Assembly: GCA_034401795.1 (NCBI GenBank)
Contig: CM067360.1
Span: 120,879,430 to 120,943,429, forward strand
DNA length: 64,000 nt
Direction: 5' to 3'
Source: Chaetoderma sp. LZ-2023a
Lineage: Eukaryota > Mollusca > Caudofoveata > Chaetodermatida > Chaetodermatidae
A model generated the notes under the pieces. The model was not told the origin of the DNA, did not search any database, and was given only the letters and a program-made list of their open reading frames with translations. A program made the translations under genes and the position numbers. Shown here one piece after another: positions 1 to 64,000 of the stretch. Numbering within the stretch: the stretch's first letter is position 1; each line of letters begins with the position of its first letter.

Positions 1-243
1 TGTATGTCTTTACTATTTAATAAGCATGCTTTTGAATATTTTGAAACTAATTTGACTGGCCGCTGTTGCTACCATGGCAACATCACCCAGTCAAATTAGT
101 TTCAAAATATTAAACAGCTTAATTACATGTATAGTTGTCTAGAAATTGATAGTTCAGGGCTCGATCGATCCCTATGCGGCCGAAGTGTGGGTGGAGCTTA
201 GCTAAAGATGGGCGGGGCATAACTAAAGCTGGATTCGTCCATT
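1..243 (+). mobile_element. MITE family A, copy 1 (left end outside window)
   Basis: Noncoding hairpin element. The central inverted repeat has arms at about 32-59 and 87-116 (ATATTTTGAAACTAATTTGA and its complement). It is followed by the family's conserved tail containing GTGGGTGGAGCTTAGCTA and GGCGGGGCATAACTA, ending near AGCTGG. The same layout recurs at 20629, 39065, 39931, 43125 and 48206, which defines the family. The window begins inside the left half, so the left terminus is not visible. Confidence 0.75.
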
Positions 244-295
244 AGGAACTCAATATAGATCAAGCTAACCAAGAACCTCTGAAATTTCATATGGA

Positions 296-377
296 GGCAC
301 CCATTTCTAGATATGCCATGCCCATTTCTAGATATGTCACGCCCATTTCTAGATATGCCACGCCCATTTCTAGTTAA
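296..377. repeat. 21-bp tandem repeat, about 4 units
   Basis: Four units of a 21-bp motif containing CCCATTTCTAGATATGCC. The reverse complement resembles the unit of the large array at 30181-30972 (CATAGCTAGAAATGGGCG), and both resemble the tail of MITE family A just upstream. Confidence 0.75.
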
Positions 378-440
378 GACCCACTTTGTACACGTGTTCG
401 GATATATTTGAAACTTTGAAACCTATATAGGTCACATAAT

Positions 441-556
441 CTAAGGCCGTGTTCTCACTAGAGAGTTAATCTGGAGTAACGCCATACTGACGTATGGCGT
501 TACTCCAGATTAAGGCCGTGTTTTGACTAGAGAGTTAATCAGGAATAACGCCATAT
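441..556. repeat. Palindromic repeat family H, copy 1
   Basis: A 20-bp perfect palindrome (AATCTGGAGTAACGCCATAC and its complement at 468-511) is flanked by direct copies of AAGGCCGTGTT and AGAGAGTTAATC. Related sequence occurs at 11833-12200 and 13010-13112. No ORF. Probably a short nonautonomous transposon; its termini are not defined. Confidence 0.6.
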
Positions 557-911
557 CTGTTCTGTTCTTGGAGTTTCCGCCAATGTCTGGCGCACCACCT
601 TTCGGTGTATTATCCGGGAATCTCTAGAATCGGCAAATTACTGGAGTTTTCCATTAATTATATATTATATTATATACACACACGCAAACGATCATTAAAT
701 CTGATATTTATGTACATGCATGTACACACGCAAGTGATTTTCCTATCTGTATATAGGTAAATGGTCACAGTTCATAGACGAGTAAATTTATGTTCACCAG
801 ATGCGTAAAAAAGTTCATTGTTATTGAAATATATGTAGGAGCATCCAGAAAGCATAAGGTGCACCGTATTTTTCTATGTGCAATTGACTTTAATTATACT
901 AACTTGATATT
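557..911. other. No recognisable feature
   Basis: AT-rich sequence with a short TATAT tract near 660-678. It may include the 3' untranslated end of the LINE on the minus strand, but no tail or target duplication could be fixed. Confidence 0.4.
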
Positions 912-1270
912 TTATAATGCAAGCTTTGTTAGGTAATTCATTTCATTTAAGAGATGATTACGTCTGATATGAAGTTTATAGCAGAGTTTCCTGGAGATGG
1001 ATTCAATTTTCGACATTGAATCGCTTCTAATCAGGCCAAACAAGAGAGTTGTGTCGAGTAACATCTGGAGAATAAGATTCTCATCCTTGCTTATTAATTC
1101 CCAGCTATCTTCCGCCACTAGATGCTCGATTTCCGCTATATAGATGCTTCTGATATCTGCAAATTCTGGACACTGAACTAGGAAATGCATACGGTCTTCT
1201 ATAACGTTCTTACAAAAAGGACAGGCATCATTCTCATATTGATTAAATTTGGATCTGTGTGCTTGCAGAT
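912..1270 (-). pseudogene. LINE ORF2 C-terminus with Cys/His motif
   Basis: The minus strand encodes a tail with CPFCKN, then HFLVQCPEF, a C-x2-C...H-x4-C arrangement like that at the C-terminus of many LINE reverse transcriptases, presumed to bind the RNA template. The 92-residue open stretch from 1190 to the TAA at 912-914 holds the end of the protein. The CPFC half lies just upstream of the first Met and is in frame. It is separated from the RT domain by a decayed stretch (1271-1472) with stops. Confidence 0.65.
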
Positions 1271-1472
1271 AGTATGTACCGGTTAGTAACCTTGCCTTGA
1301 TGACGGCACGTTTTACATCATATGTATTTTATGTCACTATTGACCAGATCGGATGTGGCCTTCCGATATCAAGGATGTCAACATTCACAAACCGGGCTGA
1401 TGATTTCTGCTTAATGTCTTCCTTTAGCATCTCTAGGACTACTGTGTTTACAGCTTTTTGGACATGACGCTT

Positions 1473-2906
1473 CTATACACATTTAGGTGGTGGGTCTTGT
1501 AGCAACAGGTGGGCTGATGGTAATTGATATTTTTGTAAAATCAATTCGACATCTTGAAACAAACTGTGTCTGCCTTCTCTTTTCATAACGCGCTGCCGAA
1601 TTGCTAACTGTTGTTCGACAGAGCCTTCACTCCTTAGTATTGCACCAAGTAATGTCAGCTTCTTCTTTTCAATTTGCGCCTCTATCGGCAGTGCACCGAG
1701 AAGTAAATATACCAGTGAATTTGCACAACTATTTGGAAGTGATTGCAATTGCTTTAAGATTTTCCTTTCATGTGTAGTGATCTGACTCATTTCCTTCTTT
1801 GGTATAATTAATGCCTCCAGTCCATACGGACATCGTGGTATTACATATGTTGACCATATTTTTATACTGACAATTGGGCGTAGTCCATTAATTCCATGAA
1901 AGCCAGCACCCATCAATGAATAAGCTGTTTCACGAGCTTTTCTTATAATTTCTTTGCCTAGGCCACTTTTGTCGTCTGTTCTTATTAGTCCCAGATGTTT
2001 ATATTCCTTTACCACGTCCATCTTTTCTTCGTTTAGTGTCCACTCATATTCTGTTTCTTTGCCCTGATTGAAAACCATCACTTCGCTGTTGGCAATGCCA
2101 TTAACATACCGTTCTTTATTTGCATGCATTCTTGCAGCATTCAGTCCCACCTGTAGCCCATCTGGGGATGTATCTTGGACTGTCTTATCATCACATAGTG
2201 TTATTGAGCCCAGATATATTGAACCAATATGGAGACCAGTTGCTGTTTGCTCAAGTAATTTTAGTAGCGGATCCTCATATGGTTTATGAAAATCAGGAGA
2301 TGTGACCCCACCTTGTAGAAGGCCTTGTTTGACAGCACACCTTCTACTTCTATGTCCCTCGAACTTGACTTGTGCTGACATGTTTCTGTGCATTTCATTC
2401 GCAATCAACCATAGCTTCCCTGTTATACCGAGGAGGTAAAGACGACGCAATAATGAAGAATGCCAGATAACATCAAAGGCTTTCTGTGCATCCATAAAGC
2501 CAACATAGCAGGGCACTTTATTTTCTCTGCATTCCGCTATAACTTCAGTCATTAGTACTGCTGCAACTGATGGTGATTTTCCAGGTGTGAAACCAAATTG
2601 TAGATTACTTTGGCTTTCTGAAATCAATGGTCTAATGCGTTTAAGGTAAAGCTTCTCAAAGACTTTTCCCACTATGGATGTCACTGTGATTTTCCGGTAA
2701 TTATCTGGGATCGTCAACGACTTTCCTGCCTTCTTATGGATTGATGTAATCAGACCAGTTTGAAATGCATCTGGATATATGCCTTCAGCTATGATCTTAT
2801 TATACAGTATCAGAAGAGTGTGGATTAATAAGACACCACCGTGTTTTAGGTGCTCTGATGAGAGTCCATCAGAATCTGAGGCCTTTTTCAGGTGTAGCTC
2901 ATTCAC
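1473..2906 (-). pseudogene. LINE reverse transcriptase domain (ORF2)
   Basis: A 477-residue open frame encodes the RT fingers and palm. Visible motifs are KAGKSLTIPDNYRKITVTS (LINE motif 1 region), FGFTPGKS, motif A FMDAQKAFDVIW with the first catalytic Asp, motif B QGLLQGGVTSP, and motif C ITLCDDKTV. Motif C normally reads F/Y-A-D-D; here it is L-C-D-D, so both Asp are kept but the two preceding residues are changed. The start is not a real initiator: homology to the family should continue upstream across a frameshift. Reverse transcription of LINE RNA at a nicked target is the known role of the family. This copy is very probably inactive. Confidence 0.88.
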
Positions 2907-3546
2907 AGCACTGTCTACATCACCCCACGTGAAGGGATCTGGACTGGACCGATCATCACCACAGATAGATTTAATGTTGGTTATATCATCCTCAACCTGA
3001 TCTTTATATGCCTTATTAAATGTGAAGTTTCCTTTGGTGTTCCTAGCTCTTCAAAGTAAGTTGCCCATCCTTCTATTATATCATTTCCATGATACTCCTT
3101 ATCATTCACATGCAATATTTCTGTTGACAGAATTTTCTGTGATGTTTTTCTCTGAGTTCGTATTAGCTGTGCAAACAGTCACTGATCTGAGGGTAGGGCA
3201 TTCATGATCTTGTTTGTAGTATCTTGCTCTGCTCTTGTTACAGCCTGCCGTTGCTCTCTCCGATACGCCTTTTTAGCTTCTCTTAATTTGATCTTTGATG
3301 GATGTTTTGGATTTGAAGGTCTACCGGCACGAACCCGTTGATGATGTATTGTTCTGGATATGTTTGATGTTTCTGCAAGTTTATAATTCCAGAGTCGACC
3401 CTTCTTTGAAATCTTTGGTTTCCTCTCTGGGATTGCCCGTTTAGTACTGGCCTTCATACATATGGTGACAGTAGTGATAAGTTCGTCTACCGATTTGTTT
3501 GATGAGCAGAGATCCTTTTGATGCATCATTCTTTCCAGATTTTTTT
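2907..3546 (-). pseudogene. LINE ORF2 linker between endonuclease and RT
   Basis: The minus strand keeps a 116-residue open stretch (3529-3179), lysine/arginine-rich with KKAYRREQRQAVTRAEQD, typical of the region joining the endonuclease to the RT in LINE ORF2. Between 3179 and 2907 the protein is traceable only in pieces (for example GWATYFEELGTPK in one frame) and is broken by stops. Confidence 0.6.
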
Positions 3547-4340
3547 TTATTGAACCAGATCACCTTTCCCCCACTGAAGTTTTCTTTCTTGTACTGGCTT
3601 CACCACATTGTTACTCATGCTGCTTTCCTTAACCGTAATGACTGCTCTTATTGGTGTATGATCTGAGCAGTTGTCGTATTCCTTTGATACATGCTGAACT
3701 TGTTTTATGAGATCTATGTTTGATGCAATGATATAGTCAATCTGTGAAGAGCCATTTGCACATTCAAAGGTTTTTCCAACTGGATAATTTGGAACTAATT
3801 CTAACTGGTTCTTGGTGCAGAAATCTTTAAATAATTTGTCTCTTGCATCTGGATATTCTGAATGCAATGATGCATTTAAATCGCCGCATATCAGGACATC
3901 ATTGGAGCCTTTATATTTGTTCAGTAGTTCCTGCCATTCTGCTAAGAGTTCCATATATTCCTCATTATATTTGCTAAACCCTTTACATGGGGCATATGTT
4001 GCTATAATGATGACTGAAGGTGATGAGTTTATTTTTATGCAGACTGTTCTATTTGAACCATCAGGTAGACTTTCAATTATACTATTTAGCTCGTCTCTCC
4101 AGCTTATACTTGATCCGCCGTATCCCCGTGGTAACTGTATGGGGGTAATGGATTGCCTTCATCCACAGATCTGGAATGATGCTGGAAACAAGTAGTTTTT
4201 TCATCCAGTATCTTTCACAGTCATATAGCCAATGTTCTTGCAGGGCTATAATGTCTATTTGATCTCTCTCACACAATTTCTGGGTATACATAAAGTTACC
4301 CTTTATGTTCTTGATATTGAAAGATGCTATCTTGAGATTT
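3547..4340 (-). pseudogene. LINE APE-type endonuclease domain
   Basis: The N-terminal motif KIASFNIKNIK is readable on the minus strand near 4330-4295, followed by IDIIALQEHWL (catalytic Glu), then LICGDLNAS (Asp/Asn pair), SSQIDYIIAS and CSDHTPIRAVI (terminal SDH). These are the ordered motifs of exonuclease-endonuclease-phosphatase enzymes that nick target DNA for LINE insertion. The domain is split by a frameshift and lost sequence between the 4291-4082 and 3954-3547 open stretches, so it is not functional as written. Confidence 0.85.
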
Positions 4341-4386
4341 TTGTAACTCGGCCTTGCCCTAAAAATGACTGGTCATGATCACAAGG

Positions 4387-7300
4387 CTACTGGATTGACT
4401 GGTTATCATGTTGCTGTCGGTTTGAGTAGATACCATGCTCCTGCTGGTTTGACTGATAACCACACCTCTGGTTTGTTTGGTCGCCATACTTCTGGCTTGA
4501 ATGATTATTTGACTGCTGGTCTGAATATGTACACTTGTCTTGCAAATGGAATGACTGGTCACCATGCTGTTGCTTCACTGACTGGTCAACCTGTTGTTGC
4601 TGGACTGACTGGTCACCACACTTGATTGACAGGTCACCACGTTGCTGCTGGACTGACTGGTCACCATACTGGGCAGACTGGTCTCCGTGCGGCTGCTGGA
4701 CTGACTGAACGTCGACATGTTGTTGCTGGACTGACTGGTCATCATGCTGGACTGACTGGTCTCCATACTGGACTGACTGGACACCATACTTTATTGATTG
4801 GTCACCATGCTTGACTGAATGGTTACCATGCTGCTGATGGACTGACTGGTCACCATGCTGTTGTTTAACTGACTGGTCACCATGCTGCTGTGGGACTGTC
4901 TGACTGGCTGGCTGGTCATCATACTGGACTGACCGGTTAACATACTGAACTGACTTGTTACCATACTGGACTGATTGGTCACCATAATTGACTGACAGGT
5001 CACCTTGATGTTGTTGAACTGACTGGTCACCATGTGGTTTCTGGACTGACTGCTCACAATGCTGTTGCTGGACTGACTGCTCGTGACACTGGACTGACTG
5101 GTTACCATACTGAACTGACTGGTCACCATATTTGATTGATTGAACATCATACTGCTGCAGGACTGAATGGTTACAATGCTGCTGCTGGACTGACTGATCA
5201 CCATGCTGTTGTTGAACTGACTGGCCACTAAGCTGCTGTGGGACTGTCTGACTAGCTGGCTTGTCATCATACTGGAGTGACCGGTTAACATACTGGACTG
5301 ACTTGTTACCACACTGGACTGATTGGTCACCATACTGGACTGACAGATCACCTCGATGGTGTTGGACTGACTGGTCACCATGTGGTTGCCGGACTGACTG
5401 GTCACCATGCTGTTGCTGGACTGACTGGTCGTAACACTGGACTGACTGGTCACCATACTGGACTGACTGGTCAGCGTATTTGATTGATTGAACATCATAC
5501 TGCTGCTGGACTGAATGGTTACCATACTGCTGCTGGACTGACTGGTCACCATACATGGATGATTGGTCACCATATTTTGCTGACATGTCACCATAATATT
5601 GTTGGACTGACTGGTCACCATACTGTTGCTGGACTGACTGATCACCATGCTGCTCTTGGACTATCTGACTTACTGACTGGTAACTATACTGAACTGACTG
5701 GTCACCATACTGGACTAACTGGTCACCACATTGGACTAACTGGTCACCACATTGTACTGACTTGTCACCTTACTTGACTGACTCGTCACAATACTTGACT
5801 GACTGATCACCATACTTGACTGACAGGTCACCATATTTGACTGATTGATCACCATGCTGCTGCTGGACTGACTGGTCACCATGCTGTTGTTTGACTAACT
5901 GCTCACCATGCTGCTGTTGGACTGTCTGATCGCCATGATGATGTTGGTCTGACTGATCATCATACTGCTGCTGGACTGACTGGTCACCAGAATGCTGTTG
6001 ATCTAACTGGTTATCACACTCCTGGATTGACTCTTTATCGTGGTGTTGGGCTGAATGGCTATCATGCAATTGGACTGAGTGACTAGCAGATTCAGATTGG
6101 TTTTACTGGCTACCAAGTTCAGACTGATTTTGTATGCCATTATACTAAGTTAAGTTGTTAACATTTAAAGAGCGCGGTGCAATTTGGCAGTACTGTCTAT
6201 TCACATTTAGGACACTCATTAGCTGGGAGTGCATATTGCGAAGTTCAATTTGGCTTAGATTCATGTGATGACACATTTCCGTGTTCATTTGCTGCTGAGC
6301 ATAATATTGTGTCATGTGGTTATGGCTACCATGTTGTTGGAATGACTGGCCACCACGTTGCTGGTGGGTTTGCTGACTGCCACATTGCTGATTTGAAAGC
6401 CGGCTACCACGCTGTTTATGGGATGGCCGAGTACCCTGTTGCCGGTAAGCTTTGTGTCTACCATGCTGCTGGAGAGCTGGCTGTCTATCACTTTGCTGGT
6501 GGGCTAGCGGACTACCATAATGATGTTGAGCTGACCGGCCACCATACTTGTGATGGCTTGGCTGACCACTGTGTTGCAAGTGGGGTGGCTGGATAACCTG
6601 TTGCTGATGGTTTTGCTGGCTAACATGTTGATGTTTCGATAGCTGGCTGTCATGTTGCTGGTGAGCTGGCTGGCTGCTCTGTTGCTGATGGAATGGATGA
6701 TTACCCTGTTGTTGATGGGCTGGCTGGCTGCTCTGTTGTTGTTGGACTGGTTGATTACCGTGTTGCAGATGAGCTGGCTGGCTATCATACTGCTTGTGTG
6801 ATGACATACTACGATATTGCCATGGCTGTTGATATGCTTGCTGGATGCCATGTTGCCGGTGGACTGGCTGGCTGCTTTGTTGCTGATGGACTGGCTGATT
6901 ACCAGGTTGTAGGTGAGCTGGCTGGCTATCATACTACTTGTGTGCTGACTGGCTACGATATTGCCATGACTGCTGATGTGCTGGCTGGCTGCCATGCCAA
7001 TGCTGGGTTGGCTGGCTACCCCGTTGCCATGGCTGCTGGTGTCCTGGCCGGGTACCATACTGTTGGCGGGCTGACTGGTTGCCATACTTCTGCTGGTTTG
7101 TCCGGTGTCCATGTTGCTGGTGGGCTGGCTGGTTGCACTGTTGAAGATGGGCTGGCTGGCTGCTCTGTTGCGGATCGATTGGCTGGCTACCCTGCTGCAA
7201 GCAGACTGGTTGGTTACCTTGTTGTAGGTGGACTGACTGGCTACACTGTTGCACATGGACTGTCTGGCTGCCATACTGCTGGTTGGCTGGCTGGCTACCA

Positions 7301-7560
7301 TACTGTTGATGAGCTGGCAGGTCACGATATTGCTGGTGGGATAGCTGATTTCCATACTGAGATCCTTGTAGGGTCTGCATTGCCTGTTGATGCTGTGTGT
7401 GCATAGTTTCTTCCATGGTATTAATTCTTGTTCGCATACTTATTTCAAAGTGTAACAATTGATTTAATATATGCTGCACTTGGTTTGAAAGTAATTGTAC
7501 ATTTGTTGCCATGAGCTGGTTAGTGCTGTTTTGATGGTCAGTGCTTGAACTTGCTCTCAC
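4387..7560 (-). repeat. Q-rich minisatellite reading frame inside the LINE ORF1
   Basis: About 3.1 kb of degenerate repeats, mostly multiples of 3 bp built on GACTGACTGGTCACCATG-like units. On the minus strand, open segments 7560-6934, 6807-6145, 6069-5770 and 5586-4387 all lie in one frame and encode Gln/Ser/His/Gly/Asp-rich sequence with motifs such as QSVQQQHGDQSV and PAHQQHGSQ. They look like remnants of one domain of about 1,000 residues broken by a few stops. Other frames and the opposite strand are also open (Ser/Thr/Val-rich sense frame; Gly/Leu/Thr/His-rich antisense) because the repeat lacks stops in several frames. These are treated as shadows. It sits exactly between the ORF1 coiled coil and the ORF2 endonuclease. 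Confidence 0.75.
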
Positions 7561-8113
7561 CTCTGATTGATCTTCTCTTATATCCCTGCCCCCCCCCCCC
7601 CCCCAGTATTCTATTACTATTTCTCAGTTCCACTATTTCTCCTTCCAGATTATTTATCATGGTACGGGATGTCATCAGTTGTAGCTTGGCAGACCCTAAC
7701 TCCTTTTCCTGTTCTATGCTCTTTATGTGCAGTTCTCTGTTCTTTCGATCATGTTGTCTAGATTCATGGTCTTTATTGCTTAGTTCTTGCTGTGCTTTCT
7801 GCAATAAGTCTTTTAAGATGTCAATTTCATTTTTATCGTCCATTATTGGACTCCTTGAGCTGTAAGAGTCTGGGCAATCAGTGCCAGTTGGCAGGCTTCT
7901 CTGTGCATTTACTTTATGTATTGATTGTGCAGTTATATTTCTAGTCTGAGTTATTTCCTTGTCCCCTGTTGATGTTAGTGGTGGCGGCGAGGAGCATATA
8001 CTGATAGCTGATACAGTTTCAACTGGATTTTGTGTTTCTTCTTGCTCTGAAAGTATTTCAAAAATTCCTTGTTGGCTTTGATCCTTTTGCAATTGACTGA
8101 AACTTGTGCACAT
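7538..8113 (-). pseudogene. LINE ORF1 coiled-coil segment
   Basis: A 191-residue frame with a Ser/Thr/Pro-rich start and then a heptad-like charged helix (EIDILKDLLQKAQQELSNKD onward, then EQEKELGSAKLQLM and NNLEGEIVELRNSNRIL). LINE ORF1 proteins trimerise through such coiled coils and bind the element RNA. The frame runs into a G16 homopolymer (C16 at 7589-7604 on plus). After the tract a different frame continues cleanly into the Q-rich domain, so the tract is the likely site of a frameshift. Confidence 0.65.
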
Positions 8114-8667
8114 ATATGGTCTTCTATATCAGTGTTATGATGTATAAGGTCATATTCATTCATGTTTTCACAATTCCAATGGTACCAAGACTTACAGCTG
8201 GAACACTCAATTGTTTGTCCTCCAGCACTCAACCCACAGCTAGAGCAGATTGTATCATCTATGGCTTCATCTGAATCTTCTGAAGAGTCAACACCTCTGG
8301 GTTGATTGGAAAATCCATCTAGAATTTCTCCAGAGGTGTTGCAGGGAATTATTGCCGCTAGCGCCAGCTCATTATATTGAGGTGTAGCATCTGAGCGTTG
8401 TAACTTTGTCGTGGCCTCGCCATTCTCATAAATACAGCTAATAATACTCGTCGGTTTGTTGCTCGTCTCTTGACTTGCTCTTTCATTCCTTGTTTGCTGT
8501 ATTTGCATGTTACACATCTTTTCTATGTATTTGTTTACATCATGTAGATCTGGGCCCATCTTCCACAGTTGTTGCAGCATTGGCAGGATGTCATCACCAA
8601 ACCTCTTTTGACACTTCCCAGTGACATGAATTTGACATTTTGTGTGGAACATGTTAATAGTATACAT
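7975..8667 (-). pseudogene. LINE ORF1 PHD-finger domain
   Basis: A 230-residue frame. The front part has MYTINMFHTKCQIHVTGK, resembling a conserved segment of ORF1-type proteins in invertebrate LINEs. An acidic linker leads to a PHD-like zinc finger: CSSCG, then ECSSCKSWYHWNC, then a closing Cys at HIC, about residues 143-190. The last Cys pair is damaged: a frame change occurs right there, and the downstream frame reads CTSF where C-x2-C is expected. PHD fingers bind histone tails; a role in chromatin targeting of the LINE is inference. Confidence 0.75.
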
Positions 8668-9049
8668 GAGCCGTCCTTCTTGACCATTCTTCTTGACAAA
8701 GTATACTCTTATAACTTCTTGTGCGGTAGAGTTACACTCATCCTGATCTAGCTCACATTTATATATATAGTTGAGCTGGTTCAGAATTTGCTTAAGCCGC
8801 TGTATTCAGTTCATATAATGAGTTAGAGCCTCCCCTACTGATAGATGTGATTTCTTCTTTTCTACATGCATCTGCCTTTGTCTTCAGTGCTTTTTCTGTA
8901 TTTAATGTATAGTCCTTAGCTCGTATAGAGACGTTATTATTTTTCGTGCGTCTTTTGTTGTCATCCCTAGATGGCGTAAAAATCATTGGAGATCTTGTCT
9001 CTCTACGCTCTCTAGACTGGGTAATACCGCTGTTCTTTATTAGCTCCAT
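8668..9049 (-). pseudogene. LINE ORF1 N-terminal basic segment
   Basis: An 85-residue open frame from the Met at 9049 is rich in Arg/Lys/Ser (RERRETRSPMIFTPSRDDNK). It is followed, across a stop, by sequence in frame with the PHD segment (VYFVKKNGQEGRL just upstream of the Met at 8667). It is probably the beginning of ORF1; whether 9049 is the true start cannot be decided. Confidence 0.45.
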
Positions 9050-9378
9050 AGTAGTGGCTGGTTTGTATGGGCCTGTATTGTCATGGGTGCGTGATATTTC
9101 TGTTCAGAAAATTTAGCATACCCTATATATGTTCATTTTTGTGATTTAGACACGGCTCAGTGAATGTAATTCTGTTAAGCTATAATGCTATTTCAATGTT
9201 CAGAAATAAATGCAGATCAGAATAATATGAAATTACGTTTTCTATTATGATTTAGTTGCGCGGTAATAATTAAGATAGTTGAGGGATAAATACGCGGATG
9301 ATGTTTATGATAATAAAAAATGTTGTTTCTTCGCCAATATCACAGATTATGTTATGCCACTTCCGGTGATCCGCATGC
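9050..9378. other. No gene; possible LINE 5' untranslated region
   Basis: AT-rich, no ORF and no repeat motif recognised. By position it could be the 5' UTR of the minus-strand LINE. Confidence 0.35.
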
Positions 9379-9380
9379 TA

Positions 9381-10700
<1,320 letters not shown>

Positions 10701-10983
10701 AAAATAATTTTGTTTCTGTATACAAAATAAAATAATATAAGCTTCCTAGATAAAACTAGTATGACTAGAAATGTTGTGTTAAAATTCCCTTGCTCTGTTA
10801 ACCAGCACTTCCTCGTGACTGAATCTATGAACGATTGACACCGTTGACTGACATAGTATAGTACAGTCGGGACATAAATCAACAGTTTTTATAATGCGTT
10901 GTGATAAACAAAATGACGGCAATAATGTTAGAGTATGACACTTTAAAAAACCCGCAATATCGTTATACGTAATGTTGAATGGC

Positions 10984-11338
10984 TGACGTCATTTTGACAG
11001 ATGTATCCATCGCTACATTATTATTACGTCACGCTATGGTTAACAAATGACGTCATGAATCCACCACGCAAACAAATTAATACTTTAACGGTAAAAGTTC
11101 ACCCTAAACATGCAGATCACAATTAATTAATGTCAAACGCAATATAAAAAATAAGCTTCCTCACAACTGTCACTGCTAGCAACCAAATACTAAAGTTAAG
11201 ACACATTAAAACTAATATAAACTGATAAAAACGGTGCCTAATCTGTCTCCTTAAATTTTCACAACTTCATCCGATGACGTCACATGCATACTGAGGTACA
11301 TTCTCCCGCCGGCAGATGGTTAATCCTCCGTGACGTCG
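10984..11338. promoter_or_regulatory. Cluster of CRE-like palindromes
   Basis: Perfect TGACGTCA at 10984-10991, 11048-11055 and 11275-11282, with one-mismatch relatives TTACGTCA near 11027 and TGACGTCG at 11331. This is the CREB/ATF consensus. There is no adjacent ORF or TATA box, so regulatory function is only a possibility; the cluster may belong to an unrecognised repeat. Confidence 0.35.
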
Positions 11339-11340
11339 TA

Positions 11341-11832
11341 ACTCCAGACAGATTCAGATCATTTTTTTATTTATTGGCACAAAATCTTTTACACGAAGAT
11401 ATAGCCAAACATGAAAACACAGACATTATACAGATTACAATACACGCAGTACGAATAGATAGTACATACGATACACAGTTGACAATAAGTAAAATATACA
11501 TGATATATACAATACCCACACGCACACTCTCACGCACTCGCCCACGCACGCACGCACACACAAGATGACATCCACGAATTAAGTCTGATGGCTCTGTTAT
11601 CAAATTAAGTGGTTATATTAATATATGAGACTACATATCATTCATAGTGTAAATTTGAAGTTAATGTTCTGCTAGGTACTGCGCATTAGTTACAGTGGAC
11701 ACTTCACTGACTGTTGCGTAAAACCTCCGCCAGGATCACTAAATAAAGAAGAAGCAGCATCACCACTCGTCATATCTCAATATCCCATGACAGTTTAAGA
11801 CAGACAGACGTAATTGGTACGGTCCGATGGTG
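11341..11832. other. No gene; AC-rich low-complexity stretch
   Basis: An AC-rich tract around 11500-11565. On the minus strand an AATAAA motif lies near 11368-11373, which could mark the 3' end of a retroelement, but no coding trace supports it. Confidence 0.35.
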
Positions 11833-11918
11833 TTGCGAGAATGACAGAGGTATGGCGTTATTCTTGATTAAGTCTCTAGCGAGGCCGTGTTTTAAATTAA
11901 GAAAAATTAGAGAATATA

Positions 11919-12009
<91 letters not shown>

Positions 12010-12200
12010 GAACTGAATACAGCGTTTGCGAGAATGACAGAGGTATGGCGTTATTCTTGATTAAGTCTCTAGCGAGGCCGGGTTTTCACTTGGGAGTTAA
12101 TCGGGAATAACGCCATGCCTCAGTATTGCGTTACACCGGTTAAGTCTCTATTGAGAACGTGGCTTAAGTCTCTAGTGAGACGGCTTAAGACCATGTTCTC
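11833..12200. repeat. Family H repeats flanking an AT microsatellite
   Basis: A segment of about 60 bp (TGCGAGAATGACAGAGGTAT onward, including GGCGTTATTCTTGATTAAG) occurs at 11833-11893 and again at 12026-12087 as a direct repeat on either side of the AT tract. Further family H motifs (GGGAATAACGCCATGCC, TAAGTCTCTATTGAGAACG) follow to about 12200. Confidence 0.6.
11922..12003. repeat. (AT)n microsatellite
   Basis: About 80 bp of almost pure AT dinucleotides between two direct copies of a family H segment. Confidence 0.95.
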
Positions 12201-13009
<809 letters not shown>

Positions 13010-13112
13010 CTAAGGCCGCGTTCTGAGTTCTGAGTAGAGAACTAATCAGGAATAACTCCATTCGTCAGTATGGCGTTATTCCGGATTAAGTTTCTATTAA
13101 GAACACGGCCTA
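13010..13112. repeat. Palindromic repeat family H, copy at 13.0 kb
   Basis: Inverted arms AAGGCCGCGTTCTGAG / AAGAACACGGCC and GGAATAACTCCAT / ATGGCGTTATTCC around 13040-13085, the same layout as 441-556. Immediately downstream (13145-13195) is a diverged half of the family A/M hairpin arm (GAAACTACTTTGACTGGGAG). Confidence 0.6.
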
Positions 13113-13567
13113 AGCTTTGTGTGCGTGTGTGGGAACTATATAGGTACGCTGTAGAATAGTCTGAAACTACTTTGACTGGGAGATGTTGCTGCATATGGAC
13201 GAACTTTTCGAATTCGTGACGGATTTGTGTCATTTTCATCCGCTAGTGACGTATTTTTATTATGACGTCAGATATTCGAGTGAGAGCTCGGATCTATCAA
13301 TTGTCTTCCGGACTTGCCACCAGTTCCATGTTTGGCCAGCCTCTTACTAGACGTAGACTAGAGTAGGAGGTATGCTGTGGGAAGGGAACCGGCCATGAAA
13401 CCTTATAATATTTACATTCTCTAGCTTACTTGGCCTTCGTTCTATTCTTTGTATTTCCTTTCGTCTACGAAATAAAACTCATTATATTTAAATGATGGCA
13501 CTAAGCGTTGCTATAACTATTCATCTTCTACAGGCAAGCCAACTGGTCAATAGCGACCACTGGTGGT
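13113..13567. other. No gene
   Basis: Holds a half hairpin arm of family A/M at about 13145-13195 and otherwise nothing recognised. Confidence 0.45.
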
Positions 13568-13815
13568 AACTGAACATTCTTTTTGGTGCGCGTGTGCGTG
13601 CGTTAGTGCACGTGCGTGCGTGTGTACGTACGTATGTACGTGAGTACATGCGTGCGTGAGTACGTGCGCGCGCGAGTGCATGTATGAGTACGAGCGTGAG
13701 TGTGTGGTTGTGCGCGTGCGTGCCTGCGTGCGTGCGCGCGTGTGTGAGCTGAGTGCGCGTGTATGTGTGCGTGCGTACGTGAGAGCGTGCGTTCGTGTGT
13801 GCGTGCGTGCATGTC
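13568..13815. repeat. GT/GC-rich cryptic microsatellite
   Basis: Imperfect TGCG/TGTG/TACG repeats of about 250 bp. They open several Cys/Val/Arg or His/Thr/Arg ORFs on both strands, judged artefacts of composition. Confidence 0.9.
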
Positions 13816-14009
13816 TGACTATAATGAGATCCTATATATTACCAAAACATATCTTTACACAAATGATTACTATATTTATCTTTCATCCCGCATACTAGGA
13901 AACCCGGTTCCCATAGCCGCGTTAGTCCCGTCGGACCAATTCTATTTTGATGGTTCACATAAATAAATGGGTTTATTAAAAATTCAAGCCGGACAAACGC
14001 GGCTCCTGC

Positions 14010-14370
14010 GCTGGTCTTGAGAAATGTTCATTTGCAGATTAAGAGAAATCTGTTTTTGAAATTTTCCCGGTAAAATGACTGGCTCGGTAACCGTTACAGT
14101 TGTAAATTTTCAAAAATAGTCTTCTCTTAGTCTGCAAATGGATCTTTATTTTCTGCTTAACCTTTTAATGGCTAAACTTGGTTAAAAATATAAAAATATT
14201 TGCTTATTGAATGTGTATGTTCATGCCAAGAGAAGACTACATTTACAACTGGAATGTTGACTCGGTTACAAAGTCAGTCATTCCAGTGATAACATTTTAA
14301 AATAGTCTTCTCTTAACATGCCAATGCCTGCAGAAGCGGGTTTCGTCGGTTTTGTCGTGAAACGGTTAAA
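14010..14370. mobile_element. MITE family B, two adjacent diverged copies
   Basis: Family B motifs: CTGCGCTGGTCTTGAG, then an inverted pair around GACTGGCTCGGTAACCG (near 14079-14095), then AGTCTTCTCTTAGTCTGC. A second, more diverged hairpin lies at 14230-14320 with AGAGAAGACTACATTTAC and its inverted match AAAATAGTCTTCTCTTA. Copies are eroded compared with 28797 or 37655. Confidence 0.6.
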
Positions 14371-15155
14371 TACAACCAAATAATTGCGTGCGCTAAGAAT
14401 ATGTTACAGTATATCTGGAAGTAGAATCGGTAACAGGTCTTAAAATAACCACGAGAATCTATTCAAAACTCATAAGCGTCAGGTCAGACATTTCTCTCGG
14501 CGAACCATCACGAAAACGTGGATTCAGGGACATAGCTACGCGTTAATTGTAGATAACAATTCTGCTTAGGAAAAAGTAATTTTCAATCAAATTGCATGAT
14601 CAGCATCAATTTCTAGTCAAATTAGAGTCAAAATATTCAATAGATTCTACCTTATTTCGGAAATAATTTGTTTTATTTGGTTTCTTGGATTAAGGGGTTT
14701 AGAATTGATTAATATTTTCGATGTTGCACTGAATTGACCTTAGCATAGCGACGCACCTGCAGGGGGTCGCTGCGCACAGGATACCCACACACTTATAAAA
14801 AAGCTATTTATTTCCGGGTAAAATGCGAGTAATGATATATCACTAGCTGAAGAAATAACACAACGCCCCAGATAACGCAGCTTACTGGGCCGATGCTGGG
14901 GTGGGTGGGTGGGTGGGGGGGAGGGGTATGTTCCCGAAAGTATCGTTATCTAGCCTCACAGTGACATCGTTAAGCGCGTTCTAAGACATCTTACCGACAA
15001 TGTCTACGACAGTTAGCCGAAGCTGTCGCTTTGTGTTCGCTAAGGTTTACAATCGATGCCGTTGTGAAGGAAATCCGCTATCGTTAGATATGACATCGAC
15101 AAATATTGCGCACACTTCTCTGTGATTGATCAATGGAATTTAAATGGGACGGTCT
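14371..15155. other. No gene; one short shared motif
   Basis: At about 14870-14903 a motif containing CGCAGCTTACTGGGCCGATG matches the hairpin region at 17028-17165, so a fragment of the same repeat lies here. A G-rich run follows at 14898-14927. Nothing else recognised. Confidence 0.45.
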
Positions 15156-15896
15156 GGTGTGTGCGTGCGTGTGTGCGTGCGCGTGTGCGTGCGTGCGTGC
15201 GTGTGTGTCGTGCTAATGATGCGAATGCATCCAGAGTTAAATTACCCATCCCATTGGAAAAATGTAATGTAAATTCAAGTTAAGTGGGTTTCTCCCTTTT
15301 ACTGACATTTATTTACAATGATCATCCTGCTATGTCTTGTGTTATCACTTTGATCCGTGTTGCTTTACTTTGTTATGCTTTACTTTGCTTCGCGTGTGCG
15401 TGTGAGCGTGTGGGCGCGTGTACATATGCGTGTGCGTGTGCTCATGCACGTGTGTATACATGCGCTCCTACGTACGTAGGCCTACGTGCGTGCGTATGTG
15501 TGCATGTGCGTGTGTGTATGCGTGTGTTCATACATGTGTGTATGCATGTGCTTCTGTGTGCGTGCGTGTGCATGTGGGCGCGCGTGTGTGTGCGTGCGCG
15601 CGCGCGCATGTGCATGTAAGCGTCCCTATGCATGTGTCTATGCGTGTGCTCGTGCATGTGTCTATGCATGTCACAGCATGTGCTCATGCGTCCGTGCGTG
15701 GGTGCGTATGTGTGCATGCACATATGTGTCTGAGCGTGCGTGTGCGTGTATATGCGTGTGGTCATACATGTGTGCGTGCGTGAGTACGTGCGTGCGTGTG
15801 TGCATGTGCCCCTCCCTGCGCGTGAACATGTGTAAGTTCATGCATGTGTGCGTGCGTGTGTGCACGTGCGTGCGTATGTGAATGTGAGCGTGTACG
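15156..15896. repeat. TG/CG-rich cryptic microsatellites
   Basis: Two blocks, 15156-15207 and 15386-15896, of TGTGCG/TGCATG repeats. Long ORFs on both strands (Cys/Val/Ala or His/Thr/Arg rich) are products of composition. Between the blocks is about 180 bp of ordinary sequence. Confidence 0.88.
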
Positions 15897-16651
15897 TTCA
15901 CCCCACACCCTCTTTATGGAGGTGACGTAAATAAAATTGAAGGATGATGGATTCATGTTTTAGCTAACCAGACAGAAAGCCCGCTGATTATTCTGAGAAA
16001 AGTTTGACAACGCTGTTGCTGCCTTAGTCAGAAATAACTCCCACTAAAGTTGTTCGAAATATCTTCAGCAAGTCCTGCAACATTGACTGCTCTGTTTATT
16101 ATTTTGAGAACAATTTTATTTAAAGTTGTTGCGTCAACGATTTTCAGCCACACTGTTATCAAATTTTTATCTAGTGACAATTTTATTATCAGCTGATTAT
16201 ATTGACAACAATCTGACGGAAAGTTGTTACTGCTATAAGCAACAACAGTTTTCAGTAAACTTGTTATACATATATGTGTTGTCACTTGCACCATAGGAAG
16301 TATAAACTAGTATTGAGCTACAGGCACTTACTATGCGCTCACCGTGGAAGCCAGAAGACGAATGAATAGCATTAGCGTTACGAGAATGGTTTTATATGAA
16401 CAATTGCGACCCGGGGAAGACAATAGAAGCTAAAATAATGGCGCCTGCAAATAGCTATCTAAAATGGTGGCTATACTCCTAGTTGGTTAGTGTCCGTAAA
16501 ATAACAAATACTCCTAAATTTAGCTAGGATATGTATATATTATGAATAGATGAGAATTTTAACGGCAGGGTATGAGCTGTCGGTAAACGAACGACTTCGT
16601 TGACAAAAATATAATTTAACTATATGCTCCAGCTCACCCAAATTTACTTAA
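15897..16651. other. No recognisable feature
   Basis: AT-rich. An 88-residue minus-strand ORF (16294-16028) has no recognisable motif and is not called. Confidence 0.5.
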
Positions 16652-17006
16652 CGACACCTTAGCGCATCGTTATACCGTACGACACTTTCCGGGAATATGG
16701 CCCCTGGGTCGATACCGTGCCGACACCTTAGCGGCATCGTTATACCATACGACACTTTCCGGGAATATGGCCCCTGGGTCGATACCGTGCCGACACCTTA
16801 GCGGCATCGTTATACCATGCGACACTTTCCGGGAATATGGCCCCTGGGTCGATACCGTGCCGACACCTTAGCGGCATCGTTATACCATGCGACACTTTCC
16901 GGGAATATGGCCCCTGGGTCGATACCGTGCCGACACCTTAGCGGCATCGTTATACCATACAACACTTTCCGGGAATATGGCCCCTGGGTCGATACCGTGC
17001 CGACAC
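16652..17006. repeat. 70-bp tandem repeat, 5 units
   Basis: Units begin with CGACACCTTAGCGGCATCGT at 16652, 16721, 16791, 16861 and 16931. The first is 69 bp, the others 70 bp, and they are nearly identical, so amplification is recent. The unit contains CTGGGTCGATACCGTGCC, which recurs outside the array at about 17098. Confidence 0.95.
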
Positions 17007-17027
17007 TCAGTATCGCCCCGGTATTGG

Positions 17028-17090
17028 CCCAGTAATCTGCGTTATCAAGGTCCTGTCTTTAACAGGATCTTGATAACGCAGATTACTGGG
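17028..17090. repeat. Inverted repeat (hairpin) next to the 70-bp array
   Basis: Arms of about 28 bp (CCCAGTAATCTGCGTTATCA onward at 17028-17056 and its complement at 17061-17090) with one mismatch and a 4-base loop. A partial third copy follows at 17155-17185, and related fragments lie near 14870 and 23790. Confidence 0.8.
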
Positions 17091-17199
17091 CGGATGCTGG
17101 GTCGATACCGTACTGATAATTTCAGTATCGCCCCGGTATCGGCCACAGCATCGGCCCAGTAAGCTGCGCTATCAAGGTCCTGTCTTTAACCTTTAACGC

Positions 17200-17320
17200 G
17201 CAAGACGGCCAAAAACTGCTTCTGCAGTGGTCTTGAGCAAAGTCCATTTTCAGAATAAGACGACTATTTTCGTAAAATTTGGATGGAATGACTGGCTCAA
17301 TATTAATAGTAAATAAACAC
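17200..17320. mobile_element. MITE family B fragment
   Basis: Half element with CTGCAGTGGTCTTGAG and GAATGACTGGCTCAAT; the second arm is missing. Confidence 0.5.
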
Positions 17321-17501
17321 TTGGTGTAAACTTTAATTTGAACAAGAGGTCCAAGGATCTGTTACCTGGACCATTAAGCCTGGTTTTCACATTCACTAAG
17401 CTGAGCGTAAAATTATCGTGCGTGAAATGTCACGCGCGAGACGACTGTCCTGACATTAGCGTGATTTTCATTCAATCAGCGTCTGTTGAGATATAGGGCC
17501 A

Positions 17502-17693
17502 ATGAATGCACATGCAGAACGAGGAGATGAGGAGATTGATGCAGGTGCTATGCAAAACTTAGGTCATCTAGCTGGGACCCGTGCTTCTGATGACGCGTAC
17601 AAACTCCGTGATAGGCTTAAAGACTATTTTGTCTCTGCAGCAGGTGAGGTTACCTGGCAAACGGAAATGGTGCGAAGAGGAATTGTTCAGTGA
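17502..17693 (+). pseudogene. PIF/Harbinger transposase, C-terminal fragment
   Basis: The 63-residue frame ends at TGA. The sequence HLAGTRASDDAYKLRDRLKD then YF...VTWQ resembles the C-terminus of Harbinger (DDE_Tnp_4) nucleases, where an R-D-x-L-x-x-Y-F helix and a terminal W-Q are common. The frame has a stop (TGA at 17487-17489) just upstream, and the catalytic Asp/Asp/Glu part is absent. Only 125 bp separate it from the left terminus, so an internal deletion removed the rest. Call rests on motif recognition by eye plus the TTA-flanked termini around it. Confidence 0.7.
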
Positions 17694-17847
17694 CAGTGTA
17701 CGTGATCTTGTTGTATAAGATTCTGTAAAACCAGTACATAGCAGAAAATTCTACAGATCAGTGAATTCGACAAAATAACAAGACATTGCTAGCGCGCACC
17801 CACGCATGAATTGACGGGTAGGCTATATTACTATCTATGAAGAGATT

Positions 17848-17923
<76 letters not shown>

Positions 17924-18065
17924 TAGTAGTAGCAGTAGCAGTAGCAGTAGCAGTAGCAGTAGCAGTAGCAGTAGTAATCGTCGTAGCAGTCATAGTAGCA
18001 GTAGTAGTAGTTGTAGTAGCAGCAGCAGTAGTAGTAGTAGTGGTAGTAGTAGTAGTAGTAGTAGT

Positions 18066-18117
<52 letters not shown>

Positions 18118-18237
18118 ACAGCAGCAGCAGTAGTAGTAGTAGTGGTAGTAGTGGTAGTAGTAGCAGTAGTAGCAGCAGCAGTAGTAGTAGTAGCAGCAGC
18201 AGCAGCAGCAGCGGCAGAAGTAGTAGTAGTAGTAGTG

Positions 18238-18307
<70 letters not shown>

Positions 18308-18391
18308 CAGTAGCAGTAGCAGTAGCAGTAGCAGTAGTAATCGTCGTAGCAGTCATAGTAGCAGTAGTAGTAGTTGTAGTAGCAGCAGCAG
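17848..18391. repeat. (GTA/GCA)n trinucleotide tract, 544 bp
   Basis: Blocks of GTA and GCA triplets. A variant segment containing AATCGTCGTAGCAGTCATAG appears twice, at 17976 and 18339, exactly 363 bp apart, so part of the tract was duplicated as a block. All frames on both strands stay open for long stretches (Val/Ala plus strand; Thr/Ala, Tyr/Cys minus strand); these are not called as genes. Confidence 0.97.
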
Positions 18392-18665
18392 CTGCTTGTA
18401 TTCGTATGTGTGTGTGAGTCAATTGTCAGCAACAATTAAATGTTTCCCATAACACGCAAGCACTGTTCTTGCAGTCTATAGCCCCCCCCCCCCACCCCTC
18501 CACCTCCTCTTCCTCTCTTCCCCTCCTCACTGCCATCATCCACGTCCCATTCCATCCTCCTCCAGATCATCCTCCTTTTCCTCTCTGTAAGCTCCTTTCT
18601 TTGCTTCCCCGTGTCGTTGTCGTCAACAACATGGACAAACAACATACTTATCAATTTTTTAATAT

Positions 18666-18839
18666 TTATGCATTTATGACATTATATGCATTTATGATAC
18701 CTGGTCGCTCAAGAGCGTTGCCAATAGCTTTCCATATGTTGCTTCTTCGCTCGGAATCTTTGTAGTGCCTATTTGTGGCATCATACAGTTCTTCATACTT
18801 TGCAACTTCTAATATTAATTTTTCTTCTACTCGAGACAT
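18666..18839 (-). pseudogene. MADF-domain protein, N-terminal fragment (Harbinger ORF)
   Basis: The ATG at 18839 opens a 57-codon frame starting MSRVEEKLILEVAKYEELYD and continuing with HYKDSERRSNIWKAIG. This is the beginning of a MADF (Myb/SANT-like) DNA-binding domain: acidic helix 1, a Y-x-x-L-Y-D core, and R-R-x-x-x-W-K-x-I. Many Harbinger elements carry such a protein, which binds subterminal DNA and assists the transposase. The frame ends early at TAA (18666) after NAYNVINA, so roughly the last third of the domain is missing. It is too short to appear in usual ORF lists. Confidence 0.75.
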
Positions 18840-19084
18840 GCTGCTTTCAATACGGACATGTAATGAAATAAATCAAACCAGGAAAACTCAGGCATGTCAG
18901 AGTGACTGATCGTATGCGAACCGAGAAATAATCGTGCGGGGTCGTTTCCAAAATATACGCGCGTGTTTTATCGTTTTGTATCGGTTCAGCTTAGCGCATG
19001 TGAGTACAGGCTGTTAGGAATACATATGTACGATTTTTCCTATCGCTCAGCTTAGCGAATGTGAAAACCAGGCTTTAGAATTTC

Positions 19085-20265
19085 ATAATCCAATATGGAG
19101 GCGGAAAAATCAGCTAATCGAAATTCTGACTAGTTTTTCGGGAGACAATCATCATGGGGTACTTCTGGCCAAATTGGGTTAAAATCGGGTCATTGACTGT
19201 GGACGAGTACCGATAGTCTTAAGGAATTGCTGGCATATTTTCAAAAGATCTAAGATTTCATCCAAACCAGAGCCTACCACCATATGATCCTTCTAGACAA
19301 ATTTGGTAGAAAACGATCAAGCTTTTAAGGAGAAAACATGATTTGACAATTTCCAGCAAATTTTAATAAAATTCCAGATTTCCACCCAAAGAGTGACGAA
19401 TCGAAACTCTGAATGGACATTCTAGAGCCTATGAGCATAGGATGCTTTCAGCCTAATTTGGTTGAAATCAGTTTAAATTGTAAGATGCAATTTGACAATT
19501 TCCGGTAAATTTAAAATAAAATCTAAGATTTTGACCCAAAAATTGACCGACAAAATTCTGAATAGAGGTTTTCGTGAAGCCTACCACAATAGAAACCGTC
19601 CAGCTAAATTTGGTTGAAATCCACCAAGCGGTTAAGGAGATGTGTTTTGACAATTTCCGTTAAATTTTTCATAAAATTAAGATATTCAACCAAGAAATGT
19701 AGCAATCAAAATTCTGAATAGATGGTCTGGAGCCTAGCACGCTAGCGTCCGTCTAGCCAAATATGGTTGAAATCCATCAGGCAGTTAAACAGCAGATGCG
19801 TTTTGTCATTTTCCAGTAATTTTTTTTACAAAATCTAAGATTTTCACTAAAACCATTGACCAATCAAAAATCTGAATTGACGTTCTAGAGCCTACCTTCA
19901 TATGATCATTAAAGCCAAATCTGGCTGAAATCTGTCAAGAAGTTATTAAAGAGGGAGATGCATTTTTACACTTACCGGATGTTCTAAATCGCAGATTTTC
20001 ACAAAAAATGACCAATAACAAATTTGAAGAGAGGACCTAGCGCCTACCTCCATAGGATCCGTCAAGCTAAATATCGTTAAATCTGTTAAATGTTCATGAA
20101 ATCTAAGATTTTCAACCACAAAATGACAGTAAAAAATCTGAAATGAGTTTCCAGAGCCTACCTTCATAGAATCATTCTAGCCAAATTTGATTAACATCCG
20201 CCAAGCAGTTTAGGAGGAGATACAGTTTAAAGCGAACGTTGACAGACAGACGACGGACGGTCGCC
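19085..20265. repeat. Decayed ~150-bp tandem array with ACGG-type tail
   Basis: About seven diverged units. The landmark TTTGACAATTTCC-like segment recurs near 19343, 19490, 19640, 19795 and 19955, each unit also holding AAAATCTAAGATTTT and GAGCCTACC. The array ends at 20235-20255 in GACAGACAGACGACGGACGG. Core repeats of this size followed by ACGG microsatellite are the layout of bivalve pearl elements and Helentron-type nonautonomous elements. Element ends are not resolved. Confidence 0.7.
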
Positions 20266-20628
20266 AATAGAAATATAAGCAATAGAAATATAACACAAGT
20301 TTCATAGGAGATTTGTTACGTCACGAATTGAATCAGCTAGCCGAAACAATGTATTAGCATACTAGCCTAGGCCCTCTATAATCTTTCCTCTAACTACTAG
20401 CTGACCCCCTTCCTGACGCTTCGAAAAAATCTAAAATATGTATTCCTTCTAGATAAAAGCATGACATTTGGTATATGGCTACCAAAAGATATGATAGTTA
20501 CCTATCTTTTCCTATATTATCCACAAGTTCGAGTTTTGTAAGACTTTAACAAGCGTGATTTGCTATCTAAGAGCTGCGACTTAGACAGCTTTGTCAGATA
20601 TGTCCAAAGGTTTACCAACAGACCGACT
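20266..20628. other. No recognisable feature
   Basis: AT-rich spacer between the array and the next MITE; no ORF or motif seen. Confidence 0.5.
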
Positions 20629-21038
20629 GACCTTTCCAGAGTATCCCTCCATCATCTGACCTCGTATGACGTCATAATCAGCTTCGTGCGTGTATGATGA
20701 CGTCACAATCATTACATCACAAAGGGTTCCATATCGACCGTCATCAAATCTCAAATAGTCCAACACGTTGTATGAATTGTATGTCTTTGTAATTCTTTGC
20801 TATTTAATAAACGCTGTTGAATATTTTGAAACTAATTGGACTGGGCGCTGTTGCTTCCTTAGGCAGCAACAGCACCCAGTCAAATTAGTTTCAAAATATT
20901 CAACAGTTTACCTGTGTAGTTTTTTGCCAGTTGGTAGTCAGGGTGTTCAGAGATTGATCGATCCCAACACGAGCGAGGTGTGGGTGGAGTTTAGCGAGAG
21001 ATGGGCGGGGTATAGCTAAAACTGGAAAGGTCCATTGG
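20629..21038 (+). mobile_element. MITE family A, copy 2 (complete)
   Basis: Best complete copy. It begins GACCTTTCCAG and ends CTGGAAAGGTC (21022-21032), extending at the right to CCATTGG. Inside are two perfect TGACGTCA sites (20667-20674 and 20698-20705), then the hairpin CGCTGTTGAATATTTTG... / ...CAAAATATTCAACAG (about 20812-20911), then the GTGTGGGTGGAG / GGGCGGGGTATAGC tail. About 410 bp, noncoding. The transposase that moved it is unknown. Confidence 0.85.
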
Positions 21039-21039
21039 C

Positions 21040-21142
21040 AGATAGACGGACGGACGAGCGGATGGTCGGAACGACAGACACATATGCAGACAGGTTGGCG
21101 AGAGGACGGACGGACGGACAGATATACAGACAGACACATTTA
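21040..21142. repeat. ACGG/CAGA-rich microsatellite
   Basis: GATAGACGGACGGACGAGCG followed by GAGGACGGACGGACGGACAG and CAGACAGACAC, directly after MITE A copy 2. It matches the tail type of pearl-like elements. Confidence 0.8.
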
Positions 21143-21365
21143 TATTATTTGCAAATCGCAACTAAAAGCTTTTTCTACATGCTATATTGTAGATTGTTGG
21201 AGATTGTTCGTCTTACACATTTTGTTATACAATTCACTATATTCTTTATCGCCGTAATGAAATGTTACATTTTGAAGGATTCACAAAAAATCATTTCATC
21301 CTCCACGCACATTCAAAGGTCCGATAAAATCGCAAATCATAAGATTCTTTCGTTCTACTCTGTTC

Positions 21366-21415
21366 GATGTAGTGTTGTTCCGATTAATCGATTTGATTGA
21401 TGATTGATTGGTTTG
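21366..21415 (+). mobile_element. hAT-like terminal sequence
   Basis: TAGTGTTGTTCCGATTAATC at 21369 followed by GATTTGATTGATGATTGATT. The reverse complement of the same sequence ends at 58618, so it is a repeated element terminus. hAT elements commonly begin (C/T)AGTGTTG. No partner end nearby. Confidence 0.4.
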
Positions 21416-21689
21416 CTTCTAGTCAAATTATTCAACAGATTATTTCTTAAATTATTAAGAATCTGTCATACCTGCGACTTGGTTTGAAAGGGGTACAACT
21501 ATCCTTGAACACGCTATAATTAGTGCAATCAAAATGAGTAAAAAATGAGAACCTGTTATGATCAATCATTAACTGATCATTGGTTAGTATATAAAACAAA
21601 TCATCGATCACAAAAATAGTATTAATTCCCAAAACTTGTATGATACTTTGAAAGCGTGAGGCCATTTAGCCGGTTTTCTTCGAAAAATT

Positions 21690-22345
21690 CAAGCATATAC
21701 TGAAAATGTAAAACCACAGCAGACCCGAGTTTGAACGTGTCCAAATTAAACACAACAAAGCAATCATGTGTGATGGATCAGGTTTTAAATGCGACAAAAA
21801 CAGATGCAAAGTAAACAACTATATTGTAAACCAACACACATTCCTGAACAAAAAATGAATATGATATCCGGACAAATATGCATTGTTATTCTGAGAATGT
21901 AGTCTATATGATTAATTGTGCCCTTTGCCAGAAACAATATGTTGGTGAAACAAAAAAATGCATTTAGAGCACGTGCTCGACGCCACGTTTATGATATTAC
22001 TACCTCAGCGGGTACACCAATTGCTCACCATTTCCAACTTCCTGATCATTCAGTTGATCATCATTTTGACATCATGCCAATAGAACAGAGTCCGACTCTT
22101 GATAGTGAAGATACGAGTGCATACAAATGCACAATTTGGAAAAAATGTAGATTCAGGAATATCACAAAAGAACAAAATTATCCAATTTCAGCTCATATAA
22201 AAACAGACGTAATGTTGAATTCGCGAAAAACATTGGATTCACAGTTGCAATCTAAATTAAAGGAACCGATCAGAGCACGACCAGTAATAGCTTACAATAG
22301 AAATCCAAACCTGAAAGATTTGCTAGTAAGATCAAACTAAAGACA
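21690..22345 (+). pseudogene. Penelope-like element fragment: GIY-YIG endonuclease region
   Basis: In one frame GFKCDKNRCKVNNYIVNQHTF is traceable near 21780-21850 (the C-x4-5-C linker motif of Penelope-like elements). In another frame, INCALCQKQYVGETK (about 21910-21955) carries the Y-V-G-E-T core of the GIY-YIG nuclease. A third frame continues RARARRHVYDITT...PIAHHFQLPDHSVDHHFDI within the open stretch 21918-22340. Frameshifts separate them. Near the end NPNLKDLLVRSN looks like the segment that normally lies before the Cys linker in these retroelements, so the order appears rearranged or two partial copies are joined. Confidence 0.6.
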
Positions 22346-22469
22346 TCATAGTTCCCAACAACAATGACACGGTTTCATCCCTACTTAAATAAATTAAAAC
22401 CCAACAAAAATTAATTGTATGGCAACTTCATATCCAAAGGACATCTTTTAATTTTGTATCTACAAGTCT

Positions 22470-22545
22470 GTGCGCGTGCGTGCCTGAGTGGAGCATTGTG
22501 CGTGCGTGCGTGCGTGCGTGCGTGCGTCTGTTGCGTTCGTGCATG
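22470..22545. repeat. TGCG microsatellite
   Basis: GTGCGTGCGTGCGTGCGTGC-type tract of about 75 bp. Confidence 0.85.
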
Positions 22546-22569
22546 CGCTATTACATGCATTATTGCATC

Positions 22570-23775
22570 CATTCCCTATATCAAAGGGATGGAGCACAGT
22601 GATATTGACGTCATGTGGTCAAAGGTCAAGGTGTCTTTGGTATAAAACTCATTTTTATGTCTAGGATTTTGGTTTAGCTCAACATATCATTTTATATCTC
22701 ATGATTGGATCATCCTATTGGGACTAAACTGGACACCTGCTTCCCTATATCAAGGGGACGGCATACAATGGTATTGACGTCACAATATCAAAGGTCAAGG
22801 TCACGGTGAGTGTGACCTTGGAACAAAACCATTTTACGGTTAATCTTCTAGTTTAGCCCAGCATATCGTCTTATATCTTGGGATTGGTTCACATTGGACA
22901 AATGCTTCCCTTTATCAAGTGGATGGATCGCAATGATATTAAGGTCAAAATTCACGATCATGGTAACATTTATATATAAAATACATGTATTAACACTACT
23001 TTTCTTCTGCTTAGCTCATCCTGCCTTTATGTCAGAATTCGTCTAGTTATTGGAACTAAGTATGGGCATAGAGTTACTTCAACCAGTAAGGAGTAGCACA
23101 AAGACATTCAAACTTTTGATGTCAATTTCATCGTGATCTTGATACAAATGTAAATTTGCATTTGGAAATACAAAAATGTCAATCAAAAGTTTCGCCAATA
23201 TCCGATCAGTGTAACACTGATGTCTTGTTATTGGCGAAAATTAAAATTTTTGCCCTTTTCATCGATTGGTTCTGTTATGCTGTCTGTCTGTCTGTCTTAT
23301 CTATTTGTCTATCTGTTGGTGTCCAATCTCTTAAGTGTATGGTTTAGCTCTACATATCGTCTTATATGTTGGCATGTCTTCACAGTATTGGGACAAAACT
23401 TGGACACTTCCTTATATTAAGGGGATGGAGCAGAATCATATTGGCGCTATGATGTCAAAGTACAAGGTCATTGTGACCTTGGTATGAAACTATATTTACG
23501 GTTAACTTTTTGGTTTAACTCAACATATCGTTTTATGTCTCAGGATTGGTTCATACTATTGGGACTAAATTTGGACTCATACTTCCTTATATCCAACGGG
23601 TCGAGCACAATGAGGTCATAAGATCAAAGTGAAAGGTCACTGTGAACTTGGTATGGCAAAAATTTTTATGGTTAAGGTTTTGGCTTCGATCAACATATTG
23701 TCTTATATCACAGCATGGCTTTACCTTATTGGGACTAAATTTGGACACATGCTTCCTTATATCAATACTGGGTCA
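22570..23775. repeat. Decayed ~168-bp tandem array
   Basis: The landmark CTTCCCTATATCAAGGGGAC and relatives occur near 22571, 22740, 22906, 23406, 23586 and 23752, about 166-172 bp apart where adjacent. Each unit holds AAAGGTCAAGGTCA, TTTAGCTCAACATAT and ATTGGGACTAAA. A CTGT microsatellite interrupts at 23280-23315. No coding potential. Confidence 0.8.
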
Positions 23776-24533
23776 ATATGGCCCGATATTGTCCCAGTAC
23801 TGGACTGGTAACCTGCGTTATTATAATGCCATACCTGCATGAAGACAATAAATGACAAGTCTATAGAGCTAATTAATTATGTCAAATTCTAAATTCACAT
23901 GCAAGACAAATAATAACATTGACAAACTTCGCTTCTATAATTCAATGGAAGATATCTCTATGAGTTGGTACATAGGTGTATCAATCAAGAAAACTACTTT
24001 TATCAATAAATAATAAATTCTTTTATTTACAAAACGTAAAGTATTTTGAGATTTACAATAATTACATATCCCTCATTGATTGTGACAATAACACCTGGCT
24101 AGTACCAATAGAATGTTTAGATATAAATACTAACAGGTAAGTAAAAATAGACATACAAAATATTAGTCAGCCATCTGAACCAACCCTTTGAGTGCCAAAG
24201 ACCAAATAGGAAAAAAACATTCAAGCATTAAAAGGTGGAGGAAGGATTAAATTTGATAATTGACGAAAATAATGAATGATTTGGTAATTTATATTTTCTG
24301 TCATGGAATTCATTGTTAGGATAAATGAACAAATTCCAAACAGATCACACACATACGCACGCATGCACGCACGCACACACGCACACACACACACCCATGC
24401 ATGCTCACAGCCACATACACATGCACGCATTCCCAGTAAAATCCCCGCAATTTGGTCACAAGCTATAACAGTAATATTTTACTTTGTTATCTTATGGGCA
24501 TAATATCAGTCTACAAGCACTACATACATTTTA

Positions 24534-24572
<39 letters not shown>

Positions 24573-24825
24573 CACCTCTGAGTGTCAAAATGTAGTTTGA
24601 TAAACACAGATGACCTCTCAATAGAGGTCAGTTGTTATATGATATTCAATCAGGTCAGGAAAATTACACGTTCCTGCGTTTCGGGGAAACCACTTTTTAC
24701 TACAGGGCAACCAAATTTTAACACATTGGTCGCCCTGGGGGAGGGGGGGGGGGGACAACCTAGATAATTTGTTATTTTCAAGGCCTGTATATGTACTCAT
24801 GGTGAGTATTTATTTTATTTAGTCT
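23776..24825. other. No gene; short AC and AT microsatellites
   Basis: An AC-rich tract at 24345-24425, (AT)n at 24537-24570 and a G-run at 24743-24755. The rest is unremarkable AT-rich sequence. Confidence 0.5.
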
Positions 24826-24828
24826 TTA

Positions 24829-25062
24829 CCCTTTCACACTCAAATTTGTTCAAGAGAATTTCAATTTTCTCATAGAAAATGTCCATTTACAGAGCAAGAG
24901 AAGACTGTTTTTGAAAATTTACCACTGGAGTGACTGGCTCGGTTATCGAGCCAGTCATTCCAGTGGTAAATTTAAAAAAATAGTCTTCTCTTGGTCTGCG
25001 AATGGTCATTTCTGAAGACCAAGTGATACAGAAGTCATTTTTTGGCTGATATGAGGGATAAG
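24829..25062. mobile_element. MITE family B copy
   Basis: Begins TTACCCTTTCACACTC and ends near ATATGAGGGATAAGGG. The central inverted repeat ACCACTGGAGTGACTGGCTC / GAGCCAGTCATTCCAGTGGT spans 24922-24970. The TTAA flanks are eroded to TTAC/ATTA. Confidence 0.7.
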
Positions 25063-25339
25063 GGATTACTATAATGCTTGAGTTGGTATTTACAAGGATT
25101 CTGTAATTTGTATAGCTTATAACAATACATATTTTCAACAGAATTTATAGAAATGGGCCAACCTGGAAGTACAGTCTGGCAACCTAATTTAAATCGCATA
25201 CTCGCCCCTGGGGGGGGGGGGGAGAAGAGGGGGGGAGGGGGGCAACGAAATATTTTTCCTGCCAATATGTGGCCAGCAAGACGGTGGCTCTCTAAGACAG
25301 TTCTAACAGAACCACCATCTTTGGCTTCGGCCAAAAGCT

Positions 25340-25497
25340 TTAATAGGGACTTGTGTCTCTAATTCAATTTATTTATTTGGAATGAAATTATCATGTGTTA
25401 AGATTTATTTCATTCCATTACATATAGATACACAGTTTTTGTATCTAAAAGTATACAATTTTAACAATTTTATTTTCAAGCATTCTGTTGTGAATAA
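25340..25497. mobile_element. MITE family D, right half
   Basis: Starts inside the dyad (GGGACTTGTGTCTCTAATTC) and ends ATTCTGTTGTGAATA. It matches the right halves of the copies at 33503 and 44723. Confidence 0.6.
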
Positions 25498-25507
25498 ACC
25501 CTTTTGA

Positions 25508-25712
25508 CTCTTACCACTCTGATGTCAATATTCTATCTTTTATTGTGTGAATAGCAAAGAGACTGGTGTACATTTTTCAACAATTTTGGTGGATGATGTT
25601 GCTGTCTACGACAGCAACATCTTCCATCAAATTTGTTGTAAAATGAATACCATGTAGTTCATCTTTTAATTTAATTTGAAAATTAAAAATTTTGAAATCA
25701 GTGTGGTAAGAA
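25508..25712. mobile_element. MITE family C copy
   Basis: Ends CTTACCACTCTGATGTC and CAGTGTGGTAAG. Inner hairpin GATGTTGCTGTCTACGACAG / CAACATCTTCC around 25590-25630. Family members at 31728, 44397 and 58691. Confidence 0.75.
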
Positions 25713-25724
25713 GCCATTACAGCA

Positions 25725-25916
25725 TTAACCCTTTCATCATGTTAATTGTTATGATTGCTAAAAAAAATCCAAGCAAGCCAAAAGAACTTTTTTTAGAATT
25801 TTCCACTGAATGGCTGGCTCGTTAAGGAGCCAGCTCGTTACTGAGCCAGCCATTCCAGAGGTAAATGTTCAAAAATACTCTTACCTTGGCCAGCGTTAAA
25901 GTGTTAACAAAGATAC
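25725..25916. mobile_element. MITE family B copy, diverged
   Basis: TTAA at 25725 followed by CCCTTTCATCATG; right end GTTAAAGTGTTAA. The centre AATGGCTGGCTCGTTAAGGA carries TTAA and a duplicated GAGCCAGC. Confidence 0.65.
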
Positions 25917-26039
25917 CAAGAACAAAAATAGTTACAGACAATTCTGAGGAATTCCGAGTGATAAGGATTTGGCTGTGAAAAATTGCTCGATGGAAAGAAT
26001 GTTGGAAATAAGGCCTTAAAACTCAGGCATTATTGTTTT

Positions 26040-27050
26040 AGATATGGAACAAGAGTGCCGCTTAGCGGCGCTAATATACGCCCGTCTTTAATGAAATTTA
26101 ATCCTTTCAGGGAGGATAACTCTGGCAAATATGGACAGGTCTCATCGAAACAAAATCATGGCAATTCGACTCTACATAACTGTTCAATGGAAAACTGAAT
26201 TTGAAATGTAGGTTCGAAACTCCCTAAGATCGGGGCCGGAAAATATTTTTTGACAAATTTTACTCTTTTCAGGGGGGATAACTCTCACAAATACGGATGG
26301 ATTTCGCTGAAACAAAATCATGACACATCATCTCTAACTAGTATAATCACTGAAAGGAATTTCAAATGAGGATTAAAAACTTTCTTAGATCTGGCCTGGA
26401 CACAAAATCTTTATGCATTTTAGGCATCTTAGGGGAGATAACTCTTACAAATATGGACGGATCTCGCCGAAGCAAAATCATAACACTTCGTCTGTACATA
26501 CTATGTCCAGACAAAAAAATTTCAAATGCAGATTAAAAACATTTTGAGATATGGTGCTAAAACAAAACACTTTAAGCGTTTTAAGCATTTCAGGGGGGAT
26601 AACTCTCACAAATATGGACAGATCTTGTAGAAACAAATTTATGACATATCGTCTCTACCTAATATATCCAATGAGAAAAATTCAAACGTAGCTTAAAAAC
26701 TTTTTGAGATATGGCCCGGACACGAAGATTTTGAAACATTTTAGAGGGGATAACTCTGGCAAATATCGACGGATCGCGACAAAACTAAATCATGACACTT
26801 CATCGCCCCATAATATATGTGCACTGGAGAAAAAATTTCAAATATAGGTTAAGTACGACATACAGCCTGGACAAAAGATTTGTGACACATTTTACACATT
26901 TCAGGGGGGAGTTATCTCGCAAATATCGAAAGATCTCGACAACCCTAAATCATGACGCATCATCGCTGCCTAATATGTGAACTGGATACAAATTTTAAAT
27001 GTAGGTTAAGAAGTTTCTTAGATATGGCCTGATAGACACAACGCGCTGTC
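26040..27050. repeat. Decayed ~160-bp tandem array
   Basis: Six or seven units marked by GGGGATAACTCT-like sequence near 26112, 26274, 26434, 26595, 26747 and 26905, each with CAAATATGGACGGATCTCG and AAACAAAATCATGACA-like segments. A third distinct consensus among the 150-170 bp arrays of this window. Confidence 0.85.
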
Positions 27051-27131
27051 ACAAAATATGACCCATTTTTTCAAAACAGGCGCATAAATATTAAGTTAGG
27101 AGAGGTTCTAAAACTAAAACATAAATTGGTA

Positions 27132-27287
27132 TGGCCTTAGCCCTTTAACACTCATATCAGCCAAAAATTTATATTTTTGAAAATTACCACTTGAATGACT
27201 GGCTCGATAATCTTGTTCTGCAAATGGAGATTTTCTATGAGATAATTGAAATTTCATTGAAAAAATGTAAGTGTTTAAAGGGCTAAT
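27132..27287. mobile_element. MITE family B, one arm deleted
   Basis: Left end CCCTTTAACACTCATATCAG at 27140, right end GTGTTTAAAGGG. The second copy of the central arm is missing after GACTGGCTCGATAA. Confidence 0.7.
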
Positions 27288-27302
27288 AAACATTTTGTTT
27301 AT

Positions 27303-27470
27303 AGGCAGCAGCAGCAGCAACTACCACTGAAATTAGTTTGAAAAACTTCAACAGCTTACCTGGCTGCATCATTAGCTTGAAATTTAGATTCTGAGAATTC
27401 ATGTTTCAAAGATTAAAATCGATTCCGATTCCAACATGGACATGGGCGGAGCTTAGCTAGATATGAATCC
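27303..27470 (+). mobile_element. MITE family A, right half
   Basis: Right hairpin arm (AAATTAGTTTGAAAAACTTC), the ATTCCGATTCCAACATGGAC segment and the GGGCGGAGCTTAGCTAG tail. Confidence 0.65.
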
Positions 27471-27586
27471 CTAAATTATACTATTAAGTTGTTGTATGTT
27501 TGGATAATAAGTTGAGATGAACTTCCACTTCCATCCAGCCAACGTTATTTCAAATTATTTAATGCACTAGCTCTTACATCGTAATT

Positions 27587-27708
27587 CTGAGCCAGTCATT
27601 CCAGTGGTAAATTTTCAAAAAATAGTCTTTTGGCCCACAAATGAACATTCAATAAGAAAATATTTTGATTTTCTTGATTAAATTTAGACATTAAAAGGGT
27701 TGATAAAT
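27587..27708. mobile_element. MITE family B, right half
   Basis: GAGCCAGTCATTCCAGTGGT then CAAAAAATAGTC and a right end TTAAAAGGGTT. Confidence 0.6.
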
Positions 27709-27918
27709 ATTCTGTTGAATATTTTGATACATATTTGACTGAGAGCTGTTGTCTACAGCAACAGTCGCCCAGTCAAATTAGTTTCAAAATATTCAAAAGC
27801 TTACCCAAAAATCTAGATTCTGGAATTCAGATTTGAAAGTATCAAATTGATTCCGACATGTACAAAAAAGTGGGTGGAGCTTAGCTAAGAATGGGCGGGG
27901 CATAGATATAAATTGACC
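27709..27918 (+). mobile_element. MITE family A copy lacking the left flank
   Basis: Hairpin 27711-27798 with centre CTGTTGTCTACAGCAACAG, then the GTGGGTGGAGCTTAGCTAAG / GGGCGGGGCATAG tail. Confidence 0.7.
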
Positions 27919-28194
27919 TCCCGATTGAACTGCGAGTGTGACATCAGAGGGAAATCTTAATGAAGTCTCTGCATTTAACACTTCTTACTAGCAATAGAGA
28001 GAATGGGATCTGATCTGTCATTCCAGTATATGACATCATAAGCAAATATGTCAAATGTTATAAGACGTCACAATCAAGATGACGTTTAGCTTCATTTGAT
28101 CATTACTTGCTTCATAAAATACCATTACAATGTTGTATGTCCCTCTGTAATATAAAGAATAATACTTAAAATTTGTCTAGAAGTCCTTTTCTCT

Positions 28195-28300
28195 TAGATC
28201 TATTTGCAATTTAATACTTTAGAAAACTTACCACTGAAATCACTGGCTGAGTTTACTGAGCCCGTCATTCCAGTGGTAAGTTTTCCAATAATCATCTTCC
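28195..28300. mobile_element. Short hairpin related to MITE B
   Basis: AAAACTTACCACTGAAATCA and its inverted match ending GTGGTAAGTTTTCC around a GAGTTTACTGAGC centre. Confidence 0.5.
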
Positions 28301-28687
28301 TCTTGATCACCCACAAGAGGATATTCCTCAAGACCGCTCAGGATAAGGCAGGCATTTTTGTCCAGCTTTTACTGAATTTCAAAAGCAAAGAAACAGTACA
28401 TTTTGCCGTCCATATGACGTTCCTCCATCTTTAAGGGGCACGTGTATCTGGCTTCATCATATACTAGTGAGCTTCAAAGTATATGGAAGATAATTTGAAA
28501 TGCAATTATTGCTTCTTTACCCAACACAGCAGATCTCTCTGTCACAGAGTGAAGTATGACTGGTCAAGGTCTGCGGCGAGGAGTTGAACTCATATGTGTG
28601 ACACCTCAACATGCTGTTGACCTCTGCGGTGGTCATCTCGCTATTGGACACGACATTGAGCTGAAACACAAACAACTGGCATTTGTT
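28301..28687. other. No recognisable feature
   Basis: No ORF with support and no repeat landmark. Confidence 0.45.
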
Positions 28688-28691
28688 TTAA

Positions 28692-29130
28692 CCATTTCAA
28701 TGACGAATGCCTGAAAAAGTAAACTTTTTACAATGTATAAGACTTTTTCTATGTCAATTTTGAAATTTATATGACTGGAAGTCATTGCTGCCTTAAGCCT
28801 ATAACACTCATACCAGCCAAAAACAACTTCTGCTGTGGTCTTGAGAAATGTCCATTTGCAGACCAAGTGAAGACTATTTTTGAAAACTTACCACTGGAAT
28901 GACTGGCTCGATAACAGAGCCAGTCATTCCAGTGGTACATTTTCAAAAACAGTCTTCTCTTGGTCTGCAAATGGACATTTTCTATGAAATTGATATTTTC
29001 TTGAACAAATTTAAGTGTTAAAGGGTTAAAGGCAGCAATGGCTCCAGTCATATTAATTTCAAAAATACTCAACAGCTTTTCTGTTTGTTCGCCCGGAGAT
29101 TGAGATACGGGGAATTTATCTGTGAAAGGG
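28692..29130. mobile_element. MITE family M with a family B MITE nested in its dyad
   Basis: Outer element flanked by TTAA at 28688-28691 and 29131-29134; ends CCATTTCAATGACGAA and ATCTGTGAAAGGG. Its hairpin arms (AATTTTGAAATTTATATGAC... and ...GTCATATTAATTTCAAAA) are split at the centre by 28797-29025. The uninterrupted centre would read GCCTTAAGGC-like, that is, a TTAA. Confidence 0.8.
28797..29025. mobile_element. MITE family B copy nested in family M
   Basis: 229 bp, flanked on both sides by TTAA (28793-28796 and 29026-29029). Long near-perfect palindrome with GAATGACTGGCTCGATAACA at the centre and CAGACCAAGTGAAGACTA / AGTCTTCTCTTGGTCTGC arms. The ends CCTATAACACTC / GTGTTAAAGGG and the TTAA duplication fit the piggyBac type. 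Confidence 0.85.
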
Positions 29131-29431
29131 TTAATAACAGTGTATCGTTAGCTTGCAGAATATTTGGTGCCAATGAATCTATCTTATTCGCTAAACCTAC
29201 CGGTTATCGAATTCTAAGAGGCCCTGGGCCAGCATATCGAGCATTTGTGACACTTTAACCTTCCATCTAATTGAGGAATCTGATCGGTCACTCGAATATC
29301 TGATGTCATAGTGAAATACGGCACATACTAGCCGACATCACAATCATAATGACATATCTAGCTTCATTATAAACAGTGAAAAATCTGTTGAGTGTGTGAA
29401 GTTTTTGTGATAAATTTACAATCTAAAAAAA

Positions 29432-30180
29432 CATTCTGTTGACTATTTTGAAACTAATTTGACTGGGTGCTGGTGCTGCCATAGGGGGCATCAGCACCAA
29501 GTCAAACAAGAACGACAATCAGAGATTGCTAAAGTACGTCCCCCATTCCGTCAAGCAAACCTCCCAACCAAGATTGGTCACCATAACCGTGACCGTTGAA
29601 ACCAAAATCGATAGGGTTCTTCGAAACACCAATGACAAGCTCCCACCCAAGATTAGTAATGATCCCTTAAGTTGAACTCGAGTTATCATCTGGAAACGCA
29701 ATATTACGTAATTAATTAGGTCAGTGACCTTGATGTTTGACAGTTTCATGCCAAAATCGATATGGTTCTTCTAACCACCAAGGACAAGCTCCCACGCCAG
29801 ATTGGTAACGATCCCTTCAAAAGAACTCGAGTTATCATCCGGAAACACAATATTATGTAATTAATAAGGTCCCCATGACCGTGACCTTTGATGGTTTGGC
29901 ACAAAAATCAATAGGGTTCTTCGGACAACCAAGGACAAGCTCTCACACCAGATCGGTAATGATCCCTTCAATAGAACTTCATCCAGAAATGAAACCTGAA
30001 TGGACGGTTGGATGGACAAAGCAAACGCTATACACCACTCATATATTTATATGGGGGGGGGGACATAATTAGTTTAAAAAATATTCAACAGCTTACTTGT
30101 ACAGTTACTTTGAAATTGGGATTCTGGGAATTCAGGATTCAAAGTATATAAATTTTGATTCCAACATGCATCAAGGCTTG
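29432..30180 (+). mobile_element. MITE family A split by a 150-bp-repeat element
   Basis: The left arm (GTTGACTATTTTGAAACTAA, 29439-29506) and right arm (ATAATTAGTTTAAAAAATAT, from 30064) of one hairpin are separated by about 550 bp, which holds the array below. The family A tail region follows to about 30180. Confidence 0.65.
29508..30062. repeat. Pearl/Helentron-like insertion with ~150-bp core repeats
   Basis: Three to four units; GACAAGCTCCCAC-type landmarks at 29634, 29784 and 29934, exactly 150 bp apart, with GAACTCGAGTTATCATC and ATAGGGTTCTTC in each. The tail is GGACGGTTGGATGGAC, CTATACACC and a G-run at 30052-30061. It lies inside a family A hairpin, which shows that the array moved as a unit. 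Confidence 0.7.
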
Positions 30181-30972
30181 GCATAGATTGGCTAGAAATG
30201 AGCTTGGCATAGCTAGAGATGAGCGGGGCATTGCTAGAAATGAGTGGGCATAGCTAGAAATGAGCGGGCATAGCTAGATTTGAGCGGGGAATAGCCAGAA
30301 ACGGGTGGGGCATAGCTAGAAATGGGTAGGGAATAGCTAGAAATGAACGGGCAGAGGTAGAAATGAGCGGGCATAGCTAGATATGAGTGGGGCAAGGCTA
30401 GAGAAATGGGTGGGGCATGGCTAGAAATGAGCGGGGCATTATAAGCTAGAAATGAGTGGGGTATACCTAGAAATGAGCGGGGCATAGCTAGAAATGAGTG
30501 GGGCATAGCTAGAAATGGGTGGGGCATAGCTAGAAATGGGTGGACTCTGAGCATAGCCAGAAATGAGCTGGGCATAGCCAGAAATGAGCTTGTATAGCTC
30601 GAAATGGGCGGAGCATAGCTAGAAATGAGCTTGGCATAGCTAGAAATGCGTGAGCTAGAAATGAGCAGGGCATAGCTAGAAATGAGTGGGGTATACCTAG
30701 AAATGAGCGGAGCAGTTAGAAATGAGCGGGGCATAGCTAGAAATGGGTGGGGCATAGCTAGAAATGGGTGGAGCATAGCTAGAAATGAGTGGGGCATAGC
30801 TAGAAATGAGCTTGGTATAGCTCGAAATGGGCGGAGCATAGCTAGAAATGGGCAGGGAATAGCTAGAAATGGGCTTGGCATAGCTAGAAATGGGCAGGCA
30901 TAGGTAGAAATGGTTTGGCATAGCTAGAAATGGGCGGGGCATAGCTAGAAATAGGCGTGGCATAGCTAGAAA
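30181..30972. repeat. 21-bp minisatellite, about 38 units
   Basis: Units of the form CATAGCTAGAAATGGGCGGGG with many substitutions and some partial units. The unit equals part of the family A tail (GGGCGGGGCATAGCTA), and the array begins where the split family A copy's tail should be. ORFs across it (Ser-Ser-Tyr-Ala-Pro repeats on minus) follow from the 21-bp period. Confidence 0.92.
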
Positions 30973-31159
30973 TGCATCACTCTATTTTCAGATCACCGCT
31001 ATTTGAGTCACTATGTCGAGATATCCTAGTCTTTGCATAGAATTCAATAAAAAACAGCTGACAAATTCGCCAGCAACAGTTTTCAGCTAAATTCTGTTCA
31101 GAATTTTACTATCATAATGGCAATAAATGTATCTCATTCATATTACATATCACACTTTG

Positions 31160-31312
31160 TTTGGATTTTGATCATCATCATTACACCTCCACTACGCACA
31201 CTCACTACCACCACACTCATCATCATGACCACCATCATCATCATCATTACACCTCTACTACCATTAACACATCCCCATCATCATCATTACACCACCACCA
31301 CCATCACCACCC

Positions 31313-31343
<31 letters not shown>

Positions 31344-31562
31344 CCACCCATCATCATCACCATCACTGCCTATCATCATTGATAACCACGCATCACCACC
31401 CATCATCATCACCACCCATCATCAACACCATCACCACCCATCATCATCACCACTCATCATCATCACCACTCATCATCATCACCACCCATCATCATCACCA
31501 CTCATCATCATCATCACCACCCATCATCATCATCACCACCCATCATCATTACATCACCATGG
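31160..31562. repeat. (CAT/CAC)n triplet-rich microsatellite
   Basis: About 400 bp of CATCAT and CACCAC triplets with a higher-order CACCACCCATCATCATCAC pattern. The His- or Ile-rich ORFs on plus are composition artefacts. Confidence 0.95.
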
Positions 31563-31616
31563 AACATTGAAGATTAACTCGGAAATAACATAAACTGTTT
31601 CTAAAACAAAATAAAA

Positions 31617-31706
31617 CAGACTGTTGATTATTTTGGACATAATTTGATCGGAAGCCTAAGACAGCAATGACTCCCAATCTAATTAAGTCCAAAATACTCA
31701 ATAGAC
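31617..31706. mobile_element. Family M-type hairpin
   Basis: GACTGTTGATTATTTTGGAC / GTCCAAAATACTCAATAGAC arms around CCTAAGACAGCAATGAC. Confidence 0.65.
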
Positions 31707-31727
31707 CATTTCTTACATCATATTTAA

Positions 31728-31929
31728 CCCTGAACACACTGATGTCACTATTTCATCTTTTACGGTGTCAATAGCAAAACAACTAGTGTACATTTTCCCA
31801 CAATTTTGCTGGAAGATGTTTCTGTCTACAACAGCACCATCCTCCACCAAATTTGTGGAAAAATAAATACCAGTTCATCATTTAATTTAATTTGAAAATT
31901 TAAAAATTTTGACATCAGTGCTAAAGGGT
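31728..31929. mobile_element. MITE family C copy
   Basis: TTAA at 31724-31727, then CCCTGAACACACTGATGTC; right end CAGTGCTAAAGGG followed by TAAA, so the right TTAA is mutated. Hairpin GAAGATGTTTCTGTCTACAA / CATCCTCCACCAAATTTGTG. Confidence 0.78.
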
Positions 31930-31998
31930 AAACTAATATTAACTAACGTTTCTGTGGGGTTTTTCGAAACGGGTTAACTTATTTATGGACGGTACCGT

Positions 31999-33425
31999 TA
32001 GAGCTGGGCGGTATTGATATTTATATGACGGTATCGGTACCATGAAAAATACCGCGGTACCACGGTATACCATCATCTGAGCTTGAGGCATGCCACGAAA
32101 TTAGAACAATTTTTTCCATTTCATTTTCACTTCTATCTCCAATCAACGGTAAATACAGGTAAAATAAATAAATCAGCTTCCTGATTTAGAGAAGAAAAAC
32201 ATGACTATTGCGACTGTTTAGTTTCACGATTTTATTAGGTCACTATTTTTATTGACGTAATATCATTCACGGGAATATCGGTCAAAGGGTGTGGTCGACT
32301 CGCTAACTATAACCCGCCGTTTGAGACATTGGGGCACACTATTTTCAATCTGGATTGTTCTTGCTATTAACGCGTGCGACCAGCAAACAGTAAATTTTAT
32401 TTTGGCAGTCGAGCGCTTTGATAAACAGAGTCCAGACAAAATCCGTGAGTATTTAAACGGGGCGAGTGTTGTACTCTTTTATTTCTGTTGGAGTCGTATA
32501 TTCTGTTACTCGCGAAAACAGGCCTATACACATACATATAACACGACATTGAATATAGCCGATTCCAAAGCTTCTAATAATTACCGAATACCCGATGTGC
32601 AGACTCGTTATTCGCCATGCTTCACGTGAACAATGCGTGTAAAAAGCTCTTTCCGCGAACTTCCGATGTGTAGCCAGTTGAAAAATGAATTACAAAAACT
32701 AAAACACTTAAACTGGATTTAATCCTTAAAGAAATTTCTTAAAACAAGCCAGAAAAATAAAAAAATAACGACTTCAACGCTGCTTGTTGTTAATAAATTA
32801 GCACGTTATCAAAATGGCGCGAGCAAATACTACGTTTTAGTAAATTTTCATTGACAAATTCAGCATAGTAATGTATTTTCCCACGGTCTAGTTCATGAAC
32901 AATCAATCAGATACGTCTTTGCGAGATCGCTGTTGTGTTTGAATAGCACGCAGTTTGTATGTTATTTTGTTATTCTAGCGTGTTTGTTCGGTGACAAAAG
33001 GCTTGGAGTAATAAATTACAAATAATAGAAACGGGAATAGGGAATATATTATAGTGTAATTACTACCGGCGGATGGCCAGAGAATGAGTTTAGATGTTTT
33101 AAATAAAGCAATTTTACCGTGAAACTTTCAAGACGTACGTTTGACATACAATTCTTCCTGTCATTATTTTGTAATTGACGTCTTGATGTTTGTTTTTACA
33201 ACGACCCTTTCACCTCAACTCGGCTAATAGTTAAGGATGCCTGTATTTTTGGCACTACTAGCACTTATTTACCCTTGGTCAAGTCAGATTTTATGAATAT
33301 ATTTCTCAAATATTGCTCAAACATTATGGACGGTATTCACGGTATTTGGAAATGTCAACGGTCACGGTATCGGTTCACGGTATACCGCGGTCCTCACGGT
33401 ATTACCGTCAGACCGCCCAGCTCTA
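31999..33425. mobile_element. Nonautonomous hAT element with perfect 8-bp target duplication
   Basis: Termini TAGAGCTGGGCGGTATTG and, inverted at the right, TAGAGCTGGGCGGTCTGA, followed inward by more complementary sequence (CGGTATCGGTACC, ACCGCGGTAC...GGTATACCGCGG). The 8 bp GGTACCGT occurs at 31991-31998 and again at 33426-33433, the target duplication length of hAT transposons. 1,427 bp long, no recognisable transposase; the 112-residue ORF at 32291-32629 has no known motif. Very similar GCTGGGCG termini are well known in hAT families. Confidence 0.92.
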
Positions 33426-33502
33426 GGTACCGTACAGTGTTTCAATCTTAAAGCAATCTGCTAAATGTTTTGAAAAACTTACACTTAGTTTCAATACATT
33501 AA

Positions 33503-33807
33503 AGGTGCATATTCACACCAAAATGCTTGAAAATAATATCATTAAAATTGTATACTTTTATAGACCTAAATTATGTGCGTAGATGTAATGAAACGAAAAT
33601 CTTAACATACGATGGTTTCATTCTGTATAAATTAATATAATTTTTCAGTTGCAAACTTGAATTAGGGACTCCGCCGTGTCTCTAATTCAATTTTACAACT
33701 TACAAAATTATATTAATTTTTATGTAAGGAAGCCATCATATCAAGCCTAAAAAAGTATATAATATTAACAATTTTATTTTGAATCATTGTGGTGTCAATA
33801 TGCACTT
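33503..33807. mobile_element. MITE family D copy
   Basis: 305 bp flanked by TTAA (33499-33502 and 33808-33811). Ends AGGTGCATATTCACACC / GTGTCAATATGCACT; the central dyad GAATTAGGGACTCCGCCGTG / TCTCTAATTC makes it one long palindrome. Confidence 0.85.
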
Positions 33808-33811
33808 TTAA

Positions 33812-34115
33812 GCCAAATATTTCTTTACCTAGAATGTAATAGGTAGAGTTCAAAGATTGAATTCCTACAAGTGGGCCATGGCAGTATATAAATCTCAGGA
33901 TACGCAAATAATTTTGCAAAAGAGCAAAGAAATTCATAATCTATTATACATGGAACTATTACCATTCATAGCATATATATTATGCCAATAAATAACACAG
34001 GAAACCAAAACCTTATGAAATTAGGTACAGTACAGCTCATACTTAAGCTAACATGTTTGGAAAACAAAAAGTGAAACATGTTAATATGATTTTGAACATG
34101 ATGTAAGAAATGTTC
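33812..34115. other. No recognisable feature
   Basis: AT-rich spacer; an ORF on minus (33937-33713) overlaps the MITE and has no motif. Confidence 0.45.
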
Positions 34116-34215
34116 TGTTGAATATTTTGGACTTAATTTGAATGGAAGCCAGTGCTGCCTTAGGCAGAGAGAGAGGCCTTAGGCAGCAATGGATTTCAAT
34201 CAAATTTTTATTTTA
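34116..34215. mobile_element. Family M-type hairpin with a tandemly altered centre
   Basis: CTGTTGAATATTTTGGACTT arm; the centre GCTGCCTTAGGCAGAGAGAG / GGCCTTAGGCAGC has a duplicated loop. Confidence 0.65.
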
Positions 34216-34334
34216 TTTTGCCTTTGAAACATATTACGTTATTTCTGAGTTATACTAATGTGACTAATAGTGCTTATATGATAATGCAAAAACAAATGAG
34301 GCATGAATTTTAAAAAGTATATTAGCTGATAGAT

Positions 34335-34405
34335 CTATTTGGCTTGAGCCAGTCATTCCAGTGGTAAAATTTCAAAAATAGTCTTCTTTTGGCGTACCTG
34401 ACAGG
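34335..34405. mobile_element. MITE family B right-half fragment
   Basis: GAGCCAGTCATTCCAGTGGT then AAAAATAGTCTTCTTTTGG. Confidence 0.6.
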
Positions 34406-34409
34406 TTAA

Positions 34410-34606
34410 CCCTATAATGCTCATATCAGCCAAAAACAGCTTGGTCTTGAGAAACGTCCATTTGCAGACCAACAGAAGACTATTTTTGAAAATTTACCAC
34501 TGGAATCACTGGTTCGATAACCGAACCAGTCATTCCAGTGGTAAATCTTCAAAATTTGGACATTTCTCAAGACCACTGCAGAGGCCGGTTTTGGCCGGCT
34601 TGACCA
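34410..34606. mobile_element. MITE family B copy (first of an abutting pair)
   Basis: TTAA at 34406-34409 and 34607-34610. Left end CCCTATAATGCTCATATC; the right half is shortened to AAATTTGGACATTTCTCAAG. It shares its right TTAA with the next copy. Confidence 0.75.
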
Positions 34607-34610
34607 TTAA

Positions 34611-34848
34611 CCTTTTAACACTTATATCAGCCAAAAATGGCTTCTGCAGTGGTCTTGGAAAATGTTCATTTGCAGGCCAAAAGAAGACTATTTTTGAAAA
34701 TCTACCACTGGAATGACTGGCTCGTTAACCGAGCCAGTTATTCCAGTGGTAAATTTTCAAAAATAGTCATCTCTTGGTCCGCAAATGGGCATTTTCTATG
34801 AGAAAATTTAAATTTAAATTTTCTTGAACAAATTCGAGTCCTAAAGGG
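34611..34848. mobile_element. MITE family B copy (second of an abutting pair)
   Basis: TTAA at 34607-34610 and 34849-34852; ends CCTTTTAACACTTATATC / GAGTCCTAAAGGG. Centre GAATGACTGGCTCGTTAACC / GAGCCAGTTATTCCAGTGG contains a TTAA at the dyad. Confidence 0.85.
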
Positions 34849-34852
34849 TTAA

Positions 34853-35495
34853 AACTTTACCGTAATATGGTCTCAAAGTTGGACAATTTGAATATTTCCC
34901 TATTAAGTGTTCATCTGCTGAATTTCCATGGGGTTTAACTATGGACAAGCTGAAAATTTTGAAAACAATTTGACCGAAATTTGTCCTCCAAATATTCAGC
35001 AGTCGGACAGTTAAAATGACCATTTGCAAGCCAAGAGAAGCCGCGTTTTGAAAATTTACCACTCAGTTATTCAATCCCGAAATATCCTGTGAGCCAAGAT
35101 GCTTTGCTAAAGGCAAACACTTAATGTTGCCACTGCCGTCATAGAAAAAGTCATACCCAATCGCTTCATGATGCAAAAATGACTGGACTGTCACATACAG
35201 ACTAACAGCTTCCAATCAAAATAAATTTGAAAATATTCGACAGATTTCCCTTATGGTTGCCATGAAAATGAGATTGGGGGAATTAATCGATGAGAGTGTT
35301 ACAAGCGAGGAAAAATCTGGAAAACTGTTCCCTGAGAGGAATTACCCTTTAAGCGTTAAGTCAACCGAAAATGGAATCTTCAGTGACCTTTGGCAATGTC
35401 CATTTGAGGTCAAGAAACCACAATTTTTGAAAATTTACCACATTAAAAAATTACCTGTTGCCGTACAAATCAACATCGATATAAGCAAACCCATG
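34853..35495. other. No gene; scattered MITE fragments
   Basis: Contains a B-like arm (CATTTGCAAGCCAAGAGAAG, near 35020) and an A/M arm (AAATTTGAAAATATTCGACA, near 35222). The 98-residue ORF at 35253-35549 runs through fragments and is not called. Confidence 0.45.
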
Positions 35496-35499
35496 TTAA

Positions 35500-35697
35500 A
35501 CCTTTCACCGACAAAATCCCTGAAAAAGTTAATTCTTTGCGATGCATAGCATATTCTGTTGAATATTTTGAAATTAATATGACTGGAAGACATTGTTGGC
35601 TAATAGTTCAAGTCATATTAATTTCAAAATATTCAACAGATATTAAGTTTATTTGCCCTGAGATTGAGATTATAAATGGAGTTTATCAGTGAAAGTG
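35500..35697. mobile_element. MITE family M, uninterrupted copy
   Basis: 198 bp between TTAA sites (35496-35499 and 35698-35701). Ends ACCTTTCACCGACAAAATCC / ATCAGTGAAAGTG. Internal hairpin TCTGTTGAATATTTTGAAAT / ATTTCAAAATATTCAACAGA at 35557-35640. Defines the empty form of the element interrupted at 28692 and 44614. Confidence 0.82.
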
Positions 35698-35744
35698 TTA
35701 AGCAGTTAAACGTTAGACGTCTTCACTGAGAAGGTCTGTTTAAC

Positions 35745-36112
35745 CCTTTGATGGTCAAGATTTGCACTTAGTGAATGTTCAATTGAAGTCCAAAAGAAGA
35801 CAATTTTTGAAAATTTCTCAACGGAATGACTGGTTCTGAGTGAATGGTCAATTGAAGTTCAAAATAAGACAATTTTTTTAAATTTCTCAATGGAATGACT
35901 GGTTCTGAGTGAATGTTCAATTTAAGTCCAAGAGAAGACAATTTTTGAAAATTTCTCAATGGAATGACTGGTTCTGTTATTGAGCCAGTCATTATAGTTG
36001 TAAAATTTACAAAACGTATTCTTTGACCTTTAAATCAGCATTTATTAAAACGACTGATTTTGGTCGTCATAAATGTCCATTTGCAGACCCAGAGAAGACG
36101 ATTTTTGAAAAT
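35745..36112. repeat. Tandem half-copies of MITE family B
   Basis: Three consecutive copies of a half element of about 65 bp with CAATTTTTGAAAATTTCTCA and GGAATGACTGGTTCTGAGTG, then one complete dyad (GGTTCTGTTATTGAGCCAGT). Confidence 0.7.
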
Positions 36113-36204
36113 TTACCACCGGGTAAATAATCATACAAATGGGCATTTAGTAAGCAAAGATTTATATATTTATGTTAAATTTCTAATATTGAAGGAATAA
36201 CCAT

Positions 36205-36435
36205 TTCATGACTAAACTAAGCCAGCCAAAACCCGCCTTCTCTAGTGGTCTTGAGGAAAGTCAATTTTCAAGCCAAGACACATTTTTGAAATTTTACCAC
36301 TGGAATGACTGGCTCAGTAACAGAGCCAGCCAGTCATTCCAGTGGTAAAATTTGTCTTCTCTTGGCAGGCAAATGGACATTCAATAAGCAAATATTTATA
36401 TTTTCTTGACCGAATTTTGACATTAAATGATTAAG
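36205..36435. mobile_element. MITE family B copy
   Basis: CATTTCATGACTAAAC left side; centre GAATGACTGGCTCAGTAACA / GAGCCAGCCAGTCATTCCAG with a 4-bp duplication (CCAG) at the dyad; right end ATTAAATGATTAAGG. Confidence 0.75.
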
Positions 36436-36499
36436 GAGTAATATATATTCTAAGGTATATGACAGACTAATGATGAAATAAATATATTCTAGAACAAGA

Positions 36500-36965
36500 A
36501 TTCCACAGAATTAACTGTCTTTTCTGTCTGCTCATTGACAGTTACCTTGACCCTTGACCGTGTGGTCTCAATATCATTATGCTGCATCAGGTAACATTAT
36601 ATATACTAGGCAACGTTATATTCAAGCATGCAGTTTCAATAGGCTCAAGCAATCCTGGGGCCAGTTTCACAAAGGTGTGTAAGTTACACCCTGTTGCAAA
36701 GTAGAAAACAGACCAATCAGAATGCTTCATTTGATATTTATGTCGTACTTAAGTACCCGTTGTAATATTGGCACCAAAATGTAAATGCAAATTATTTACT
36801 AAACGTTAAGAACTTAATGTTGGAAAAACCTTGACCCAGTTTGACCTAGTGACCTCAGTATCATAATGCTGGCTTCTTATTGTATAGGAAATCTTGTGTC
36901 CAAGTTTGGTTCCAATAGGATTAAGCAATCATAAAATGTAGGCAAAGATGATATACCAAATGCCA
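36500..36965. repeat. Two diverged array units split by a short insertion
   Basis: Units with CCTTGACCCTTGACCGTGTG / CTTGACCCAGTTTGACCTAG and CAATAGG(C/A)T(C/T)AAGCAATC near 36540-36655 and 36830-36930. Between them 36655-36780 begins TGGGGCCAGTTTCACAAAG, a possible small insertion of unknown type. Confidence 0.5.
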
Positions 36966-37329
36966 GAAATCTAACGCTGATCATGTCGTCGACACCGTCG
37001 GTGTTAAATCACCATCATCATCGGAAGTGATACCTATGTCTCGCTTTCTTCTTCGCAGGCAAGACAAAAATTGCCGCAAGACAAAAATTGCCCAAAAGAA
37101 AACCGCCATCTAATATGGAATGGGAAATGTGATGCTTGAACCAAAAGCAAAACTTTTTAATAATTAGATAATAAAAGCTACACGAATATTCATACATAAA
37201 TCAGCATAGCTGGATAAGGCACAAGCGCGTGTGCAAAACCCTGAAAGAGAGGGGCTCAATAAGTTAAATTGATGCATTATTTTCAGCACATATATGCATT
37301 TAAATTAAATAAATTATGAAGTATCTATG

Positions 37330-37480
37330 GATAGTTGCCTTGAATAACCTTAAATTTTGATTCTGAAAATTCAGAATTCAGTTTCAAATCAATGCCAACA
37401 TGCATACAAGATGGGTGGAGCTTAGCTAGTAATGGGTGTGGCATAGCTAGTAATGGGCGGAGCTTAGCTAGAATGGATCC
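37330..37480 (+). mobile_element. MITE family A, right part
   Basis: AATTCAGAATTCAGTTTCAA segment, then GATGGGTGGAGCTTAGCTAG and three 21-bp-like tail units. Confidence 0.6.
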
Positions 37481-37654
37481 CTTTATTGGTTAATACTTTG
37501 CCAAAGCCAGGTCAATAAGATAGCTTAGGATAATATCCATTAACCATTTACATTCCAGGGACCAGAAATGCTGTGCTTAGGCCCCGCAGTGCCCACTTTT
37601 GCAGGGTGCCATTGAGAACAGGGGGTGCAAATAATTGTAAATAATGATATTTAA

Positions 37655-37880
37655 CCCTTTAACACTCACATCGGCCAAAAATGGCTTCAGCCCTGATCTT
37701 GAAAAATGTCCATTTGCAGACCAAGAGCAGAATATTTTTGGAAATTTACCACTGGAATGACAGGCTCAATAACTGAGCCAGCCATTCCAGTAGTAAATTT
37801 TCAAAAAAATGTGTCTCGTCTGCAAATGGACATTTTCTTTGAGAAAATTGAAATTTCAAAGAAATTCAAGGGAGAAAGGG
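37655..37880. mobile_element. MITE family B, intact termini
   Basis: 226 bp with TTAA on both sides (37651-37654 and 37881-37884). Ends CCCTTTAACACTCACATC and GAGAAAGGG. Centre GAATGACAGGCTCAATAACT / GAGCCAGCCATTCCAGTAG. The best delimited copy of the family, with no autonomous partner seen in the window. Confidence 0.9.
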
Positions 37881-37884
37881 TTAA

Positions 37885-38287
37885 ACCCACCCCTCATTGC
37901 AGCAGTGGGGGTAGGGCGGGGGGGGGGGATGGTGGTGCATATCCCGCATTGCAGGGGTTGGGTGGGGTGCAACATCGCTAAGCACAGTACGGGAGATCAG
38001 ATACGACAAACGATGTACAATATCATACACAGCATTATGTCAAATATTTTGGAATTACAGTTGACTGGAGCAAGGCTTTCCAGCAGAATTGTTTTCGCAA
38101 GCATTTAACGTTTACATTTTCCTGTGCACACATGCCTGCATTGACAAGCTAGCCTATATGCCAGGAATTCTGGGATAGGCACATGTTAATAGAGAAACAA
38201 GTAAAAACTTTATAGAGGTACCACGCCCATTTCTACCTACGCTGTCAGGCTTAGCTGGGAGCCTGTTGCTGTTGGCATCTATTATAC
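37885..38287. other. No gene; G-rich tract
   Basis: G-run region 37907-37935 and unremarkable sequence. Confidence 0.4.
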
Positions 38288-38430
38288 ACTCAGGTAGGCT
38301 GTTGACTATTCTGGAACTAATTTGACTGGGTGCTGTTGCTGCCTATGGCAGCAACAGCTCCCAGTCAAATTAGTTCCAAAATAGTCAACAGTCTGTTTAT
38401 TAAATTGTAAATTCATCAAATACATACAAT
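38288..38430 (-). mobile_element. MITE family A hairpin with matched arm changes
   Basis: Arms GCTGTTGACTATTCTGGAAC... and ...GTTCCAAAATAGTCAACAG (38309-38392) around TGCCTATGGCAG. Both arms share two departures from the family consensus (GACTATT for GAATATT; GGAAC for GAAAC). Confidence 0.75.
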
Positions 38431-39040
38431 TCAAATACTTTAGTGACAAACTTCGAGTTTAGAATAGGCATATGTTAATTACTGCGCAATAACTTACTTA
38501 TCTAGCGTGAAACATCTTCCAGACACTGTCTCCAGCTGAGACTCCTTGGCTGACATTTAGCAACACCACAGGAACTCATTAGCGGCCCGGCATTATCGTG
38601 GTAATAAATTCTCACAAAGTTGGCTTAAGATATTATGACCTTTAGAATTATTGCCGAAACAATGAAATCGTGCATAAAATATGTCATGAATAAACGCTTT
38701 TACGACTGGCATTTATAGATTGCACGATTGCTTTTTTCACCGGTATATTTCCTTGCACCTGTAGTTTTAAGGAGATGGAATATTTAAACAGGATGCCTAT
38801 TAGCATGTCTAGAGATGTTAATGATGTCAAGGGAATAATTATGTTTGAAATAAATATCCTATGTAGTTATGGTTTGACTTTTGACATTGTTTGATTGATG
38901 ATGGGTCACTTACCGGTAAAAATATTTATTACCAAGGGTTAAATATCAGTACAGTATGTCTCAGAAATAAGAGAAATTGTTTCCGAAACAAAAACACACA
39001 TGTTATTTAGTACAGTTTTGAAACCGATGTAAGAAATATT
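38431..39040. other. No recognisable feature
   Basis: No supported ORF or repeat landmark. Confidence 0.45.
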
Positions 39041-39520
39041 CTGTTAAATAGTTTGAACATAATAGACCTTTCCAGTTTTAGCTACGCCCCGCCCATCTCT
39101 AGCTAAGCTCCACCTACACCTTGCTCGTGTTGTGATCGAACTATCTTTGAACTCCCTGACTATCAATTTCCAGAAAACTATAGAGGTAAGCTGTTGAATA
39201 TTTTGAAACTAATATGACTGGGTGCTGTTGCTGCCTATGGCAGCAACAGCGCCCAGTCAAATTAGTTTCAAAAAATTCAACAGCATGTTTATTAAATAGT
39301 AGAGACATACAATTCGTACAACGTGTCGTACTATTAAGAGTTAAAGACGGGCCTAATAGAATCATTTATGACATAATGATTATGACATCATCCTACATGC
39401 CGCTTAGCTGAGTATGACGTCAAGTCATCGATGGATACTTTGGAAAGGTGAATTGGATTGGAAGACACTGCTGCCTTAGGCAGAAATGTCTTCCAATGCA
39501 ATTATATTCAAAATATTCAA
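39041..39520 (-). mobile_element. Composite: MITE A inside an M-type hairpin arm (copy 1)
   Basis: Outer arm CTGTTAAATAGTTTGAACAT (39041-39060) and its partner ATTATATTCAAAATATTCAA (39500-39519) bracket MITE A (39065-39451, GACCTTTCCAG ... GGAAAGGTG). The outer hairpin centre CTGCCTTAGGCAG is at 39470-39482. The same arrangement with the same junction is at 48184-48661. Confidence 0.78.
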
Positions 39521-39930
39521 AAGTATGTTTTATTTTGTTTTGGAAACATCTTAAGCTATTTCTAAGCTGTAGGGTAGATCTAACAATGATGAACTGTCAT
39601 GGATTATTACTAATTAACCCTTGTTTTTCAAACTTGGTCAGGAAGATCTAAATACGGACTGTTTTACAATCCTGAGCAAACATTTGTCTCACAAGCATCA
39701 GGGTTTTTCCCCGATCCATAACCGTTATTGAACTTTATTTTGATCCAGCATAACATTAAGCATGGGTGGAAACAACCGGCGTTATAAAATGCAAACAAAT
39801 TACTGAGAAATCATAGATGGAAGTCGAAGAATTGAAAAATGACTTATTTATTAAAAATATAAAGAACTGGTCAATATGCAATCTAAAATACCACAATGCA
39901 TAATTATTAAGGTGTGTTCTTGTTGATATG
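39521..39930. other. No recognisable feature
   Basis: AT-rich; no supported ORF. Confidence 0.45.
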
Positions 39931-40325
39931 CCAATGGACCTTTCCATTTTTAGCTATGCCCCGCCCATCACTAGCTAAGCGCCACCCACACCTCGCTGTG
40001 TTTGGATTGATCGATCCCCGAATGCCCTAGCTATCAATTTCCTGAAAACTATACAGGGAAGCTGTTGAATATTTTGTAACTAATTAGACTGGGTGCTGTT
40101 GCTGCCATAGGCAGCAACAGCGCCCAGTCAAATTAGTTTCAAAATATTCAACAGAATATTTATTAAATAGTAAAAGCAAAGAATTTGTACAACAGCACAT
40201 AGACCGTCATCAGATATGCATTCGGGACGTACTTATCGACGTCATTCATTATGATGTCATTGTACACATCACGCTGTTCATTATGGCATCATATGATGGG
40301 TGGGTACTCTGGAAAGGTGAATTGG
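39931..40325 (-). mobile_element. MITE family A copy
   Basis: CCAATGGACCTTTCCA at the left, CTCTGGAAAGGTGAATTGG at the right: inverted termini of about 15 bp. Hairpin 40059-40155 with GCTGCCATAGGCAGC centre and near-perfect arms. Confidence 0.85.
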
Positions 40326-41130
40326 TGGTTGATTTTTATCGAAGACCATTTAAAAAAAATTACTTCATGAAGTTGTGTGCTAGAGGAAAATAGGACACAT
40401 TATCTACACAAAATCAAACTGACATATTTGTGACATATCAACTGTCTCATAGTCATGGGTTTGAATTGTGCATTTTGCGTCTACTTTGTGCATTTGGCTG
40501 TCAAGATTAATGCCCATTCCGACACATTATGCCTGATGTTATACAATGAAACATAACCGTCCATTATGAAACTCATTGGTAATCACCTCTAAAAATGTAT
40601 CATTCAGAAAATAAAACTATTTTAGCAATAGGAAACCAAAGATCTGGTTGCATATCAATTATGATACCGGTAAACGTTAGCAAATACATATTTTCTTACA
40701 AGCAAACAGTAATAGTGATAATTCAGTGTCCCGGAAAGGACATTTATTTAAAAGATCCACACCGCCATTTCACATGCATAGCAGTTGTTTTTCAAAGACA
40801 TTGTACGGCTATACAATCATTTAAAACCACCAGACTCCTTGCACAGATGTCAAATTAGACATTAGACAAGAAATAGCATGTCTACAAATGATTCAATATA
40901 TGTTGGTTGCCCAGTCTTACCTGTGGAATTAATGTACATGCTACCATGTACAGCCACCTAAACATATGGCTGTGCCCAATGACAACTCTGAACCTAGTCT
41001 CGATGACAGAAATCTCAGAGAAAGGTAGTATGATAACAATTGACTGGTTGGGCGGGGTGGGGTGGGGAGGGGGACCTACTTTATGGACTTTAATGTATTG
41101 ATCGTGATGAAATCTGACCCTGAGTAGATG
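40326..41130. other. No gene recognised
   Basis: An 87-residue ORF at 40595-40858 has no known motif and no supporting context. G-rich run near 41050-41073. Confidence 0.4.
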
Positions 41131-41135
41131 ATGGC

Positions 41136-42109
41136 TTAGTCTGGAAATATCTTTCGAAAGGTCATATGCCAGGTCAGTGAGTCATCTTCACCTCTTTCCT
41201 CAGCATGTTTAGTACTTAAAAACTCTTTCTTGTGTTCTCTGAGTGGTATTTGCTTTATTACTTCAATATGTGGAAGATAATGTTGGTATCCCCTGAAGAT
41301 TGACAAATGTTTAGCAATGATCTTTGAGGCTTTCAGGACATGCCATGATGGTCTACTGCATGCCTGATTCAGGTACTTCTCGCCGACATCTGCTGCACAC
41401 ATTCATATGTCAACAACATTATTTATTTTCAGATTTTGCTTATGGGTGGTGCATAGAGCATTCGACTATAATTATCATTCTTACACGCTTTGTAGCAACA
41501 GATGATTCTTTCATCATACCTGATTGTACGAACATTTGCCAGCTTCAGTTGCAGAAGCTTATATTCATGTTTAGATGCACTTCATTGTCGATCTTGTATG
41601 CATCTGTGCAGGAATGTTGCAACAGGTTTACGACAGTTCCTTCTTCACCCTTTTCTGGATGAAGTATCTTCCCTTAACTGATGAAAGAGCGACCATCTCA
41701 CAACCTTTTGTTCTTTACTTTTTTGTCCAAGAGACCCTTGTTACACCCAATCTCTGTTTTGATCTACTTCTTACTTCTTGAGTCTTTAACACCAATGCTA
41801 TATTGTTAAGTTGTTTCATTTTTTCGTCTGTTCTGTTGACTAAAGTCTCAAACGCTTGGGCATATGTCAGTGATGCTGGCATATATGTGTCCTCAGTTAT
41901 CGAAGTTGTATCTGCTCTGCTTGGTTCTTGAGAAATATCTTTCCTCCTGGGAGCATGGACGTTTCGAAGGCTTGGTACATACAGTAACATTTGCAGACGC
42001 TGTATTTGCCCTGTCTAATTCCTTGTCTCTCCACCAAGCTTGTGCACTTTTCTGTTTCTGCTTTCCCTTTATTTAGTTGGTTCGTCTGTAATTGTCCATC
42101 ATGGTACAT
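41136..42109 (-). other. Possible decayed coding region, unidentified
   Basis: Three minus-strand open stretches (42109-41897, 41990-41715, 41402-41136) lie in sequence with composition unlike the surrounding MITEs and carry protein-like, charged, non-repetitive sequence, for example QAFETLVNRTDEKMKQLNNI and KQIPLREHKKEFLSTKH. A duplicated YAQAFET / YQAFET hints at a frame change. I do not recognise the family; an old retroelement ORF is one possibility. Low confidence. Confidence 0.3.
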
Positions 42110-43124
42110 TCCGGATTGTTCTTCTTCTTCTCCCTGTCTTTTATCACTTCCTAGTCTTCCTGAGCATCATCATAAAACGAGTCCATTGCTGTACATATAT
42201 GTTTGTTGCTTTTGTTCATTATCCACCTATTTGTATCTAGTGTAACACAGATAGTTCTTGCCGTTTTGTCTGTGTACCGTAAATTTTCTGCTTCCAGATA
42301 TCATAGAGGCAGTGCTGGCCTGATCATTTGTGCCTTTTACTTCTCAATATTACTGCAGGCATTGCCAAGTACAATCACTTTCACATTTAGCTTTGATATC
42401 TTGGAATACATCTATGTAGTTTACTGACCTTGTTTGCCTAAACTTAAAATGAAACACATGTTGGTCACATGGCTGTGAAAGAAGCTAGGGTATATTTCAT
42501 TGTTCAGAAATATTGATCGCATATAGTTGAACAATAAAATCGGATACTGATGACTAGCATGACAATTAAATCAACATATGTACATATATTCCTAAGTGGA
42601 CGCATGCAGGTGAATTAGACATAACAGGCACATCAGTTATTTGGGCATTAAAATTGTGAAAACACAGAAATCAAGAACTTTATTAACCAATGTCAAAAAA
42701 TGTATCCTTTCCGTCACATTTGGTGGGTATATTGGCCGTCACATTTGGTGGGTATATTGGCCGTCACATTTGGTGGGTATATTGGTAACTGGTGTAATGC
42801 TGTTTTGTTTGTAATAAATAATTCTTAGAATGATAGAATATGTTAGGACTTTTTGTCAGTCAATTAGTCTTGGGAACACAATTTGAATATTTATAGAATC
42901 ATGTTATTTATAACTTGTTGTTATCTTAGAAGTTACATTATCGGTTACCAAAATCTTAATTTACATAAATTAATCATTAAAATATTTGACTCCAGCTATT
43001 ATTTTGAATAGAGGATGCTATTGCAATACTTTGAAAACCAAAAATCCCACTGTGAAAACATTACTTAGAGCTTAACTGTGATAAATAGTGGTGTGTCTGA
43101 AAGGACATTTTGACATAGCCGATT
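42110..43124. other. No gene; one short tandem repeat
   Basis: A 25-bp unit with CCGTCACATTTGGTGGGTAT is present almost three times at 42711-42784. The rest is AT-rich without landmarks. Confidence 0.5.
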
Positions 43125-43517
43125 CAATGAACCTTTCCGGTCTTAGCTATGCCCCGGCCTTCTCTAGCTAAGCTCCACCCACAGCTCGCTCGTGTTGGAA
43201 TCAATCGATATCTGAACTCCCTGAGTATCAATTTCCAAAAAACTACACGGATAAGCTGTTGAATATTTTGAAACTAATTTAACTGGGTGCTGTTGCTGCT
43301 TAAGGCAGCAACAGCACCCAGTTAAATTAGTTTCAAAATATTCAACAGCATGTTTATTAAATAGCAAAGAATTGCAAAGACATACAATTTATACGTGTCA
43401 AATTCTGAGATTTGATGACGGTCTATATGGAACCCTTTGTGACGTCATACCCGCGCTGAGCTGATTATGATGTGATACATGGTCAGATGATCGATGGATA
43501 CTCTGGAACGGTGAATT
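43125..43517 (-). mobile_element. MITE family A with perfect 45-bp hairpin arms
   Basis: CAATGAACCTTTCCGG left, CTCTGGAACGGTGAATT right. Arms 43255-43299 and 43305-43349 are perfectly complementary over 45 bp around TTAAG. Unlike other copies, both arms read TTTAACTGGG / CCCAGTTAAA, a paired change from TTTGACTGGG / CCCAGTCAAA. Confidence 0.88.
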
Positions 43518-44195
43518 ACTTATAAAGCACTAAAACAATATTTAATTAACATGACAGAACTTTAGCTAGTTCTATATATATTCAGTGAAACTTAAGGCAA
43601 CAAGTCCAGCCCATAATATCTTGGTCTTTATATTTATTTGTAATTGGCATGGACAAATCTGATGTGTCGGAAAGGACATCGATTTGACAGAAATCTACTT
43701 CATTATTTTACATGCTATATTTGTCACCTGCTAACCAAAGACTAAATTTAATTTTCCTTAGTTTATTTATTGTGACAAATACCTCACAATTGCTGCAGGA
43801 ATTGTCTTAATTCTAAATCTATCGAATTTAATGGATAAAATGGTGTTGTAGTTTGTGTCGGAAAGGACATTTTGTTTGACGGAAGTCATGTTATGCAGCA
43901 TTGCTATTGTTTTTGGCCAAAATTCCCAACAAATTATTCTATGATTTATATTGTTTACAAAACACACCAATTTTGCTATAATTAAGTCATTGACTTAGTT
44001 TATGACTACAAATATGCACATTTACACACATCTAAGTAGTTTATTTCTCAAATGAGACAACATTTTGGAGTTATTTAAGAGGTAAAATCGCCATTACTCA
44101 GTCACCGGTAAAGATATTTTGATTCTGTTTTTTGGATTTTATGCAATTGCAAATGTCTATTATCAGAGTTATCAAGTAAATCATCAGAAAATGGT
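43518..44195. other. No recognisable feature
   Basis: AT-rich; a motif GTGTCGGAAAGGACATTTTG occurs at about 43855 and in variants near 43090, 43662 and 40731, suggesting an old dispersed repeat. Confidence 0.4.
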
Positions 44196-44199
44196 CAAA

Positions 44200-44392
44200 T
44201 TTCAAATGCGTTCAAGACTATAAAACTACCTATATTTGCTCACTGAATGTCCGTTTGGAGGTAAAGAGGACTATTTTTTGAAAATTTAACATTGGAATGA
44301 CTGGTTCAGTTATCGTCTTCTCTTGGTAAGTAAATGGACATTTCTGAAGACCACTGCAGAGGTCAGTTTTGACCGGCTTGACCATTTAAGTC
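44200..44392. mobile_element. MITE family B, arm-deleted copy
   Basis: GAATGACTGGTTCAGTTATC centre followed directly by the right outer arm GTCTTCTCTTGGTAAG; right side CTGCAGAGGTCAGTTTTGAC. Confidence 0.65.
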
Positions 44393-44396
44393 CTAA

Positions 44397-44597
44397 CCCT
44401 TACCACTCTGATGTCCATATTCTATATTTTACTGTGTCAATATCAAAGAAACTGGTGTACATTTTTCAACAATTTTGCTGGACGATGTTGCTGTCTACGA
44501 CAGCACCATCTCCCACCAAATTTGTTGAAAAATGTACACCAGTTCATCTTTTAATTTAGTTTGAAAATTTAAAATTCTGACACCAGAGTGCTAAGGG
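44397..44597. mobile_element. MITE family C copy
   Basis: Ends CCCTTACCACTCTGATGTC and CAGAGTGCTAAGGG; right TTAA 44598-44601, left eroded to CTAA. Hairpin ACAATTTTGCTGGACGATG / CATCTCCCACCAAATTTGT. Confidence 0.82.
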
Positions 44598-44613
44598 TTA
44601 ACAACAGCATTAA

Positions 44614-45143
44614 CCCTTTCACGACGAATTCATCATTTCTAATTTTCAAGGCAAACAGGAAAACTGTTGAATATTTTCAATCACTTTGAAATGGATTTGA
44701 CTGGAAGCCGTTTCTGCCTTAAAGGTGTATGCATATTCACACCAGAATGCCTGAAATTAAAATTCTTAAAATTGTATCCTTTTAGAGGCTTAAATTGTGA
44801 GCCAAGATCTTATGAAACAAAATAAATCTTAACATCATCAGTTCATATAAATTAATATAATTTTTTTAGTTGTGAATTTGAATTAGGGACTTGTGTTCCT
44901 AATTCAATTTCACAACTTAAAAAATTAGATTAATTAATCTGTGATGAAATTACCATATGTTAAGATTAATTTCGTTTCATTACATCTAGGCGCACAACTT
45001 AAGCCTCTAAAATAACTTTAAATTTGTTATTTTCAAGCGTTCTGGTGTGAATATGCACCTTTAATTAATTTCAAAATATTCATCAAAATAAGTTTTATAT
45101 CATTTAAAGGCTATAAGTGTTCCGTGAATTGGCAGTCAAAGGG
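44614..45143. mobile_element. MITE family M with a family D MITE nested in its dyad
   Basis: TTAA at 44610-44613 and 45144-45147; ends CCCTTTCACGACGAATTC / GGCAGTCAAAGGG. The left arm ends TTTCTGCC, then TTAA and family D; the right arm resumes TTAATTTCAAAATATTCATC. Second case in the window of a TTAA element sitting at the centre of this hairpin. Confidence 0.8.
44723..45060. mobile_element. MITE family D nested in family M
   Basis: 338 bp flanked by TTAA (44719-44722 and 45061-45064). Ends AGGTGTATGCATATTCACAC / GTGTGAATATGCACCT; dyad GAATTAGGGACTTGTGTTCC / TAATTC. Confidence 0.87.
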
Positions 45144-45172
45144 TTAAAGGTAAAACACTTGATCAATATTAA

Positions 45173-45398
45173 GCCTTTAACACTCATATCAACCAAAAAG
45201 GCTTCTGCAGTGGTCTTGAAAAATGTCCATTTTCAGACCAAGAGAAGAATATTTTTGAATATTTATCACTGGGATGACTATTTCTATAACTGAGGCAATC
45301 CAGTGGTAAATTTTCAAAAATAGTCTTCTCCGGGTCTGCAAATGGACATTTTCTCTGAGAAATTTGAAATTTTCTTGAACAAATTGAGGGTTAGAGGA
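45173..45398. mobile_element. MITE family B copy
   Basis: TTAA at 45169-45172 and 45399-45402; left end GCCTTTAACACTCATATC; eroded centre (GGGATGACTATTTCTATAAC). Confidence 0.8.
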
Positions 45399-45429
45399 TT
45401 AACTATAGTCAAGAATTGTTCAGAAAATT

Positions 45430-45590
45430 CCAATTTGTCTTAATGAATATCAATCTGCTTGCCACGAGAAGAGTATTTTTGAAAATTAATCACTGGAATG
45501 ATTTACAGTGGTAAAATTTCAAAAGTATACTCTTCTTTCTGACTGCAAATGGACGTTTGTATCAGGACCACTGCAAAGTCTGGTTTTTAA
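45430..45590. mobile_element. MITE family B-like hairpin, short centre
   Basis: AGAAGAGTATTTTTGAAAAT / CAAAAGTATACTCTTCTTTC arms with only ATTTACAGTGG left of the dyad. Confidence 0.55.
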
Positions 45591-45647
45591 ATCAAGGGAA
45601 TTAAGGTTTGAAAGTATTAAACTAGATTGCAATTGACACGTACAAAG

Positions 45648-45830
45648 TAGGGCACAGCTTAGATATAAATGGGCGGGGCTTAGCTTTAAATGGGCGGGGC
45701 TTAGCTTTAAATGGGTGGGGCATAGCTATAAATGGGTGGGACATAGCTAGAAATTGGTGGGGCTTAGCTAGAAATGGGCGCGGCATAGCTAGAAATGGGC
45801 AGGGCTTAGCTGGAAATGGACGGGGACATA
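45648..45830. repeat. Family A-tail-like repeat, 21-bp units
   Basis: About eight units of GGGCGGGGCTTAGCTTTAAAT and GGGCGCGGCATAGCTAGAAAT type, the same sequence class as 30181-30972 and 296-377. Confidence 0.85.
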
Positions 45831-45875
45831 ATTAGACATTTGTCCCTCTATGAAATAACTAGGATTATTCCATTT

Positions 45876-46010
45876 TTTGTTCTGCTTTGTCTGGCTTTTG
45901 TTCTGTTTTGTCTGGCTTTTGTTCTGCTTTGTCTGGCTTTTGTTCTGCTTTGTCTGGCTTTTGTTCTGCTTTGTCTGGCTTTTGTTCTGCTTTGTCTGGC
46001 TTTTGTTCTA
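45876..46010. repeat. 21-bp tandem repeat, about 6 units
   Basis: Units TTTTGTTCTGCTTTGTCTGG(C), nearly identical; in frame they encode Leu/Cys/Ala/Phe/Val hydrophobic repeats, with no evidence that this is coding. Confidence 0.95.
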
Positions 46011-46037
46011 TTTTTGATTCAATTTTACTTTGGTTAA

Positions 46038-46150
46038 CCCTTTCACCGACAAATCCCTGAAAACGTCTATGCTTTACGATATATAGCTTCCAGTGAAATT
46101 AATTTTAAAATATTCAACAATGAGATATTGGGAATTCATTGGTGAAAGGG
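46038..46150. mobile_element. Short MITE family M derivative
   Basis: 113 bp between TTAA sites (46034-46037, 46151-46154). Ends CCCTTTCACCGACAAATCCC and CATTGGTGAAAGGG. Only the right hairpin arm (TTAATTTTAAAATATTCAAC) remains. Confidence 0.82.
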
Positions 46151-46274
46151 TTAATCGTGAGTAAATACATACATGTATAAGTTTTCTGGTTTTCTTCATC
46201 AAGTTGCGTCGTTTCAGTCGTGTTCAGCTTTTGTATCACTAAATAGGATTTAATCTTCTCAGCCTCCTTAAACC

Positions 46275-48085
46275 ATCGATCAACCTGCGATATACAATAA
46301 ACAGTTAAATCATCGATCAACCTGCGATATACAATAAACAGTTAAACCATCGATCAACCTGCGATATACAATAAACAGTTAAACCATCAATCAACCTGCA
46401 ATACACAATACAGTTAAACCATCGATCAGGCTGCGATATACAATAAAATAGGGTTGCACGATTTTTGCTTTGAAACATCGCGATCGATTTTATAAAAAAA
46501 ATCACGATTTTCGAGGTCCAAATTCCCATAAGTATAAACCGGGGTAACGTGACAAGTCACCAAAACTGGGACTTGGAATTTCTAGAAAGAGTTGAAATAA
46601 ATGATACAAAAATAGCACGAAATTAGAACACAATTTCATGCGACAAATTCTTACCATCCTACGTCTATGCTTAATCTATACCTTATATCAATCATAGCGG
46701 GAGTGAAATTATTAATTGGGACCGCCTAAATATTGCGTACAGTTTAATAAAACATCGTTTATTTCATCAAAATTTGACATAAAATGTCATCGAGTACAAA
46801 TAAAAATCTCGCTCCCGCTTATAGCCTCGCTTTGTTGGACAAGTTTAGGTCATTACCCGAGTAGCGCAAAGATGCTAATATTAGTACCCGGGAAGATACT
46901 GAGAAATCCATATACATAGGCGGCAGCTTTGAGTAGCTACGATAGTAACGGCGTAAACTCGTCCTATAGTGCAGTTTATAGTTGCTTTCAGAATGTACGA
47001 TTTACAGTTACATGTAAGAGTAATCAACAGAATGCACAGTTCAAAATACAACAATCTGGAATGCTGTTGCGTTATTTTCTTTAATTAGGCATGACAACCT
47101 AATCAAAAAGGAAAAATTAGTACACAGCCTGAAATTGTTAAAGGAATTAAAAAGAATTATGTTCAGTGATTATTGCATAACACTCTGCAACTAAGTATAT
47201 ACTTGGTATTTCACGACAGACTCAGGGTCTGCAGCAAAAGAAAGAAAATTATATGGCGATTTGACAGAGTAACTAGCTGGTTTTCTCAATGACAAAGGTG
47301 TTACCTCATTATTGCTAACTGGTTTACCATTGAGCTTTGTATTTTGATTAGGACTTAGTGAACACATGCGTGAAACGAACAAGAAAAAATACAATGGATA
47401 CATGCGCAAATGGATTATAACTGTATTCTTTTTCTTATGAATGATGAGTTTTAAAATCTTATAGTCTGCTCAATTTTTAAACAAATTTTCGATTTTTTTC
47501 AATTACATCGTAGAAAATCATGATTTTTTTCAAAATCACGCTTTTCGAGTAAATCGCGAAATTGTGCAAGCCTACAATAAATAGTTAACCCATCGAGCAA
47601 CCTGCGATATACAATAAACAGTTCAACCATTGATCAACCTGCGATCAACCTGTGATATACAATATACAGTCAAACCATTGATCAACCTGTGATATACAAT
47701 ATACAGTTAAACCATCGATCAACCTGCGATATACAATACAGTTAAACCATCGATCAACCTGCGATATACAATATACAGTTAAACCATCGATCAACCTGCG
47801 ATATACAGTACACAGTCAAACCCTCGATCAACCTGCGATATACAATACAGTTAAACCATTGATCAACCTGCGATATACAATAAACAGTTAAACCATCGAT
47901 CAACCAGCGATATACAATACAGTTAAAACCCGATTAACCTGCGATATATAATATATAGTTAAATCATTGATCAACCTGCGATATACAATAAACAGTTAAA
48001 CCATCGATCAACCTGCGATATACAATAAACAGTTAAACCGTTGATCACCCTGTGATATACAATAAACAGTTAAATCATCGATCAG
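46275..48085. repeat. 37-bp minisatellite, split by a hAT-like insertion
   Basis: Units of ACCATCGATCAACCTGCGAT plus ATACAATAAACAGTTAA at 46275-46447 and 47575-48085, about 18 in total, with variants that lose 4 bp (ATACAATACAGTT). The array is interrupted between 46449 and 47574. Confidence 0.93.
46449..47574. mobile_element. hAT-like nonautonomous element inside the 37-bp array
   Basis: Left end TAGGGTTGCACGATTTTTGC; right end inverted TAGGCTTGCACAATTTCGCG. Flanks CAATAAAA (46441-46448) and CAATAAAT (47575-47582) are an 8-bp duplication with one mismatch. 1,126 bp, no transposase. Internal segment 46625-46870 is shared with 59510-59705 and 62180-62400. Confidence 0.82.
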
Positions 48086-48183
48086 ACAGTGATATACGAT
48101 AAACACAAACAAGCCTGTATTTAATATCAATGGTACAGACCAGCTCAGAAATATTGTAAAATGTTTTCAAAACAATAAAACGT

Positions 48184-48661
48184 ACTGTTGAATATTTTGA
48201 ATATAGTGGATCTTTCCAGTTTATCCATCCATCATATGACATCATAATCAACTACGTGATGCGTAGAATGACGTCATAATCGATTACAGCATGAATGACT
48301 TAATTTAGTCCATCTTAAAAGCTTAATAGTTTGACATGTTGTACGAATTATATGTCTTTACTATTTAATAAAGATTGTCGAATATTTTAAAATTAATTTG
48401 ACTAGCCGTTGTTGTTGCCACGTAGGCAGCAACAGCACCCAGCCAAATTAGTTTCAAAATATTCAACAGCTTACCCGTATAGTTTTCTGGAAATTGATAG
48501 TGAGAGCTCAGGCATCGATCAATCGCAACATGGATGATGTGGGGTCGCGTTTAGCTAGAGATGTGCAGGGCATAGCGAAAACTGGAAAGGTTCATTGGAT
48601 TGGAAGACATTTCTTCTGTCTAAGGTCTTCCAATCCAAATTATGTTCAAAATATTCAACAG
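48184..48661 (+). mobile_element. Composite: MITE A inside an M-type hairpin arm (copy 2)
   Basis: Outer arm CTGTTGAATATTTTGAATAT at 48184-48203 and AATTATGTTCAAAATATTCA near 48637-48656 bracket MITE A (48206-48598, GGATCTTTCCAG ... CTGGAAAGGTTC). MITE A lies in the opposite orientation to that in the composite at 39041. It ends right where the 53-bp satellite starts. Confidence 0.78.
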
Positions 48662-48665
48662 AAAA

Positions 48666-50280
48666 CTACTTAGATTGTGTCTAAGACTGTACTAATTACA
48701 TGTAAGATCACACAGTACCTACTTAGATTGTGTACAAGACTGTACTAACTACATGTAAGATCACACAGTACCTACTTAGATTGTGTCCAAGACTGTACTA
48801 ACTACATGTAAGATCATACAGTACCTACTTAGATTGTGTCCAAGACTGTACTAATTACATGTAAGATCACACAGTACCTACTTAGATTGTGTACAAGACT
48901 GTACTAACTACATGTAAGATCATACAGTACCTACTTAGATTGTGTACAAGACTGTACTAACTACATGTAAGATCATACAGTACCTACTTAGATTGTGTAC
49001 AAGACTGTACTAACTACATGTAAGATCACACAGTACCTACTTAGATTGTGTCCAAGACCGTACTAACTACATGTAAGATCATACAGTACCTACTTAGATT
49101 GTGTACAAGACTGTACTAACTACATGTAAGATCATACAGTACCTACTTAGATTGTGTACAAGACTGTACTAACTACATGTAAGATCACACAGTACCTACT
49201 TAGATTGTGTACAAGACTGTACTAACTACATGTAAGATCATACAGTACCTACTTAGATTGTGTACAAGACTGTACTAACTACATGTAAGATCATACAGTA
49301 CCTACTTAGATTGTGTACAAGACTGTACTAACTACATGTAAGATCACACAGTACCTACTTAGATTGTGTCTAAGACTGTACTAACTACATGTCAGATCAT
49401 ACAGTACCTACTTAGATTGTGTACAAGACTGTACTAACTACATGAATGATCATACAGTACCTACTTAGATTGTGTACAAGACTGTACTAACTACATGTAA
49501 GATCATACAGTACCTACTTAGATTGTGTCTAAGACTGTACTAACTACATGTAAGATCATACAGTACCTACTTAGATTGTGTACAAGACTGTACTAACTAC
49601 ATGTCAGATCATACAGTACCTACTTAGATTGTGTACAACTGTACTAACTACATGTAAGATCATACAGTACCTACTTAGATTGTGTACAAGACTGTACTAA
49701 CTACATGTCAGATCATACAGTACCTACTTAGATTGTGTACAAGACTGTACTAACTACATGTAAGATCATACAGTACCTACTTAGATTGTGTTCAAGACTG
49801 TACTAACTACATGTAAGATCATACAGTACCTACTTAGATTGTGTTCAAGACTGTACTAACTACATGTAAGATCATACAGTACCTACTTAGATTGTGTACA
49901 AGACTGTACTAACTACATGTAAGATCATACAGTACCTACTTAGATTGTGTTCAAGACAGTACTAACTACATGTAAGATCATACAGTACCTACTTAGATTG
50001 TGTACAAGACTGTACTAACTACATGTAAGATCATACAGTACCTACTTAGATTGTGTCCAAGACTGTACTAACTACATGTAAGATCTTACAGTACCTACTT
50101 AGATTGTGTACAAGACTGTACTAACTACATGTAAGATCATACAGTACCTACTTAGATTGTGTACAAGACTGTACTAACTACATGTAAGATCATACAGTAC
50201 CAACTTAGATTGTGTCCAAGACTGTACTAACTACAGGTAAGATCATACAGTACCTACTTAGATTGTGTCCAAGACTGTAC
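48666..50280. repeat. 53-bp satellite, about 30 units
   Basis: Unit with CCTACTTAGATTGTGTACAA, GACTGTACTAACTACATG and TAAGATCATACAGTA; period exactly 53 bp (for example 48983 to 49036). Variation is mostly at one position after TTGTGT (A, C or T followed by C/A) and ATCATACAG/ATCACACAG. No spacers, so not CRISPR. Almost uniform, hence recently amplified. Confidence 0.98.
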
Positions 50281-50466
50281 CTATTTATTTTTTTGCTTTA
50301 CAAACCCTCCTAACTTAATTTCTCCATATCTTGGGGAAAAATAATGCTGACATTTTAAGGCAGTATTTTCAACATTCTTTCCATCTAGCAATTTTTCGCG
50401 GCCAAATCCTTATCACTCGGAGTTCCTCAGAATTTTCTGTAACTCTTTTTGTTCTCTGTAGCTTTG
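50281..50466. other. Short unique spacer
   Basis: AT-rich; nothing recognised. Confidence 0.4.
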
Positions 50467-50470
50467 TTAA

Positions 50471-50708
50471 GCCTTTAATAGTCAAGGCGCTCAAAATAGC
50501 TTTGCAATGGCCATGAGAAATGTCCATTTGCTGGCCAAGAGAACACTTTTTTTGAAAATTTAGCGTTGGAATGGCTGACTTGCTAATGAGCCTGCTATTC
50601 CAGTAGTACATTTTTTTTAAAGTCTTCTCTTGGCCTGCAAATGGACACTCACTGAGAAAACATTTTAGATTTTCTTGATCAATCATGACAATTAAAATTA
50701 TGAAAGGA
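50471..50708. mobile_element. MITE family B copy, diverged
   Basis: TTAA at 50467-50470 and 50709-50712; left end GCCTTTAATAGTCAAG; centre GAATGGCTGACTTGCTAATG / GAGCCTGCTATTCCAGTAG. Confidence 0.75.
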
Positions 50709-50712
50709 TTAA

Positions 50713-51770
50713 TACCGTAAAATTCTGCAGATATTGTGCACTTATTTGCTCAAATTACATGTTATAAGACGCTAATGCGTACTATATACAAGGATAAATA
50801 TTTGTCACATTCTTTTCCTCAGAATTTTTCATCAGAATCCAAACATTTATAGCTGAAAATGTGATTTTATGGATCGGGAATCAGTCAGGAATAACAATCG
50901 CATCATACCATGTCTATAATGGTACTACCTCAACTGGATCGTTGAAATGTCTTACTACTGTCTAAATATTGTGTTATACCTTTATTAAATACCATATTGT
51001 GTTGTAAAATGATCAATTAAAACATCATTCAACTTTTTTACAAGGCCATTGTTTCCTGTAATTCATTCTAATTTCTTCAGAGTTGGATATAGAGATGTTT
51101 AAAATCCATAGATTGCTATTCAGACACGGCTATAAATGAGTTGAAATAAGTACGATAGAGCCTATGTTTTCCAAGACAATCTAGCATTTATTATATCTAT
51201 ATAAAGGGACGTTACTCTTGTTTTCCCAAGTTGGACATAGAGATGTTTAAAATCCATAGATTGCTACCCAGATACGGACATAAATGTGTTAAAAAAGAAT
51301 GATAGCGCCGATGTTTTCCAAGGCGCTCTAGCATTTACATAGATATAGAAAGGAATGTTTTCTATGTGTTAAATGGGACAATGTTTAAGGATGATGACTA
51401 TGATTGACAGGTTAAGGTTAAAAGTCACAGCTGTCAAAGATTCGAATTCTAATCTGTTCTGATGAAAATTATTATATTTGTATTTTTATATAGTTCAATA
51501 AAGTCTAATACAAAATATTTGCCAAACGTGTAGGCAAATGATATTCCCGTGATTAAACACCAGATTAACACATGCCACAAACTAGATTTTATAAGGAAAG
51601 CATATTCGACACGCAGTAAGTCAGTGATTTTTTGTAATCAGTTTTCGTTCACATGTATCTCGATCTTACTGCATGCTATACATGAAAACAAGTTTTTTTC
51701 AGGCCGATTTTGGTCAAATTTAGGGGTGCGCACTATGCACGACAGCGCAGTATATACAGAATTTATGGTA
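50713..51770. mobile_element. Possible DNA transposon (family J) by inverted ends
   Basis: TACCGTAAAATTCTGCAGAT at the left and, inverted at the right, TACCATAAATTCTGTATATA. No ORF with a known domain. Contains a 148-bp tandem duplication (GATATAGAGATGTTTAAAAT at 51086 and its match at 51234). The right subterminal sequence GCCGATTTTGGTCAAATTT recurs near 60374. Confidence 0.45.
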
Positions 51771-52192
51771 CTGTAAGAGCTTAAAATGTATGACCTTGAA
51801 ATTGTGCATTATTTGAATTTTTCCCATCTTGTGTGATTTTTGGTGCAAATTTTCGTAAAACAAAACATTAACATGTTTCTGTTTTGGAAACATGCTAACT
51901 TATTTATGAGCAATACTGTATTATCGTACTTAGCGGAATTAGTTGTTGTTAATTTTTTTACCTATTTGTTCTTAGACATCTTGATAAATGAGAAAAATTT
52001 CTGAGAGGTTCTAGTAAAATACTTAAATTAGACTGATACTATACAGGCAATCACCTTTTAACGGTCAAGATTGGTTAAAGAATTCAAACATTTCCTTATT
52101 GATTGACCATGTGCAGGCCAAGTAAGACAATTTAAAAAGTATTTACCACTGAAATAATTATATAATCTTGGATGAATCTTAAAATTAATAAC
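51771..52192. other. No gene; MITE B trace
   Basis: Half of a family B element at about 52055-52155 (TTTTAACGGTCAAGA, GTGCAGGCCAAGTAAGACAA); otherwise nothing. Confidence 0.45.
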
Positions 52193-52240
52193 TATTCTAC
52201 TGAATATTTTGAAACTAATTTCACTGGGAGTTGCGGCTGG
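52193..52240 (+). mobile_element. Truncated MITE A hairpin arm
   Basis: TTCTACTGAATATTTTGAAA then CTAATTTCACTGGGAGTTGC, cut off where the GC-richer block begins; no right arm was found after the block. Confidence 0.6.
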
Positions 52241-52657
52241 TGTAGTTCGGATCGACCGGTCGGGTACCGGCCGTACCAGCTAAGCTGGGTACGCACTGCC
52301 CGTCCTGGATTCGTTCACTGAACACGGCCCCCTGGGTAGAGCCATAAGCGTATATAGGCCTATGAGAGATCGCGCTGCGAAAACGACTAAGTTCGTTAAA
52401 GCACATAATGCGCATGCGCGCGCCTAGATGCTATTTTTGATGGAGCACGTAATTTACGACCAAAATAGGATGGCACTTGTAGTGTACCGAGATGGTACCC
52501 TGTAATCTTTATTGATTGCCTGTTCCCGTTGAGTCTGGCATTAATCAAGACCAGAATTCAACGAGCTTTTTAAATCTGTAAACCATTTCAAAATCGGTTA
52601 AGAAATGGCTGAGTTATCCACAGAAAACCTGTCTTGATTATCTTCAAAACATTGCCG

Positions 52658-52802
52658 TGACGTCATAACCACGTGGACGCAGAACTTCTAGAATGTTCTA
52701 GAACAATCGACTGCGCTATTATTAGCTACGCGCTGATTGGCTGTTGCTCGAACGATGATTGGTTGGAGCCTGCGCCTGTGACGTCACGAGGAGTATAAAA
52801 GG
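52658..52802 (+). promoter_or_regulatory. Heat-shock-like promoter: HSE, CCAAT, CRE and TATA modules
   Basis: In 145 bp: CRE TGACGTCA (52658-52665); an HSE reading TTCTAGAATGTTCTAGAA at 52686-52703, four perfect alternating TTC/GAA pentamers; inverted CCAAT boxes ATTGG at 52736-52740 and 52758-52762; a second CRE TGACGTCA at 52779-52786; and TATAAAAGG at 52794-52802. Order and spacing match RNA polymerase II heat-shock promoters; transcription would start about 25-30 bp downstream, near 52825. What is transcribed is unknown: no ORF of note follows. Confidence 0.7.
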
Positions 52803-53941
52803 AGATGCGATCCAGAGATCGAGAGCATCCTCGGCCAGGGGCCGAACAGGTTGGATCTGTATCATCTACTATCAGCGCAACAGACAATACGTGTATTACT
52901 TTGCTATTTGCCGGGTTTTTCTCCCGTAGCTGGCAGTTGCCCAACCCATCGCACTAAAACAATTTTGTAACTCCCTACTTACGGGAGTAATTTGGAACTT
53001 TCTGATTATTGTTCACGAATAGCAATATCTACTTCGGAACACGAATTTGCGGTGAGGCCTTTACGGCTTGAATATGTGATTCTACAGATGTAGAGGCAGG
53101 ATGTTCTTTGATGGATGACTCGCCAGATCTGCCGGCCGTGCCTAAAAGTGGTATTTCAACCGTTACCGCACTAATATCATGTAACTTTTGACCTCAGCAA
53201 GTAAACTCTGCCCGGTGCGTCTTCTGAGCTGGCTGACGTACCCAGCACCGTTAAGCTTTGTTTTGTATCTTCATTCGCATCTGACAACCCCCGCTTGTGA
53301 TCGGGTTGTTTACAACTTCCATCTGTGCCATCGGTGTAGGGGAACTTTCTTCACCACAGTAGTACTATCGTATCTTTTGCTGACTGCTCGTTAGACATCC
53401 TATTAGGCTTGCAGTGCTGAGCGATGTCCTCCCGCCATGAGTGTTCTTGCGGAAAACAGCTTGCGGGAACCAACCTGCGGGAACTTTCCAGCTTCCTGAG
53501 AATGCATCAACGCACATCAACTACGGAATGACATATCAATTTCAGTAACACGGTGGCCTAACTTAAGAATGACTACCGAGTATTCAAGTAACCATACTAC
53601 ACAGTTTAATTATTTCTCTATATGTACTTCTTTAATTATATTGTATCCGTAAGAACGGTCCCGATGACTAAAAGGTACCGTAACGGTCTTAGGACCGCTA
53701 GTTATAATTTCTGTATTTGTTTATAGTTATTCTCATTTTCTGCAATGTGTTGCTAACCGCACCATAGTAGGTTCGTTAACCTGTACTAAGATATATAATT
53801 CTGATCATTTGATACCGTATTAATTGTTCTGGTTAGATTATGTATATATCTGGCCATCAGTTCATATGTTTTGTTTAGTTGGAGAAAATATATAGGACTG
53901 CAGTGCACGTAGGAAACACTATACAGCAACACATATATATA

Positions 53942-55596
53942 CACCTGTGCAAAAGTTAAGCACCAGCAAAAACAATAGAACGTAGAAACATGATGGTACA
54001 ACTATGCTGCCATACTTTTTGTCCCCGCGTTAGCTGACATAATTCCAAGTACGAAATGCACATGCATGCATGACTTCACGCCGCTTGATGTCCGTGCGTG
54101 GCGGGAAACAGCACACGTGTTCAGTTATGTAAAAGTCCAGTTTGAGGTGTAGAACATTACATACAGATTTAGGCGACAAGATTAGGAATTTTGTGTTCAT
54201 GACCGTGGTTTATTTGTACAGAGAGAATTAGCTCTTGATTGTGAACCGCTATGGCAAGACGAAGGTTAAGTGATCGTGTGAAATGGCAAATCATAGGCAT
54301 GCATACCACTGGTATGTCATGCAGAGAGATTGGCAGACAACTGAACATTAACCATACTGTAATCAGTCGTTTGATTGCAAAACATGGGCAAACTAACGAG
54401 GTGAAGGACAGGCCTAGATCTGGAAGACCGAAGAAGACTACTGCCCGTGATGATCGAGCCCTAGTACACCATGTTAGGAGATCTCCATTCACCAACAGCA
54501 GAGTGCTCAGCCAGCAATGGGAAACGCGCAATAGTGTCAATGTCTACCGTCAAAAGGAGACTGTATGCTGCTGGCATGAAAGCTAGGAGACCTGTCAGAC
54601 GTCCTCTCCTCACTGCACACCACAAAGAGGAGCGTCTGAGGTGGTGCAACGAAAGAAGACACTGGAACATGAGATCCTGGAGACGGGTACACTGGTCCGA
54701 TGAAAGTCGGTTCCTGCTTCATGCCACAGATGGTCGAACTCGTGTATGGAGGTCCAGACGCACGGCGTACGACCAACGTAACATCATGGGAGAAGTTCCA
54801 TTTGGTGGAGGTTCCGTTATGATATGGGGGTGCATCTCATTTGATTGTAAGCTGGATCTGTTGACTGTACCTGGAACACTAAATGGACAAAGATATCAAG
54901 ATTCCATACTGGATAGAGTTGTGGTCCCTCATTTTGTAAATCATGCACCTGGAACCCACCCTATATTCATGGATGACAACGCCCGACCACATCGTGCTAG
55001 AGCTGTGCATGAATACCTCCGCTAGAATGCCATCGAAACCCTACCATGGCCAGCAAGGAGCCCTGACATGAACCCTATTGAGCATATCTGGGACATTCTG
55101 GGAAACATGGTGAGAAGGAGGGATCCTCCTGTGCAGAACCTACAGGAATTAACAGACGCACTCCATCTTGAATGGCAACGAATACCACAATGGCGTATCA
55201 GTCGGTTGGTGACCAGCATGAGACGTCGTGTCCAGGCCGTCATCCAGGCACAAGGTGGATATACCCGGTATTAATAATGACAGTCTCAAACTCGTGCACA
55301 GATGTTAAACTTCGTTTTCAGACACCATTAATGACAATCTAGCCACGTGTGTCAACTGTAGGGCAATAGTTGTCAGTTGTGTCAACGTAACCATATTCAG
55401 GCCTCGTTTTTAAGTTCAAACAAAAACATACAGTGTTTCCCCACCATCATAATCAGCATTCCTCTAGTTGCATTATTACCTCTTGCACTAAGATGGATGG
55501 GTACATAAATGTTTATGCTATTGCTTTCTTCATAGCACATGAATATACCCTCGCATGTGCGTAAAAATAGGGTGGTGCTTAACTTTTGCACAGGTG
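53942..55596 (+). mobile_element. Complete Tc1-like element in a TA microsatellite
   Basis: Termini CACCTGTGCAAAAGTTAAGC plus four more bases, and the exact inverse at 55573-55596 (24-bp TIR). Both sides abut TATATA (TA duplication at 53940-53941 and 55597-55598). 1,655 bp, the usual Tc1 size. It carries one transposase gene, damaged in two places. Confidence 0.95.
54251..55274 (+). pseudogene. Tc1-family DD34E transposase with one frameshift and one stop
   Basis: Starts MARRRLSDRVKWQIIGMH with a first helix-turn-helix (CREIGRQLNINHTVISRLIA), then an AT-hook-like RPRSGRPKKT, a second helix-turn-helix (PFTNSRVLSQQW; STVKRRLYAAGMKARRP) and the catalytic core WSDESRF, PFGGGSVMIWGC, IFMDDNARPHR, SPDMNPIEHIW. 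From the second Asp to the Glu are 34 positions, so DD34E is intact. Defects: a frameshift at about 54525-54545 (start frame to core frame) and TAG at 55023-55025 after EYLR, probably from CAG. The end YTRY-TAA is at 55274. Length without the breaks is close to the 340 residues usual for the family. Recently dead. Confidence 0.93.
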
Positions 55597-55599
55597 TAT

Positions 55600-57275
55600 A
55601 TATGCAGCACTTTCTCCCGCCACCAACAATTTTCCACTGAGGTCGCTGTCCGTGCTATAACTCTGTTTAGCCCGGCATGCTACCAACTAAACCATTTTTC
55701 AGCTCGATAGGATAGGTTTAATATGATTAGAGACACTTTCTTCGTTAAGAAATCTGTAGTATACATGTATTCTTCTCTTCCGGCAGTGCGATAATCTAGC
55801 CCCGCACTCCGGTAAGACTCATAACTCTAAGATTTTGTCTCTCTTCATGCTCCACTCAGCCTTGTGGCTTCTTAATTGTTTGGATGTCCCTATCCGCACC
55901 ATGGGCTGATCCGAGTCTGGGAACCTATTGGGGTTTCCGAGCGGTGATGGCCAGGGTGTGGTGTCACATACATTTCCCTTGTATCTTCGGATACTTAGTA
56001 GTTAGCACGTTTGCCAATGTAGGAAAGCACTGCGAAAACATATTAATTATTATTTTATTTGCTGAATAAACCTCCCACACCGCAGTGCAAAGCAGGGCAA
56101 CTTGTATATAAACCTAATGACAGGTTAAACGGTTAGTTCCATAGGACCGGTGATGGGCGAGATACCTATTCCCACCGAATTCCATAAGAATGTCTGGGCA
56201 TGATATTTAGATCTGCCATGCCCTTGCGGGAAGGACATTTACGGTGGCTATTCGTCTTTCTCACCCCCACCATAACGATAGAACAATGGTCTAATAACGC
56301 TTTCGTGAAAAGTAACCTATGTCTTGTAACGTTTTATGTGGTTACGGAGCGGGATGTCCGGATTCTTATCCAGTTCGGAGATCTTACTAAGTAACATGTA
56401 TGAGCGCTGTCTTCAGTATGGATGTCTTAGGGCATCTGTTCTCAGTGACCGCCATGTCTAATAGCTAGGTAGATACCATAAATAAAGCGGCAACTACTAA
56501 CTCAGCATACTAAGATTAACATAAGACGGTGACGAGGGAATCCATCGGGAATCACCCGTTCCGTCTTCACGTAAAACACAACGCAACCCTATAGTCATAA
56601 TCTCACTAGGTATGGTCTTTTCTTTCTTAAGCATTTTTGGTTGAAATATTAGTGGGCCCATTTTTGCCTACTACCCTTCTTCCGCTTTAAGCAGTGGCGA
56701 CACCTTCCCGAGACGGAGGCCCGCGAGAGGCACTTGCCTCACGCAAGGATTCAGCGACGACAGTCCACGCGAAGATAATACTCCTCACCCAAACTAGCAC
56801 TAGTAGTGCCCGCGTAAGGCGCATAAGTTTTCATCCGAGATAATCTTCTTCCTTTCAGCTTAGAGGTATAATAACTTTTATTAAGTTAATTAGTTAAGTC
56901 TCGTGTACGGGAGCCTCCCTTGCGGGGATACCTCTGCAGACAGGCATACTGGTGACACAAATTCATGGGATGAGACTGTTGTATTTAATGTTCGCGACGA
57001 TGGTCGCACGGCCCCACCGGAACGATTGAGTTCCACCGGCCTTAGGAGCCGGTTTTTGTTACCTGCAGGGCAGTCTCGTACAAGGTCCGTCACCCCGAGA
57101 CCGGATGCTAACCAGCGTCGTCATTCCTTGTGCACTTGCGGCGCGGCGAGTCGACATGATACACTGGAACGTCCCGACACTACCCGGTGAGCTACACTGC
57201 CATAGGCATCTACAGCCCTCACATACAATTAATTTCAACAAGAGCTCCACAAACGGGGCATAATACACCGCCATG
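55600..57275. other. Right part of the GC-richer block, no gene
   Basis: Short ORFs only (61-95 residues, overlapping on both strands, no motifs). Contains a small inverted pair around 57025-57055 (CACCGGCCTTAGGAGCCGG). Confidence 0.4.
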
Positions 57276-57289
57276 ATAACAAATCAATG

Positions 57290-58015
57290 AATGAGAGCTA
57301 TCAGAAAATAGTGATTTCTTCCTCAGACATAGAGTCATCATTTGAAGTTTCAAAGCGATCCACTAAACGGTCATGGAGTTATCATCTGGAAAACAATTTT
57401 CAAGATGTAACTGGCCACCGTATTGGATTTTGGATCATTTTCAAATACGATAAGTTTTTTCCTCAGACCTTGTCGAGTAATCCTATGCGGTTTCAAAGCG
57501 CTCCACTAAGCAGAATTGGAGTTACCAGATGGAAACCAATTTTCAAGATGGTCACCAGTGGCTGGCGACCATCTTGGATTGAAGATTATCGTCATTTTCG
57601 ATAGGTTTCTTCTCCAGGCCTAGTCCAACCATCACATACAGTTTCAAAGCAATCCGATAAATGGTAATGGAGTTATTGACCGGAATCTAATTTTCAAAAT
57701 GGCCGCCATTAGCTAGCGGCCATCTTGGCTTTCGGATTATCGTTGATTCTGATAGATTTCTTCTCCAAGACTGGTCCAACCATGCTATGAAGTTTCAAAG
57801 CAATCTGAAAAACAATAACAGAGTTATCGTTTGGAAACCGATTTTCAAGATGGCCACGGTGACGAAAAATCTTGGAATTTTTATCGTAGATTTTGATTGG
57901 TTTCCTCCACATACCTAGTCCAACCACCCTCTGAAGTTTCAAACCGATCTGATAAACGGTATCAGAGTTATTAACACAGACAGAAAGGTGTTGGAAAATC
58001 GAGCAAATTTTGTTA
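57290..58015. repeat. Decayed ~149-bp tandem array, 5 units
   Basis: AGTTTCAAAGCGATCC-type landmarks at about 57347, 57491, 57642, 57791 and 57940. Each unit has GAGTTATCATCTGGAAA, ATTTTCAAGATGG and TTTCTTCTCC. The GAGTTATCATC(T/C)GGAAAC piece is shared with the array at 29508, so the two are distant relatives. Confidence 0.88.
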
Positions 58016-58227
58016 ATTTTCATTGAAACTTTGGTGGAAAGAAGATAAATGTCATCTTATAACAGCAGTCTGAGCAAATAAATTAGCATGATTACGTTCC
58101 AAACAGGTAATACATTTTGAGTTGGGAATCGATCAAAGCATTGGTGCCAGGCTGTCAGATATTGAATAACAGTTGTTTTTTGTTATTAACAGAGAATGGT
58201 TCAAGGGAATCAGAGTGTATTAGAATT

Positions 58228-58332
58228 TAAGAAATAATCTGTTGAAAATTGTGAAACTAATTTGACTGGAAGCTGTTGCTGCCTTAGGCAGCAACAGCTT
58301 CCTGTGAAATAAGTTTCAAAATATTCAACATG
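58228..58332. mobile_element. Family A/M hairpin core, solo
   Basis: CTGTTGAAAATTGTGAAACT ... AAGTTTCAAAATATTCAAC around AGCTGTTGCTGCCTTAGGCA; no family A tail or TTAA ends visible. Confidence 0.75.
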
Positions 58333-58539
58333 TTATTGATATGGTTGCTTTGAAATTAACATACTATTCAGTGCTGAAAGAATTAATGTTTTAGACTAAG
58401 GAGTAATACTATATAGTTGTAACAATTAAATTCAGATTATTTTCCAAAAAGCATTCGTTTTCTAGCTTGACCAGTTAAAATATATTAATAAAATCAATTT
58501 AAAAACAACCAATATCAATTTCTGAAATCATGATCGATT

Positions 58540-58618
58540 GGTTGGTTGAACATGCAAACCAATCAATCATCGATCAAATCGATTAATCGGAACAACACGA
58601 TTAATCGGAACAACACTA
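58540..58618 (-). mobile_element. hAT-like terminal sequence (right end)
   Basis: AAATCGATTAATCGGAACAA then CACGATTAATCGGAACAACACTAG: the last 18 bp are duplicated. Inverse of the end at 21366. Confidence 0.45.
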
Positions 58619-58690
58619 GAATGTATGTTATGAAATATTGACACATGTGTGGTCTATTTATGCAACATTATACCGGTCTTGTCACTTTAA

Positions 58691-58905
58691 CCCTTCGCAC
58701 ACTGATGTCGTCAATATTCTATTTTTTACGTTATCAATAACAAAGAAACTACTGTACATTTTTCAACAAATTTGGTGGAAGATGTTGCTGTCTACGACAG
58801 CACCATCTTCCACCAAATTTGTTGAAAAATAAACACCAGTTCATCTTTTGCTTTAATTTGAAAATTTAAAATTTTGACATCAGAGTTTACACGTAGCATT
58901 ACATG
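58691..58905. mobile_element. MITE family C copy
   Basis: TTAA at 58687-58690, CCCTTCGCACACTGATGTCG; hairpin TGGAAGATGTTGCTGTCTAC / GACAGCACCATCTTCCACC; right end diverged, TTAA at 58906-58909. Confidence 0.78.
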
Positions 58906-58909
58906 TTAA

Positions 58910-59190
58910 CCCATGTTCCACACTTACTTACCGCTTGCTTTAATATGGCTTTTCTTGATCCTTTAGGTTCAACTAGACAAATAAAGATATATATAATTAT
59001 ATATATTAAAAACAGGTACAAGGGTCCTGTAATCACTCATCTTCAACATAGTAAATGAATATGAAAAAGATGAAAGCTTTGCCTAGGAAATACAAGTATT
59101 CTTGCCTGGCGCTTACAATCTTAAGCTCCCAGTGCGAATATTTGACAGGAAACTATTTCTGTATAATTGTATTGAAGCCTATCATGTAGG
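58910..59190. other. No recognisable feature
   Basis: AT-rich spacer with a short ATATATAAT tract. Confidence 0.4.
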
Positions 59191-59509
59191 GCTAGAAATT
59201 AACCACTGATCCTGTGATCAGTAGTCCTTTTTCACATATGGATCAGTAATGGATCACTGATTTAAGACAGTAACTGATCCGGATGTATCACTGTGTTTCA
59301 GCAGGAGTAGTTTTATGACACAATTCGAACAGGACAGGTTCATCAACCAGTTACCTTTAAATTCCAATAAAGGACGCATTTTTTTGGTCAAAATACATGT
59401 ATTAGAAAGGGGTGTGCATCCCATAATCGAGAACATTCCTTCCGCACATTTTTGGGTCAAAATTTTTCATAAAAAGTCACAGATTATACCACGGAAATTG
59501 AACTAAATG

Positions 59510-60260
59510 TTACCCTACACAATTCGCGCCGCCTGACGACTATGTTTAATGTATACTCCAAAAACACCAAGCAGAAGTGAAATTATTAAATTGGGCCACC
59601 TAAATATTGCTTATTCTTTAATACATATCACTTATTACATCAAAATTAATCCAGAATTTGACATAAAATGGCGTCGAGAAAAGATACGTGTATAAATCAC
59701 GTGATTCGCCTCAAATCGCAAAAGATCTTTATTCTAATTAGAGCGAGTACTCGGATCTAAATATTCTGGACTCGGAAATTTCTATATATCATCAATGCGC
59801 GATAGGAACTGAATGTTCCCGTACCCATTTGATAACCAACTCCCGTTAGCGCATAAGATTACACAGCGCCTCCAATCACAAAAGAGCCAGATAACCAACT
59901 CCCGTTAGCGCATAAGATCACACAGCGCCTCCAAACGCAAGAGTCATTACAACTAGTGACCATCTGAATATTCCCACACCCATTTTATAACCAACTCCCG
60001 TTAACGCATAAGATTACACAGCGCCTCCAATCACAAGAGCCAGATAACCAACTCCTGTTAGCGCATAAGATCACACAGCGCCTCCAACCCCAGAGCCATT
60101 ACAATCTGTTTCTGTCACGCGATTTCTAAGTTTTCAAGGAGACATTGTATGCCAAAATTAGATTGATTTTGATGTAATAAACGATCTTTATGAAGATACA
60201 CGATATTTAGGCGGTCCTATTTAATAATTTCTCTTCCACCATGATAATTTTTAGTCATGC
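59510..60260. repeat. Dispersed repeat family G with internal tandem
   Basis: Segment with TATGTTTAATGTATACTCCA, GTGAAATTATTAAATTGGG and GACATAAAATGGCGTCGAG is shared with 46625-46870 and 62180-62400. At 59831-60105 a unit with AACTCCCGTTAGCGCATAAG and ACACAGCGCCTCCAA is present four times as a duplicated pair (offset about 157 bp). Confidence 0.7.
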
Positions 60261-60590
60261 ATTAAACATAGCGCTGGGTGATGGTTATTTTTGATACCAA
60301 TTTTCGATTTTTTAAAGGTACATTTTTTCTAAATTAAACAGCGTCTTATACTTGAATACAAGTTTTTTGGGCGGATTTTGGTCAAATTTGCGACAGCGTC
60401 CTATACAGGGTTCGTAGAGGTTTGAGAAAATCAAATTCAAGCACTATTTAAGCACTTTTCAAGGACAATATTTATCATTTTCAAGGACTATTTTCCCATT
60501 CCGAGCAACAAAATTTGAAGCAACTGATCTATCTCCTTGAGTTTACCTGAAATCTAAAAGGCAGTAATGCTGTTTTTTATTTATTCTTAA

Positions 60591-61070
60591 ACCCTTTATA
60601 GATCAAGACAGGTTAAGAAAATTAACATCATTGCTTAATGAATGCCCATTTGCAGGCCAGAAGAGCATTTAAAATAAATTACCACTGGAATTGCTGGTTC
60701 GTTTATCGACCCAGTCGTTCTAGTGATAAATTTTCAAAAATAGTCTTCTCTTGGCTTGAAAATGGACATTGCTGAAGACAATTGCAGAAGTCAGTTTTGG
60801 CCAGCACCACTGGAATTGCTGGTTCGTTTATCGACCCAGTCGTTCTAGTGATAAATTTTCAAAAATAGTCTTCTCTTGGCTTGAAAATGGACATTGCTGA
60901 AGACAATTGCAGAGGTCAGTTTTGGCCAGCACCACTGGAATTGCTGGTTCGTTTATCGACCCAGTCGTTCTAGTGATAAATTTTCAAAAATAGTCTTCTC
61001 TTGGCTTGAAAATGGACATTGCTGAAGACAATTGCAGAGGTCAGTTTTGGCCAGCTTGACCACTAAAGGG
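60591..61070. mobile_element. MITE family B expanded by a 125-bp triplication
   Basis: TTAA at 60587-60590 and 61071-61074. The right half (CCACTGGAATTGCTGGTTCG to GGTCAGTTTTGGCCAGCA) occurs three times, starting 60681, 60807 and 60932. The copies differ at very few positions, so the triplication is young relative to the MITE. Confidence 0.85.
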
Positions 61071-61094
61071 TTAAGAGGTTAAATCTGAGTCACA

Positions 61095-61312
61095 AAACTG
61101 GCCTCTGTAGGGGTCTTGTTGAGAAATGTCAAATTGCAGACAAATGGAAGATTAGTTTTGAAAATGTATCCCTGGAATGACTGGCATGATAAAACAGCCA
61201 GTCATTTCAGTGCTATAGTTTCAAAAATAGTCCTATCCTGGTTTACAAATGAACATTTTCTATGAGCAAATTGTAAATTCATTGACACCAAATTTGGACA
61301 TTATATGCCGAA
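61095..61312. mobile_element. MITE family B copy, diverged
   Basis: GGAATGACTGGCATGATAAA / ACAGCCAGTCATTTCAGTG centre; GTCTTGTTGAGAAATGTC left; ends poorly preserved. Confidence 0.65.
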
Positions 61313-61707
61313 GTTATAATGGTCAGCATCACAATAGTTTTCATTTGATCCGGTGGCGAGCTATTGCTACAACTCGTAGATGCAACTGGTGATTTTTTAA
61401 TCCGAAATAAATCCAATAGGGAACCGTCAGTAGCTTTTTCAAGTTTGCGATGTTTCTAGCTTTTTGAGTGGGATTTGAGACCACTTTCTCCCATGACACC
61501 AATTTCGATATCTTTCCGACATATATTGCAACGTGCTTTATGTATATCGCTTGTGGCACTAACCCATGTATATGTCCTTACCCATACAGGGTTATAAACA
61601 CATTTTCCAAACGGCATAATCATAATTCGCGCGAAGTTTCACATTGATGGCCACTATTTTAAAACTTTTACTACAACGTAGTGTTTACCGCGTGAATCGG
61701 TGACACG

Positions 61708-62013
61708 ATGTTGGGAGAATTTATAACCGCTTTGCGGAAGGAAAATGGCTATCTATGGGCTACAGTGCTTCTTGCCATGAGACTGGTCCCCGATTTATTT
61801 CCGATCAGGACAAGTCACAGTACGTGTAACACTATGGCGATGTTGGGAGAATTTATAACCGCTTTGCGGAAGGAAAATGGCTATCTATGGGCTACAGTGC
61901 TTCTTGCCATGAGACTGGTTCCCGATTCATTTCCGATCAGGACAAGTCACAGTACGTGTAACACTATGGCGATGTTGGGAGAATTTATAATTGCGTGTGT
62001 CTTATTCGGTTGA
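61708..62013 (+). repeat. 132-bp in-frame tandem repeat
   Basis: Units start at 61708, 61840 and 61972 (the third is cut after 21 bp), each opening ATGTTGGGAGAATTTATAAC. As 132 is 44 codons, the frame stays open through the array and would encode a 44-residue repeat (MLGEFITALRKENGYLWATV then LLAMRLVPD). The units differ at only a few bases. No initiation context, homology or splice signals support it as a gene. Confidence 0.8.
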
Positions 62014-62044
62014 AATTATACAATATTAATCAACGAGATGATCT

Positions 62045-63165
62045 ACCGTATTTCGCTTAATAGTAGCCTAGGCTGCTATTAGGACAAGAGGTGTTCAATT
62101 TCCAACCAAACATCTCTGAGAAAGGGGGTGGGCTTATATTACAGTTTTCCCAAAAAAGTTTTCTAAAATTGATACCACGGAAATTCGACGTATTTTCTCC
62201 GGTAAAAATTCCCACCGCCTACGCCTATGTTTAATGTATACCTCAAAACATTACCGGGGAAGTGAAATTATTTGATTTGAGCGCCTAAATATATTATTGC
62301 GTATCCTTTAATAAAGCTTGTTTATTACATCAAACGTAATCCACAATTTGATATAAAATGGCGTCGCGAAAAAATACAAACCACGTGATTCGCCTCCAAT
62401 TGAAGAGTTTATTTTAGAGCGAGTACTCGGACATAAATATTCTGGAATCGGGGTCTCGGAACTCGGGAATATCCATATATTATCATTGCACGATAGGAAC
62501 TGAGTATTATACTGATCTTAAAAAATGGGTACCCGTTTGATAAACTCCCATTAGCGTATAATATCTTGCGAGAACATGATGCCTCCCATCGCAAGAACCA
62601 CTGCCTCGCCAACTTAAGAAGCCGGCTATATTGTCGTACGTAATAATTCAATTTGGATCATTTAATGTTGATTGGCGCAAAATTGATGCACATTTTCTCC
62701 CGTCCTTGTTTGGTACATAAATTTGGTCTTAAAATATATTTATAAGGAAGGTATTTAATCACGCCAAGACTGTTTTACGCGCATTTTGACTACAAAAGTG
62801 TGGAATAAACTTTATTATATCTTGAACATACGTGGCCTACTATTAGTATTAACCTAATAGGCGGTCGAGATTTACAAAGCCGAGGCCTGTATTGACTTCT
62901 AGAGGGGCCGGGAATGTATCAGGGCAGAGATCGGTCTGAAGTAGACACACCCTGTGACACGATTGTTATTATTATACACGCTATTCTTACAAATTTGCTC
63001 TTAAGAAAATTTTTCCTATATAGTCTGGGTGGGCTTCTAATACAGAGTTTTGCCATTTTGAAACTGCTAAGAAACCACTGGAGCTTGTATCTCAAAGTTA
63101 GGGGGTGGGGCTAAGTCCACCTATTAGACCATGGGCTAAAATTTGGCAGAATACGGTACTACTAA
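62045..63165. mobile_element. Possible DNA transposon (family K) by inverted ends
   Basis: Left TCTACCGTATTTCGCTTAAT with TAGTAGCC, then GGGGGTGGGCTTAT; inverted right TAGTACCGTATTCTGCCAAA ... GTCTAATAGGTGG ... CCCCACCCCC. Contains family G sequence at 62180-62400. A related end, TACCGTGATTTCTCGACTAA on the minus strand, lies at 63476. No ORF. Confidence 0.4.
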
Positions 63166-63481
63166 TTCTCATTTCGGGTCATTTTATGTTGGTCGGTTCT
63201 TTACTCAAAATGGATGCACAATAGTAGTAGATTACTTGGTTGCTGGTACACAATGATCTATGAACTTTTTCGGTGATTCGCGGTTAACCATCGGGGGGTG
63301 CATCATTTTTGTCAAATTCAAGCACTTTTCAAGGCAGCTCATGGGTTTTCAAGTACTTTTCAAGGTTGACACAAAATGCAAGCACTTTTCAAGGTAAGTG
63401 GAAATATTCAAGCACTATTCATTTTTGTGCAAACACTGCTATATTCGAGGGCGGCCTTTAGTCGAGAAATCACGGTAGTGT

Positions 63482-63637
63482 AATCTGACCAAAAATAGCC
63501 TTTATAGTGCTCTTGAGAAATGTCCATTTACAGTCCAAGAATACTATTTTTGAAAATTTACCACTGGAATGACTGGCTCGATATAGCTATTGGTCTGCAA
63601 ATGGACATTTTCTTGAGCAAATTTGAGCGTTAAGCGG
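63482..63637. mobile_element. MITE family B, second inner arm missing
   Basis: CTGACCAAAAATAGCC left; GAATGACTGGCTCGATATAG followed at once by TTGGTCTGCAAATGGAC; right TTAA at 63638-63641. Confidence 0.65.
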
Positions 63638-63940
63638 TTAAACAAAAATTGGTTGGAGAACATAGCATGGTAGGCTTGAGACAAATTTCTGTATAAATTT
63701 GATTGGTTAATATTGACCATACATGTATATCAGATGTCCAGGAAATTCTATTAAATTAGAGGAGGCGTAAGCAATCAGAGCTGTGAAACCGGCGACACCG
63801 GGATCACGTCTGCTAAAGCAGTGATCCGTTGTTGATCCGTATGCGAAAAAGGCTTATGGATCATTCTAACACTGCTTTGTATGCTGAAGGGTATCTTTCC
63901 ACCGAAACTTAATGAAGATCCCCCTAGTAGAAGTTGAGAT

Positions 63941-64000
63941 TAGTGTTGGGAATTGGTACTATTTTTGTGATCGATGATTGGTCTTATATACTAACCGATG
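63941..64000 (+). mobile_element. hAT-like left end running off the window
   Basis: TAGTGTTGGGAATTGGTACT followed by TTTGTGATCGATGATTGG. (C/T)AGTGTTGGGAAT is a common hAT start; only 60 bp are visible. Confidence 0.35.

Follow-up and report, generated by a model that had tools for sequence, protein, structure and literature searches.

The promoter block at positions 52658-52802 of the window (the whole 64,000-nucleotide stretch of Chaetoderma sp. LZ-2023a DNA that was analyzed) is part of a solo long terminal repeat (LTR) from a Ty3/gypsy retrotransposon that is present in many copies, and it carries a perfect multi-unit heat-shock element (HSE). Heat-shock factor binds as trimers on alternating nGAAn units, and from this knowledge, together with the anatomy of the block, we infer that heat would induce the element. 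We consider it likely (probability roughly 0.8) that the block derives from an LTR promoter under the control of heat-shock factor, of which the window copy would be a leftover.

Besides a perfect four-unit HSE, the block contains a TATA box and a pair each of inverted CCAAT boxes and CREs (Table 1), all of which the original prediction had read correctly, including the placement of one CRE 7 bp from TATA and the higher GC content of the block relative to its surroundings. The HSE sequence TTCnnGAAnnTTCnnGAA occurs once in the 64 kb and 0 times in 100 dinucleotide shuffles. The CRE sequence TGACGTCA matches 13 times in the window against 0.54 expected from shuffles, and the TATA sequence TATAAAAGG by itself is at chance level (1 match against 1.05 expected); since the former is common and the latter at chance, it is the HSE and the ordered joint arrangement of the motifs that exceed chance. 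Outside the promoter block, too, TGACGTCA is strongly over-represented, with 11 sites at window positions 10984-48276. Within the first 700 bases past the predicted start, GGAACTTTC was seen by eye three times (at ~52992, 53341, and 53480), one occurrence reading GGGAACTTTCC, which resembles an NF-kappaB site.

Table 1. Coordinates of the solo LTR, its promoter motifs and its insertion site in the window
Feature	Coordinates	Strand	Basis
Left arm of palindromic MITE, insertion target	52182..52239	+	matches other window copies
4-bp target-site duplication, left copy (CTGG)	52237..52240	.	read from sequence
Solo LTR of Ty3/gypsy retrotransposon, TGTAG...CTACA, interrupted by Tc1	52241..57196	+	copy alignments, ends read
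CRE 1 (TGACGTCA)	52658..52665	+	pattern match
Four-unit perfect HSE (TTCnnGAAnnTTCnnGAA)	52686..52703	+	pattern match
Inverted CCAAT box 1 (ATTGG)	52736..52740	-	ATTGG motif
Inverted CCAAT box 2 (ATTGG)	52758..52762	-	ATTGG motif
CRE 2 (TGACGTCA)	52779..52786	+	pattern match
TATA box (TATAAAAGG)	52794..52802	+	pattern match; 7 bases after CRE 2
Predicted transcription start, U3/R border	52820..52832	+	inferred from usual TATA-to-start distance
Tc1 DNA transposon nested in LTR	53935..55603	+	31-nt TIRs; transposase ORF broken
AATAAA, candidate polyadenylation signal of LTR	56065..56070	+	role inferred; another AATAAA at 56481
Right copy of target site (CTGC), with degenerate right MITE arm resuming	57197..57240	+	by eye against MITE palindrome

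The LTR sits in a MITE, as had been claimed from the sequence, with the left arm established by search (15 of 23 matches to it within the window stop exactly at 52239) and the right arm, absent from the output of the MITE arm search, recognized by eye at 57197. The target-site duplication of this copy has one mismatch between its CTGG and CTGC sides. Of the extent first given to the block, 52241-57275, the left edge stands and the right edge moves to 57196; an LTR end with a primer site near 56694, suspected by eye, was rejected, as most fetched copies run on to 57196. Compared with several other copies, the window copy lacks ~71 bases at 56478 and ~200 at 56940. The Tc1 element nested in it, with terminal inverted repeats at 53935-53965 and 55573-55603 and a transposase in broken pieces, is younger than the LTR, and a 98.9% identical Tc1 is present in another copy (L012, described below). 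Among 10 of the 22 listed open reading frame pieces of the LTR that were scanned, three are pieces of Tc1 transposase and the remaining seven gave no match above cut-off, so that the claimed lack of a protein-like frame holds for the LTR pieces scanned but not for the broken transposase inside the LTR. Rfam and tRNA scans of the window found nothing. No long chaperone-like frame is among those listed downstream of the promoter within the window, in line with the original prediction, and the block was rejected as the promoter of a host heat-shock gene on this ground and because it has repeat copies in the genome.

At 915-8805 of the window, on the minus strand, lies a non-LTR retrotransposon with RVT_1 and endonuclease-type domains, adjoined by frames with long GDQSVQ-like tandem repeats and a below-cut-off PHD finger match, possibly its first open reading frame; a second Tc1/mariner-type transposase fragment (DDE_3, HTH_Tnp_Tc3_2), separate from the LTR-nested Tc1, occupies 9910-10653. 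Two highly homogeneous satellites were found, one at 48666-50280 (53-base unit, 30 copies, 96% matches) and one at 16652-17006 (70-base unit, 5 copies, 98% matches).

Searches of the 2.44-Gb genome returned 2,061 candidate places for the promoter piece 52600-52900 (301 bases), and all 40 of these that were scored (the window's own included) match it at 94-100%; a second LTR piece yielded 7,133 candidates genome-wide, 40 of them scored. In a further 12 copies, each examined over 10 kb, the match always begins at window positions 52235-52242, and in eight of them it stops at 57196-57199. Dispersed copies share defined TG...CA ends, reading TGTAG...CTACA with small changes in some, and without the Tc1 the LTR is ~3.58 kb long (copy L021, 1141-4722). 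Seven solo copies had both ends read, the window copy included; their 4-bp target-site duplications are exact in three (CTTA in L016, ATAG in L021, GTAG in L014), carry one mismatch in three (L017 and L022 besides the window), and are absent from one (L015), counts that are not independent because the flanks of L014 and L017 agree, as if a single insertion had been copied. These two lie 90 kb apart on G000:C17, both adjoining sister-LTR sequence with matching flanks (K 0.025), and look like a segmental duplication. At the 3' end of the LTR, 36 of 42 rows examined reach the end, at 33 distinct places, five of which have a primer site (L060 and L067 among them being near-duplicates); at the 5' end, 31 of 32 rows examined reach it, with a polypurine tract at 5/31. 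Most sampled copies look solo, one end only having been seen for most.

A complete relative was found on C12, where two same-strand LTRs (L020 and L012) lie ~8 kb apart and the element is flanked at either end by CTGG; all but some 1.6 kb of the interval was covered. The LTR in L020 is followed by AG and then, two bases past its end, by a primer-binding site that we take to resemble tRNA-Lys, and a polypurine tract precedes the 3' LTR in L012, which has an internal deletion. Pfam matches past the L020 LTR run in the order Retrotrans_gag, zinc knuckle, aspartyl protease, RVT_1, RT_RNaseH, and Integrase_H2C2, of which Retrotrans_gag and aspartyl protease score below cut-off, zinc knuckle above it, RVT_1 at 29.5 bits against a cut-off of 29.6, and the last two well above; two of the eight open pieces downstream of this LTR had no Pfam match. 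In this one element, with its reverse transcriptase in broken pieces, the integrase lies downstream of RT/RNase H, as in Ty3 and not as in copia, and the order gag-PR-RT-RNase H-integrase therefore identifies it as Ty3/gypsy. The two LTRs of a pair diverge by K 0.053 in the C12 copy (979 bases) and 0.056 in a C9 pair (L046/L049; 1,708 bases), which we regard as a single element on account of its spacing and primer site.

The original prediction had offered a mobile element such as a solo LTR, carrying a stress-inducible promoter, and had suggested a genome search for copies and target-site duplications as one way to check it. Such a search found many copies, with 4-bp duplications that are exact or have one mismatch in six of the seven solo ones read at both ends, and the multi-copy distribution, the LTR ends, the one-mismatch duplication in the window, and the complete Ty3/gypsy relative support that identification. 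Its other suggestion, an unannotated host gene for a stress noncoding RNA, would agree with a complete promoter that has no recognized open frame of its own, but it is made extremely improbable by the thousands of copies, by their LTR ends and target-site duplications, and by the existence of a complete element that bears retroviral-type genes. Such a gene is not needed given a multi-copy LTR, which rules it out as the primary identity of the block; an individual copy could nonetheless have been recruited to serve as an RNA gene.

Within the LTR family, perfect HSEs of at least three units are present in the promoter, and the fifth unit found in most sampled copies is missing from that of the window. 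Sixty-two rows were aligned and 50 kept, six of the 12 dropped being the window itself, repeated places, or duplicates and six having too little aligned promoter; four intact units are present in 36 of the 47 kept copies that cover the site. Copies found via the promoter have four units intact in 26/32 and five in 22/32, and copies found via another LTR piece, independent of the promoter, have four in 12/18 and five in 11/18, the two sets sharing three places. Genome-wide, the perfect five-unit HSE has 2,526 + 2,545 = 5,071 matches against 11 + 6 = 17 for a reversed control, these being pattern matches among which overlapping ones may count twice. By eye, 98 of 100 listed matches begin TTCTAGAA, and every fifth of these 100, 20 matches from one part of one chromosome, was sampled; all 20 align to the LTR promoter at 85-94%, one (L083) over 103 bases only and on the other strand. 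A yardstick pattern with the same mask, placed on neighboring LTR sequence, gave 1,531 + 1,581 = 3,112 matches (control 5). In viral contigs, the exact 18-base HSE matched twice, which we judged to be chance.

Whether this abundance reflects a working switch is less certain, and it is conceivable, if unlikely, that the HSE of the solo LTR is a relic without present heat response, with copies methylated or silenced or with a factor that has other needs. Conservation of the HSE inside the family is not significantly above background: its core has 9/550 non-CpG changes compared with 255/9,612 in the surroundings (Fisher p 0.17), and 12 random sites matched its conservation in 12% of draws. All motifs together have 36/2,355 non-CpG changes (p 0.001, uncorrected for shared ancestry). 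Divergence within the two LTR pairs that were compared is K ~0.05, so these particular copies are not very young. Such a relic is harder to reconcile with the excess of the five-unit form over its same-mask yardstick (5,071 > 3,112 matches) and with the multiplication of one HSE-bearing lineage to thousands of copies, and we favor the LTR promoter driven by heat-shock factor.

Related LTRs bear on where the HSE came from. A related LTR, ~69% identical, lies in L018, and its sister family comprises 4,175 candidates, of which 20 copies were fetched and taken together with L018. An HSE of at least three units is found in 0/21 of these sister copies, while TATAAAA is present in 20/21, at least one ATTGG in 21/21, and a perfect CRE in 13/21. 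Four further LTR variants, out of 15 selected, have the HSE in 0/4, two ATTGG in 4/4, and TATAAAA in 3/4; in variant L121, the place homologous to the HSE is occupied by a partial unit, CTAGAATGTT. The shared CCAAT-core pattern matches 2,746 + 2,670 times genome-wide (control 0), and among the first 100 listed cores the five-unit HSE stands at a fixed offset in 49/75 of the HSE type and 0/25 of the other type. Viewed from the HSE, the 90 five-unit matches found in this part of C1 include only 49 that are accompanied by an exact core match at the fixed offset, so that the family assignment of the other five-unit matches rests on the sample of 20.

Since LTRs without the HSE have the CCAAT/CRE/TATA core as well, the HSE alone looks like an addition. 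Judged from these alignments, the HSE is a family-specific module, whose simplest history, seen from within this genome, is a probable gain in place in one LTR lineage, as in the plant element ONSEN. In one copy, L078 (G000:C1:4788601-4788881), very little separates the first bases of the LTR from the HSE that follows them, as though the bulk of the upstream U3 had been deleted; the HSE there is formed of near-perfect tandem 10-mers (TTCTAGAACG), which suggests that it grew by tandem duplication.

The earlier idea of a captured promoter survives only for the HSE, the remaining core being common to related LTRs. Promoters of hsp genes combine HSE, inverted CCAAT boxes, and TATA, and the order of these motifs in the LTR resembles them, as it would if the LTR had captured the whole promoter of a host heat-shock gene such as hsp70. 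We nevertheless rejected this reading as very improbable, because sister LTRs have the CCAAT/CRE/TATA core without the HSE and the core thus does not come with it. The 1.3 kb upstream of four hsp70-like genes contained no three-unit HSE and no alignment above shuffled controls, in regions where, judged by eye, coding exons seem to follow an intron and the true promoters are probably out of reach. One of the five hsp70-region loci, L073 (G000:C19:246030-247330), was left out of the host hsp70-like genes; it has a bacterial-type DnaK start (MAKVIGIDLGTTNSCVSLMD) and AT-rich flanks, and its 539-kb contig is perhaps a bacterial associate or contaminant.

For the heat-responsive LTR promoter that we favor, we propose that the U3 region would act as a compact RNA polymerase II promoter made up of CRE, inverted CCAAT boxes, CRE, and TATA, to which one LTR lineage would have added a five-unit HSE some 0.1 kb upstream of TATA. 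During stress from heat or protein damage, the heat-shock factor of the host would bind the HSE as trimers and act with CCAAT- and CRE-binding factors, and transcription would start ~30 bases past TATA. The stress transcript of a complete element could then serve as genomic RNA for retrotransposition, and a solo LTR might yield a short noncoding RNA or influence the DNA next to it. In the window copy, recombination between LTRs presumably removed the interior, and the Tc1 would have inserted later.

The retrotransposon, a parasite of the genome, appears to have taken over the heat-stress switch of its host and to have spread that switch through the genome. More tentatively, and with rather less than even confidence, we suggest that a Ty3/gypsy lineage gained a five-unit HSE, expanded because heat or stress drove its transcription, and in this way seeded almost every strong HSE of a 2.4-Gb genome, thousands of its solo LTRs now being sinks for heat-shock factor and ready stress promoters near host genes. 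If true, the heat-shock network of this genome would be largely transposon-derived. Plants are already known to have heat-responsive LTRs, and nematodes to have transposons rich in HSEs; in the present genome, all 20 sampled of ~5,000 perfect five-unit matches trace to a single LTR lineage, which exists beside sister LTRs without the HSE. These HSE-bearing LTRs bear on how transposons reshape the host stress response, and the HSE-bearing and HSE-less LTRs together form a natural experiment on whether a stress switch aids transposon spread.

Compared with Ty3/gypsy (Metaviridae-like) elements, the element described here is alike in its TG...CA ends, 4-bp duplication, primer-binding site, polypurine tract, and gene order, and differs in its long LTR and long predicted leader past the promoter. 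A close parallel may be ONSEN of Arabidopsis, which, in the sections of the report that concern it, has a four-unit heat-responsive element (HRE) in its LTR, traced to duplication of a proto-HRE, and shown heat induction (PMC5059998); HREs in plant ONSEN/COPIA LTRs go with heat induction in the corresponding sections of two reports (PMC5059998, PMC3907296), and heat-responsive COPIA elements of Brassicaceae are given there as 2-55 copies per species (PMC5059998). As far as those sections describe them, ONSEN/ATCOPIA78 and the Brassicaceae COPIA LTRs likewise hold a perfect multi-unit HSE limited to certain lineages, and the partial unit in a related lineage here recalls the proto-HRE. In contrast to the ONSEN/COPIA elements of these accounts, our element has a Ty3/gypsy-type order, LTRs of ~3.6 kb, and thousands of copies in a large genome, with five HSE units to the four of ONSEN, and its heat induction is predicted where that of ONSEN was shown. 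By its anatomy it may work like ONSEN, and it is not a member of the ONSEN family. In Caenorhabditis, Helitrons hold 61.4% of the HSEs of C. elegans according to the part of the study that treats them (PMC6927752), so that there, too, the majority of the HSEs in a genome come from one group of transposons; within the scope of that account, however, those HSEs were called by a motif model and lie in DNA transposons, whereas ours follow one exact pattern and belong to an LTR that has the HSE within its own U3 promoter.
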